Origin: an uncultured Faecalicoccus sp.
GTDB taxonomy: Bacteria > Bacillota_I > Bacilli_A > Erysipelotrichales > Erysipelotrichaceae
Direction of reading: 5' to 3'
DNA length: 44,218 bases
NCBI RefSeq assembly: GCF_944327125.1
Contig: NZ_CALVGO010000006.1
Span: 1 to 44,218, forward strand
Position numbers and translations under genes: made by a program. Positions 1 to 44,218 of this stretch are shown in pieces; positions within the stretch are counted from its first letter, which is position 1; each line of letters starts with the position of its first letter. The notes beneath the pieces were generated by a model. The model ran no database searches. It was given only the letters and a program-made list of their open reading frames with translations, and was not told the origin of the DNA.

Positions 1-1
1 A

Positions 2-238
2 AATTGTGCCTTATGTCATACCCATACATTTGTTCTGCAGGGAAAAGACGGACAAAAGTATCGCTTGATGGGAGATGCTCATTGTCACATGTGTGTCTTT
101 GAAAATGAGGCGTATAATGCCCTTTCAAAACGGGAAGTCTATCAAAAGATGGGAGTCCCGGGTTTCGCTGTTTTTTTCCTTGATGAGGCCACGGTTTTAA
201 AAGATAAGATCATGGAAGATTTTAAGGCGCCGGCATAG
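2..238 (+). CDS. C-terminal fragment of a Cys/His-rich protein, possibly U32-peptidase-like
   Basis: An open frame enters from the left edge and ends at TAG 236-238, giving 78 residues with no start in the window. It begins NCALCHTHTF and continues with a DGQKYRLMGD segment and a HCHMCVF cluster, so it has two CxxC-like pairs that could bind metal or an iron-sulfur cluster. The pattern of a Cys pair, then a 'D-x-x-G-x-x-Y/F-x-L' strand, then another Cys pair resembles the C-terminal part of U32 peptidases/hydroxylation factors. That is only a resemblance. The 71 bases between it and enolase hold the eno promoter, and I see no hairpin terminator there. Confidence 0.5.
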   Translation, partial: NCALCHTHTFVLQGKDGQKYRLMGDAHCHMCVFENEAYNALSKREVYQKMGVPGFAVFFLDEATVLKDKIMEDFKAPA

Positions 239-243
239 GATAA

Positions 244-1623
<1,380 letters not shown>

Positions 1624-1628
1624 GATCC

Positions 1629-1655
1629 AGGCCTCTTAGGAGGCCTTTTCTTTTT
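1629..1655 (+). terminator. Intrinsic terminator of eno
   Basis: Perfect 7-bp stem AGGCCTC/GAGGCCT (1629-1635 with 1640-1646) with loop TTAG, followed by a T-rich tract to 1655. It begins six bases after the eno stop. Confidence 0.9.
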
Positions 1656-1695
1656 GCCGAATTTCCGTCATAATAATGAAAAGGAGTTTTTATTT

Positions 1696-2697
1696 ATGAC
1701 AAAGGCAACCCTGGAACAGTGGAAATCATTATATAAGGAAGCAGACCGTTTGAAGATCAAAAAGCCATGGAAACTTCTGCCCTCGGACTTTTTGATTGCT
1801 CTTCAGATGGAGAATTACCGTGAACCTTTTTATATCAGTATCATGGGCCAGCTGGAAAGTGCGCCGGGTATCGGCATGGCTTATGGCAGAAAGGGCTTCC
1901 GAGATCTTTTATGGGTCATGGAATCCCACAAATATCCGGTCTCGCCCTTTTATGTGATTGGATCGGTCAACAGCTGTGTTTGTTACTATGGAAATGAAGA
2001 AGATCTGGATCTGGATCAAAAAAAGCGGATCCGGGATCTGGGGCTTCGTTACAAAGAAGATCATGAATGGACGTATTTTTTATCGTTTGAACCACGCTAT
2101 ATTCCTGTTGATCCTGACCGCAAACAAGTCAAAGAGTATACGGAAGTACTCATGCATCTCAATGACATCATGGATCATATTCAGGAAGATGAGGATTTTT
2201 TAAGGGATATTTTGAAAGCGGATATGTTAAAAGTAACACAGACCAATCATGGCTTCCGTTATGAGAAAGCCGATTTTCCTTTTGATACCACTTCTTTTTT
2301 CAGTTTGGAACTGGATGACAAGACCATTGAAGAGTTAAAGGACTATCAAAGAACGGACATGGAACTGGTGATTGATCTTCACTATTTCTTTTTCCCAATC
2401 GAAGACCCGGATTATGATAAACCATTGAATCCGCTGATGATCCTGGCTTATGATCTAAAAGGGGATCAGATTCTGGCGGGCGATCTTTTGGATATCGATG
2501 AAGATGAAATGGATGCAGTGGCGGATGTGTTCTTACAGACGATCCAGCGCTTTGGGCTTCCCGCAAAGCTCTTTGCCCGAAATCCCAACATTCTCTACGG
2601 GTTAAAAAATGTATGTGATCTTCTTGATATCAAGGTGATCGTGGATCCGCTGGAAGAGCTGGATGATATTTATGAACACATCCAGGACGCGATGTAA
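1696..2697 (+). CDS. Conserved hypothetical protein, DUF7309/DUF6930-like
   Basis: A 333-aa soluble, acidic protein of unknown function. The frame is open from 1654, but I place the start at ATG 1696 because AAAGGAG (1680-1686) lies ten bases before it and the earlier part overlaps the eno terminator. The N-terminal part (roughly residues 1-170) has the 'W..LY.EA..lki.KPW.LLpsDfi' opening I associate with DUF7309. The C-terminal half (about 190-325), with FPIEDPDYDKPLNP and an acidic DIDEDEMDAV run, resembles DUF6930. Both assignments are from memory of the patterns. No signal peptide or membrane segment is visible. It ends in a hairpin shared with the convergent MATE gene. Confidence 0.75.
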   Translation: MTKATLEQWKSLYKEADRLKIKKPWKLLPSDFLIALQMENYREPFYISIMGQLESAPGIGMAYGRKGFRDLLWVMESHKYPVSPFYVIGSVNSCVCYYGNEEDLDLDQKKRIRDLGLRYKEDHEWTYFLSFEPRYIPVDPDRKQVKEYTEVLMHLNDIMDHIQEDEDFLRDILKADMLKVTQTNHGFRYEKADFPFDTTSFFSLELDDKTIEELKDYQRTDMELVIDLHYFFFPIEDPDYDKPLNPLMILAYDLKGDQILAGDLLDIDEDEMDAVADVFLQTIQRFGLPAKLFARNPNILYGLKNVCDLLDIKVIVDPLEELDDIYEHIQDAM

Positions 2698-2725
2698 AAG
2701 CTATGAGAAATCATAGCTTTTTTAC
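2697..2725. terminator. Terminator between the DUF7309/DUF6930-like gene and the MATE gene
   Basis: A 10-bp perfect stem AAAGCTATGA/TCATAGCTTT (2697-2706 with 2711-2720) with a GAAA loop. A T-run to 2723 makes it a good plus-strand terminator. The MATE stop codon (2711-2713, reverse) lies within the stem, so it may also serve the reverse strand, with a shorter T tract. Confidence 0.8.
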
Positions 2726-4048
2726 GGTATGGAGCATTGTGAAATAACAGGCACATCCGCCTAAGAGATTAGAAATGGGTTCAGCTATAAAGATTCCCTG
2801 GATACCTAAAGAAGGGATCCTTGGAAGAAGCAGAGTCAATGGTAAAATGACCAGGATCTTTCTGAATGTAGAAAAGAAAATTGCGTGTTTGGGTTTGTTC
2901 AAACCGACGAATGTGCCCTGGCCAACGTATTGTCCGGCCATAAGAAAGATTCCAAAATAATACAGATGAAATAAAGGAATCCCTGTCTGGATCAGATGGG
3001 GATCGTTGTTGAAGATCGAAAGGATCTGTCCGGGGAACAGGAAAAGAAGGATCCATGCGATCAACAGATATCCAAATACCAGAAGAGTCGTATACTTAAT
3101 GACTTCTTTGATCCGCGGGATGCATCCGGCGCCCAGGTTATAGCCGATGACAGGTTCTATGGCTCCGTTCATGGCTTCCAACGGCAGGAAGAGTACATCG
3201 CGGACCGAGTTTAATATGGCCATGATGGCGATATAGAGACCGTTTCCATACCAGCTTAAAGAGGCGTTGATCACCATTGAAACAAAGGCGTTGCTTCCTG
3301 TAGCGATAAATCCAGCGGTTCCTAAAGACAGGATCTTTTTTTGGATCGTTTTATGCGGAAGGCATTGTTTCAGGGAAAAACCAAGCTGATTTTTCTTTCC
3401 TTTAAAAAAGAGAAGCACCCATAAAAAGGAGAAAAACTGAGAGATCACGGTCGCAATCGCGGCTCCCTGGATCCCCAGGTGAAAACCAAAGATCAGGATC
3501 GGATCCAGAAGGATGTTGGTGATGGCCCCCAGACATACGGTCATCATCCCCAGCTTAGGATATCCCTGAAGATTGATAAAACCGTTCAATCCGGAAGAAA
3601 ACATCAAAAATGGCGTTCCCAGCAGGTAAATGCTCAAATACGAAGAAGCATAAGGCAGGGTTTCCTGGCTGGCGCCTAAAGTATTTAAAATCGGGGCTTG
3701 AAAAATCTCCAGGACAAGGACCAGAACAAGGGAAGTGAGAACCAAGCCGAAAATCGTGTTTCCCAGGATCTTGGAGGCGAGTTCGTCTTCTTTTTTGCCT
3801 CGGGCAATCGAACACAAGGGAGCACCGCCCAATCCAAACAGGTTGGTAAAAGCGGTAATCAAAGTAATCAGGGGAAAACAAAGACCCAGGCCGGTCAAGG
3901 CCAGGGAGGATGCGGTATCCAGGTGCCCGATATAGATGCGGTCTACGATGTTATAGGCGACTTGTACAAACTGCGCCAGCATCAAAGGAATCGCAAGACG
4001 GTAAATATGATGAAGCACACTGCCTTTGGAAAAATCACTGGAGTTCAT
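2711..4048 (-). CDS. MATE family multidrug/metabolite efflux transporter
   Basis: A 445-aa, very hydrophobic protein of the size and pattern of MATE antiporters: twelve likely membrane spans in two related halves, opening with IYRLAIPLMLAQFVQVAYNIVDRIYIGH, the typical MATE helix 1. These proteins use Na+ or H+ gradients to export cationic drugs, metabolites or polymer precursors; the substrate cannot be told from sequence. The start ATG (complement of 4046-4048) has no Shine-Dalgarno match, and an extended -10-like TGGTAAACT ends only six bases upstream, so the mRNA may be leaderless. It is divergent from the HAD gene at 4123 across 74 bases. Confidence 0.93.
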   Translation of the reverse strand: MNSSDFSKGSVLHHIYRLAIPLMLAQFVQVAYNIVDRIYIGHLDTASSLALTGLGLCFPLITLITAFTNLFGLGGAPLCSIARGKKEDELASKILGNTIFGLVLTSLVLVLVLEIFQAPILNTLGASQETLPYASSYLSIYLLGTPFLMFSSGLNGFINLQGYPKLGMMTVCLGAITNILLDPILIFGFHLGIQGAAIATVISQFFSFLWVLLFFKGKKNQLGFSLKQCLPHKTIQKKILSLGTAGFIATGSNAFVSMVINASLSWYGNGLYIAIMAILNSVRDVLFLPLEAMNGAIEPVIGYNLGAGCIPRIKEVIKYTTLLVFGYLLIAWILLFLFPGQILSIFNNDPHLIQTGIPLFHLYYFGIFLMAGQYVGQGTFVGLNKPKHAIFFSTFRKILVILPLTLLLPRIPSLGIQGIFIAEPISNLLGGCACYFTMLHTVKKL

Positions 4049-4070
4049 GGTTTTAGTTTACCACTTTTTA

Positions 4071-4099
4071 TTGGGGGTATTGTATTTTTTTGGTATAAT
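4071..4099 (+). promoter_or_regulatory. Promoter for the HAD phosphatase-dipeptidase pair
   Basis: TTGGGG (4071-4076), a 17-base spacer and a perfect TATAAT (4094-4099) preceded by TGG, i.e. an extended -10. AAAGGA at about 4107-4112 precedes the ATG at 4123. Confidence 0.7.
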
Positions 4100-4122
4100 C
4101 AAATCTAAAGGATGGATGAGAT

Positions 4123-4950
4123 ATGAAAGTAATTGTATGTGATTTAGACGGATCGCTGATGCCCAACAGTGCAGGGTTATATGTATCCGAACCTGTAAAG
4201 GAAAAATTGATCGAGCTTCAAAAAAAGGGGTGTCTGATCATCTTAAACAGCGCCCGTATTTTTCAGGGGGTTTATCCTCTGGCCAGGCAAATCAAAATGG
4301 ATGAGTTTGGCGGTTATGTGATTTCCTGTAACGGCTGCCATGCCTACAATATGAAAACTCAAAAAGTAGAGTTTTCTTACCCGATCGAGCATGATCAGGT
4401 AAGGTGGCTTTGGGATTATGCCCAGAAATACAAGATGGGAATGGCCTTCACCCAGCCGGACTATGCGGTATGCAACCGCATGAAGCTGGGATTTGAGCTG
4501 GACCAGAAAAACTGTGATCTGGACTATATCGTTACCAATCATCGAGATGCGTATTTAAAACAGGAAGTGGTCAAATGTACACTGGCCGATGATCCAGAGA
4601 TCCTGGAAGCACATTATGACGAAGTCAAAGAAGAATTATTGAGAAAGACCGATTTGATCGTGATTCAAAGTACGCCGGAACTATATGATATTATTTCCCG
4701 CCAGGCTTCTAAGCATACAGCGGTGGAAAGGATCCTGGAAAAAGAAAATGTCACCTGGGAAGAGACTTCCGTGATCGGGGACAGTTATGGCGATGTGGAA
4801 AGCATCCGTCTGTGCGGATTTGGTTGTACGTTGGAAAATGGAAAACCCGAGTGTAAGGAGGTTGCCGACTTGATCGTGCCGTCTTGTTTTGAAGAAGGCT
4901 GTGCGGTCTGGCTGGATCAGCTTTTGGAGAAGGTCAATGAAAATCATTGA
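4123..4950 (+). CDS. HAD-superfamily hydrolase, Cof-like subfamily IIB
   Basis: A 275-aa cytosolic phosphatase-like protein. HAD motif I is CDLDGSLMPNS with nucleophile Asp7 and acid/base Asp9. Motif II is the LNSARIF region near residue 45. Motif IV is GDSYGDVES near 223, the GDxxxD magnesium site. The C2-type cap between motifs II and III (roughly 75-185) places it in subfamily IIB, whose members dephosphorylate small sugar phosphates or flavin/pyridoxal phosphates. The substrate is not predictable here. Its 3' end overlaps the downstream dipeptidase by 14 bases, so the two are co-transcribed and probably translationally coupled. Confidence 0.9.
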   Translation: MKVIVCDLDGSLMPNSAGLYVSEPVKEKLIELQKKGCLIILNSARIFQGVYPLARQIKMDEFGGYVISCNGCHAYNMKTQKVEFSYPIEHDQVRWLWDYAQKYKMGMAFTQPDYAVCNRMKLGFELDQKNCDLDYIVTNHRDAYLKQEVVKCTLADDPEILEAHYDEVKEELLRKTDLIVIQSTPELYDIISRQASKHTAVERILEKENVTWEETSVIGDSYGDVESIRLCGFGCTLENGKPECKEVADLIVPSCFEEGCAVWLDQLLEKVNENH

Positions 4951-5932
4951 TATGCACTGTGATACGATTCTGGAGCTGTACAATCATCCAGAACAGGGAT
5001 TGTTCTCCAATCGTTACAGTGTTGATATAAAGAAAATGCAGAAGGGCAATTATCTGATACAGAATTTCGCCTTGTTTACGGATCAAAAGGCTCTTTCGAT
5101 CCCGGAACAACAAACGATGCGCCTGATGGATACCTTCTGGACGCAGATGGAAGAAAACAAAGAGTGGATCGCACCGGTCTTCACGTATGCGGATATTGAA
5201 AAGAACGAAAAAGAAAAGAAGCTGTCGGCTCTCTTGACCCTGGAGGATGGCGGGGTTGTCTTCGGTGATCTGGCGATGTTGAGAAACTATTACCGCATGG
5301 GAGTGCGCATGATCGCCCTGACATGGAACTATCCCAACGGAATTGGATATCCGAATTTTTCCATGGACAGCTTTTCAGATTATAAACAAGTGAATCCCAT
5401 GCAGAAAGTGGATTTGATTCATGGCTTGACCGATTTTGGCATCGCGTATATCCAGGAGATGGAGCGCTTAGGTATGATCATCGATGTCAGCCACTTAAAT
5501 GATGCCGGTTTTTATGATGTGCTCAAATACACGCAAAAACCTTTTGTGGCCAGTCATTCCAATGCCCGAAGCTTATGCCCGGTAGCACGTAATTTGAGTG
5601 ATGATATGATTCAGGCCCTGGACCACAGAGGCGGCGTCATGGGAATCAATTTCTGCGGTGATTTTTTAGAGAGTCATGACAAACCCAATGGCCCCAGCCG
5701 GATCCAGGCCATGGTTTCGCATATTCTTCATATCAAAAAGATTGCCAGTATCAATTGTATTGGTTTGGGAACCGATTTTGATGGGATCCATTCCAAACTG
5801 GAAATTGAAGATGCTTCGCAAATGGGGAAATTGAAAACGGCTTTAGAAGAGGCGGGTCTTACACAGGAAGAGATTGAAAAGATCTTTTATAAAAATGTAT
5901 TGCGTGTTTATAAAGAAATTTTAAGATCCTAA
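4937..5932 (+). CDS. Membrane dipeptidase, peptidase family M19
   Basis: A 331-aa zinc dipeptidase of the renal dipeptidase family, which cleaves dipeptides, sometimes with a D-residue at the C-terminal position. The frame extends upstream to 4889, but ATG 4937 is preferred: GGAGAAGG lies just before it and the protein then begins MKIIDMHCDT, the family's HxD zinc motif. Other ligand regions are visible: TLEDGG (bridging Glu, near 105), VSHLND, ASHSNARSL and GLGTDFDG. There is no signal peptide, so it is likely cytosolic. It overlaps the HAD gene by 14 bases. No clear terminator follows; an AT-rich stretch leads into the HU gene. Confidence 0.93.
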   Translation: MKIIDMHCDTILELYNHPEQGLFSNRYSVDIKKMQKGNYLIQNFALFTDQKALSIPEQQTMRLMDTFWTQMEENKEWIAPVFTYADIEKNEKEKKLSALLTLEDGGVVFGDLAMLRNYYRMGVRMIALTWNYPNGIGYPNFSMDSFSDYKQVNPMQKVDLIHGLTDFGIAYIQEMERLGMIIDVSHLNDAGFYDVLKYTQKPFVASHSNARSLCPVARNLSDDMIQALDHRGGVMGINFCGDFLESHDKPNGPSRIQAMVSHILHIKKIASINCIGLGTDFDGIHSKLEIEDASQMGKLKTALEEAGLTQEEIEKIFYKNVLRVYKEILRS

Positions 5933-5949
5933 GCGAACTTCTGATAAAG

Positions 5950-6060
5950 ATGTAACTTAAATTAAAAAATATAAGATAAATTAAATAATTATAAATGAAA
6001 TTAAAATAAATAATCATTTTATTGAAAATAGAAGTATTTTAATTTAATATATATTTGACG
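5950..6060. other. Very AT-rich upstream region of the HU gene
   Basis: About 110 bases made almost only of A and T, with six or so G/C between 5955 and 6054, in A- and T-runs spaced through the stretch. It lies directly upstream of, and partly overlaps, the HU promoter. It could act as an UP element, an intrinsically bent segment or an HU-binding region. No gene is visible in it. Confidence 0.6.
6022..6050 (+). promoter_or_regulatory. Promoter of the first HU gene
   Basis: TTGAAA (6022-6027), a 17-base spacer and TAATAT (6045-6050). A GGGAGGA ribosome site follows at 6072-6078, before the ATG at 6085. Confidence 0.6.
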
Positions 6061-6084
6061 ACCAATGAGTAGGGAGGAAAATGT

Positions 6085-6369
6085 ATGTCTTTATCAATCA
6101 ACCGAAAGGACCTGGAAGCTCGATTCAGCGAAGAGTTCAATGTTTCTAAAGCGACGGCCAATGAATACATTCAATTTGTATTCGATCAGATCACGGATGT
6201 CTTGAGAGAAGACGGACAAGTGGATATCTATGGATTTGGACGCTTCTCTGTAACGCATCGAAAAGGAAGAATTGGAATCAATCCTTCTACTGGAGAAAAG
6301 ATGGAGATCTTGCCGACAAGAAATGTGAAATTTAAATCCAGCAAGCCATTAAAAGACATGTTAAAATAG
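6085..6369 (+). CDS. HU/IHF family DNA-binding protein (copy 1)
   Basis: A 94-aa nucleoid protein with the family's layout: an N-terminal two-helix dimerisation part (INRKDLEARFSEEFNVSKATANEYIQFVF), a beta-arm with IYGFGRFSVTHRKGRIGINPSTGE, and a C-terminal helix ending SKPLKDMLK. The arm keeps the Gly-Phe-Gly turn and the N-P of the intercalating Pro region. HU bends and compacts DNA. It differs clearly from the copy at 29,952, so it is probably a paralogue with its own role. The start follows GGGAGGA. It is monocistronic, between its own promoter and a strong bidirectional hairpin. Confidence 0.95.
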   Translation: MSLSINRKDLEARFSEEFNVSKATANEYIQFVFDQITDVLREDGQVDIYGFGRFSVTHRKGRIGINPSTGEKMEILPTRNVKFKSSKPLKDMLK

Positions 6370-6370
6370 A

Positions 6371-6395
6371 AAAAACAGCCATCGGCTGTTTTTTT
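6371..6395. terminator. Bidirectional terminator between HU and the LytTR gene
   Basis: Stem AACAGCC/GGCTGTT (6374-6380 with 6384-6390) with loop ATC, flanked by A5 on the left and T7 on the right, so it works on both strands for two convergent genes. Confidence 0.9.
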
Positions 6396-7170
6396 ACTTT
6401 ACGTATTGTCTCAAAAAATCAAAATGGGAAGGCGCAAAAGGAGAGGTTTTCGAAAGAATATCGTTCACAGTTTCTTCGGAATCAAAGACGATGCATCCGC
6501 AAAAGCGTGGCTTCAGCTGAAAACAATAGACCGAAAGGTATTTATCTAAGGTGTTACTGTAAGAATGGATGACTTTCTGGGTATTGTTGATCGCAACATC
6601 GGCATAGCTAGCGACCCATGTCAAACCATCTTCAGGGAACAGTTCCAGGAAAGAGTGGTCAACCAATTGTTCAAGAGATGAGTTTTCAATCGTTTCCATT
6701 TTCTTATTACAGTAACGGAAAAAGAAATCGACGCCATTTCCTTGTTCGTTGAAGACAATTTCAATCACGCAAAATCCGATGGGCGTATCATCCAGGATGT
6801 GCAGCTGTGTAAGGATAGGATTTTCCAGATCGGTTTTATTGATGTTGGTTTGCCATTCGTCATTGAATGCTCTTTGTTCGTGGGAGAACCGGGAACGTCC
6901 TTCTAAAACTTTATTATCGATCATTGTATAGTTATTTCCTTTGATATCAATGACATAGCGGCTGTTGATATAGACGCCTTTGTTGATGTTGACAAAATGG
7001 GAACTGTTTAAGGAAGTAATGATCGTCTTAGCGGGAATATAAGTTTTGGTTACCTTGCCGTTAAACAAGTATAGACAGGTTTTGGAGTCTTGCCGAATGA
7101 TATACTTGATATTCTCTTCCAAAATGTGATTCTTTTTAAAGAATCGTTCCATTTTCTCGGTCGATGTCAT
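6394..7170 (-). CDS. LytTR-type transcription regulator with C-terminal PAS-like domain
   Basis: A 258-aa protein. The frame opens at 7188, but AGAAGG on the reverse strand sits eight bases before the ATG at 7170, giving MTSTEKMERFF. Residues about 20-105 look like a LytTR DNA-binding domain: a lysine/tyrosine-rich beta fold with TYIPAKTIITSLNSSHFVNINKG and YVIDIKGNNYTMID. Residues about 125-255 have the alternating strand pattern of a PAS-like sensor, including DDTPIGFCVIEIVF and NKKMETIENSS. There is no receiver domain and no kinase beside it, so it is probably a one-component regulator. The effector and targets are unknown; mscL and the lactate permease are the nearest genes. Confidence 0.75.
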   Translation of the reverse strand: MTSTEKMERFFKKNHILEENIKYIIRQDSKTCLYLFNGKVTKTYIPAKTIITSLNSSHFVNINKGVYINSRYVIDIKGNNYTMIDNKVLEGRSRFSHEQRAFNDEWQTNINKTDLENPILTQLHILDDTPIGFCVIEIVFNEQGNGVDFFFRYCNKKMETIENSSLEQLVDHSFLELFPEDGLTWVASYADVAINNTQKVIHSYSNTLDKYLSVYCFQLKPRFCGCIVFDSEETVNDILSKTSPFAPSHFDFLRQYVK

Positions 7171-7285
7171 TTTTACGCCTTCTTTCAAACCTTCTATACT
7201 ATAACATAAAATTTTTCTATCACAACAAAAGCCGATATTTATGCATTTTTTAAAGATTGGAAATTATTTTTTTGAAAAAGCAGGG

Positions 7286-7315
7286 TTGAAAAACTACTAA
7301 AAAGTGGTGTAAAAT
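7286..7315 (+). promoter_or_regulatory. Predicted mscL promoter
   Basis: TTGAAA (7286-7291), 18-base spacer, TAAAAT (7310-7315). AAAGGAGAAG at 7331-7340 is the ribosome site. Confidence 0.5.
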
Positions 7316-7344
7316 CTTTAGCCGGTAAAACAAAGGAGAAGAAG

Positions 7345-7752
7345 ATGAAGAAATTTATTGAAGAATTTAAGTCATTTGCACTGCGCGGCAATGTGATGGA
7401 CATGGCTGTCGGTGTCTTGATTGGTGGTGCGTTCACCAGTATCGTAACGGCATTAACGACAAACTTTATCCAGCCGATCCTGGATGTTGTAACGGGTGCC
7501 AAAACATATACTTTGCAGGATGTAGCCGGATTTGGAACAGCGTTTATTTCGGCAGTCGTGAATTTTTTGATCACAGCCCTGGTATTGTTTATTTTATTGA
7601 AATCGATCAATAAACTGATGAGCTTAAGCGTAATCAAGAAAAAAGAAGAAGAGGAAGCAGCGCCTACGACAAAGATTTGTCCTTTCTGTAAAAGCGAAAT
7701 CAGTATCGAAGCTACACGTTGTCCTCACTGTACTTCCGAATTAGATAAGTAA
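7345..7752 (+). CDS. mscL: Large-conductance mechanosensitive channel with C-terminal zinc ribbon
   Basis: A 135-aa pentameric safety-valve channel that opens on membrane stretch in hypo-osmotic shock. The opening EEFKSFALRGNVMDMAVGVLIGGAF is the family's amphipathic helix plus the pore-lining TM1. A second span covers about 68-92. The cytoplasmic end differs from the E. coli type: residues about 112-131 form CPFCKSE...RCPHC, a four-Cys zinc ribbon, as seen in a subset of Bacillota MscL. It is monocistronic, with a ribosome site AAAGGAGAAG and a strong terminator. Confidence 0.95.
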   Translation: MKKFIEEFKSFALRGNVMDMAVGVLIGGAFTSIVTALTTNFIQPILDVVTGAKTYTLQDVAGFGTAFISAVVNFLITALVLFILLKSINKLMSLSVIKKKEEEEAAPTTKICPFCKSEISIEATRCPHCTSELDK

Positions 7753-7760
7753 GAAAAGAA

Positions 7761-7792
7761 CCACATCTCTAAGGCTGAGATGTGGCTTTTTT
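7761..7792. terminator. Terminator between mscL and the lactate permease
   Basis: 9-bp perfect stem CCACATCTC/GAGATGTGG (7761-7769 with 7777-7785), 7-base loop, then T6 (7787-7792). The permease stop codon (reverse) abuts it at 7791-7793. Confidence 0.85.
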
Positions 7793-9317
7793 ATAGGATC
7801 ATATTTCCAATATAGGCAAGGATTGACATCAAAAGGATCATCCCGATGCCGTAAGGAAGAACCATAGACAGCAATTTTGAATCTTGTCCTTTACTGTCGA
7901 CACTGCTCAAGGCAATAGCCAGGCTTTGCGGGCTGAGCATTTTCCCAACGGCCACACCCAGCGAATTCAAAGCGACGATCCACAGGCTGTTGGCCTGTAA
8001 AGCCTGGGCGGCTTCCATCTGTACTGGGCCAAAGAGCACGCCGGAATTGGTGCCCGATCCTGTCACGAAGGTACCCAAGGCACCAAACCATGGGGCAAAG
8101 AAAGGATAGAAGGAACCGGTGATCGAGATCACAAATGCAGAGATGTCGCTGATCATGCCGGCGTATCCCATGATCTTTGCGGTAGCCAGCACACACAACA
8201 TCGTGATCATGGTTTCTTTCATCTGCACAAAGGTATCCGCAAAGACCGTAGCGAAGTCTTTTAATTTTGCCTTTTGAATGCATCCGCCAATCAAAGCAGA
8301 CAGGAAGATCCATACGCCCGGCGTGTTGATCCATGAAAAAGAAACGGTTCCTGGATCGTTTCCAGTATAGATCGTCATCGTCGTGGAAAAGGCACTCAGT
8401 GCTTCATTGACAGGGGCGACCAGTTTGGATGTCATCAGCAGAAAACAGAATATCAGAATAAAGGGACTCCAGGCCTTCAGGGCACTGGATACGGTAATCA
8501 CAGAATTCTTTTCGATCTTCATTTCATATTGAGGATCGCTTTTTTTCTGGGATGCCATAAGGATCGTCAGAAGCAGGGAACATACGCTTCCCACTACGAC
8601 GGCCAACTCAGCGCCTACAAAATAGCTTACCGCCAGCTGGGGAAGAATAAAGCCCAGGGAGCTTGCCAGGGTGACAGGAATCATTCCTTTCAGGGCCTTA
8701 GGGCCTTTTCCTGTCGCCATAACAATAAGGAAAGGGGCGGCAATCACAAAAGGAGCTAACTGCAGGCTGGTCATAAAGGCCAGGGAAGAGTTTTCCAGCC
8801 CGACAAGATTGGCCAGGGTCACGGTTGGGATCCCGATAGAGCCAAAGGGAGTGGGAACGCCGTTGGCAATCAGGCAGACCAGACAGCTGAATAAAGGACT
8901 GAATCCTAGTCCTGCCAGCATGCTGGCGGGAATCGCAATGGCGGTCCCAAAACCGGCCATTCCTTCCATGAATCCGCCAAAACACCAGGCAATGAGTAAA
9001 ACAATGATGCGTTTATCGCTGCTTACCGATGCGATCATTTGTTTGATGATCTCCATGGCACCGGTTTTTAAGGTCAGGTTGTAGGTAAATACCGCAGCAA
9101 GGATAACGAGAATAATGGGCCACAGAGCCATGGCGAAACCTTCTCCAATGGCGCTGAACATATCGAGGAAAGGCATTTTCCAGTATGTTATAGCCAGCAG
9201 GGCACAAAGTATCAGCGATCCTATGGCGGCTTTAAACGTCGGCCATTTTAAGACCACCAGGGCAATGACCAGCCATATGATAGGCAATAAAGCCAATAGA
9301 AATATAATAAAGTTCAA
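7791..9317 (-). CDS. lctP: L-lactate permease (LctP/LldP family)
   Basis: A 508-aa polytopic membrane protein with about 12-14 spans, the usual family length, for proton-coupled uptake or exchange of L-lactate or glycolate. Family-like stretches include GGFMEGMAGFGTAIAIPASML near residues 115-135, GVPTPFGSIGIPT and TGSGTNSGVLFGPVQ. The start is a TTG (complement of 9315-9317) with a good GAGAGGTG ribosome site on the reverse strand, and it gives the typical hydrophobic opening MNFIIFLLALLPIIWLV. Two palindromes lie in its upstream region, so it is probably transcriptionally regulated. No lactate dehydrogenase or lutABC gene is nearby. Confidence 0.93.
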   Translation of the reverse strand: MNFIIFLLALLPIIWLVIALVVLKWPTFKAAIGSLILCALLAITYWKMPFLDMFSAIGEGFAMALWPIILVILAAVFTYNLTLKTGAMEIIKQMIASVSSDKRIIVLLIAWCFGGFMEGMAGFGTAIAIPASMLAGLGFSPLFSCLVCLIANGVPTPFGSIGIPTVTLANLVGLENSSLAFMTSLQLAPFVIAAPFLIVMATGKGPKALKGMIPVTLASSLGFILPQLAVSYFVGAELAVVVGSVCSLLLTILMASQKKSDPQYEMKIEKNSVITVSSALKAWSPFILIFCFLLMTSKLVAPVNEALSAFSTTMTIYTGNDPGTVSFSWINTPGVWIFLSALIGGCIQKAKLKDFATVFADTFVQMKETMITMLCVLATAKIMGYAGMISDISAFVISITGSFYPFFAPWFGALGTFVTGSGTNSGVLFGPVQMEAAQALQANSLWIVALNSLGVAVGKMLSPQSLAIALSSVDSKGQDSKLLSMVLPYGIGMILLMSILAYIGNMIL

Positions 9318-9334
9318 AATTTCACCTCTCTTTG

Positions 9335-9346
9335 ACCGAAGTCGGT
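9335..9346. promoter_or_regulatory. Palindrome just downstream of the lctP -10, possible operator
   Basis: ACCGA-AG-TCGGT, perfect 5-bp arms. On the reverse strand it lies between a TATAAT (complement of 9350-9355) and the lctP ribosome site, where a bound repressor would block initiation. No regulator gene is adjacent. Confidence 0.45.
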
Positions 9347-9398
9347 TTAATTATACATAAAAATCAAGGAAGAATCCTGTTTTTTTATCATAAAAAAA

Positions 9399-9412
9399 GT
9401 TGAATGTTCAAC
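9399..9412. promoter_or_regulatory. Perfect 14-bp palindrome in the lctP-mraZ intergenic region
   Basis: GTTGAA-TG-TTCAAC, 6-bp arms, lying between the divergent lctP and mraZ promoters, about 45 bases upstream of each. It has no T-run, so it is more like a protein-binding site than a terminator. Confidence 0.4.
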
Positions 9413-9447
9413 GGTTTTATAAAAATACACTTTTCTTTAAAAAAAAG

Positions 9448-9477
9448 TTGTCAAAAAAGGATGAAATGATGTATTAT
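9448..9477 (+). promoter_or_regulatory. Promoter of the division (dcw) cluster
   Basis: TTGTCA (9448-9453), 18-base spacer, TATTAT (9472-9477), immediately followed by the mraZ-box repeats. Confidence 0.6.
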
Positions 9478-9478
9478 G

Positions 9479-9514
9479 GTGGTGCGAAGTAGCACGAAGT
9501 GTCTAATTGTGGGG
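9479..9514 (+). promoter_or_regulatory. mraZ box: four GTGG-like repeats spaced exactly 10 nt
   Basis: GTGG, GTAG, GTGT and GTGG start at 9479, 9489, 9499 and 9509, one DNA turn apart. The first two repeats share the further bases of a GTxGyrCGAA unit. MraZ is known to bind short G/T-rich direct repeats of about 10-bp spacing just upstream of mraZ and to control its own operon. The position, directly after the -10, fits autorepression. Confidence 0.7.
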
Positions 9515-9525
9515 GGTGACGGCAC

Positions 9526-9957
9526 GTGTTTATGGGGGAATACGCGCATAATATCGATCGTAAGGGGCGATTGATTATGCCTGCGAAATTTAGAGAAGAA
9601 CTCGGAGAACACGTTGTCGTTAACCGCGGATTAGACGGCTGCTTGTATGTATATACTGCAGACCAGTGGGATGTGGTATATCAAAAACTATCGAAACTGC
9701 CTTCCACCAATAAGGATGCGCGTATGTTTCAGCGTATGATGTTGGCCAAGGCGGCCGAGGTAGACCTGGACAGTCAGGGGCGAATTCTGATACCAAGAAC
9801 TCTGATCGAACTGGCAGGTTTGGAAAAAGAGTGTCTGATTGTCGGAATGGCCAGTCATATTGAGATCTGGTCTAAAGAGAAGTGGACACAGCTTGAAGAA
9901 GAACAGTCCAGCTCATTTGAAGAGTTTGCGGAGGCACTGAATGGATTCATGGAGTAA
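9526..9957 (+). CDS. mraZ: Transcriptional regulator MraZ
   Basis: A 143-aa protein with two tandem SpoVT-AbrB-like swapped-hairpin domains (about residues 1-60 and 75-135). The opening MFMGEYAHNIDRKGRLIMPAKFR and the second-repeat motif EVDLDSQGRILIPRTL are diagnostic. MraZ forms a ring-shaped oligomer that binds direct repeats at its own promoter and tunes the division cluster. The start is GTG 9526, matching the usual MFMGEY start, with GGGGGGTG eight bases upstream; ATG 9532 is a less likely alternative. It overlaps rsmH by 17 bases. Confidence 0.97.
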   Translation: MFMGEYAHNIDRKGRLIMPAKFREELGEHVVVNRGLDGCLYVYTADQWDVVYQKLSKLPSTNKDARMFQRMMLAKAAEVDLDSQGRILIPRTLIELAGLEKECLIVGMASHIEIWSKEKWTQLEEEQSSSFEEFAEALNGFME

Positions 9958-10885
9958 GGTTTCACACCAGAGCGTTTTGTTGAAGGAAACGATCGATATG
10001 CTCGATGTGAAAGAAGATGGCGTTTATGTCGATTGCACGTTAGGCAGAGGGGGCCACAGTGCAGAGATCCTGAAACGTTGTCCCAAGGGACACTTATATT
10101 GTTTGGATTGCGATAAGGAAGCCATTGAACAAAGTACACTTCGTTTATCCAAAATCGGAGATAACTTCACTTGTATACATACTTCGTTTATGAATTTGAA
10201 GGAAGTGCTTGCCAAAGAAGGTATCTCTAGTATCGATGGACTGGTCATGGATCTGGGTGTTTCCAGTCCGCAGTTTGATGATCCTCAAAGGGGTTTCAGT
10301 TATCGGTTTGATGCCAGACTTGATATGCGAATGGATCAAAGCCAAAAACTGGATGCCTGGACGGTCATCAACACGTATTCTCAGGAAGAGTTGTTTAAGA
10401 TCTTCAAGGAATATGGAGAAGATCCGAACGCTTATCGGATCGCGGCAGGAATTGTCAATGCCCGCAAGGAAAAACCAATCGATACAACATTTGAACTGGT
10501 CGATGTGATCAAAGCCAGTCTTCCGGCAAAGGTTCTCAATAAAAAAGGACATCCTGCCAAGCAGATCTTTCAGGCGATTCGCATCGAAGTCAATCAGGAA
10601 TTGAAACAGCTTCCCATCGCTTTAAGGGACGCGATAGAGATGCTCAATCCTGGTGGCAGGATCGCGGTCATAACGTTTCATTCACTGGAAGATCGCATCG
10701 TTAAGAATTTGTTCAGGGAAAAAGCTGTTCAGAAAAAGGCAGATCGAAGACTGCCGCAAATAGGGATGGAAAATTTAGAATTTGAATTGATTTCAAGAAA
10801 ACCGGTAACAGCCGCAAAAGAAGAGCTGGAAAACAATCACAGGTCTCACAGTGCAAAACTTAGGGGATTGAAAAGGAAAGAGTAG
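9941..10885 (+). CDS. rsmH: 16S rRNA (cytosine(1402)-N4)-methyltransferase
   Basis: A 314-aa AdoMet-dependent enzyme that N4-methylates C1402 in the ribosomal P-site of 16S rRNA. Signatures are HQSVLLKETIDML, the AdoMet loop VDCTLGRGGHS near residues 29-39, and GLVMDLGVSSPQFDD followed by RGFSYRFDARLDMRMD near 95-130. The inserted helical domain and the C-terminal HSLEDRIVKNLFR motif are present. GGAGG at 9931-9935 precedes the ATG, which lies inside the 3' end of mraZ, so translation is coupled. Second gene of the division cluster, as in most Bacillota. Confidence 0.97.
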   Translation: MDSWSKVSHQSVLLKETIDMLDVKEDGVYVDCTLGRGGHSAEILKRCPKGHLYCLDCDKEAIEQSTLRLSKIGDNFTCIHTSFMNLKEVLAKEGISSIDGLVMDLGVSSPQFDDPQRGFSYRFDARLDMRMDQSQKLDAWTVINTYSQEELFKIFKEYGEDPNAYRIAAGIVNARKEKPIDTTFELVDVIKASLPAKVLNKKGHPAKQIFQAIRIEVNQELKQLPIALRDAIEMLNPGGRIAVITFHSLEDRIVKNLFREKAVQKKADRRLPQIGMENLEFELISRKPVTAAKEELENNHRSHSAKLRGLKRKE

Positions 10886-10891
10886 ATTAAA

Positions 10892-11212
10892 ATGGACAAG
10901 AGAGTAGGAATGAAAAAACAGAATAATAAAAAGAGACGTCATATTCGTCAGCTTCGTCCAGAGAAAATGCTTTTACTGGTATTTGCTCTTTCATTTGTCT
11001 TCTATTGCTTTTCAAAAATCGGCTTGAATTCATACAATATTACTTTATCTGTTGAAGAACAGAAACTTGCAGCGGAAGTGGCAGAAAAACAAGATCAGAT
11101 CCACTCTTTAAAGACGGATATTTCTACCCTTCAGGACAAAAATAAAATGCTGGGGCTTGCTGGAGATGATTTAAGCGAAAACCAGGATAACATTTATGTA
11201 ATCAACAATTAA
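10892..11212 (+). CDS. ftsL: Cell division protein FtsL-like
   Basis: A 106-aa single-pass membrane protein: a short basic cytoplasmic tail (KKRRHIRQLR), one membrane span at about 27-45, then an extracytoplasmic coiled coil (about 50-90, LAAEVAEKQDQIHSLKTDISTLQDKNKML). This size, topology and position between rsmH and the division PBP define FtsL, which with DivIC and DivIB activates septal wall synthesis. The sequence itself is poorly conserved in this family, so the call rests on layout and neighbours. It starts six bases after rsmH; AAGGAAAGAG is the likely ribosome site. Confidence 0.85.
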   Translation: MDKRVGMKKQNNKKRRHIRQLRPEKMLLLVFALSFVFYCFSKIGLNSYNITLSVEEQKLAAEVAEKQDQIHSLKTDISTLQDKNKMLGLAGDDLSENQDNIYVINN

Positions 11213-11230
11213 TTGAATGGATGGATGTGC

Positions 11231-13474
11231 ATGGCTGTTAAGCGTAAAGTAGTAAAGAGAAAGCCAGACAAGCGAGTTCAGCGGATACGGGTTCGCAACA
11301 GCAATCGTCAGCTTTTTCGAATGATTCGAGTGATGTGTTTTATAGGAACATTAGTGATTGCTAATGTTCTTTTCACTATGGTCACTAAAACGCATATCTG
11401 GTCAGGAGAGAGCGTTTTAAACTCGAAAGTATCCTCTTCCATTGTAAATACGACCGTGGAAGCCAAACGCGGAACGATCTATGACCGCAATCGCCAGGTC
11501 ATTGCCCAGGAGGTGGAAGCCTGGACGATCGTTGCGTATCTGGATGACGACATTGTCGATGAAAATGGAGATCCTGACTACGTAAAGAATGCTTCGCGTA
11601 CAGCCAAAAAACTCAGTTCGGTCTTAGAGGATGCGAACAAAAAGAATATAGAAAAAATATTAAAGAGTGCGATGAAACAAGGATTGTCGCAAACGGAACT
11701 GGGAACGGGAACGAAACGTCTTGATGAAGAAACGATGAAAGCTGTCAAAAAGCTGGATCTTCCAGGAATCGGTTTTATCGGTACGACCAATCGAAATTAT
11801 CCGACAACGCCTTATTCCAGTACGCTGGTGGGCTTTGCGGCTTTTGATGAAGATGAGCAGCGAGTCGTTGGAAAAATGGGGCTTGAGCAAAGCATGAATG
11901 ATATCCTTGCAGGAGAAGATGGACAGGTTCAGTACCAGCAGACTGTGAGCGGAAACATTTTGCCAGGGACAACGACAGTATATAAAGAGGCTAAAGATGG
12001 TGATAATGTCGTTTTGACATTAGACAGCAGTCTGCAGTCGGTCGTGGAAAAGGCTATGAAAGAAACGATGGAATACAACCGGGCCGAAAGCGCCTGGGCC
12101 GTTGTTATGGAAGTGGAGACCGGAAAGATCCTGGCTTGGTCAAGTTATCCAAGTTATGACCAGAATAAACATAAGGAGATTCCTTCGTATACCGATGCCG
12201 TCAGTTCGATGGTGTACGAGCCGGGATCTGTCATGAAGCCGTTTACGTATGCAGCCGCTGTTGATACGGATACTTTCCCATACAATACAATGTACCGGGC
12301 AGGAAGCTTTGAATATGGCTATGACAGTACAACGAATAAGATCAATCGTGTTTATGGTGCGAATACCGGGTATCCTACGATTTATGATGCCCAGGGAAAT
12401 GACTATGGAACCTTGACATTTGAAGACGGGCTGGCGTTTTCCAGTAACGTAGGTATCTGTGAATTGTTAGCCAATTATATGGATTATGATTCGTTAGGAA
12501 AATATTTAGACCGTTTTGGATTCTTCCAGGAGACCGGGATCCCTTATGTGACCGAAGGTGTCGGGCAGAAAAATGTTGGAGTGCCTATGGACTATCTTCG
12601 TACAGGGTTTGGACAGTCCAGTTCGATCACCGTACTTCAGCTGATCCAGGCTTATTCAGCCATCTTTAATGATGGTATCATGGTTCGTCCCTATGTTGTT
12701 GATTCGATTGAAGATGCCAAGACCGGGGAAGTGATCAAGTCTTATAAGACCAAAGTGCAGGGGACGCCAATCTCTAAGGAAACAGCCAATGAGATTGTGG
12801 AAATGATGACCCATGTTTTGGATGAAGGACGATCGGGAGAGCGCTTCAAGATTGATGGCGTCAGTATGGCGGCCAAGACAGGAACGGGCGAGATCTACGA
12901 TGTGGACAAAGGAAAATACGATACCGTCAATTATACGTCCAGCGTTATTGCGGCCGCTCCGGCTGAGGATGCGAAAGTTCTGGTTTACTGGGGAATGATC
13001 GGGCCGAATTTTGTCAATTACAGCGCTCAGCAATTTCAGGATATCATGCGTGCGGCTCTGATTGCCTACGGTGTCAGCAGTGCTCCGCAGGAAACCGAAG
13101 AGGAAGAAGAAACCGAGAAGTGGGAAACCTATACCATGCCAAGCCTGGTAAACCATTCCATGAGTTATGCGGAAGAAAAAATGAAAAACTGGAAATGCCA
13201 GATCGTTAAGATCGGGTCGGGTTCTGTGGTGACAGAACAATATCCGAAAGAGGGAAGTACGGTAAGTTCAGGCGACCGGGTCTTCCTTCTGACCGATGGA
13301 AATGATATCAAAATGCCGGACATGAAAGGGTGGACGCGTAAAGATATCACAGCTTTCTGGGAATTGACAGGAATTCAGATAAAGACAGACGGATATGGGG
13401 CGGTTGTTTCTCAAAGCGTGGAACCGGATACGGCCATTTCGGCAAATTCGGATATTACCGTCACTTTAGAGTAA
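11231..13474 (+). CDS. Division penicillin-binding protein with two PASTA domains (PBP2x/FtsI class)
   Basis: A class B transpeptidase of about 747 aa that crosslinks septal peptidoglycan. The frame opens at a TTG (11213) directly after the ftsL stop, but ATG 11231 with GGATGGA just upstream (11219-11225) is more likely. After a basic tail and one membrane span (about 25-47) come the PBP dimerisation domain (RGTIYDRN near 77), then the transpeptidase motifs SVMK (Ser near 333), SSN (near 404-406) and KTGTG (near 549). Two PASTA domains follow (about 636-690 and 692-747), as in S. pneumoniae PBP2x and B. subtilis PBP2b/SpoVD. They bind wall fragments or muropeptides. It ends about 100 bases before the ftsA promoter region. 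Confidence 0.95.
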   Translation: MAVKRKVVKRKPDKRVQRIRVRNSNRQLFRMIRVMCFIGTLVIANVLFTMVTKTHIWSGESVLNSKVSSSIVNTTVEAKRGTIYDRNRQVIAQEVEAWTIVAYLDDDIVDENGDPDYVKNASRTAKKLSSVLEDANKKNIEKILKSAMKQGLSQTELGTGTKRLDEETMKAVKKLDLPGIGFIGTTNRNYPTTPYSSTLVGFAAFDEDEQRVVGKMGLEQSMNDILAGEDGQVQYQQTVSGNILPGTTTVYKEAKDGDNVVLTLDSSLQSVVEKAMKETMEYNRAESAWAVVMEVETGKILAWSSYPSYDQNKHKEIPSYTDAVSSMVYEPGSVMKPFTYAAAVDTDTFPYNTMYRAGSFEYGYDSTTNKINRVYGANTGYPTIYDAQGNDYGTLTFEDGLAFSSNVGICELLANYMDYDSLGKYLDRFGFFQETGIPYVTEGVGQKNVGVPMDYLRTGFGQSSSITVLQLIQAYSAIFNDGIMVRPYVVDSIEDAKTGEVIKSYKTKVQGTPISKETANEIVEMMTHVLDEGRSGERFKIDGVSMAAKTGTGEIYDVDKGKYDTVNYTSSVIAAAPAEDAKVLVYWGMIGPNFVNYSAQQFQDIMRAALIAYGVSSAPQETEEEEETEKWETYTMPSLVNHSMSYAEEKMKNWKCQIVKIGSGSVVTEQYPKEGSTVSSGDRVFLLTDGNDIKMPDMKGWTRKDITAFWELTGIQIKTDGYGAVVSQSVEPDTAISANSDITVTLE

Positions 13475-13530
13475 AAACGTTGAATTTTTTTAGACAATGT
13501 GAAATAGTACTAAACTTCTATTCAGAAATT

Positions 13531-13546
13531 TGTTATAATCTATAAT
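13531..13546 (+). promoter_or_regulatory. Internal promoter ahead of ftsA-ftsZ
   Basis: An extended -10, TGTTATAAT (13531-13539), with a second TATAAT at 13541-13546. No good -35 is visible at the right distance, which extended -10 promoters tolerate. It lies in the 100-base gap between the PBP gene and ftsA, so ftsA-ftsZ can be expressed apart from the mraZ promoter. Confidence 0.6.
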
Positions 13547-13574
13547 GATTCAAATCAGAAGAAGGAGAATGTGA

Positions 13575-14840
13575 ATGCCTAAGAAAAAAGTATATGCGAC
13601 CGTTGAAATCGCAGATCAGGAAATACGCCTAATCGTACTGGAAATTTTTGAGGCCAGAAATAACGTCTTGCGTGTCGAGCGTGTTCATTGTTCAGGCGTT
13701 CAGAATCAAAAAATCGTTGATGAAGCAGCGGTGGTCAAAGCCATCCAGGAAGCTTGTAAAAATGCGCAGAATGCTTTGGGATTCCGCATTGAAAGAGTCT
13801 TGTTGGCAATACCAAGCGTGAATGTACAGCGCTGTTCCCAAAAGATCCATGTGCAGATCTCGGATGGAACCAAAACGATTCGCCTGTTCCATATTCAGCA
13901 AGGCTTCAATAAGGCCATTGAAAAACAGCTGAGTGAGGAAGTTGTCTTTGTCAATGTGAATCAGATCACCTATTACATCAATGGAGAAGCAACACATAAG
14001 CTCCCATTGGGGAAAGAATGTGATGATTTCTATATGGAAGTGGACTTATTGTATGCCGATAAAGAAACGATGTATGCCTATGCCCGCTGCATAGAGCAGT
14101 CGAATCTGCAGATTCTGGATGTTTGTATCGATGCCTATGCCCTGGCACAGGAAACAGGCGCTTTGATCTCGGATCCGCAAAGACCGATCGTACAGATCGA
14201 TCTGGAACAAGATCACTGCACGTTAGCTTTGTTCCAGCATGGCCGTTTATTGAATACAACAACTTTAAATCAGGGATATAAGTTCTTTACAGAAGAGCTT
14301 CAGCGAAAATATGAACTGAGCGATGCGATTTGTTACCGCTTGCTGGAAAATATATTTACATCGGATGAAGACAGTGCCAGCGATGTGATCTGTTATATCG
14401 AACAGAAAGAAAAGTTCCGTGTAGAGATCACGCTGGAGGAACTGGCGGCTTCTTGTCTGCCTAGGATCCGTGCCTGGATCGCCGATATCAATGAAGCCTG
14501 TGCACCAATTGCCGGTCAGTCTTCCCAGTCCATGCGCTATATCTTGACTGGACAGGGAGCGAATATCCGCGTTCTGTCTATGATGCTCAATGCGTTCAAT
14601 GCGAATGCACAGGTGTTTGAAGAACAGACGATCGGGGCTCGCGATGGGGCTTATGTTTGCGGTTTGGGAATGGCGTATGCATGGCAATATGTCAATAAGA
14701 TCCGTAAAGAAGATAAAATCAGCGTCAACAACAATGAGCTGGAAGCCAGTATTGATTCCATCAATCAGCATGCCAAAGAGAATGCCGAAGGTGGATTTAC
14801 ACAAAAACTTAAGAATGCGATCTTGTCAGAGAAAGAATAA
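13575..14840 (+). CDS. ftsA: FtsA-like divisome actin homologue with eroded nucleotide-binding motifs
   Basis: A 421-aa protein directly upstream of ftsZ, with the length and strand-helix pattern of FtsA, which tethers FtsZ to the membrane and recruits the divisome. The ends match expectation: an N-terminal '[16 protein letters not shown]' where actins carry the phosphate-1 DxGxxxxK loop, a C-terminal [16 protein letters not shown] in place of the adenosine motif, and a final [12 protein letters not shown] segment that could be the amphipathic membrane helix. The phosphate-1 and phosphate-2 loops are not canonical: the latter reads [14 protein letters not shown], without the DxGGGT pattern. 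It may be a diverged FtsA that binds ATP weakly or not at all. The start follows GAAGGAG. Confidence 0.8.
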
Positions 14841-14857
14841 ATTGGAGGAAAAGAAAG

Positions 14858-15949
14858 ATGACAGAATTTAATCAAGTTGCGACGATCCGTGTGCTCGGTG
14901 TCGGAGGAGGCGGATCCAACGCTGTGAACCGAATGGTAGCGGATGGAGTAAAGGGAGTAGATTTTTATATCTGCAACACGGATATCCAGGTAATGAAAAA
15001 TTCTCCATGCCAGAATAAAATCGTATTAGGACGTGAAACGACAAAAGGTCTAGGAGCGGGAGGAAATCCTGAATTTGGACGTAAAGCCGCTGAAGAAAGC
15101 GAAAGCGAAATTCGTGAAGCCATTAAAGGCAGCGATATGGTCTTCATCACGGCCGGAATGGGTGGTGGAACCGGAACCGGTGCCGCTCCGCTGATCGCAA
15201 AGATCTCAAAAGAAGAAGGCGCTCTTACAGTTGCCGTTGTCACCAAACCATTTACTTTTGAAGGGAAAAGACGCTCCAACAACGCCGCTGACGGAATTGA
15301 AGAATTGAAAAAACACGTTGATTCTTTGATCGTTGTTTCTAACGATAACTTATTGGAAGTGATTGGACGCAAACCAATCGAAGAAGCGTTCCAGGCTGCC
15401 GATAACGTATTGCGTCAGGGTGTACAGACAATTTCTGACTTGATTGCCGTACCGGCTCTGGTCAACCTGGACTTTGCCGATGTTCGCAGTGTAATGCAGA
15501 ACCAGGGACGCGCTTTGATCGGTATTGGTATGGCTGAAGGCGAAGACAAAGCGGTCAATGCCGCTGAAAAAGCCATCCAGTCTCCTTTACTGGAAGCGCA
15601 GATCAATGGGGCTACCAGCGCCATCATCAATATCACAGGTGGAGATAAAGTTTCTCTGTTCGATGCGCAGAACGCAGTTGCGGTAATTCAGGATGCCGCT
15701 GGCGGCGATGTGGACTGCATCTTTGGAATTGCGATCAACGAACAGCTGGGCGATGCCATTATCGTTACCGTCATTGCCACAGGCTTTGAGGAACCTAAGA
15801 AAGTCGCAAAGAAACGCAGTGATGCAAGACCAAAGGAATCTTTATTCACACAGCCATCTTTACAGACGCCTGTACAGGGAGGCGTAGTGACCAGCGTTGA
15901 AGAAACAGCGCAGGACGATACGATTCCTAACTTCTTCTTCAATCGCTAA
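14858..15949 (+). CDS. ftsZ: Cell division GTPase FtsZ
   Basis: A 363-aa tubulin homologue that forms the cytokinetic Z-ring. The GTP-binding [13 protein letters not shown] lies near residues 14-26, the tubulin signature [12 protein letters not shown] near 100-111, and the T7-loop region NLDFADVR near 207. The C-terminal peptide [11 protein letters not shown] fits the conserved tail that binds FtsA, SepF and EzrA, after a short linker (about 310-350). GGAGGAAAAG precedes the ATG. Its stop overlaps the start of the next gene in TAATG. Confidence 0.98.
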
Positions 15950-16383
15950 TGTTTGTTCTATATATTGATGATTCGTTTTTTGGAGCCAGTGATTTCTCCC
16001 GGGACATGCGGTATAAGCTTCGTGTTCTTTTAAAAGAAACGCCGATAGAAAATGTCTGGATCTCCAATGCGAAAACGGACAGTCATATCATTGAGAATTT
16101 CTTTAAGGAATTCCCGGATATCCATTATAAGGAAAGTACCCTTCGAATCACTCAGGATGAAAAAGATTGGGTTCTTTCCAATGCTTCTTTGAAGGTGGAG
16201 GACATCACGATTCGCCCTTATTCCGGAACGTATTGTTTAGTGGATACTAAATCGGGTCAGTATGAACGAATCTATCTTGATCTTTTTCCGCAGGAAGAAA
16301 CCGATCTCGTTTCTATCTTTATGGATTCGATCCAGGAAGCGATGGATCATCTTTCACCGAAAAAAGAAAAAATGAAATCTTAG
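15949..16383 (+). CDS. Unknown 144-aa protein translationally coupled to ftsZ
   Basis: I do not recognise this protein. It is 144 aa, soluble and mixed alpha/beta, with an opening [16 protein letters not shown] and a charged Lys-rich end. It has no signal peptide, membrane span or obvious catalytic motif. Its ATG shares one base with the ftsZ stop (TAATG), with no separate strong ribosome site, so it is likely translated by re-initiation after ftsZ. That placement, where other bacteria often have sepF or ylm genes, suggests a division-related role by association only. It does not resemble SepF: no conserved glycine-rich core is visible. A terminator follows immediately. Confidence 0.8.
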   Translation: MFVLYIDDSFFGASDFSRDMRYKLRVLLKETPIENVWISNAKTDSHIIENFFKEFPDIHYKESTLRITQDEKDWVLSNASLKVEDITIRPYSGTYCLVDTKSGQYERIYLDLFPQEETDLVSIFMDSIQEAMDHLSPKKEKMKS

Positions 16384-16408
16384 CTTGCCTTATCGGCAGG
16401 CTTTTTTT
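16382..16408 (+). terminator. Terminator of the division cluster
   Basis: Stem AGCTTGCC/GGCAGGCT (16382-16389 with 16395-16402, one G-T pair), 5-base loop, then a T-run. It overlaps the stop of the preceding gene. Confidence 0.8.
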
Positions 16409-16437
16409 TAAAATAAGTCTAGATGGGAGGAATTCTT

Positions 16438-17100
16438 GTGATCACAATTACCGAATTATTCGACTTAGAACATACTTTAGCCAAAAAATATCTTTCGGGT
16501 TTCACCTATCCATGGCAGGCTTTGGCGGGAATTCATGATTTGATCTTAAACTTAGGACCTACTTTAAAGGATTATCAGGAAATCGAATCGCAAGTCTGGG
16601 TTCATCCTAGCGCCAAGATTGCGCCTACTGCTTATTTAGGCGCCCCATGTATTATTGGACCCGATACAGAAGTAAGACATTGTGCCTTTATTCGCGGGAA
16701 TGCTCTGGTAGGGGCCCATTGTGTGGTGGGCAACAGTGTAGAATTAAAGAATGTCATTCTTTTTGACCATGTTCAGACACCGCATTATAATTATGTAGGC
16801 GATTCCATTCTTGGATATAAGTCGCATATGGGGGCCGGTTCGATCACTTCGAATGTAAAAAGCGATAAATCCCTTGTCGTTGTCAAATCCCAGGGGAAAG
16901 AATATCCTACCGGGTTAAAAAAGATGGGAGCCATTCTGGGAGATCATGTAGAAGTTGGATGTAATTCTGTTTTGAATCCGGGAACGATCGTTGGCCCTGA
17001 TTCGATGATCTATCCTGTATCCTGTGTGCGGGGTGTCATTCCTTCCGACAGCATTTATAAAGATAAGAACCATATCCTGAAAAAGACTAAGGCAGCTTAG
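16438..17100 (+). CDS. Left-handed beta-helix (hexapeptide-repeat) acyltransferase-like protein
   Basis: A 220-aa protein whose middle (about residues 50-200) is built from hexapeptide turns such as VHPSAKIAPTAYLG, CIIGPDTEV, ALVGAHCVVG and VEVGCNSVLNPGTIVGP. This is the parallel beta-helix of GlmU-type and other sugar or amino-acid acyltransferases. It resembles the C-terminal half of sugar nucleotidyltransferases without the N-terminal nucleotidyl domain, so an acetyl-CoA-dependent transferase is possible, with unknown substrate. The frame extends to ATG 16423, but GGGAGG (16425-16430) lies inside that extension, seven bases before GTG 16438, so I use the GTG. It stands between two terminators. 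Confidence 0.88.
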   Translation: MITITELFDLEHTLAKKYLSGFTYPWQALAGIHDLILNLGPTLKDYQEIESQVWVHPSAKIAPTAYLGAPCIIGPDTEVRHCAFIRGNALVGAHCVVGNSVELKNVILFDHVQTPHYNYVGDSILGYKSHMGAGSITSNVKSDKSLVVVKSQGKEYPTGLKKMGAILGDHVEVGCNSVLNPGTIVGPDSMIYPVSCVRGVIPSDSIYKDKNHILKKTKAA

Positions 17101-17111
17101 TCTTTTCTTTT
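17082..17111 (+). terminator. Terminator after the beta-helix protein gene
   Basis: 10-bp perfect stem AAAGACTAAG/CTTAGTCTTT (17082-17091 with 17096-17105), loop GCAG, then T-rich. It overlaps the gene's stop codon. Confidence 0.85.
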
Positions 17112-17146
17112 GGAATCGAGTATGGGAAAATAACGATGGTGATATT

Positions 17147-19312
17147 ATGGCAGAAATTGGACAGCTGACAAAAAAGACGGTGACCGCTTTGAAAGCGGAA
17201 GGAATCAAAGGCGTGCAGAAAAGGGCGAAGCACTATCTTGCACAAAGAAAAGAGGCATCGATCAAAGGCTCTGTTTTCAAAGATGTTCTTTTTATTAATG
17301 GGTGTCCGCGTGATCTTTTGGGACAGTCGGTTCGCTATCGCGTGGATCATCAAAAAGAACAGCTGGAGAGTTTTGGCTTGCGCTGTGATGAGATCTATTA
17401 TAAAAATATTCAGCTTGACCAGGTAAGGCTGTATCGGAATTTTATCATTTTCCGAAGCATTTATACACCAGAGCTGGAAACGTTTATTCAAAAAGCACGA
17501 AGTTTAAATAAGAAAGTTTATTACGATATTGATGATCTGGTTTTTGACACTTTTTTTACCGATTTGATCCCTTCTGTCCGCAATATGCCCAAAGATCAAA
17601 AAGATCAATATGATAAAGATGTAGAACTGCGCAAGAAACTTTTGATGTTGTGTGATGGGGCGATCACTTCAACAAAAAGAATGAAAAAAGAGCTGGAAAA
17701 ATATGTGAGTGAAGTATTCATCAACCGAAACTGTGCCAGTATGGAAATGGTTTCCATCAGTTCCAAAGTCAAAAAAGAAACTTCGGATACGGCTCGCATT
17801 GGATATTTCAGTGGCAGTTTGACGCATAACGATGATCTGAATATGCTGATACCGGCCTTAACAGAAATAATGGAAAAATATCCTAATATCGAGCTCCATT
17901 TGACCGGGGAACTGTCCTATCCAGAAGCTTTGCGTCCCTATGCCAAACAGATTCATATACATCCCCTGGTGGATTGGAAAGAGCTTCCGCATCAAATCGC
18001 ACAGATGGATATCAACCTCGCGCCGCTTTGTGACACAGTTTTTAATGAAGCTAAAAGTGAAATCAAATGGATGGAGGCAGCCTTGGTCAAAACATGCACG
18101 GTGGCCAGTAAAGTAGGAAGCTTTGCGGAAAAAATCGAAGATCATAAAACGGGTCTTCTTTGTTCGGGTACAGAAGAATGGGTACAGGCTTTATCCACAC
18201 TGATCGAAGATAAAGAATTACGTCAAGAGTTGGCTGCCAATGCCTACCGCACATGCATGGAGTGCTACATCAGCATTTATAATGGAAACCATGTAAAAGA
18301 TTATATTCAGTCACATCAAAGTCCGAATATCGTCTTTGCGATGCCTAAAGTCGAGATCAGCGGAGGCATCATGGTGTGCTTTCGCCATATGTGCGCTCTC
18401 TTGAAGCATGGATATGATGTCTCGGTTTTATCGCTGTATGATCAAACACCCTGGACGACTTTTATGGAAAACGAGTTTCCCGTTTTAGAACTGGATCCAG
18501 ATAAGATCCAGGGGTCGATCGATCAGGCGGTGGCAACCATGTGGCCTACGGTCAAGCTTCTAGAATCAATTTGTGGTATTGATCAGCGGCTTTATCTGGT
18601 ACAGAACTTTGAAACGGATTTTTATTCTTTTGAGGATCCAAAGAAAAAACAGGCCAATGAGAGCTATTGTCCGAAAACGCCGTTTACTTTTATTACCATT
18701 TCAAAATGGTGCCAAAGCTGGCTGAAAGAGCGGTTTGACAAAGAAGCCCGCTGGGCCCCGAATGGAATCGATTCGCATCAGTTTCAGCCGCATCCAAGAG
18801 ATCTCAAAAAAAAGATCCGCATTTTGATTGAAGGGGATTGTCAGGCAGAACACAAGAATGTAGATGAGAGTTTTCGTATCGTTGAAAAGCTGGATCCCAA
18901 CCATTTTGAAGTGTGGTATATGTCCTACAATGCGAAACCCAAAAGCTGGTATCGGATCGATCGTTTCTTTCATCGCATCCCTTACGAAGAAGTTCCGTCG
19001 GTTTACAGCCAGTGTGATATTTTGATCAAAACAAGTCTGTTGGAGAGTTTTTCTTATCCGCCTTTGGAAATGATGGCGACTGGAGGCTATGTCATCGCCA
19101 TTGCCAATGGAGGGAATAGAGAATATCTGAAAGATAAAGAAAATTGCCTGATTTATGAAAAGGGCAATATCGATGAGGCTATACAATGTATCGAAACTTT
19201 GCGATGCGACGATCCATTGTGTCAAACTTTGTATAAAAATGGACTGGAATGTGCTCAAAAGAGAGACTGGGATGAAATAGAGCCGCAGATTCTAGATCTA
19301 TACAGGCGATAA
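17147..19312 (+). CDS. Tandem two-domain glycosyltransferase (GT4/GT-B type)
   Basis: A 721-aa cytosolic protein that appears to hold two GT-B glycosyltransferase units. Unit 1 (about 45-375) has YYDIDDLVFD, HNDDLNMLIPAL and a C-terminal sugar-nucleotide half (IKWMEAALVKTCTVASKVGSF). Unit 2 (about 390-720) starts VEISGGIMVCFRHMCALLKHGYDVSVLSL, like WsaF-type rhamnosyltransferases, and ends with the GT4 motif SLLESFSYPPLEMMATGGYVIA, containing the ExxxYPxxEMM acidic pair. Such double enzymes build wall or capsule glycans by adding two sugars. It sits just before two LCP ligase genes and near acyltransferase and dehydratase genes, which supports surface-polymer synthesis. Sugar specificity is unknown. 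Confidence 0.88.
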   Translation: MAEIGQLTKKTVTALKAEGIKGVQKRAKHYLAQRKEASIKGSVFKDVLFINGCPRDLLGQSVRYRVDHQKEQLESFGLRCDEIYYKNIQLDQVRLYRNFIIFRSIYTPELETFIQKARSLNKKVYYDIDDLVFDTFFTDLIPSVRNMPKDQKDQYDKDVELRKKLLMLCDGAITSTKRMKKELEKYVSEVFINRNCASMEMVSISSKVKKETSDTARIGYFSGSLTHNDDLNMLIPALTEIMEKYPNIELHLTGELSYPEALRPYAKQIHIHPLVDWKELPHQIAQMDINLAPLCDTVFNEAKSEIKWMEAALVKTCTVASKVGSFAEKIEDHKTGLLCSGTEEWVQALSTLIEDKELRQELAANAYRTCMECYISIYNGNHVKDYIQSHQSPNIVFAMPKVEISGGIMVCFRHMCALLKHGYDVSVLSLYDQTPWTTFMENEFPVLELDPDKIQGSIDQAVATMWPTVKLLESICGIDQRLYLVQNFETDFYSFEDPKKKQANESYCPKTPFTFITISKWCQSWLKERFDKEARWAPNGIDSHQFQPHPRDLKKKIRILIEGDCQAEHKNVDESFRIVEKLDPNHFEVWYMSYNAKPKSWYRIDRFFHRIPYEEVPSVYSQCDILIKTSLLESFSYPPLEMMATGGYVIAIANGGNREYLKDKENCLIYEKGNIDEAIQCIETLRCDDPLCQTLYKNGLECAQKRDWDEIEPQILDLYRR

Positions 19313-19381
19313 ATATGGGTATTTTGTGTTATTTATCGGCCAAAAATTGACAAGAAACTTATAAAATGCAAAAATAGTCCT

Positions 19382-21052
19382 ATGAGTAACAATAGAAGAA
19401 CGAACGCAACACGTAAGATGCCTAAGAAGCGACGCCGTATTTCGCCGCTTCTTAAATTCTTATGTTTTATTTTGTCTATCGCTGGAATCGGCTTGTTTGG
19501 CTTGTTTGCCTATCAGTTTTTTATGTTGAATATTGTACCGAACATGATCTTGATTCCGGTTTTGGTGGTGCTGGTATTGATCACATTGCTGATCATTGTT
19601 TTTTCAAACTTTAAATGCCGCAGGAACATCTCCAAATTCCTGATGGTTTTGATCTTGGTCCTTATCAATGTGGTCTATGGTTTTGGAAACTACTATGTCT
19701 ATGGCATGACAAAACTGTTTGATAAGGTCACCAACCTTACAGAGAAAACAACGCATAAGATCAATGTTTTGACCGATGCGGAATCCGGTCTGACAAAGCT
19801 GTCCGATCTGGACGACTGTGTATTAGGGACTGTTTCCAGCCTGGATCCTAAAGGAACCAAGAAATGCTTACAGGACATCAAGAAGAAGATCGATGTTCAA
19901 ACCGTAGAATACACTTCGGTGGAGGAGCTTGTCTGGGCTTTGTTCAATGATCAAGTCGACGGCATCATTATGAATGAATCCTATGAAGGCGGTATTCATG
20001 AAACATACTATGATTTTGGGGTACAGGTAAACCGGGTCCATACTACGGTTTACTATACAGACCGTTCGCAATCCCAATCCGAGTCGTTAAATAAGGTAAA
20101 AAACATTACGAGCGATCCTTTTACGATTCTGATCAGCGGAAATGATTCTTACGGAGAGATCGGAACAAACGGAAGATCGGATGTTAATATGCTGGTCACG
20201 GTAAATCCAAATACGCACACGATTTTACTCACCAGTATACCAAGGGATTACTATGTGCCGATGGCTTGTTCGGCCCAGGAAGATGGATGTCCGCAGGATC
20301 AGCCGGATAAATTGACGCATACAGGACTTTATGGTGTCGAAACAACGGATAAGACCATTGAAGAACTGTTAGATATCGAAATCAACTATACAGTACAGGT
20401 CAACTTCTCCAGCCTGGTCAATATCGTGGATTCGGTTGGCGGGATCGATGTTTATGTCGAAGACGGTTTAGAAGTGGATGTCTTTGCGGCCAATGGGTCA
20501 AAAGGGGTAACCGCCGGAATGAATCATTTGGATGGGGAAAGAGCTCTGGCCTTTTCCCGTGAGCGCTACGCTTATCAGGATGGAGACCTGCAAAGGGTCA
20601 AGAACCAGCAAATCGTAATCCAGGCTTTGATTGAAAAGATTGCCTCTCCAAGTATGTTGATGAATTTTGGCAAGTTTGTGGATGCGGTCGGATCTGCGTT
20701 TGCGACCAATATGCCGGCCGATCAAATCCGTACCTTTATCCAGTATCAGTTCGCATTGATGCCAAAGTGGAATTTTGAATCTTTTGCCCTGGTGGGAAAA
20801 GATGGAAACGAATTTAGTCCGTCCATTGGATTGAATGCCGCTGTGCTTCTTCCATACGAAGAATATGTAGAAGAAGCAAGTGACAAGATCAAAGCGGTTC
20901 TTGATGGAGACTCTTCTAACGACATTGATACGATTCCGGATAATCTGGATCGTTTGACAGTTCGTACTTATGATTCTTCTCAGGATGCCTTTTATGAGGA
21001 TCAAACCAATGAAATCTATGATCCTGTATACGATGGCTATTCTTATTATTGA
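19382..21052 (+). CDS. LytR-CpsA-Psr (LCP) family wall-glycopolymer ligase, copy 1
   Basis: A 556-aa membrane enzyme that transfers undecaprenyl-linked glycans onto peptidoglycan. It has three membrane spans near the N-terminus (about 20-105) and then an accessory extracellular domain (about 115-230), the arrangement of CpsA/Wzg rather than the single-span LytR type. The LCP core follows: GRSDVNMLVTVNPNT near 263, ILLTSIPRDYY, DKLTHTGLYG, VNFSSLVNIVDSVGGIDV and the DGERALAFSRERYAYQDGDLQRVKNQQ lipid/phosphate-binding Arg cluster. The tail ends in Tyr/Asp-rich residues (YDPVYDGYSYY). No Shine-Dalgarno sequence is seen before ATG 19382; a TATAAA ends 16 bases upstream. It is followed after 22 bases by its paralogue. 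Confidence 0.94.
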   Translation: MSNNRRTNATRKMPKKRRRISPLLKFLCFILSIAGIGLFGLFAYQFFMLNIVPNMILIPVLVVLVLITLLIIVFSNFKCRRNISKFLMVLILVLINVVYGFGNYYVYGMTKLFDKVTNLTEKTTHKINVLTDAESGLTKLSDLDDCVLGTVSSLDPKGTKKCLQDIKKKIDVQTVEYTSVEELVWALFNDQVDGIIMNESYEGGIHETYYDFGVQVNRVHTTVYYTDRSQSQSESLNKVKNITSDPFTILISGNDSYGEIGTNGRSDVNMLVTVNPNTHTILLTSIPRDYYVPMACSAQEDGCPQDQPDKLTHTGLYGVETTDKTIEELLDIEINYTVQVNFSSLVNIVDSVGGIDVYVEDGLEVDVFAANGSKGVTAGMNHLDGERALAFSRERYAYQDGDLQRVKNQQIVIQALIEKIASPSMLMNFGKFVDAVGSAFATNMPADQIRTFIQYQFALMPKWNFESFALVGKDGNEFSPSIGLNAAVLLPYEEYVEEASDKIKAVLDGDSSNDIDTIPDNLDRLTVRTYDSSQDAFYEDQTNEIYDPVYDGYSYY

Positions 21053-21074
21053 TTAGTCTGAGAAAGGAGTTCCT

Positions 21075-23042
21075 ATGAAAAAAATTGCTCGAAGAAAAAA
21101 GAAAAGTTTGGGTTTTAAGATTTTTGCGGGAGTTTTATCGTTCGCTCTTGTTGGATTATCCGCTGTTTTGACATGGGAAATTTTGACATTGAATATTTTA
21201 TCAACCAAACTATTGATTCCGGTAATTGTTATTTTGGTTTTATTGGATTTGATTTTCCTGATTCTGATTTGGAACTCTAAAAAAACCGTAGGCCGCGTTT
21301 TCAGCTCACTTTTTGTGGTCCTGCTTTGCGGTGTGTATGGCTTTGGCAGTGTGTATATCATGAATACGCACCAGATGCTGGATTCCATTACCTCGATCAC
21401 CGGAAAGGTTAAAAATACCGTATCGGTATTAACATTAAAGGAAGATTCTCTGGAAGAATTGGAGGATCTGGATGGAAAATCATTAGGCTATTTAAAAACG
21501 ATCGATACCTATGGAACCGAACAGTTATTAAAAAAGGCCGGTAAAGATCTGGGATATGATTCTAAAAAAACAGGCATGGTCCTGGATGTTTTAGCACAGG
21601 AAGAAGAAAAAGAATCAAAAGAGAAGGAAGAAAAAGACACGATTTCAACAGAATACTCCTACCTTCCTTTTGATGAAGTAGGCTATGAAAGTCTTCAGCA
21701 GATGGTCAAAGCTCTCTATGAAGACGAGATCGATGCCATTATATTGAATAGTGTCTACGTTTCCAATGTGACTGAAATAGAAGACTATGCCGATTTTAAA
21801 GAAGATACCAAAACCATCTATACGGTCAATTACTATACAGATTCTAAGAATCAGGCTCTGGTTGTATCCGATATCAGCACCGAACCATTCAATATCTTTG
21901 TGTCCGGGAACGATACGTTTGGCAGCGTGGATGAGCTTTCCCGTTCCGATGTGAATATGATCGTGACGGTCAATCCTACTACCAGCACGGTTCTTTTAAC
22001 GAGTATTCCTCGTGACACCTATGTAGAAAGCGCTTGTGATATTTCGGATGGATGTCAGGCTGGAGCCATGGATAAACTGACGCATTTAGGACTGCATGGA
22101 GTGGATGCTTCAGTAGATACCGTTGAAAACCTGATGGGTGTGGACATCAACTATACATTCCGTGTGAATTTTTCCAGTGTTACCGATATCGTAAATGCCA
22201 TAGGCGGAATCGATGTTTTTGTGGAAGAAGGTCTTTCGGTCGATATGTTTGCGGCCAACAATACCGAAGGGGTTCATGAAGGTTGGAACCACCTGGATGG
22301 GGACAGAGCCTTAGCTTATGCCCGCGAACGCTATGCCTACGCAGACGGAGATAATCAGCGTGTCCGCAATCAGCAGCAAGTATTACAGGCCATTGTAACC
22401 CAGGCTATCTCTTCGGATATCCTGGTCAACTACAACAGTTTGATGAAGGCGTTCAGTGATGCCTTTGAAACCAATATGAGCACCAAAGAGATCACGCAGC
22501 TGATCCAGTATCAGCTGTCTGCCAATCCTGACTGGAAATTTGAAACGTATCAGCTGGATGTTGTCGGAGACATGATGTATTGTGCCGAACTGGGCCAGGA
22601 AGCTTCGGTTTCGATTCCGGATATGCGAAGTGTCCAGATTGCTCGCGAAAAGATTGAAGCAGTCATGAACGGAGAGTCTTCTGAGTCAGTGGATACAGAC
22701 TGGCTGGAGACAACAAGTCCAGTGTATAACTACTGGGGAAACTATGATCATGATATCGACTATCGAACCGATTCCGATACGACATATTATGAACGAGAAA
22801 CTCCAAATGTTGACCAGGGATATGAAGATACACAAGAGTATGATAATTCTTATATCGAAAATGGAACGCAGAATTATTATGATCCATATCCTTCAACGGA
22901 CACCTCTCAAGACTATTATGATCCTTATCCTTCCACGGGTAATGAATCGCAGGATTATTACGATCCCAACGTTTCAGGGGGAGATACCAACCAGGCGTAT
23001 GGGGATCCTACTCAAAGTCAGGAGTATTATTCATCATATTGA
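21075..23042 (+). CDS. LytR-CpsA-Psr (LCP) family wall-glycopolymer ligase, copy 2, with Tyr-rich repeat tail
   Basis: A 655-aa paralogue of the preceding gene with the same plan: three N-terminal spans (about 12-100), an accessory domain (about 110-255, enlarged by a charged EEEKESKEKEEKD insertion) and an LCP core with SRSDVNMIVTVNPTT near 289, SIPRDTY, DKLTHLGLHG and DGDRALAYARERYAYADGDNQRVRNQQ. It differs by a long disordered C-terminal tail rich in Tyr, Asp, Ser, Thr and Gln. The last 57 residues are about five copies of a Q-(D/N)-YYDP unit. AAAGGAG precedes the ATG. Twin LCP genes often share one glycopolymer attachment task or attach different polymers. Confidence 0.94.
   Translation: MKKIARRKKKSLGFKIFAGVLSFALVGLSAVLTWEILTLNILSTKLLIPVIVILVLLDLIFLILIWNSKKTVGRVFSSLFVVLLCGVYGFGSVYIMNTHQMLDSITSITGKVKNTVSVLTLKEDSLEELEDLDGKSLGYLKTIDTYGTEQLLKKAGKDLGYDSKKTGMVLDVLAQEEEKESKEKEEKDTISTEYSYLPFDEVGYESLQQMVKALYEDEIDAIILNSVYVSNVTEIEDYADFKEDTKTIYTVNYYTDSKNQALVVSDISTEPFNIFVSGNDTFGSVDELSRSDVNMIVTVNPTTSTVLLTSIPRDTYVESACDISDGCQAGAMDKLTHLGLHGVDASVDTVENLMGVDINYTFRVNFSSVTDIVNAIGGIDVFVEEGLSVDMFAANNTEGVHEGWNHLDGDRALAYARERYAYADGDNQRVRNQQQVLQAIVTQAISSDILVNYNSLMKAFSDAFETNMSTKEITQLIQYQLSANPDWKFETYQLDVVGDMMYCAELGQEASVSIPDMRSVQIAREKIEAVMNGESSESVDTDWLETTSPVYNYWGNYDHDIDYRTDSDTTYYERETPNVDQGYEDTQEYDNSYIENGTQNYYDPYPSTDTSQDYYDPYPSTGNESQDYYDPNVSGGDTNQAYGDPTQSQEYYSSY
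22869..23039 (+). repeat. Protein-level tandem repeat, Q-[DN]-YYDP units, in the LCP-2 tail
   Basis: About five imperfect units of 13-14, then 9 and 7 residues: QNYYDPYPSTDTS, QDYYDPYPSTGNES, QDYYDPNVSGGDTN, QAYGDPTQS and QEYYSSY. The DNA repeats are partly preserved, with TATTATGATCC-like segments in the first units, which fits recent duplication. The tail should lie outside the membrane. Confidence 0.85.
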
Positions 23043-23064
23043 TCTGTGAAATAGGAGAAGAAGT

Positions 23065-24111
23065 ATGCTGGCAAGCCTTTTTATGACAAAAGATGATTTT
23101 TATTCCAACCGCTATGCCGGAATACAGGCTTTACGCGGCATCGCGGCCATGATCGTGATCCTGGAACATGTTCGCTTTTTAGCTTGCGGCGCTTTTGGGG
23201 TAGACATCTTCTTTTGTATCAGCGGTTTTATGATCATGTTGACAACACAGAACAACACCCGCCACTTTTTTAAAAAGCGTTTGATCCGCATTCTTCCTCT
23301 TTACTATATAATGACACTGGCAACATGGATCGGTTTATTGATCGTTCCGTCTCTATTTCAAAGCACACAGGCCGATGTTTCCTGTTTGATCAAGAGTCTG
23401 TTGTGCATTCCTTTTGATATGGGACAGGGAAGTATTCGCCCTTTGATGGGGGTCGGATGGACGATAAACTGTGAAATGTTTTTTTATTTGATCTTTTTTA
23501 TCGCTATGAAGATCCATCACAAATACCGGGGACTTCTCTGTACTGTTTTTCTGTTGATCCTGATGGGAATTGCAAGTCTTCCTATCGGTAACGATTCCAT
23601 CTTGCTTCAGTTTTATGGAAATCCGGTCATGTTGGAATTTGGCTTAGGTATCGGTTGTTTCTATGTCAGCCGCTGGATGTATGAAAAATACCATCAATCT
23701 TCCATATCGAAAAGCTTACCGATCTTATTAGGTTTGTTGGTTTGCGGAATGTTTCTTGTTCTGTTGTTGACCAAACATGCCTTATATCACGATGATTTCA
23801 ATCGGTTTATCTATTGGGGGATTCCAGCCTTCGTTCTTGTTTTGATCTTCTTCTTTTTAGGGATGTTTATATCCTTTCCTGGCTGGCTGGTGCATTTAGG
23901 CGATATGAGTTTTTCCATCTATTTGATCCACTATTATCCTGTGATTGTTTTTGACCGCCTTTTCTTTGATTTTGGACTGTGTTCTTTAAAAAGTGTTTTC
24001 GGGTTATTTTTCGTGATTGGAATCGTCCTGATTCTTTCGGAGATTTCCTACCGGTTGATTGAAAAGCGTCTGAGCACCTTCTTAAAAAAGTTATGGATCC
24101 AAACACCTTAA
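23065..24111 (+). CDS. Acyltransferase family 3 membrane protein
   Basis: A 348-aa integral membrane protein with about ten spans, typical of acyltransferase-3 (OafA/WecH-like) enzymes that O-acetylate surface glycans or other extracytoplasmic targets. The opening YAGIQALRGIAAMIVILEHVRF has the conserved RGIAA and the catalytic His of helix 1. FGVDIFFCISGFMIM is the next family motif. No SGNH domain is fused. AGGAGAAG precedes the ATG. It lies 22 bases after the LCP pair and before the CapD-like dehydratase, so acetylation of the same wall polymer is a reasonable inference. Confidence 0.92.
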   Translation: MLASLFMTKDDFYSNRYAGIQALRGIAAMIVILEHVRFLACGAFGVDIFFCISGFMIMLTTQNNTRHFFKKRLIRILPLYYIMTLATWIGLLIVPSLFQSTQADVSCLIKSLLCIPFDMGQGSIRPLMGVGWTINCEMFFYLIFFIAMKIHHKYRGLLCTVFLLILMGIASLPIGNDSILLQFYGNPVMLEFGLGIGCFYVSRWMYEKYHQSSISKSLPILLGLLVCGMFLVLLLTKHALYHDDFNRFIYWGIPAFVLVLIFFFLGMFISFPGWLVHLGDMSFSIYLIHYYPVIVFDRLFFDFGLCSLKSVFGLFFVIGIVLILSEISYRLIEKRLSTFLKKLWIQTP

Positions 24112-24117
24112 AACGAC

Positions 24118-24148
24118 AGAGCGTATCCCCAGGGATAGGCTCTTTTTT
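24118..24148 (+). terminator. Terminator after the acyltransferase gene
   Basis: Hairpin with arms AGAGCGTATCC and GGATAGGCTCT (one G-G mismatch), tight loop, then T6. It ends the GT/LCP/acyltransferase run. Confidence 0.75.
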
Positions 24149-24187
24149 AGTGATTGTGTTCAATCAAGAGAAACAAATCCGTAAATT

Positions 24188-24215
24188 TTGTTTTTCCATA
24201 AAAATACGTTATAAT
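24188..24215 (+). promoter_or_regulatory. Predicted promoter of the CapD-like dehydratase
   Basis: TTGTTT (24188-24193), 16-base spacer, TATAAT (24210-24215). GGATAGGGGATAAAC leads into the ATG at 24242. Confidence 0.5.
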
Positions 24216-24241
24216 GATTTCAATGTGGATAGGGGATAAAC

Positions 24242-26089
24242 ATGACAAGTTTGTATAAATCGATGGTCTATCAAAAATATAGAGGTGTCTTGATTTCTTT
24301 ATTTGATATCCTAGTCGTTTTCGGCAGCTATGTGTTTGCCTTTTTCTTTGATAATGACTTCTTTTTAAACGGCGGTATGCTTCACATCACGCGTTTTATT
24401 ATTCTCGGGATGTGTTTTGTGCTGCTTCTTCATGGAATCATGGGTGTTCTGTTTCAGACCCATAAAAGTCTCTGGACTTTTACGGGACCCAGCGAAGTGA
24501 TCCGCGCCGCTTTGAAATCGATTTGCTGCCTGCTCATTATGCTGGCCTTCTCTTCGGTGGCAGGCCTTTTCTTGCATAAGCAGATCTTGATCATAGGCGA
24601 GACGCTGGCTTTCCTGATTTCTTTAGGAGCCCGATTGATCTACCGGTCTTTTCGAAGATACGCTCTGGATATGGAACGAAGTGAAAATGCCGTGATCGTG
24701 GGTGCCGGCAATGCCGGGTATTTGATGCTCAATGAAATTTATCGTGGAACAAGCTATCCATACAATGTGGTTGGATTCCTGGACGATATGAAAGTCAAAG
24801 GAACGATCGTAAACGGAAAGAAAGTCTTGGGAAGCGTAGACGATGTCAAAGAAGTCTGCGAAAAATACGACGTTCATCATATTTTCATTGCGGTTTCCAA
24901 GGCAACACGTGAGCAGAAACAGAGAATTATCGATCTGTGTGCTTCTTCGGGTGTCAACACGAAGATCATGCGTTTTACTACGGAAAACGATTTAAGCTCT
25001 CCGGTCCATGTCGATGATATTCAGATCGAAGATCTTTTGGAGAGACCAAGCATTGATCTAAAGACCGAACAGATCGGTTCTTATTTAACAAACAAAGTGG
25101 TCTGTGTAACGGGTGCAGGGGGATCAATCGGTTCTGAACTGGTGCGCCAGATCTTGAAATTCGATCCGAAGTCGCTGATTTTATTGGACATCAATGAAAA
25201 TAGCCTTTATATGCTCAAACAGGAGATCTTAAGAGGAATTCGCAAGGGAATGTATTCTGAGGATCTGATTTTGGAAACATTGATTGTTTCCATACGCGAA
25301 AGAGATGAAGTCTTTAAGATCTTTCATAAATATCAGCCCAATGTCGTCTATCATGCCGCTGCCCATAAGCATGTACCGTTGATGGAAGATCGTCCAACCG
25401 AAGCAATTCGAAACAATGTTTTTGGGACAAAGAATGTGATCGATGCCTGCATCGAGAATAAAGTGGAACGGTTTATTATGATCTCAACGGATAAAGCGGT
25501 CAACCCAACAAATGTCATGGGAGCTACCAAACGAATGACAGAGCTGATCCTGCAGTCAAGAGAAACCAGTGAGCCCATCAAAATGGCCGCTGTTCGTTTT
25601 GGCAATGTTTTAGGTTCAAATGGATCGGTGATTCCTATCTTCAAGGAACAGATCAAACAAGGAGGACCTGTTACCATCACGGATAAAAACATCCAGCGTT
25701 ATTTCATGACGATCCCAGAGGCAGCTCAGCTGGTCTTACAGGCGGGGTACTATGCCAATCATCGGGAAATCTTTGTGCTGGATATGGGAAAACCCGTCAA
25801 GATCCTCGATCTGGCAGAAAAGATGATCTCTTTATCCGGCTCTGTGCCATATAAAGATATAGAAATCAAAGAAATCGGCCTGCGCCCAGGCGAAAAGATG
25901 TTTGAGGAACTGGCTTTAGAGATCGAAAAGTGTCATCGCACGGAAAATAAGCTGATCTTTGTTCATGAGCCAATTGATATCTCTCAAGAAACCGTGGATC
26001 GAAAAATTACAACTTTGTACGATGTCATCATGAAGACAGACGATGTATCAAAAATAAAAGAAGTATTACTGGATGCGATAAAAGATTGA
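24242..26089 (+). CDS. Membrane-bound UDP-sugar dehydratase/epimerase, CapD/FlaA1/PglF family
   Basis: A 615-aa protein: four N-terminal membrane spans (about 12-130), a first Rossmann-like CoA-binding-3 domain with VIVGAGNAGYLML near 153, and a C-terminal extended SDR with the NAD loop VTGAGGSIGSELVRQ near 287 and the STDKAVNPTNVMGATKR active site near 415-430. Met replaces the usual catalytic Tyr, as in UDP-GlcNAc 4,6-dehydratases (PglF, FlaA1, WbpM). It probably makes UDP-4-keto-6-deoxy-GlcNAc, the precursor of bacillosamine, FucNAc or QuiNAc in surface glycans. The full length includes both domains, and it ends in a strong terminator. Confidence 0.94.
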   Translation: MTSLYKSMVYQKYRGVLISLFDILVVFGSYVFAFFFDNDFFLNGGMLHITRFIILGMCFVLLLHGIMGVLFQTHKSLWTFTGPSEVIRAALKSICCLLIMLAFSSVAGLFLHKQILIIGETLAFLISLGARLIYRSFRRYALDMERSENAVIVGAGNAGYLMLNEIYRGTSYPYNVVGFLDDMKVKGTIVNGKKVLGSVDDVKEVCEKYDVHHIFIAVSKATREQKQRIIDLCASSGVNTKIMRFTTENDLSSPVHVDDIQIEDLLERPSIDLKTEQIGSYLTNKVVCVTGAGGSIGSELVRQILKFDPKSLILLDINENSLYMLKQEILRGIRKGMYSEDLILETLIVSIRERDEVFKIFHKYQPNVVYHAAAHKHVPLMEDRPTEAIRNNVFGTKNVIDACIENKVERFIMISTDKAVNPTNVMGATKRMTELILQSRETSEPIKMAAVRFGNVLGSNGSVIPIFKEQIKQGGPVTITDKNIQRYFMTIPEAAQLVLQAGYYANHREIFVLDMGKPVKILDLAEKMISLSGSVPYKDIEIKEIGLRPGEKMFEELALEIEKCHRTENKLIFVHEPIDISQETVDRKITTLYDVIMKTDDVSKIKEVLLDAIKD

Positions 26090-26115
26090 GTATGATCAAA
26101 GGATCATACTCTTTT
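26088..26115 (+). terminator. Terminator of the CapD-like gene
   Basis: 10-bp perfect stem GAGTATGATC/GATCATACTC (26088-26097 with 26102-26111), loop AAAG, followed by TTTT. It begins inside the stop codon. Confidence 0.85.
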
Positions 26116-26145
26116 AAAAAAAAGCCTTTGTCAAATGACAAAGGC
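26116..26145 (-). terminator. Terminator of the tRNA-Thr gene (reverse strand)
   Basis: Perfect 10-bp stem GCCTTTGTCA/TGACAAAGGC (26124-26133 with 26136-26145). On the reverse strand it is followed by T8 (the A-run 26116-26123). It lies back-to-back with the plus-strand terminator. Confidence 0.88.
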
Positions 26146-26157
26146 AAATTGGATCGA

Positions 26158-26231
26158 TGGTGCCTGCACGCGGAATTGAACCACGAGTTCATCCTTACCA
26201 TGGATGTGTATTACCATTATACTATGCAGGC
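26158..26231 (-). tRNA. tRNA-Thr (anticodon GGT)
   Basis: 74 nt including an encoded CCA. The reverse strand folds into a full cloverleaf: acceptor GCCTGCA/TGCAGGC, D-stem GTAT/ATAC with the short loop AATGGTA, anticodon stem CATCC/GGATG with loop ATGGTAA (anticodon GGT), 4-base variable region AACT, T-stem CGTGG/CCGCG with loop TTCAATT, discriminator A, CCA. The anticodon reads ACC and ACU (Thr). The compact D-arm is more like tRNA-Gly in style, but the anticodon and discriminator fit Thr. Its own terminator follows. Confidence 0.93.
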
Positions 26232-26315
26232 AAGTGCATTATGCTTGCATATTGTCCCATTGAATCGAAAAAAAATCAACTGAAAAATGAAAAAAATTAA
26301 AAATATAAAACCAAC

Positions 26316-26345
26316 TTGTCTCGAGTAAACTTGAGTCTATATAAT
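26316..26345 (+). promoter_or_regulatory. Promoter of the DUF4230 gene cluster
   Basis: TTGTCT (26316-26321), 18-base spacer, TATAAT (26340-26345), followed by GGAGG at 26357-26361. Confidence 0.55.
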
Positions 26346-26368
26346 TTATATAAATGGAGGATGTTGTT

Positions 26369-27001
26369 ATGAGGGAGAAAGAAGAAGCAACGAAAAAGAA
26401 AAATCATATTTTTTCAAAAATTTTAAAAGTCATAAAGCCTAAATATTTGATGATCCTGATCTTGATTTTCTGTGTATTTGGAATAGGAATTGGAGCTGGA
26501 AAAAGCTTTTTTACAGAGACAAAGACGGTCAAGCTGGGCTTTGAAAATATAGGAGAGCTAGCTACTCAAAGTGCTTATAGTTCTAATGTCAGTGTGATTG
26601 ATGAATCACGGGACGTGTTAGGAATCAAAATTCCCTTTACACAAAGTAAGTATGTTTTTAGCTATGATACTGTAATCAAAGCAGGACTCGATTTTGAAGA
26701 CATATCGTGGAAGGTAGATGAAGAATCAAAAACAATTACGATTGTATTGCCGGAGGCAAAAGTATTAAGTAATGAAATTAATGAAAAGTCTTTAAAAGTT
26801 TATCATGAAGAAGAAAGTTTGTTTACCAATGTTGATTTAAAGCAAACCAACGAGGCTTTGAGTACATTAAAGGAAACGGCAGAAGAAAACGCAATCAAAA
26901 ATGGACTTTTAAAAAATGCGAAATCCAATGCGAAAACATTAGTGAAGAATTTTGTGGGGCAAGTTTATGATTTGAATGTATATCAGGTTGAATTCAAATA
27001 G
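26369..27001 (+). CDS. DUF4230 membrane-anchored protein
   Basis: A 210-aa protein with a Lys-rich cytoplasmic tail, one membrane span (about 24-46) and an extracytoplasmic domain with KLGFENIGELATQSAY, the pattern I associate with DUF4230, whose function is unknown. The C-terminal third is helical (ETAEENAIKNGLLKNAKSNAKTLVKNF). The frame extends to ATG 26354, but that codon lies at the GGAGG ribosome site, so ATG 26369, eight bases after it, is the start. It is the first of three same-strand genes (with the 27-aa peptide and the 447-aa unknown), spaced by 14 and 3 bases. Confidence 0.85.
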   Translation: MREKEEATKKKNHIFSKILKVIKPKYLMILILIFCVFGIGIGAGKSFFTETKTVKLGFENIGELATQSAYSSNVSVIDESRDVLGIKIPFTQSKYVFSYDTVIKAGLDFEDISWKVDEESKTITIVLPEAKVLSNEINEKSLKVYHEEESLFTNVDLKQTNEALSTLKETAEENAIKNGLLKNAKSNAKTLVKNFVGQVYDLNVYQVEFK

Positions 27002-27015
27002 AAAGGCGAAGTAAA

Positions 27016-27099
27016 ATGAAGAATAAAATTTTAACAATTGTTATATTTGTGGTTACCGTCATTGTTTTATTTTATGCAATGCTTGCGTTGACCAGATAA
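27016..27099 (+). CDS. 27-residue single-span membrane peptide
   Basis: A small open frame: MKNKILTIVIFVVTVIVLFY then AMLALTR and a TAA stop. A two-Lys head is followed by about 20 hydrophobic residues and a C-terminal Arg, a clean membrane-peptide pattern. AAAGGCGAAG ends six bases before the ATG. It fits in the gap between the DUF4230 gene (14 bases upstream) and the 447-aa gene (3 bases downstream) and fills it almost exactly. I know no family for it. It could be a small regulatory or complex subunit, or a toxin-like peptide; none of these is shown. Confidence 0.65.
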   Translation: MKNKILTIVIFVVTVIVLFYAMLALTR

Positions 27100-27102
27100 C
27101 CT

Positions 27103-28446
27103 ATGCTTTTTCAAGATCGTCGTCTCCGGTCTGTTTTTGATTTGGATCAGAAAGATTTTCCAACTCAGATTTCATTGTCTTTGTTAGCTGAGGAAATTCA
27201 GCGAATCAGTCAGGCCTTATATTCACTTTATGTGCAAAAAGAAGTCGTAACAATTTCTATATGGGAAAAGACTATCTATTTGGATTTTACTTTAATTGAT
27301 GAAGCTGTATGGTTTCGAAGCATGCAGGAGATCAAACAACTTTTGTATCGCAATAGAAATGATGATGGGAAGTATCCTAATCAGTTTTCTCTTAATAAGT
27401 TTTTTTCACAGATTGGCTTAAAGGAACCCAAAAACGCTAAAACGAATTTTGAGTATTTACAACTTCTCTATCTCTTTTATATGGCGCACTATTTTATCTT
27501 TCCTAAAGAACAGGTTTTTAGAAAATGGAAAGAGCATCGTTATGATTTTGAACAGGGATATGATGAAGGCGCTTCTGAAGCTCTTAAAATGCAGCTTATA
27601 ATCAGTCAACTATTATCTGCACCATCACAGTTTGAAAATTATATTTCTTACCATTCAGATATTGACAGAATGTTAGAAAAAATATCGCAACGTATTAATG
27701 GAGAAGATGACGAAGACATTCTTTTTTCAATTAAAGATTCTTCCGAATCTTTAATTACGGAGTTCTTATTTTTATGTGACCAATATAATTATTGTTCTTA
27801 TTGTCATGATTTGATCTGCAGTCTCTCCTCTTTATCGTTAGAAGATCTGGTGCCTGCTTTTTTAATTCCGCCTTTTCCTTCTTGGAAACATCAGTATGTT
27901 TCAATAAATGAATTAGATGATTTTTTAAAAAGTAATGCACTGTATTGGTTTTGTCATCAAAGAATGGATGCCGTTCCTTCGCAAACAAAACTAAAATTTA
28001 TTCAGAGTAATGCGGTAAAAAATTTTAAGCAGATCATAGAAAATGATAAAAAATGGTTGAAAGATAATGATGAAGGTTTGGTTTTACAAAGAACAGACAA
28101 GGGTGATGTAGTATATGCCTTACGTGCTGCTATTGTAATCAAAACTTATATTGATCTTATCAATGATAAGAAATTCAGACTTTTTATAGGAAATAACAAA
28201 GTTCCATTTGCTACTCAGCTGATTCATCCTTCTCGCTCTATTTATCATACATTAAGTGAACGTTTTTGTATTTTGATGTGCCATATTGAATATGGACTAT
28301 CCATTCATGGCCCGGCTTTTTATGAGGATGCCTATGACTTGATTCGTAGAGAGATCTTGTTTTTGTCCATCGCGTTTCAAGCTTATCAAGAATCATCTTT
28401 GAAAGACTGTGAAATTTTTTTGAAAAAATTCTTAAGAGTATTTTAG
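27103..28446 (+). CDS. Unrecognised 447-aa protein
   Basis: I do not recognise this protein. It is 447 aa, mostly helical by composition and rich in Phe, Tyr, Leu, Ile and Lys. It has no signal peptide or clear membrane span and has a CSYCHDLIC cysteine group near residue 230. It starts at ATG 27103, three bases after the small peptide, with no good ribosome site of its own, so coupling to the upstream genes is likely. Its codons are AT-rich compared with the surface-polymer genes to the left. A hairpin terminator follows, so the three-gene unit ends here. Confidence 0.75.
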   Translation: MLFQDRRLRSVFDLDQKDFPTQISLSLLAEEIQRISQALYSLYVQKEVVTISIWEKTIYLDFTLIDEAVWFRSMQEIKQLLYRNRNDDGKYPNQFSLNKFFSQIGLKEPKNAKTNFEYLQLLYLFYMAHYFIFPKEQVFRKWKEHRYDFEQGYDEGASEALKMQLIISQLLSAPSQFENYISYHSDIDRMLEKISQRINGEDDEDILFSIKDSSESLITEFLFLCDQYNYCSYCHDLICSLSSLSLEDLVPAFLIPPFPSWKHQYVSINELDDFLKSNALYWFCHQRMDAVPSQTKLKFIQSNAVKNFKQIIENDKKWLKDNDEGLVLQRTDKGDVVYALRAAIVIKTYIDLINDKKFRLFIGNNKVPFATQLIHPSRSIYHTLSERFCILMCHIEYGLSIHGPAFYEDAYDLIRREILFLSIAFQAYQESSLKDCEIFLKKFLRVF

Positions 28447-28455
28447 ATAAATTTT

Positions 28456-28485
28456 AAACAGGACAAGGGTTTGTTCTGTTTTTTT
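28456..28485 (+). terminator. Terminator after the 447-aa gene
   Basis: Stem AACAGGACAA/TTGTTCTGTT (28457-28466 with 28471-28480, one G-T pair), short loop, then a T-run to 28485. Confidence 0.8.
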
Positions 28486-28550
28486 ATGTCCAAAAGTTTA
28501 TATAGTTTTGCCTTTTCTAGAATGAAAACACTCATGTTAATGTAAAACTG

Positions 28551-28563
28551 TCTTCCAGGAAGA
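28551..28563. promoter_or_regulatory. Short palindrome upstream of the MerR gene
   Basis: TCTTCC-A-GGAAGA, 6-bp perfect arms, about 24 bases before the MerR promoter. No T-run follows. It may be an extra regulator site; the function is unknown. Confidence 0.3.
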
Positions 28564-28586
28564 GATATACGGGCCCATTTGTACTC

Positions 28587-28617
28587 TTTACTCTCGAGTT
28601 AGGTAGAGTGATACATT
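28587..28617 (+). promoter_or_regulatory. MerR-type promoter-operator with 19-bp spacer
   Basis: TTTACT (28587-28592) and TACATT (28612-28617) are separated by 19 bases, the long spacer typical of MerR-activated promoters. Between and overlapping them lies an inverted repeat with arms ACTCT (28590-28594) and AGAGT (28605-28609), similar to BmrR/Mta-class operators. It lies just upstream of the MerR gene, so autoregulation is likely. Confidence 0.6.
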
Positions 28618-28646
28618 GTTAGAAAAGGAAGAAATGGGATTATGCG

Positions 28647-28973
28647 ATGTTAAGAATCAAAGAATTTGCTCAGCTATGCGGCTGCAGTATTTATACTTTA
28701 CGATACTATGATGAAATCGAGGTCTTGAAACCGGCTTATGTAGATCAAAAATCAGGCTATCGATTTTATGAAAAAGCACAGAAAAAGGAGTTTATAAAAA
28801 TTAAACAATTTCAAGAAATCGGCTTTTCGATTGAGGATATCAAAGCATTGGATGGAAAGAATGATTCCGATATCCTAAAAGAAATTCATTTTAAAATTGA
28901 TCGAATGAAGGAAAATACAGATAAGGCAAATGAATTGATGAAGTATTACAAGGAAAAGGAGACAGGGAAATGA
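28647..28973 (+). CDS. MerR family transcription regulator, short form
   Basis: A 108-aa protein: winged helix-turn-helix at residues 1-70 (RIKEFAQLCGCSIYTLRYYDEIEVLKPAYVDQKSGYRFY) and a dimerisation helix (about 78-105) rich in Lys and Glu. There is no C-terminal effector-binding domain. MerR proteins bend and untwist a 19-20-bp promoter spacer to activate transcription, and such a site lies upstream. Its stop overlaps the start of the lipoprotein gene in ATGA, so the two form one operon. The inducer is unknown and there are no Cys residues positioned as in the metal-sensing members. Confidence 0.93.
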   Translation: MLRIKEFAQLCGCSIYTLRYYDEIEVLKPAYVDQKSGYRFYEKAQKKEFIKIKQFQEIGFSIEDIKALDGKNDSDILKEIHFKIDRMKENTDKANELMKYYKEKETGK

Positions 28974-29824
28974 AAAAATTTATACTTTCTGCTATGACTT
29001 TAGGATTGCTATTGTTAGGGTGTTCATCGTCTGAAACGACAAAATCAGAAATAGTAAAAGGCTCAGATGCACAACAAATCTCTATAGAAGATCTGGATTG
29101 GTCTATTGAAGAAAAAATCCAGGATGGGGAACGGTATATAATGATGGATCTGGTGAACAATTCTCCGTATACGATTATGGAACTGAACATTACTTTTACA
29201 GAGAAAAAAGATGTTTCTGAAGAAGAGAAAGAAGCTTTTTATCAGGAAATTAAGGAAGATATAGGTTTAAGCGATGAGGACATTGAACAGATCAAAGATC
29301 GTCCTTTAGAGATGTATGCCCAAACAGATAAGATTGTCGATTCGAATGAGAGTTTAAACAACCAGCATGCTTATTATTATGAAGGGTACGTATATCTAAA
29401 AAATCCAAGACTGTATGAGATGGTTGAACCGGATATAGCCACCATTAAGTTTGTATGTGAAGATAAAATATATGTAGAGTATTATGATTTCCATTCTAAA
29501 AAGTATTCTTTTAAAGATACAAAAGAAGATGCCTTTTATTGGACGGATTCAACTTTAGGAGATAAGATCCCAAAACCTGAGGTTCAGATTGTTCAAGAAA
29601 TAGGAGATTATGAAGGCAGTTTCTCTTTTGAAGCATATGGAGTCACGAAAGAGGATTTCAACAAGTATGTGGAAGAATGCAAAGAGTCGGGTTATACAGC
29701 GGAAGCAGAAGATTTGGGAGATTATTATTCTGCAAAAGATTCTGAAGGTTATAGTCTCAGCGTAAATTTTTCGGAAGACACGGAATCTTTTGACGTATCG
29801 ATTGATAGACCGGACGGAGAATAG
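28970..29824 (+). CDS. Lipoprotein with C-terminal DUF6591-like domain
   Basis: A 284-aa secreted lipoprotein. The signal peptide MKKFILSAMTLGLLLLGCSS has lipobox LLGC with Cys18 as the lipidated residue. The mature part is acidic. A first domain (about 35-190) begins with SIEDLDWSIEEKI, and a C-terminal domain (about 205-280) has GVTKEDFNKYVEECKESGYTA and GYSLSVNF, a pattern I recall from DUF6591. The function is unknown. It overlaps the MerR gene by four bases and is expected to be its regulatory target and partner, for instance in sensing or answering a cell-envelope signal (inference). Confidence 0.85.
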   Translation: MKKFILSAMTLGLLLLGCSSSETTKSEIVKGSDAQQISIEDLDWSIEEKIQDGERYIMMDLVNNSPYTIMELNITFTEKKDVSEEEKEAFYQEIKEDIGLSDEDIEQIKDRPLEMYAQTDKIVDSNESLNNQHAYYYEGYVYLKNPRLYEMVEPDIATIKFVCEDKIYVEYYDFHSKKYSFKDTKEDAFYWTDSTLGDKIPKPEVQIVQEIGDYEGSFSFEAYGVTKEDFNKYVEECKESGYTAEAEDLGDYYSAKDSEGYSLSVNFSEDTESFDVSIDRPDGE

Positions 29825-29868
29825 ATTTAGAAGAGTCGTTTTAAAATACTAGCCAATGTGGTTTAAAA

Positions 29869-29891
29869 ATACATTGTGATTGGCAATGTAT
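29869..29891. promoter_or_regulatory. Perfect inverted repeat at the -35 side of the second HU promoter
   Basis: ATACATTG and CAATGTAT (29869-29876 and 29884-29891) with a 7-base centre. It ends on the first base of the -35. It has no T-run, so it is not a terminator. Confidence 0.5.
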
Positions 29892-29922
29892 TGCATTTGT
29901 CATCAGATAATGCTATTATCTG
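29891..29922 (+). promoter_or_regulatory. Promoter of the second HU gene with operator-like palindrome on the -10
   Basis: TTGCAT (29891-29896), 17-base spacer, TATTAT (29914-29919). The -10 lies within CAGATAAT-GCT-ATTATCTG (29904-29922), an inverted repeat with perfect 8-bp arms. A protein bound there would exclude RNA polymerase. Confidence 0.6.
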
Positions 29923-29951
29923 TTCCGTAATCGAAAAAAGGAGGACATACC

Positions 29952-30233
29952 ATGTCAGTAGTTACTAAGAAAGATTTAGCTGAAAAGTTGGCTGAACAGT
30001 GCGGTGTATCTAAAAAAGATGCTGCAGAATATGTGAAAGTATTATTGGAAGAAATCACTAACACTTTAAAAGACAACGGAACAGTTGATTTAAGTGGTTT
30101 TGGTAAATTCACAGTGGCTCAAAGAGCTGCACGTAAAGGAATCAATCCATTGACAAAAGAAGCAATCGAAATTCCTGCTTCTAATGCAGTTAAGTTCAAG
30201 CCAAGCAAAGCTTTGAAAGACGCTGTTAAGTAA
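29952..30233 (+). CDS. hup: HU family DNA-binding protein (copy 2)
   Basis: A 93-aa canonical HU: N-terminal helices (VTKKDLAEKLAEQCGVSKKDAAEYVKVLLEEI), DLSGFGKFTVAQRAARKGINPLTKEAIEIPASNAVKFKPSKALKDAVK with the conserved GFGKF turn, the R-x-x-R-x-G-x-N-P arm and the final helix. It compacts and bends DNA as a homodimer. It is closer to the HU consensus than the 6,085 copy, so it is probably the major nucleoid protein. AAAGGAGG precedes the ATG. It is monocistronic, with a palindrome-bearing promoter and a strong terminator. Confidence 0.97.
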   Translation: MSVVTKKDLAEKLAEQCGVSKKDAAEYVKVLLEEITNTLKDNGTVDLSGFGKFTVAQRAARKGINPLTKEAIEIPASNAVKFKPSKALKDAVK

Positions 30234-30254
30234 TCGATTCAATATATGAAAGAA

Positions 30255-30293
30255 AAGGCTGTAAAAGCACAAACTGTGTTTCAGCCTTTTTTT
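30255..30293 (+). terminator. Terminator of the second HU gene
   Basis: Imperfect long hairpin: AAGGCTG pairs with CAGCC(TT), and inner CACA pairs with TGTG around AAC. T7 follows. Confidence 0.8.
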
Positions 30294-30320
30294 CTTTGTG
30301 ATGAATTCTAAAAGGAATAT

Positions 30321-30329
30321 TGATATAAT
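30321..30329 (+). promoter_or_regulatory. Extended -10 promoter of the pyrophosphatase-pepT operon
   Basis: TGATATAAT: TGn directly before a perfect TATAAT (30324-30329). No convincing -35 is seen at 16-18 bases. AAGGAGGAG follows before the ATG at 30362. Confidence 0.55.
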
Positions 30330-30361
30330 AATAAAAAACAAAATGAAGGAGGAGAAAGAAT

Positions 30362-31957
30362 ATGACTTCGCCTGTTTATATCATAGGACATAAAAATCCG
30401 GATACCGATTCTATTTGCTCGGCTTTGGCATTGACCGAATTAAAACAAAAAATGGGAATGAACGCCGTTTCCGGCCGCATAGGGCATTTGAATCCCGAAA
30501 CGAGTTTTATCTTAAAGAAACTGGGATTGGATGCACCTTTATATATGACAACCGCCAAAAACACTTTGTCAGAGATCGAAATCGATGAAGCCATTACGAT
30601 CCCCAGACATGAAACATTGCGTCACGGGTGGGACCTTTGTTTAGATAAGGCCAAAGCTTTATACGTTGTCGATGAAAAGGAAAACTATATTGGAATGGCA
30701 ACCATCGGTGACGTTTCCAAGGTCCAGATGCAGGATTTGAACATCACGAAGGATCTGTTAAAGGAAACACCATTGGAGAATATCGTAAAATGTTTAAAAG
30801 GAGAATTCATTTTACGGGGGAATCTGCCGATGAGCGGAGAAGTCCGCATTTCAGATAAGAAACTGATGGAAAGGGACCTGAAAGGGGCCATTATGGTATT
30901 GAGCGATCATGAAGACGATATGATCAAGAGCATGGCCAAAGGCTGTGCCGTGATCGTGATTGCCGAAAGCTTTGTACCTAATGACTATATCCTTGAGATG
31001 GCGCGTAAATATGGCGTCACACTGATTTCAACCAACTATAATACCATGAAGATCATCCAGATGATCTACCGCAGTATTCCTATCGAGTTGATCATGACAC
31101 CAGCCAGTCAGATTACTTCCTTCAATCAAAATGAATTTTTGGAAGATGTGGAACGGGAAATGCTGAAATCACGTCATTCCAGCTATCCGGTACTGGATCA
31201 TGGAAAAGTGATTGGTTCTGTTGCTCGCTATCATTTGTTGAAAGCGGAGAAAAAACAGTTTATCTTAGTGGATCACAATGAGAAAAAACAAACGATCAAT
31301 GACATTGACAGCGCCGATATCCTGGAAATCGTCGATCATCATCGAATTGGAGATATTCAGACCGATCATCCGATCCAGTTTAGAAATATGATCGTGGGAA
31401 GTTCCTGTACGATCGTAGGGCAGATGTTCTATGAACAAGGTATTAAAATGTCTGAACAGACAGCCCGATTGATCGCGTATGGAATTATCAGTGATACGAT
31501 GCATTTCAATTCGCCGACCTGTACGCAGATCGATAAAGATCTGGCCAACCGATTGGAAAAAGAATACGGCATCGATATCAACGAAATGGCTATGGAACTT
31601 TTCGCAAGCACAGCGACGATACAGGATAAGAGCTTTGATACGATCCTTCACCGTGATTCCAAGGAATATACCTTATCTGGAAAACGAGTGGCCATCTCCC
31701 AGGTATTTATCTTTGATCTGGACGTTGTAGACCAGATCAAGGAGGATTTTGTGAAATACATGGAAGAAGAAAATAAGATGCGTCATTTAGATCTTCTATT
31801 AATGGTTTTTACCAATGTGGAGGGAAAAGGAAGCCGGTTCCTTTATGTAGGAGAATTGGCACATACGGTTGGGGCCCTTGTAGATTCGTTTGCGGAGATG
31901 GGCTATGTGTCCCGAAAAAAACAAATCGTTCCATGCTTAGCGCAGGAACTCGCCTAA
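30362..31957 (+). CDS. ppaC: Manganese-dependent inorganic pyrophosphatase with CBS-DRTGG regulatory insert
   Basis: A 531-aa family II pyrophosphatase that hydrolyses PPi to phosphate. The DHH part has GHKNPDTDSI (His10, Asp14, Asp16 metal ligands), a metal Asp in GIISDTMHFNSPT and VDHHRIGDI. The DHHA2 C-terminus has the SRKKQIVP lysine loop. Between the first two motifs lies an insert: CBS (about 70-125), DRTGG (about 130-235) and CBS (about 240-300). CBS pairs bind AMP/ADP (inhibitory) or Ap4A (activating), so the enzyme is probably energy-regulated. AAGGAGGAG precedes the ATG. pepT follows after nine bases, one operon. Confidence 0.96.
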   Translation: MTSPVYIIGHKNPDTDSICSALALTELKQKMGMNAVSGRIGHLNPETSFILKKLGLDAPLYMTTAKNTLSEIEIDEAITIPRHETLRHGWDLCLDKAKALYVVDEKENYIGMATIGDVSKVQMQDLNITKDLLKETPLENIVKCLKGEFILRGNLPMSGEVRISDKKLMERDLKGAIMVLSDHEDDMIKSMAKGCAVIVIAESFVPNDYILEMARKYGVTLISTNYNTMKIIQMIYRSIPIELIMTPASQITSFNQNEFLEDVEREMLKSRHSSYPVLDHGKVIGSVARYHLLKAEKKQFILVDHNEKKQTINDIDSADILEIVDHHRIGDIQTDHPIQFRNMIVGSSCTIVGQMFYEQGIKMSEQTARLIAYGIISDTMHFNSPTCTQIDKDLANRLEKEYGIDINEMAMELFASTATIQDKSFDTILHRDSKEYTLSGKRVAISQVFIFDLDVVDQIKEDFVKYMEEENKMRHLDLLLMVFTNVEGKGSRFLYVGELAHTVGALVDSFAEMGYVSRKKQIVPCLAQELA

Positions 31958-31966
31958 GGAGAAAAT

Positions 31967-33163
31967 ATGTCAGTACAAGATCGATTCCTGCATTATATTA
32001 CGTTTGATACCCAGTCAGATCCTTCCAGTTCGTCCGCTCCCAGTACTTCGAAGCAGCTGATCCTGGCCAAAGAACTTGCCGGGGAATGTGAAAAACTGGG
32101 ATTGCAGGCCAGCGTGGATTCTTACGGGATCGTTTATGCGACTTTGGAAGCCAGCGATGAAACTTTACCGTCGTTAGGTTTTTGTGCGCATATGGATACC
32201 GCCAGCGAGCTGAGCGGAAAAGATGTAAAAGCACGAATCATAAAGAATTATCAGGGAAATACGATTCGGTTAAATGAGGAATATTCCATGAGCCCAAAAG
32301 ACTATCCGGCCTTGAAGGATTGTATAGGAGACGACTTGATCGTAACCGATGGAACCACTTTGCTGGGCGGAGATGATAAAGCAGGGATTGCGATCATCAT
32401 GCAGGCTGTCTCTGATATCATTGACCAAAACCTTCCTCATGGAAGGGTCCAGATGGCCTTCACACCGGACGAAGAGGTCGGCCGCGGCGTGGAAAATTTT
32501 GATTTGGACCGCTTTAAAGTGGATTATGCCTATACGGTCGATGGCGGAAAGATCGATCAGATCGACTATGAAAATTTCAATGCGGCCCAGGCGGTGATCA
32601 GAATCGAGGGAAAAACGATCCATCCAGGTTATGCCAAAGATAAAATGATCAATGCCAGTCTTTTGGCTTCGGAGTTTATCCAATCCATGCCGAAAAAACA
32701 AACGCCGGCCCACACGGAAAAAAGACAGGGTTTTTATCATCTGGTCACGATGCAGGGAAGCTGTGAAGAAGCGCTACTGACCTATATTCTTCGTCATCAT
32801 GACTGGCATCGATTCTTGAAACAGAAAGAGTTCATGAAATCGCAGGTCGAAAAAATGAACGCGAAATATCCGGGCCGTTTTCATCTGGAACTGCACGATC
32901 AATACTACAACATGAAACAATACATGCATGGAGACATGCGCTGCGTACATAGAGCCCGCAAGGCGATTCGCCGTGCCGGCCTGGATCCGGTTTCAATAGC
33001 GACTCGGGGCGGAACCGATGGGGCCATGCTTACGGAAAAAGGATTGATCTGTCCGAATCTAGGAACGGGAACCTACCATCACCATGGCCGGTATGAGTTC
33101 GCAAGCATTCAGCAGATGGAAAAGATGGTTGAGATCGTAAAATATATCATTTGTACTTTTTAA
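31967..33163 (+). CDS. pepT: Peptidase T (tripeptidase, family M20B)
   Basis: A 398-aa cytosolic zinc aminopeptidase that removes the N-terminal residue of tripeptides. The di-zinc residues are in view: AHMDTA near 77 (His, Asp), LGGDDKAG near 138 (bridging Asp), PDEEVGRG near 172 (Glu catalytic pair), VDGG near 195 (Asp) and the last His in TYHHHGRYEFAS near 378. The M20 lid domain (about 205-320) carries the usual HPGYAK His near 224. The length is typical (about 405-410 aa). The short spacing from ppaC makes a two-gene operon. It fits amino-acid recovery from imported peptides. Confidence 0.96.
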   Translation: MSVQDRFLHYITFDTQSDPSSSSAPSTSKQLILAKELAGECEKLGLQASVDSYGIVYATLEASDETLPSLGFCAHMDTASELSGKDVKARIIKNYQGNTIRLNEEYSMSPKDYPALKDCIGDDLIVTDGTTLLGGDDKAGIAIIMQAVSDIIDQNLPHGRVQMAFTPDEEVGRGVENFDLDRFKVDYAYTVDGGKIDQIDYENFNAAQAVIRIEGKTIHPGYAKDKMINASLLASEFIQSMPKKQTPAHTEKRQGFYHLVTMQGSCEEALLTYILRHHDWHRFLKQKEFMKSQVEKMNAKYPGRFHLELHDQYYNMKQYMHGDMRCVHRARKAIRRAGLDPVSIATRGGTDGAMLTEKGLICPNLGTGTYHHHGRYEFASIQQMEKMVEIVKYIICTF

Positions 33164-33191
33164 TTCCAAAATCTTAAAAACCTTTGTTTTA

Positions 33192-33220
33192 TTTACAAAT
33201 GAAAAAGAATAGGGTATTCT
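33192..33220 (+). promoter_or_regulatory. Promoter of the membrane-anchored helical protein gene
   Basis: TTTACA (33192-33197), 17-base spacer, TATTCT (33215-33220); ribosome site GGGGAGAG before ATG 33249. Confidence 0.5.
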
Positions 33221-33248
33221 TTAAAAGTATATTGAATGGGGAGAGTTT

Positions 33249-33908
33249 ATGGAATACGTAATTGCGACTGTATTGGTAGCGATCTGCCTGATTGCCGTTC
33301 CGTACTTATTGAGAAAACGCACATGGAAGAATTTAAATCAGGAAATCATGGAAAATGATTTTGAGACTTTCTACTATACATTGGATTCTTTGAAATGTCA
33401 GTTAAGCATGAGTGCATATGAGCGCGAAAACATGCGTTTGAGCGGCTATATTGCCCAGGATCGCAAGGACGATGTGGAAACCCAGTTGAATATGATGTTG
33501 AATATGCGTATCAAAAAACATCAGAAACTGGCTTTGTATCAGCGTGCTTTTTACTACTATATCGGTCAGGGACGCGCCAAGAGAACACGGGATATGATCG
33601 ACTTGGTTCAAAGCATCGATCCTAGTGCCGCTACGGATCTGGAGATCCAGTATAGTATCCTGATCAAAAAAGAGGCAAAATACATCGATGAGATCCAGGA
33701 GCGGATCGATCATCTCTGGGATGGGAAAAGTGAAATGGATCCATCCAGAGAGATGGCTGTGGGAACCTTGGAGTATCTTTTGGGACTTCAATATTCCTAT
33801 AAAAATGATATTGAAAAGATGAACGAAGTCTTCGCTCAGGCATTGAAGCATTGTGCGGGAACGCCTTATGAAGAATCGATTCAGAAAATCATAAAAGAAA
33901 AAGCATAG
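33249..33908 (+). CDS. Membrane-anchored alpha-helical protein, unknown function
   Basis: A 219-aa protein with one N-terminal membrane span (about residues 3-22, YVIATVLVAICLIAVPYLL) and a cytoplasmic helical remainder. The repeated helical pairs (about 30-215, including AYERENMRLSGYIA, KLALYQRAFYYYIGQGR and LEYLLGLQYSYKNDIEKMNEVF) look like a TPR-type solenoid and suggest a protein-protein scaffold. I do not recognise a named family. It has its own promoter and a modest terminator, and is flanked by pepT and malic enzyme, which gives no functional hint. Confidence 0.8.
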   Translation: MEYVIATVLVAICLIAVPYLLRKRTWKNLNQEIMENDFETFYYTLDSLKCQLSMSAYERENMRLSGYIAQDRKDDVETQLNMMLNMRIKKHQKLALYQRAFYYYIGQGRAKRTRDMIDLVQSIDPSAATDLEIQYSILIKKEAKYIDEIQERIDHLWDGKSEMDPSREMAVGTLEYLLGLQYSYKNDIEKMNEVFAQALKHCAGTPYEESIQKIIKEKA

Positions 33909-33926
33909 ATCATTCTATGTTTTTTA
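33904..33926 (+). terminator. Terminator before the malic enzyme gene
   Basis: CATAGA/TCTATG (33904-33909 with 33914-33919), loop TCAT, then T-run to 33926. The stem is short, and it overlaps the stop of the preceding gene. Confidence 0.6.
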
Positions 33927-33948
33927 CTATTTTAGAGAGGAGATATGT

Positions 33949-35124
33949 ATGGATTACGCAAAAGAAGCTTTACGTCTGCACGAACAATGGAATGGAAAGC
34001 TGGAAACAGTTCCAAAGATGAAGATCGAGACGCGGGATGATCTTTCGGTCGCTTATACTCCAGGGGTAGCCGCCCCTTGCCTTGAGATCCAGAAAGATCC
34101 CAAAATGTCTTACACTTACACCGGCAGAGGGCATACGATTGCGGTCATCAGCGACGGCAGCGCTGTTTTAGGCTTGGGGAACATCGGTCCGGAAGCCGGT
34201 ATGCCGGTCATGGAAGGAAAATGTGTGTTGTTTAAGGCCCTCAGCGGACTGGACGCCATTCCTTTATGTTTGAATACGCAGGATACCGATGAACTGGTTT
34301 CCATCATTGCGGCTTTGGAACCAAGCTTTGGCGGGATCAATTTGGAAGACATTGCCGCTCCTCGCTGTTTTGAAGTGGAACGCCGATTGCAGGAAAAAAT
34401 GAATATTCCCGTCTTTCACGATGATCAGCATGGCACCGCTATCGTTGTCAGCTCTGCGTTAGTCAACGCTTTGCGTTTAGTAAAAAAACAGTCGCCGGAT
34501 ATTGTGATCAACGGGGCCGGAAGTGCAGGATGCGCCATTGCCCGTCTGATCCTGGATCTGGAGTTGGGAAATGTGATCCTGGTGGATAAACAGGGAATCC
34601 TGGAAGAAACCATGGAGTTGACCAGCGGACAGAGAGCTTTGATTCACCGTTTGAATAAAAATCATAAATCGGGAAATCTGCAGGATGCCATGAAGCAGGC
34701 GGATGTCTTTATCGGGGTCAGCGCTGGCCATATCGTGTCCAAAGAAATGGTTCAAAGCATGAACGATAAGGCCATTGTCTTTGCCATGGCCAACCCGGTT
34801 CCTGAAATCGAACCGGATCAGGCCAAAGAAGCAGGCGCTTATATTGTCGGCACAGGAAGAAGCGATCATCCAAATCAGATCAATAATTTACTGGCTTTTC
34901 CGGGAATCTTCAAAGGGGCCCTGGATGCGCAGGCTACAAAGATCAACGATGAGATGAAAAAGGCAGCGGTCTATGCCATTGCCTCTTTGATCGATGAAAA
35001 AGAATTAAGCCCTGAAAATATCATTGTATCGGCTTTAGATAAACGCGTTGTCCCAGCCGTAAGCAAGGCGGTCAAAGAAGCGGCCATTGCCTCGGGTGTG
35101 ATTAGAAAGTGGGATAGCGAATGA
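33949..35124 (+). CDS. Malic enzyme (malate dehydrogenase, oxaloacetate-decarboxylating)
   Basis: A 391-aa short-form bacterial malic enzyme that oxidatively decarboxylates malate to pyruvate and CO2 with NAD(P)+. Signatures are VAYTPGVAAPC near 25, ISDGSAVLGLGNIGPEAGMPVMEGK near 66 (Mg/malate site), FHDDQHGTAIV near 155, the nucleotide loop VINGAGSAGCAIARL near 183, and VFAMANPVPEIEPDQA near 275. Cofactor preference cannot be fixed by eye. GAGAGGAGA precedes the ATG. The last codons overlap the patatin gene in ATGA. It can supply pyruvate and reducing power, which fits a fermentative metabolism. Confidence 0.95.
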   Translation: MDYAKEALRLHEQWNGKLETVPKMKIETRDDLSVAYTPGVAAPCLEIQKDPKMSYTYTGRGHTIAVISDGSAVLGLGNIGPEAGMPVMEGKCVLFKALSGLDAIPLCLNTQDTDELVSIIAALEPSFGGINLEDIAAPRCFEVERRLQEKMNIPVFHDDQHGTAIVVSSALVNALRLVKKQSPDIVINGAGSAGCAIARLILDLELGNVILVDKQGILEETMELTSGQRALIHRLNKNHKSGNLQDAMKQADVFIGVSAGHIVSKEMVQSMNDKAIVFAMANPVPEIEPDQAKEAGAYIVGTGRSDHPNQINNLLAFPGIFKGALDAQATKINDEMKKAAVYAIASLIDEKELSPENIIVSALDKRVVPAVSKAVKEAAIASGVIRKWDSE

Positions 35125-35972
35125 TTCAGGCTGGATTGGTCTGTGAAGGCGGAGGAACCAAGGCTGCCTATTCGGCCGGGGTATTGAAATGCTTTCTGGA
35201 ACATAAGATCTATCTTCCTTATTGTGTGGGTATCTCGGCGGGAAGCGAGATCCTTTTAAGCTATACATCCCGGCAAATCAAACGCTTGGAAGTTACCGGC
35301 ATTTTGGCCCCCTGTCAGAAAAATGTCGTTGGCTGGCGTCCTTTATTGAAAGAAGGAAGTATCTTTGGCATTGAGGCCACCAATGACTTTATCGAAGGCC
35401 TGGCGCCTCTGGATTTTAAAGCCTTGAATGAAAGCACGACCAAAATGGAGATTGGTCTTTATAACATGGAAACTCATGAAATCGAATATTATGACCAAAG
35501 CCATGTCGATTTGGATCAGACGATGATCAAGGCAAGCTGTGCTCTCCTGATTCTTTGTAAGCCCTATGTTTTCCGGGGAACCAAATATATGGATGCCGGT
35601 CTGGTTGATATGATCAGTATCCATCAAAGCATCCGTCAGGGCAATGAAAAACACATTATCGTTTCCACCAAGGAAGAAGGATATGTGCGCAAACCGGCCC
35701 CGAAATACCAGCTGGCCCTGGCCAAACTGATGTATCGGGATGACAAGATCGTAGAAGATCTGAAGATGCGCCATGTACACTATAACGAACAGTGGGATAC
35801 GATCCTTGAACTGGAGAAGCAGGGGAAAGCCATGGTCTTGCGCCCGCATAAAGATCTGGGGGTTACCCGGTATACGACCGATGAAAAGAAATTAAAGCCA
35901 TGGTTTCAGTTAGGCTATGATGAAACGCTGGCCCGGCTGGATGAAATCAAAGAATTTTTAGAAATCGAGTGA
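35121..35972 (+). CDS. Patatin-like phospholipase
   Basis: A 283-aa protein of the patatin/RssA-like lipase family. The oxyanion loop is CEGGGTKAAYSAG near 8-20, the nucleophile elbow GISAGS has Ser39, and the catalytic-dyad Asp is in MDAGLVDMIS, near residue 158 (D-A instead of the common D-G). Such enzymes hydrolyse phospholipid or lysophospholipid acyl chains. There is no signal peptide or span, so it is probably cytosolic or peripheral. It overlaps malic enzyme by four bases and is probably co-translated, though the functional link is unclear. It ends in a GAAA-loop terminator. Confidence 0.92.
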   Translation: MIQAGLVCEGGGTKAAYSAGVLKCFLEHKIYLPYCVGISAGSEILLSYTSRQIKRLEVTGILAPCQKNVVGWRPLLKEGSIFGIEATNDFIEGLAPLDFKALNESTTKMEIGLYNMETHEIEYYDQSHVDLDQTMIKASCALLILCKPYVFRGTKYMDAGLVDMISIHQSIRQGNEKHIIVSTKEEGYVRKPAPKYQLALAKLMYRDDKIVEDLKMRHVHYNEQWDTILELEKQGKAMVLRPHKDLGVTRYTTDEKKLKPWFQLGYDETLARLDEIKEFLEIE

Positions 35973-35988
35973 AAACTCGGTTTTTTTT
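35965..35988 (+). terminator. Terminator after the patatin gene
   Basis: CGAGT/ACTCG stem (35966-35970 with 35975-35979) with a GAAA tetraloop and T8. It overlaps the gene's end and lies directly before the next -10. Confidence 0.75.
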
Positions 35989-35991
35989 GCT

Positions 35992-35997
35992 TATAAT
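35992..35997 (+). promoter_or_regulatory. TATAAT immediately before the next HAD gene
   Basis: A perfect TATAAT ends six bases before ATG 36004, so transcription would start at or next to the start codon. GGAG also lies two bases before the ATG, so read-through translation is possible instead. The -35 position falls in the terminator stem and is poor. Confidence 0.4.
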
Positions 35998-36003
35998 GGA
36001 GAC

Positions 36004-36768
36004 ATGAAAACAGGATATTTTTTTGATTTGGACGGAACGATGTATTCCAATCGGACCCATAGTGCCAGCCCGGGCATTGTGGAAGCCTTGACAAGCCTTC
36101 AGGAACAGGGAAATAAAGTGATTCTGGCCTCCAGCCGAACCATGCGCGAACTGGATCATTTGCCGCGGGATCTGTATCATTACCCTTTTGATGCCCGCAT
36201 ACTCGATGGGGGAAGCCGGATCCTGGATAAAAAAGGAAACGATGTCTTTGTAAGGGCCATTCCTGAAAGCACAGTGGAAAAGATCCAGCGATTCTGCCAG
36301 GAGAAGAATTTGATCTGGCGATACAGCACGGCGCAGGGAAACTACTGGGGCTCTTTACCCGACATCCAGGCGCATACGATCTATTTTGATCTATATCTCA
36401 GTACACCGGTGTATAAGCCGTATGATAAAGACGAAGTGTTGAATATACTGATCTTCATCAAAGATAAAAAAGAACTTCTTTCTTTGATTCCGGAGTGTGG
36501 GGTTGTGCTTTTTGATGAGGGCATTGAAATTCGAGCGCAGGGAATTGATAAGATCCATGCGATCCGCTGGTGTAAAGAGAATTACGAACTTGAAAAGATC
36601 ATCTGCTTTGGCGATGGGGAAAATGACATTGAAATGCTGAAAGGTGCGGATCTGGGGATCTGCATGGGAAATGGAAATCCCCGGTTGAAAGAAGTGGCCG
36701 ATCGGGTGATTGGAACAGTTACTGAAGGCGGCATTGCCCAGTATTTAAAAGAAGAGAAACTGATATAG
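36004..36768 (+). CDS. HAD-superfamily hydrolase, Cof-like subfamily IIB
   Basis: A 254-aa phosphatase. Motif I FFDLDGTMYSN has Asp8 and Asp10. Motif II is VILASSRTM near 40. The C2 cap spans about 85-185, and motif IV GDGENDIEML lies near residue 203, followed by LGICMGNGNPRLKEVAD, typical of Cof/YbiV-type sugar phosphatases. The sugar-epimerase-like gene follows after ten bases, so a carbohydrate-phosphate substrate is plausible. It is a distant paralogue of the 4,123 gene. Confidence 0.92.
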   Translation: MKTGYFFDLDGTMYSNRTHSASPGIVEALTSLQEQGNKVILASSRTMRELDHLPRDLYHYPFDARILDGGSRILDKKGNDVFVRAIPESTVEKIQRFCQEKNLIWRYSTAQGNYWGSLPDIQAHTIYFDLYLSTPVYKPYDKDEVLNILIFIKDKKELLSLIPECGVVLFDEGIEIRAQGIDKIHAIRWCKENYELEKIICFGDGENDIEMLKGADLGICMGNGNPRLKEVADRVIGTVTEGGIAQYLKEEKLI

Positions 36769-36778
36769 GAGGACAGAC

Positions 36779-37642
36779 ATGGCTTTTATTTTAGAAAATG
36801 AACATTGCAGAGTAGAATGTATCGAAAAATCGGGACAGATCCAGCATTTTATCGACAAAGACAGAAATGTGGAGCTGATGTATCAGGGAGATCAGGGATG
36901 GTCCGGCATGAATCCTACACTTTTTCCGCTGGTGGGAAATACATGGACCAAAGATTATCAAATCGATGGGAAAACCTATGCGATGAAAAATCATGGGCTG
37001 ATCCGTTATGCCACGCTGACTGGCGTACAGAATCCAGATTCCATCGTTTTTACCTATGACAGTAATGAAGAGACCTTGAAACAATATCCGTTTCCGTTCC
37101 ATTACGAGATGAAATATGTACTGGAAGGAAAGAAACTGACGATTTCCTATAAGATTCAGAATACGGGGAATCAGGATATGCCGTTTAGTTTTGGCTTGCA
37201 TCCGGCTTTCCGCATTCCGCAAGATCCAGGGGAAAAATATGAAGACTATTCTTTTGAGTATGAAGTGGAAGAAAACGCTCGCCAGCTGATCATGGATCCA
37301 AGCGGAGAAACGCCGTATCAGTTAAAAGATGTTTGTTTTAAAAGTTGGAAACTGAATCGGGATGAGATCTATGATGTGGGCACGATCATTTATCAGGATC
37401 TGAAATCAAAATACTTGCTCGTTTCTTATAAAAATGAACCAAGGATTCGCTTCAATTTTGAAAGATTCCCTTATCTTGCCATCTGGACCCATGAGGTAAA
37501 ATCCGATTTCATCTGTATAGAACCTTGGTATGGACATGCGGATTTTGAACCGGGACACAATGATTTCTACAGTCGGGAAGGGACGAAAATATTAAAACCG
37601 GAAGCCACTTTCGAGACAGAGTATTCATTTGAAGCATTATAA
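36779..37642 (+). CDS. Aldose 1-epimerase family protein (galactose mutarotase-like)
   Basis: A 287-aa beta-sandwich protein of the aldose epimerase/YeaD-LacX-like group, which interconverts sugar anomers or hexose-6-phosphate anomers. Visible marks are GWSGMNPTLFPLVGNTW near 40-56, KNHGLIRYATLTG with a conserved His near 72, the FGLHPAFRIP motif near 139 (His catalytic) and WTHEVKSDFICIEPWYGHAD near 240-260 with an active-site Glu. AGGAGGA precedes the ATG. It is co-directional with the HAD gene and ends in a bidirectional terminator. Confidence 0.92.
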   Translation: MAFILENEHCRVECIEKSGQIQHFIDKDRNVELMYQGDQGWSGMNPTLFPLVGNTWTKDYQIDGKTYAMKNHGLIRYATLTGVQNPDSIVFTYDSNEETLKQYPFPFHYEMKYVLEGKKLTISYKIQNTGNQDMPFSFGLHPAFRIPQDPGEKYEDYSFEYEVEENARQLIMDPSGETPYQLKDVCFKSWKLNRDEIYDVGTIIYQDLKSKYLLVSYKNEPRIRFNFERFPYLAIWTHEVKSDFICIEPWYGHADFEPGHNDFYSREGTKILKPEATFETEYSFEAL

Positions 37643-37643
37643 A

Positions 37644-37666
37644 AACGCGGTTATGCCGCGTTTTTT
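37644..37666. terminator. Bidirectional terminator between the epimerase and the membrane protein gene
   Basis: AACGCGG/CCGCGTT (37644-37650 with 37656-37662), loop TTATG, A-run on the left and T-run on the right, so it functions for both convergent genes. Confidence 0.85.
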
Positions 37667-38214
37667 CTTGCCTTTACTTTGGCGTAGATCACGATCTGGA
37701 AGATCGCATACAGGATCACCAGTCCTAAAACAATCCAGCTGATCACAAGGTAAGCTCCGTCATAGCCTTCATAGTAGCTGTTAAAGACAATCAGGATACC
37801 GATCAATAGGTAAAGCACGGTTTTTAAAACGACTTTTCCCAAGCCTTGGGCTTCAAAGTTATCGTAATAACCTTTATACTTTTCCGGCTGGAATTTCTTG
37901 ACGGGCTGTTCGTTTTTTAAGAAACTGTAGAATTTCCACTCCATGAAAGCCCAGACCAGAAGTGCAATCAGGATGGATACCCAGAAGGGGATCCCAAACC
38001 ATTCATTCAATAAGGTGAACAGAACAACAAATACCGAAACGGTCAAAATATAGCGCTTGCGGTACAAATCGAACATTTTATAATCGTAAGTCGGAATATA
38101 GACCGCTTGTTTGATCAAAGGGTGTTTATAGATCGTACGGTTTTTTTCATCCTGATATAGATTGAATCCTACAGGAGCGGAATACTCCTGATGGACATTA
38201 GATTTTTTTGCCAT
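37651..38214 (-). CDS. Four-span membrane protein, unknown function
   Basis: A 187-aa membrane protein. A soluble N-terminal tail (about 1-48) is rich in Tyr and Lys. Four hydrophobic spans follow at about 55-70, 75-92, 125-143 and 153-175, with a charged loop (KNEQPVKKFQPEKYKGYYDNFEAQ) between spans two and three. No named family is recognised. The start is well supported: reverse-strand GAGGAATGAATT leads into the ATG, behind a good promoter. Confidence 0.8.
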   Translation of the reverse strand: MAKKSNVHQEYSAPVGFNLYQDEKNRTIYKHPLIKQAVYIPTYDYKMFDLYRKRYILTVSVFVVLFTLLNEWFGIPFWVSILIALLVWAFMEWKFYSFLKNEQPVKKFQPEKYKGYYDNFEAQGLGKVVLKTVLYLLIGILIVFNSYYEGYDGAYLVISWIVLGLVILYAIFQIVIYAKVKARKNAA

Positions 38215-38238
38215 AATTCATTCCTCTTTCCAAAGGAT

Positions 38239-38267
38239 ATTATAAGAGAAAGCCTTTAAGAATACAA
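38239..38267 (-). promoter_or_regulatory. Promoter of the four-span membrane protein gene
   Basis: On the reverse strand: TTGTAT (complement of 38262-38267), 17-base spacer, TATAAT (complement of 38239-38244). Confidence 0.65.
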
Positions 38268-38324
38268 ATCATATCGAAAAAATACAACCTATTTATAATT
38301 TTTAATTAGAATAAGTCAAAATAA

Positions 38325-38352
38325 TTTAAAAAGTTAAAAAAAGATATATAAT
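38325..38352 (+). promoter_or_regulatory. Predicted promoter of agaS and the IIA gene
   Basis: TTTAAA (38325-38330), 16-base spacer, TATAAT (38347-38352). GAGGAGG at about 38381-38387 precedes the ATG at 38395. The region is strongly AT-rich. Confidence 0.5.
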
Positions 38353-38394
38353 AAAACCAACAAGAGAAATGTTCTAAAAGAGGAGGCAGCGAAC

Positions 38395-39570
38395 ATGTTT
38401 GGAAAAGAAAAAAGCAATTGGGAAGAACTGACAGGGATCTTTACCGCACAGGAAATCTATCAGCAGCCTAAGACATGGGCTAAAACCATTGCGCAGATCA
38501 AAAACGAAAAAGAAGATCTTAAGAAATTTTTAGAACCCGTTTTAACAGGCGGGGATGTCGAAATCATCTTTACCGGAGCTGGAACCAGTGAATACGTTGG
38601 AAATGCCGTTTATTCTTATGTAAACCGCTATACAGATTTCCATGCCAGCAGCTATGCATCAACCGATATCGTTGAAACACCGGAAAACTACTTATCAAGA
38701 AACAAAAAGACATTATTGATCAACTTTGCCCGTTCTGGAAATTCTCCAGAAAGTGTCGGAAGTGTACAGATGGCAGAAGAAGTATGTAAAGAAAATGTAT
38801 ATCATCTGTTCATTACTTGTAATGCCAACGGTGCCTTATCAAAGATGGCTAAAGAAATGGACAATGCTTACTGCATCGATTTGACTCCAGAAACACACGA
38901 TCAGAGCTTTGCGATGACATCCAGTTTCTCCAATATGTATCTGGCCAGCGTATTGTGCTTCCGTTTGGATGCTTTGGATGAAATGGAAAAAGAAATGCAG
39001 ACGATCATTGAACAAGGTCAGAAATTCCTGGATGAAGGATATCAGACTTGTGTGGATCTGATCAATGACTTTGACTACAGACGTTTGATCTATTTAGGAG
39101 CAAACTGCTTGAAAGGGGTCGCTCAGGAAAGCCAGTTAAAGACTTGTGAATTGACGGCTGGTCAGGTCGCAACCTTCTTTGACAGTCCGTTAGGATTCCG
39201 CCATGGACCAAAATCTGTCATCAACGACGAAGCTTTGACAGTTGTATTTGTATCCGATGATGAATATCAAAGACAGTATGAATACGATTTGATCAAGGAA
39301 ATGAGCGGACAGCGTAAGAAAAACCGTATCTTAGCCGTTGCCGGACACGATTATCCAGAAATCAAGGAACTGGTTGACAGCTATGTATCTTTCGATGTAG
39401 AAGGTAAAAAAGACAATGTATTCTTAGGCTTGGATTATATCCTGGCCGCTCAGGTGTTAGGATTGTTTAAATCCATTGCCATGGGATGCACACCAGACAA
39501 TCCATGTCCAACCGGTGAAGTTAACCGTGTTGTCAAGGGTGTAACGATTTACAAATATACAGCTGAATAA
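38395..39570 (+). CDS. agaS: SIS-domain amino-sugar isomerase/deaminase, AgaS family
   Basis: A 391-aa cytosolic protein with two SIS domains, each binding phosphosugar: one at about 40-190 (IIFTGAGTSEYVG and LLINFARSGNSPESVG) and one at about 215-370 (LIYLGANCLKGVAQESQLKTCELTAGQ with the catalytic Glu region). AgaS converts galactosamine-6-phosphate to tagatose-6-phosphate plus ammonia. It lies beside a mannose-class PTS, so import and phosphorylation of galactosamine or GalNAc is likely. No agaA/nagA deacetylase or tagatose-phosphate enzyme is in the window, so the pathway is incomplete here. Highly expressed-type codons. Confidence 0.9.
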   Translation: MFGKEKSNWEELTGIFTAQEIYQQPKTWAKTIAQIKNEKEDLKKFLEPVLTGGDVEIIFTGAGTSEYVGNAVYSYVNRYTDFHASSYASTDIVETPENYLSRNKKTLLINFARSGNSPESVGSVQMAEEVCKENVYHLFITCNANGALSKMAKEMDNAYCIDLTPETHDQSFAMTSSFSNMYLASVLCFRLDALDEMEKEMQTIIEQGQKFLDEGYQTCVDLINDFDYRRLIYLGANCLKGVAQESQLKTCELTAGQVATFFDSPLGFRHGPKSVINDEALTVVFVSDDEYQRQYEYDLIKEMSGQRKKNRILAVAGHDYPEIKELVDSYVSFDVEGKKDNVFLGLDYILAAQVLGLFKSIAMGCTPDNPCPTGEVNRVVKGVTIYKYTAE

Positions 39571-39589
39571 TTTTAGGAGGACAATAAAA

Positions 39590-40021
39590 ATGATAGGATT
39601 GATTGTAACAGGTCATGGAAATTTCGCAACTGGATTAACTTCCAGCTTGAAACTGATCGCCGGAGATCCAAAAGACTATGCCGCTGTTGATTTTGAAGCA
39701 ACGGATTCAACAGACGATCTGGCAAAAAAATTGACCGAAGCCATGGATTCTCTTTCCAATTGTGAAGGAATCATCGTGTTGAGCGATCTAGCCGGAGGTT
39801 CACCTTTCAAAACAAGTGTTGAAGTTGGCTTCCCACGTGGAAATGTAGAAGTTGTTGCGGGAACAAACTTAGGAATGCTTGTGGAGATCAACTTGACTCG
39901 TACGTTCTCAGACAACGTAAAGGATCTGGCAAATTCCGCTGTCAATGTTGGAAAAGACCAGGTAATTCGCTATGAATTCAAACCGGTAGAACAGCCAGTG
40001 GATACCGGAGACGGAATCTAA
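39590..40021 (+). CDS. PTS mannose/fructose/sorbose-class EIIA
   Basis: A 143-aa phosphoryl carrier in the cytosol. IIVTGHGNFATGL places the phosphorylated His at residue 9, and the Rossmann-like fold and IIVLSDLAGGSPFKTS match the ManX IIA domain. HPr passes phosphate to it and it passes it to IIB. It follows agaS by 19 bases with GGAGG before the ATG. IIB, IIC and IID are encoded further right, across an inverted regulator gene. The most likely substrate is galactosamine/N-acetylgalactosamine from its neighbours. Confidence 0.93.
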   Translation: MIGLIVTGHGNFATGLTSSLKLIAGDPKDYAAVDFEATDSTDDLAKKLTEAMDSLSNCEGIIVLSDLAGGSPFKTSVEVGFPRGNVEVVAGTNLGMLVEINLTRTFSDNVKDLANSAVNVGKDQVIRYEFKPVEQPVDTGDGI

Positions 40022-40037
40022 TAAATTCTATTTCACA

Positions 40038-40066
40038 AAAAAATGTCGGCATAGCCGGCATTTTTT
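40038..40066. terminator. Bidirectional terminator between IIA and the AraC gene
   Basis: Stem AAATGTCGGC/GCCGGCATTT with one G-T pair (40041-40050 with 40054-40063), loop ATA, A-run left and T-run right. Confidence 0.88.
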
Positions 40067-41225
40067 ATTGGTTGATGGATTTGGCATAATCGGTAGGCGA
40101 TAAGCCATACTGCAGTTTAAATTTCCTTGAGAAGTAATGAATGGAAGTAAATCCTAACATATCAGAGATCTCCGAAATCGTATATTTGTGTTCCTGGATC
40201 AGCAGTTTGGCCTGATTCAGTTTCAGGTTGGAGATATAGTGCTTTGGTGTGATATTGATGTTTGTCCGGAATAAACTCTGGAGACTGCTTCGTGAAATGG
40301 AGAATTTCTGGCAGAGGTCCTCAACGGTAAAAGCGGTGAAGATATTGTTGTGGATGAATACCAGGATCTCATTGAGCAGTGTATTCTCATAATGTTCCTG
40401 CATGGGGTTTACATTGGATTCTTCATCGGTCTTGGTATCAAACTGATAGAGAAGGATGAGCACTTCCTTTAAATAGACCAAAGCGAGCTCTTCACTTAAA
40501 TAGTCCTTGGACTGAATGGCTTTCATAAAGGCTGAAAGGACATTATAAATATCTTTGCGTGTCTTGAAGACGCGGTTTTTTAAAGAAGTATCCATCTTGT
40601 TTTCCATATCAAACATAATGGTCAGATACGAACAGTTACTGTTTTCATCGGTGCTTTGTTGATGGAATTGCCCAGGATAATAAATGATTAGATCGTATTT
40701 GTTTAAACGATACGGTTTTCCATCCAGTGTCATATCCAGAGTGCCATGATCGATATAGGTCAGCTCATAATAATCGTGACTTTCTCCAGGGAATACATAA
40801 TTTGACTTTCGTACTTGATAGAAGCATGTCAGGATCTCTTTGAGATCGATCTTGGAGACCATGCTCTGGTAGACAAAAGGCGTTTTCATTTTTTTCTGGT
40901 TCAAACCGGAAGGTGCATAGGAAATATGCACCTGGCTCTCTTTTGAAATGCTTACAAAATTAAAATAGACGCCAGGCTGCAGACGAATGACGCGATGAAT
41001 CACAAATTCGTCATAGTGGATCCCGTCTTTACTGACAACAAGTAAAATAATTCCTTTTTCTCCGGCAAGGTAAACAGAAGTGCTGGAATAATAAAAGGAA
41101 TCAAAACTTTTATTATTGATGGTAATGTGATTGGATACGGTCACACTGTTTTTGCCGGCGCTTTTCATATCGTAATAGACATTCCCATAGGATTGAAAGA
41201 GATAATTTGTCGTTCTTTTTAACAT
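40065..41225 (-). CDS. AraC family transcription regulator with cupin domain
   Basis: A 386-aa regulator. The N-terminus (about 1-125) is an extra beta-rich region of unknown fold. A cupin-like sugar-binding domain follows at about 140-215 (HDYYELTYIDHGTLDMTLDGKPYRLNKYDLIIYYPG). The C-terminal 100 residues hold the paired AraC helix-turn-helix motifs (FTVEDLCQKFSISRSSLQSLFR and YTISEISDMLGFTSIHYFSRKFKLQYGLSP). It likely senses the PTS sugar or its phosphate and controls the flanking genes. AAGGAGG is 12 bases before the ATG, a long spacing. It is divergent from IIB across 215 bases. Confidence 0.92.
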   Translation of the reverse strand: MLKRTTNYLFQSYGNVYYDMKSAGKNSVTVSNHITINNKSFDSFYYSSTSVYLAGEKGIILLVVSKDGIHYDEFVIHRVIRLQPGVYFNFVSISKESQVHISYAPSGLNQKKMKTPFVYQSMVSKIDLKEILTCFYQVRKSNYVFPGESHDYYELTYIDHGTLDMTLDGKPYRLNKYDLIIYYPGQFHQQSTDENSNCSYLTIMFDMENKMDTSLKNRVFKTRKDIYNVLSAFMKAIQSKDYLSEELALVYLKEVLILLYQFDTKTDEESNVNPMQEHYENTLLNEILVFIHNNIFTAFTVEDLCQKFSISRSSLQSLFRTNINITPKHYISNLKLNQAKLLIQEHKYTISEISDMLGFTSIHYFSRKFKLQYGLSPTDYAKSINQ

Positions 41226-41353
41226 AAAATGATAAAGCCTCCTTAAAATAAAGATATTTTGGGAATTTATACAGTAAAAACTGGCAAATTTTTAAGAAAT
41301 TTAATAATAAGTATCAATTTCTATATTAAAAAGTATAAACTTATAATCAAAAT

Positions 41354-41375
41354 GTGTAAAGAAAAAAAGTGTAAT
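41354..41375 (+). repeat. Direct repeats GTGTAA in the AraC-IIB intergenic region
   Basis: GTGTAA at 41354-41359 and 41370-41375, 16 bases start to start, just upstream of the IIB -10. AraC-family activators often bind short direct repeats beside the -35, so these are candidate regulator half-sites. The intergenic region is AT-rich, so chance is possible. Confidence 0.3.
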
Positions 41376-41380
41376 AATAA

Positions 41381-41386
41381 TATAAT
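41381..41386 (+). promoter_or_regulatory. -10 element of the PTS IIB-IIC-IID operon
   Basis: A TATAAT hexamer at 41381-41386, 55 bases before the IIB ATG. There is no good -35 at 16-18 bases, as expected for an activator-dependent promoter. Confidence 0.45.
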
Positions 41387-41410
41387 AAACTTAGATAGTT
41401 TTTCGTGGAA

Positions 41411-41424
41411 AGAAAGCGCTATCA
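41411..41424 (+). promoter_or_regulatory. Catabolite-response element (cre), CcpA site
   Basis: AGAAAGCGCTATCA matches the cre consensus TGWAANCGNTNWCA at every specified base except the first T. It sits between the -10 and the ribosome site of the PTS IIB gene, where CcpA-HPr(Ser-P) would block elongation or initiation when preferred sugars are present. Confidence 0.75.
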
Positions 41425-41440
41425 TGAAAGGAGAGAGAAT

Positions 41441-41917
41441 ATGCCAAACATTTTATTGACAAGAATCGACAATCGTTTGATTCACGGTCAGGTTGCTACA
41501 CAGTGGACCGGAGTTATCGGTGCTAACTTACTGTTGGTAGCTAACGATGCTGTTGCAGGTGACCAATTCCGTCAGGGATTGATGAACATGGCAGCTCCAG
41601 CTTATGCTCAGACTCGTTACTTCTCTATTCAGAAGACGATCGACATCATTGGAAAAGCTAGTCCTGCACAGAAAATCTTTATTATTTGTGAGACTCCACA
41701 GGATGTATTGAAACTTGTGGAAGGTGGTGTTCCAATTAAGAAAGTAAATATTGGAAACATGCATATGGCCGAAGGAAAACGTCAGGTTGCAACTTCTGTT
41801 GCGGTGAACGATGATGATGTTGCATGCTTCAAAAAGATGCAGGATCTTGGCGTTGAATTAGAAATTCAGCGTGTTCCAGACATTGCTCCAGAAAGCCTTG
41901 ACAAACTTTGGAAATAA
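41441..41917 (+). CDS. PTS mannose/fructose/sorbose-class EIIB
   Basis: A 158-aa cytosolic phosphocarrier. ILLTRIDNRLIHGQVATQW is the IIB signature, with the phosphorylated His at residue 15. The frame opens at 41405, but AAAGGAGAGAG (41427-41437) lies just before ATG 41441, so that start is chosen. The cre site lies inside the discarded extension. IIC follows after 29 bases. It takes phosphate from IIA and passes it to the incoming sugar. Confidence 0.96.
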   Translation: MPNILLTRIDNRLIHGQVATQWTGVIGANLLLVANDAVAGDQFRQGLMNMAAPAYAQTRYFSIQKTIDIIGKASPAQKIFIICETPQDVLKLVEGGVPIKKVNIGNMHMAEGKRQVATSVAVNDDDVACFKKMQDLGVELEIQRVPDIAPESLDKLWK

Positions 41918-41946
41918 TCAATTGATAATTTAAGGAGAAAGTTTTT

Positions 41947-42744
41947 ATGGACATTAATATTATTGAGTTAGTGTTATTGGCTGTCGTAACTTTTATCTTT
42001 GCGATTGACCAGTTCTCATTAACTGAAATCATCTATCGTCCTATCATCGCTTGTCCAATCATGGGTATCATCTTAGGAGATGTTCAGACTGGTTTAGTAG
42101 TTGGTGGTACATACGAATTGATGATGATTGGTAACATGCCAGTTGGTGGAGCTCAGCCTCCGAACGCTGTATTAGGTAGTGTTGTAGCTATGGTGTTCGC
42201 TGTTAAAGCTCAGTTAGATGTAAATGCTGCATTAGGTGCATGTATGATCTTTGCTACTTTCGGACAGTACATCGTTACATTGATGTTCTCTGCAGCTTCT
42301 GGTTTGATGTCAATGTGTGACAAAGCCGCTGCTGAAGGAAACCCTAAAGGAATCACTAAAGCCTTGAACATTCATATGCTTTGCTTAGGTGGATTGTTTG
42401 CCGTTATCGCTATCATCGCTTATGTTGGTGGTACTGCAATGTCTGAACCTTTGAATTCATTGGCTGAAAAAGCTTCTTGGTTCATGGGTGGTTTAAGTGC
42501 TGCTGGTGGTATGATGCGTTTCGTAGGTTTCGGTATCCTGTTGAAGATCATGATGTCAAACGATCTTTGGGGATGGCTGTTGGCCGGATTCGTATTTGCT
42601 TTGATTATCGGAAATATCGATCCATTAGCAAAAGCTACATTGATCTTAGTTGCATTCGTAGGTATCTGCTTTGCACTGTTAGACTTTAAACTTACTACAA
42701 TGGAAAACAACGCTCAGCAAGGAGGTGTAAGTGATGGAATCTAA
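41947..42744 (+). CDS. PTS mannose/fructose/sorbose-class EIIC
   Basis: A 265-aa membrane permease subunit with about seven to eight spans. ELVLLAVVTFIFAIDQFSLTEIIYRPIIACPIMGIILGDVQTGLVVGG is the family's N-terminal pattern (sugar-binding core). It makes the sugar channel with IID. AAGGAGAAAG precedes the ATG. The tail overlaps the IID start by 11 bases. It uses the same highly expressed-type codons as the rest of the PTS. Confidence 0.96.
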   Translation: MDINIIELVLLAVVTFIFAIDQFSLTEIIYRPIIACPIMGIILGDVQTGLVVGGTYELMMIGNMPVGGAQPPNAVLGSVVAMVFAVKAQLDVNAALGACMIFATFGQYIVTLMFSAASGLMSMCDKAAAEGNPKGITKALNIHMLCLGGLFAVIAIIAYVGGTAMSEPLNSLAEKASWFMGGLSAAGGMMRFVGFGILLKIMMSNDLWGWLLAGFVFALIIGNIDPLAKATLILVAFVGICFALLDFKLTTMENNAQQGGVSDGI

Positions 42745-43642
42745 TGTAATGACTACTTATAAAGATACTACTCCAGCACCTAGAGTTGAGAAGAAAATCT
42801 TAAACAAGATGGTATGGCGTTCAATGCAGTTGCAGGCTTGCTTCAACTACGAACGTATGCAATCTGCTGGATGGTTGTGGGCTATGCTTCCAGGTCTTCA
42901 GGCAGTTCATAAGAACAAAGATGACTTGGCTGCTTCCATGACACACAACATGGACTTCTTGAACACTCACCCATTCGCTGTAACATTCGTTATGGGTATC
43001 GTTCTTTCAATGGAACAGATGAAGACTGATATTCAGACTATCCGTTCCGTACGTATCTCTGTTGCCGCTCCATTAGGAGGTATCGGTGACGCATTGTTCT
43101 GGTATACTTTGATTCCTATCACAGCTGGTTTGACTGCAAACATGGCTATTGAAGGAAGCATTATTGGACCTATCCTTTACTTCATCATCGCATTCGGTGT
43201 TGAAATGGCATTGCGTTATGGTTTGATGTATTGGTCTTACAACTTAGGTATGAAAGCAGTTCAGATGATGACTGCCAATGCCAAAGCCTTTACACATGCT
43301 GCCAGCGTATTAGGTGTATTCGTTGTTGGTGCCTTGATTTCTAACTATGGTGCTGGAACTAAATTAGGTATCTCTATTCCTAATGGACAGACTGTTGGTG
43401 AAGATGGCGAAACAATGGTTGATGTATTCATCAACATCCAAGATTACTTGAATATGATCTTGCCTTGCTTGATTCCATTACTGTTCACTTTAATGTGCTA
43501 CTTCTTAATTTCTAAGAAGGGATGGACTCCAGTTAAGTGTATCGGATTGTTCTTAGTAATCGGTATCGTTGGTGGTATCTTCGGTATTTGGGCAGGAAGC
43601 TACACACCATTAGTACCAGTTCCTTGGAACGTAGTTGCTTAA
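42734..43642 (+). CDS. PTS mannose/fructose/sorbose-class EIID
   Basis: A 302-aa membrane protein. The opening SMQLQACFNYERMQSAGWLWAMLPGL and the following HNMDFLNTHPFAVTFVMGIVLSMEQ, then VRISVAAPLGGIGDALFWYTLIPI, are classic IID motifs. The C-terminus has several spans (about 185-300). The GTG at 42731 is an alternative, but GGAGG (42721-42725) is spaced better for ATG 42734. It ends the PTS operon, with a terminator about 36 bases later. Mannose-class IIC/IID pairs are also bacteriocin targets and phage receptors in several Bacillota. Confidence 0.96.
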   Translation: MESNVMTTYKDTTPAPRVEKKILNKMVWRSMQLQACFNYERMQSAGWLWAMLPGLQAVHKNKDDLAASMTHNMDFLNTHPFAVTFVMGIVLSMEQMKTDIQTIRSVRISVAAPLGGIGDALFWYTLIPITAGLTANMAIEGSIIGPILYFIIAFGVEMALRYGLMYWSYNLGMKAVQMMTANAKAFTHAASVLGVFVVGALISNYGAGTKLGISIPNGQTVGEDGETMVDVFINIQDYLNMILPCLIPLLFTLMCYFLISKKGWTPVKCIGLFLVIGIVGGIFGIWAGSYTPLVPVPWNVVA

Positions 43643-43671
43643 TCTAGAGCAAATTCTCTCTAATTTCCACA

Positions 43672-43701
43672 AAAAAAGAGCTTCGATCGAAGCTCTTTTT
43701 T
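43672..43701. terminator. Terminator of the PTS operon
   Basis: Fully symmetric hairpin AAAAAGAGCTTC/GAAGCTCTTTTT with a GATC loop (43685-43688). It is A-rich on the left and T-rich on the right, so it works on both strands. Confidence 0.88.
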
Positions 43702-43711
43702 AAGTTCTATG

Positions 43712-43741
43712 AAAAATTCCCAATCAACATTTGATTGGGAA
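43712..43741 (-). terminator. Terminator of the right-edge reverse gene
   Basis: Perfect 11-bp stem TTCCCAATCAA/TTGATTGGGAA (43717-43727 with 43731-43741), 3-base loop. On the reverse strand T5 follows (complement of 43712-43716). Confidence 0.82.
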
Positions 43742-43747
43742 TATATT

Positions 43748-44218
43748 CTACCATTCTACAATTTCTTCGTTCTCTTTTTTTGCTTTTGCCTGTTCGTTCT
43801 TGATAAGTATATACTCTTTAAAAGGAGTAATGATTCCTGAATCGATTTGTTTATGGCTTCCTTCCAGAATCTCCATTTGTTCTTTAAAAATTGGAGACTG
43901 TGTCAGCTTTTCTCCTACCTTGTTTCCTTTAAATGGAGAAGGATCCTTTCCGGTCTGCATAAACATAGTTTTCAGTTCTAAATACCTGGCTTTGTGGTCA
44001 ATCCCGGTACTTTCATATACTTCGTCAAGAATGGCCTGGCAAAACATGCGGACATTTCTCATATCAATGTTACTTTTAAAGATCAGGAATGGAATTTTGT
44101 CATTAGTGACCTTTAAAGGCTGAGACGTAATAAATTTGTGGACGATTGCGTCATAGCATTCATCGACCATCGCATCCATATATAGGTCATAATCAGGATC
44201 TGCCTTTGCTCGTTCTTC
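43748..44218 (-). CDS. Unrecognised protein, 5' end beyond the right edge
   Basis: The reverse frame is open from the window edge to its stop at 43748, giving 156 residues without a start: an internal ATG at 44179 exists, but the frame reads EERAKADPDYDLY before it. The protein is helical and charged, ending KNEQAKAKKENEEIVEW, with no membrane span or signal in the visible part. I recognise no family. It ends in its own hairpin terminator. The opposite-strand frame over the same DNA is hydrophobic and less gene-like. Confidence 0.7.
   Translation of the reverse strand, partial: EERAKADPDYDLYMDAMVDECYDAIVHKFITSQPLKVTNDKIPFLIFKSNIDMRNVRMFCQAILDEVYESTGIDHKARYLELKTMFMQTGKDPSPFKGNKVGEKLTQSPIFKEQMEILEGSHKQIDSGIITPFKEYILIKNEQAKAKKENEEIVEW

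Follow-up and report, generated by a model that had tools for sequence, protein, structure and literature searches.

A conserved motif in place of the ATP-holding glycines suggests that FtsA of the Erysipelotrichaceae works without ATP

Can FtsA do its work once the residues that hold ATP are gone? In the Escherichia coli and Streptococcus pneumoniae work covered by the accessible text of PMC10213515 and PMC5832921, ATP binding is regarded as the switch for FtsA polymerization, membrane binding, and constriction. The question is raised by a gene in a 44,218-nucleotide stretch of DNA (the window) from an uncultured member of the genus Faecalicoccus, family Erysipelotrichaceae (assembly size 1.42 Mb). 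A sequence-only reading of the window had described the gene product as an FtsA with degraded nucleotide-binding motifs that may not bind ATP.

The open reading frame starts with ATG, is intact, and ends 17 bases before ftsZ. Its nearest named loci are those of Faecalicoccus pleomorphus (86% identity) and Faecalicoccus acidiformans (80%). A profile search matches the protein to TIGR01174 (ftsA; E-value 3.8e-22), at 78.9 bits against a curated cut-off of 175.85 bits; judged by these scores, the protein is homologous to FtsA yet lies outside the curated equivalog. The same profile matches 43/43 members of our alignment A2. Among proteins of solved structure, the best relative is Staphylococcus aureus FtsA (E-value 3.5e-16), the alignment with which runs, at the level of sequence only, through the 1C domain region with no large gap, and a search of solved structures with the family alignment places six FtsA chains on top. 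The remaining actin-fold matches named in the genome comprise DnaK, an exopolyphosphatase, and two proteins of MreB type, and thus no second FtsA was found among them. Across the order, genomes carry one FtsA copy in nearly all cases. A scan of viral contigs for relatives of the window FtsA found none.

Table 1. Features of the division cluster and of the FtsA pocket in the window
Feature	Position	Strand	Remarks
mraZ	9526	+	recognized from translation
mraW	9941	+	recognized from translation
short ftsL-like gene	10892	+	recognized from translation; without Pfam match
transpeptidase with PASTA domains	11213	+	profile-checked
FtsA ortholog, 421 amino acids, sole FtsA of the genome	13575..14840	+	profile and structure-relative searches
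replaced phosphate-1 loop EIADQEIR, residues 11-18	13605..13628	+	canonical DIGSxxxK; family alignment
altered phosphate-2 loop DLEQDHCT, residues 209-216	14199..14222	+	canonical DIGxxxT; family alignment
altered adenosine loop TGQG, residues 325-328	14547..14558	+	canonical TGG; family alignment
conserved C-terminal segment, 16 residues, presumed membrane-targeting helix	14790..14837	+	conserved across the family
ftsZ, directly 3' of ftsA	14858..15949	+	TIGR00065, E-value 3.8e-127
FtsZ C-terminal peptide, 11 residues, presumed FtsA and SepF binding site	15914..15946	+	similar IPxFF-type ends across the family

Alignment with E. coli FtsA shows that the pocket glycines Gly-16, Gly-212, and Gly-337 are replaced by Ala-13, Glu-211, and Gln-327 in the window protein, which bears out the earlier statement that this FtsA no longer has the canonical nucleotide motifs. 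The adenosine-loop position of Gln-327 is a glutamate in most relatives. The stretches originally singled out as loops correspond to residues 10-19 (10 residues, phosphate 1) and 207-218 (12 residues, phosphate 2). Loops displaced to another part of the chain, which would have accounted for the altered motifs, were not found by alignment with S. aureus FtsA, since that alignment is collinear over residues 5-408. An AlphaFold2 model, computed from the window protein and three Faecalicoccus loci only, reached a pLDDT of 35.7 and was set aside.

Part of the original argument does not hold. That phosphate 2 contains no Gly-Gly pair had been taken as a sign of ATP loss, but the pair is not diagnostic, because the ATP-binding FtsA proteins of S. 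aureus (DIGEDVT) and Thermotoga maritima (NLGYNFT) are also without it; the T. maritima protein was crystallized with ATP-gamma-S (PDB ID 4A2B), according to the accessible text of PMC7613929 and also PMC6450608. The unusual feature on the alignment is that the last phosphate-2 glycine has disappeared along with the glycines of the other two loops. An acidic pocket was likewise tried as a diagnostic and dropped: summed over ten pocket positions, the net charge of S. aureus FtsA is about that of the mean of the window's family (about -4), and since S. aureus FtsA binds ATP, acidity alone proves nothing.

The change is not peculiar to the window. Besides the E. coli and S. aureus reference proteins, our alignment comprised 141 proteins, each from a different genome of the same class; 74 belong to the window's family (f1, Erysipelotrichaceae type), 19 to its sister family (f2), and 48 to nine other families. 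FtsA matches were found in 235/244 genomes of the order, and the proteins of part of these were taken into the alignment; loci repeating a genome (among them L006, L020, L021, and L040-L042) were excluded. In f1, a glycine occupies the Gly-16, Gly-212, and Gly-337 columns in 3, 6, and 2 of 74 proteins, respectively, compared with 19, 19, and 19 of 19 in f2 and 20, 20, and 20 of 20 in f12. None of the three glycines is present in 67/74 f1 proteins, one is present in 5, and all three are found in 2, both from genus g11; all three are present in 46/46 proteins of families f2, f12, f7, f13, and f9, so the loss in f1 is beyond chance. When scored by genus, all sampled members lack all three glycines in 49/54 f1 genera. 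Scoring of the residues across relatives, as had been proposed, thus reveals a lineage-wide change. The canonical phosphate-1 pattern is retained in 2/74 f1 rows versus 47/69 other rows, whereas a new pattern, E-x-[AST]-[DE]-x-E-[VIL]-R, occurs in 56/74 f1 rows and in 0/69 others.

The phosphate-1 glycine is also missing from 11/12 proteins of family f8, 3/3 of f19, and 3/3 of f10, which mostly keep one or both of the other glycines. These families (f8, L119-L126 and L152-L155; f10, L127-L129; f19, L132-L134) appear to represent a separate loss of the phosphate-1 glycine and a half-way state. Among the genomes with no FtsA match, the nearly complete G019 and G072 have no FtsA, FtsZ, or SepF match, gaps that most likely reflect missing sequence and not biology. 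Of the other seven, six are also without ftsZ, as would be expected if sequence were missing at the cluster, whereas G247 does have ftsZ but gave no match to FtsA at the search threshold.

The gene stands in the division cluster. The order ftsA-ftsZ is found in 73/74 f1 loci, and the remaining locus (L019) has a cut FtsZ frame. FtsZ tails are of the IPxFF type (IPxFFxxR) throughout f1 and of the VPxFLRNR type (VPxFLRNRK) in f2; the partner peptide, which we take to be the binding site for FtsA and SepF, is thus kept in the window's family. The tail type thus changes between the very families whose FtsA pockets are unlike, and a co-evolution of the partners is possible on these sequences. SepF is present in 114/118 genomes of the order, including that of the window. 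It was considered as a cause of the pocket change and rejected, because it is equally common in f2, where the pocket is intact. In division clusters, wall-precursor genes usually lie between the transpeptidase gene and ftsA. The window's cluster (9526-15949, plus strand) is short, with ftsA straight after the transpeptidase gene and no wall-precursor genes between them. A gene of 144 amino acids without a Pfam match (15949-16383, plus strand) overlaps the ftsZ stop codon by one base.

Seven of eight pairs of close relatives, four pairs being from within Faecalicoccus, give dN/dS values of 0.02-0.09; the ratio could not be computed for one pair because of saturation, and several pairs show many synonymous changes. 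Selection on f1 FtsA is purifying. Together with the position of ftsA beside ftsZ and the retained FtsZ C-terminal peptide, this makes it very likely that the window gene encodes a working FtsA.

To compare replacement with decay, 421 columns were ranked by entropy in a set of one protein per genus (53 genera, g11 left out). Glu-16 is kept in 51/53 genera (rank 11th of 421), Arg-18 in 50/53 (19th), and Asp-14 in 42/53 (66th), and conservation of the new phosphate-1 motif comes close to that of the best-kept columns in the whole protein. Phosphate-2 positions 209 and 211-214, in contrast, rank from 191st to 367th of 421. The high ranks of Glu-16 and Arg-18 set against these low ranks argue for a relaxed constraint on the phosphate-2 loop and for what seems to be a new, strict role of the phosphate-1 hairpin; by the same measure, phosphate 1 is best described as replaced and not decayed. 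The word "degraded" therefore suits phosphate 2, which drifts across f1, and not phosphate 1, where a new motif is conserved. That such a motif stands in place of the ATP-holding glycines suggests that f1 FtsA works without ATP, and a loss of ATP binding is strongly suggested by the residues themselves.

How could such a protein function? We favor, with somewhat better than even confidence, a sole functional FtsA in which the former ATP pocket has become a cleft that holds side chains and no nucleotide, so that the protein would serve as a fixed adaptor between FtsZ and the membrane. The window protein has lost the three glycines that bind the phosphates and the adenosine; it carries an acidic residue at each of positions 14 and 16 in phosphate 1 and another, Glu-211, in the phosphate-2 loop, and it keeps the basic Arg-18. 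Most likely, the carboxylates would substitute for the phosphates, whether or not a metal ion takes part, and would link the two halves of the actin fold; Asp-14, Glu-16, and Glu-211 could pair with Arg-18 or with a metal. The protein would thereby stay locked in a conformation resembling that of FtsA with ATP and would serve as a passive adaptor, with the FtsZ C-terminal peptide on one face and the C terminus touching the membrane, while turnover would come from FtsZ and SepF would provide a second anchor. We infer the absence of ATP binding, the closed cleft, the constant adaptor role, and the membrane contact. Most pocket mutants of E. coli FtsA that were tested fail (accessible text of PMC10213515), and ATP binding is required for polymerization and membrane attachment of S. 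pneumoniae FtsA (accessible text of PMC5832921). Yet f1 keeps its gene under strong selection, and so the ATP switch would have been made unnecessary or been replaced in this family; a fold kept active through its own side chains would be the simplest solution.

The C terminus bears on one part of this proposal. The earlier reading had added that, if ATP is not bound, FtsA of this lineage must attach to the membrane differently, which may or may not be so, the C-terminal segment being conserved. Compared with shuffled sequences, the hydrophobic moment of the window's C-terminal segment is not elevated (z 0.23), and the same is true of most f1 members; the mean z for amphipathicity is 0.54 in f1 versus 2.02 in f2. 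As the signal is weaker than in the sister family, contact of the f1 C-terminal segment with the membrane is something we infer.

The pocket residues can be read in other ways. ATP could still be bound, weakly or in a rearranged pocket in which other backbone amides replace the glycines and Glu-11 and Asp-209 hold Mg2+. These residues align with E. coli Glu-14 and Asp-210, which according to the accessible text of PMC10213515 lie near Mg2+ and were mutated there, and their retention in the window protein counts against the nucleotide-free cleft. The first of the two positions is Glu or Asp in 66/74 f1 proteins, FtsA tolerates much change in phosphate 2 (as in S. aureus and T. maritima), and families f8, f19, and f10 lack the phosphate-1 glycine and mostly keep the other two. 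We nevertheless consider bound ATP rather unlikely, because all three loops have changed together, because residues 14, 16, and 211 would point acidic side chains at the expected phosphate site, and because position 209, an Asp in 32/74 f1 proteins, is Lys, Arg, Asn, Gln, or Ser in many of them. The rebuilt pocket might instead bind a different ligand, either a divalent metal alone or another small molecule, and so keep a switch that answers to a new signal. Asp-14, the frequent His-15 (30/53 genera), Glu-16, and Asp-186 (50/53) are conserved near the former Mg2+ site, and Ala-188 of E. coli FtsA, at the position of Asp-186, lies 2-8 Å from Mg2+ (accessible text of PMC10213515). This reading appears doubtful, as the His-15 position is a Gln in the window protein and the phosphate-2 side is not conserved.

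Two further explanations would do without any new mechanism in the pocket or without FtsA itself. If SepF had taken over as the anchor and the constraint on the pocket had been lifted, FtsA would simply be decaying; the near universality of SepF in the order and the drifting phosphate-2 loop would fit. Decay is improbable because Gly-354, Arg-356, Gly-365, and the new phosphate-1 motif are all strongly conserved, because dN/dS values are low, and because SepF occurs equally often in the sister family, where the pocket is intact. That the protein is not FtsA at all, and that a PilM-like or other actin-fold protein has replaced FtsA in front of ftsZ, seems very improbable. PilM_2 (PF11104) is the sole actin-fold match in Pfam (E-value 4.1e-5), at 23.1 bits under a cut-off of 27, and the PilM profile TIGR01175 matches with an E-value of 1.8e-7 and 30.5 bits, under a cut-off of 133. 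Against these stand the far better match to TIGR01174, found throughout alignment A2, the FtsA chains that lead the solved structures for both the protein and the alignment, and the ftsZ gene that directly follows.

With the motif columns removed, f1 forms one clade in the FtsA tree (SH-aLRT 99). Genus g11, which keeps DIGS and GGGG, is nested within f1 in a tree of 102 rows (SH-aLRT 81-87) and lies outside the other f1 rows in a tree of 35 rows (support 46), in which the g11 set included one g110 and one g115 row; its place in the FtsZ tree is at an open fork close to the f1 base. Glu-16 is already present in one of the two g11 proteins (L026, DIGSYEVK), which would fit a stepwise change of the pocket.

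The window protein shares with canonical FtsA (E. coli, T. maritima, and S. aureus; TIGR01174) a collinear full-length homology, the ftsA-ftsZ order, and the FtsZ peptide partner, and it differs in the loss of three pocket glycines, in the new phosphate-1 motif, and in scoring below the curated cut-off. The cytoplasmic domain of GspL/EpsL uses an FtsA-like fold, reported to be without nucleotide, as a scaffold at a membrane machine, its role being in secretion and not in cell division. MPN316 of Mycoplasma pneumoniae and MG_223 of Mycoplasma genitalium are presumably orthologs. The window protein matches the MPN316 family profile (NF045748) with an E-value of 2.7e-13 and 49.9 bits, under a cut-off of 500 bits; members of that family likewise precede ftsZ (8/8 loci) and have lost the pocket, whereas their phosphate-1 residues are different, the adenosine region can hardly be aligned, and their hosts are wall-less. 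In the eight MPN316-type proteins of genus g201, the phosphate-1 glycine is absent from 8/8 and the phosphate-2 glycine from 7/8 (L213 keeps one); a ninth match in family f23 (L221, genus g206) has no ftsZ in its stretch and stands outside this count. Spiroplasma-type FtsA (f5) also has no pocket glycines (2/2) and an adjoining ftsZ, its phosphate 1 reading EIKNYSFS and not E-x-A-D-x-E-x-R; one of the two proteins also entered the glycine counts by family. In their accessible text, PMC10568206 names MPN316 as ftsA-like, and PMC8475190 gives the M. genitalium cluster as mraZ, mraW, MG_223, and ftsZ.

A search of the open full-text literature, with subscription papers and preprints outside its scope, returned no report of an ATP-less FtsA in the Erysipelotrichaceae; within their accessible text, PMC11987601 treats FtsA as background only and PMC7203096 does not contain the word. 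As a tentative idea, which we hold to be possible rather than probable, FtsA would have escaped control by nucleotide on more than one occasion within the branch that unites the Erysipelotrichaceae and the mycoplasmas, and would have become an ATP-free actin; the f1 carboxylates of E-x-[AS]-D-x-E-x-R would replace the ATP phosphates and lock the active fold, the division ring would run on the GTP of FtsZ alone, and MPN316/MG_223 would be a reduced form. FtsA of this family offers a sequence bridge to the uncharacterized mycoplasma division protein MPN316/MG_223, and a whole family with a very likely working FtsA, in which the ATP pocket appears to have been traded for a conserved substitute, would serve as a natural experiment on which activities of FtsA depend on ATP.
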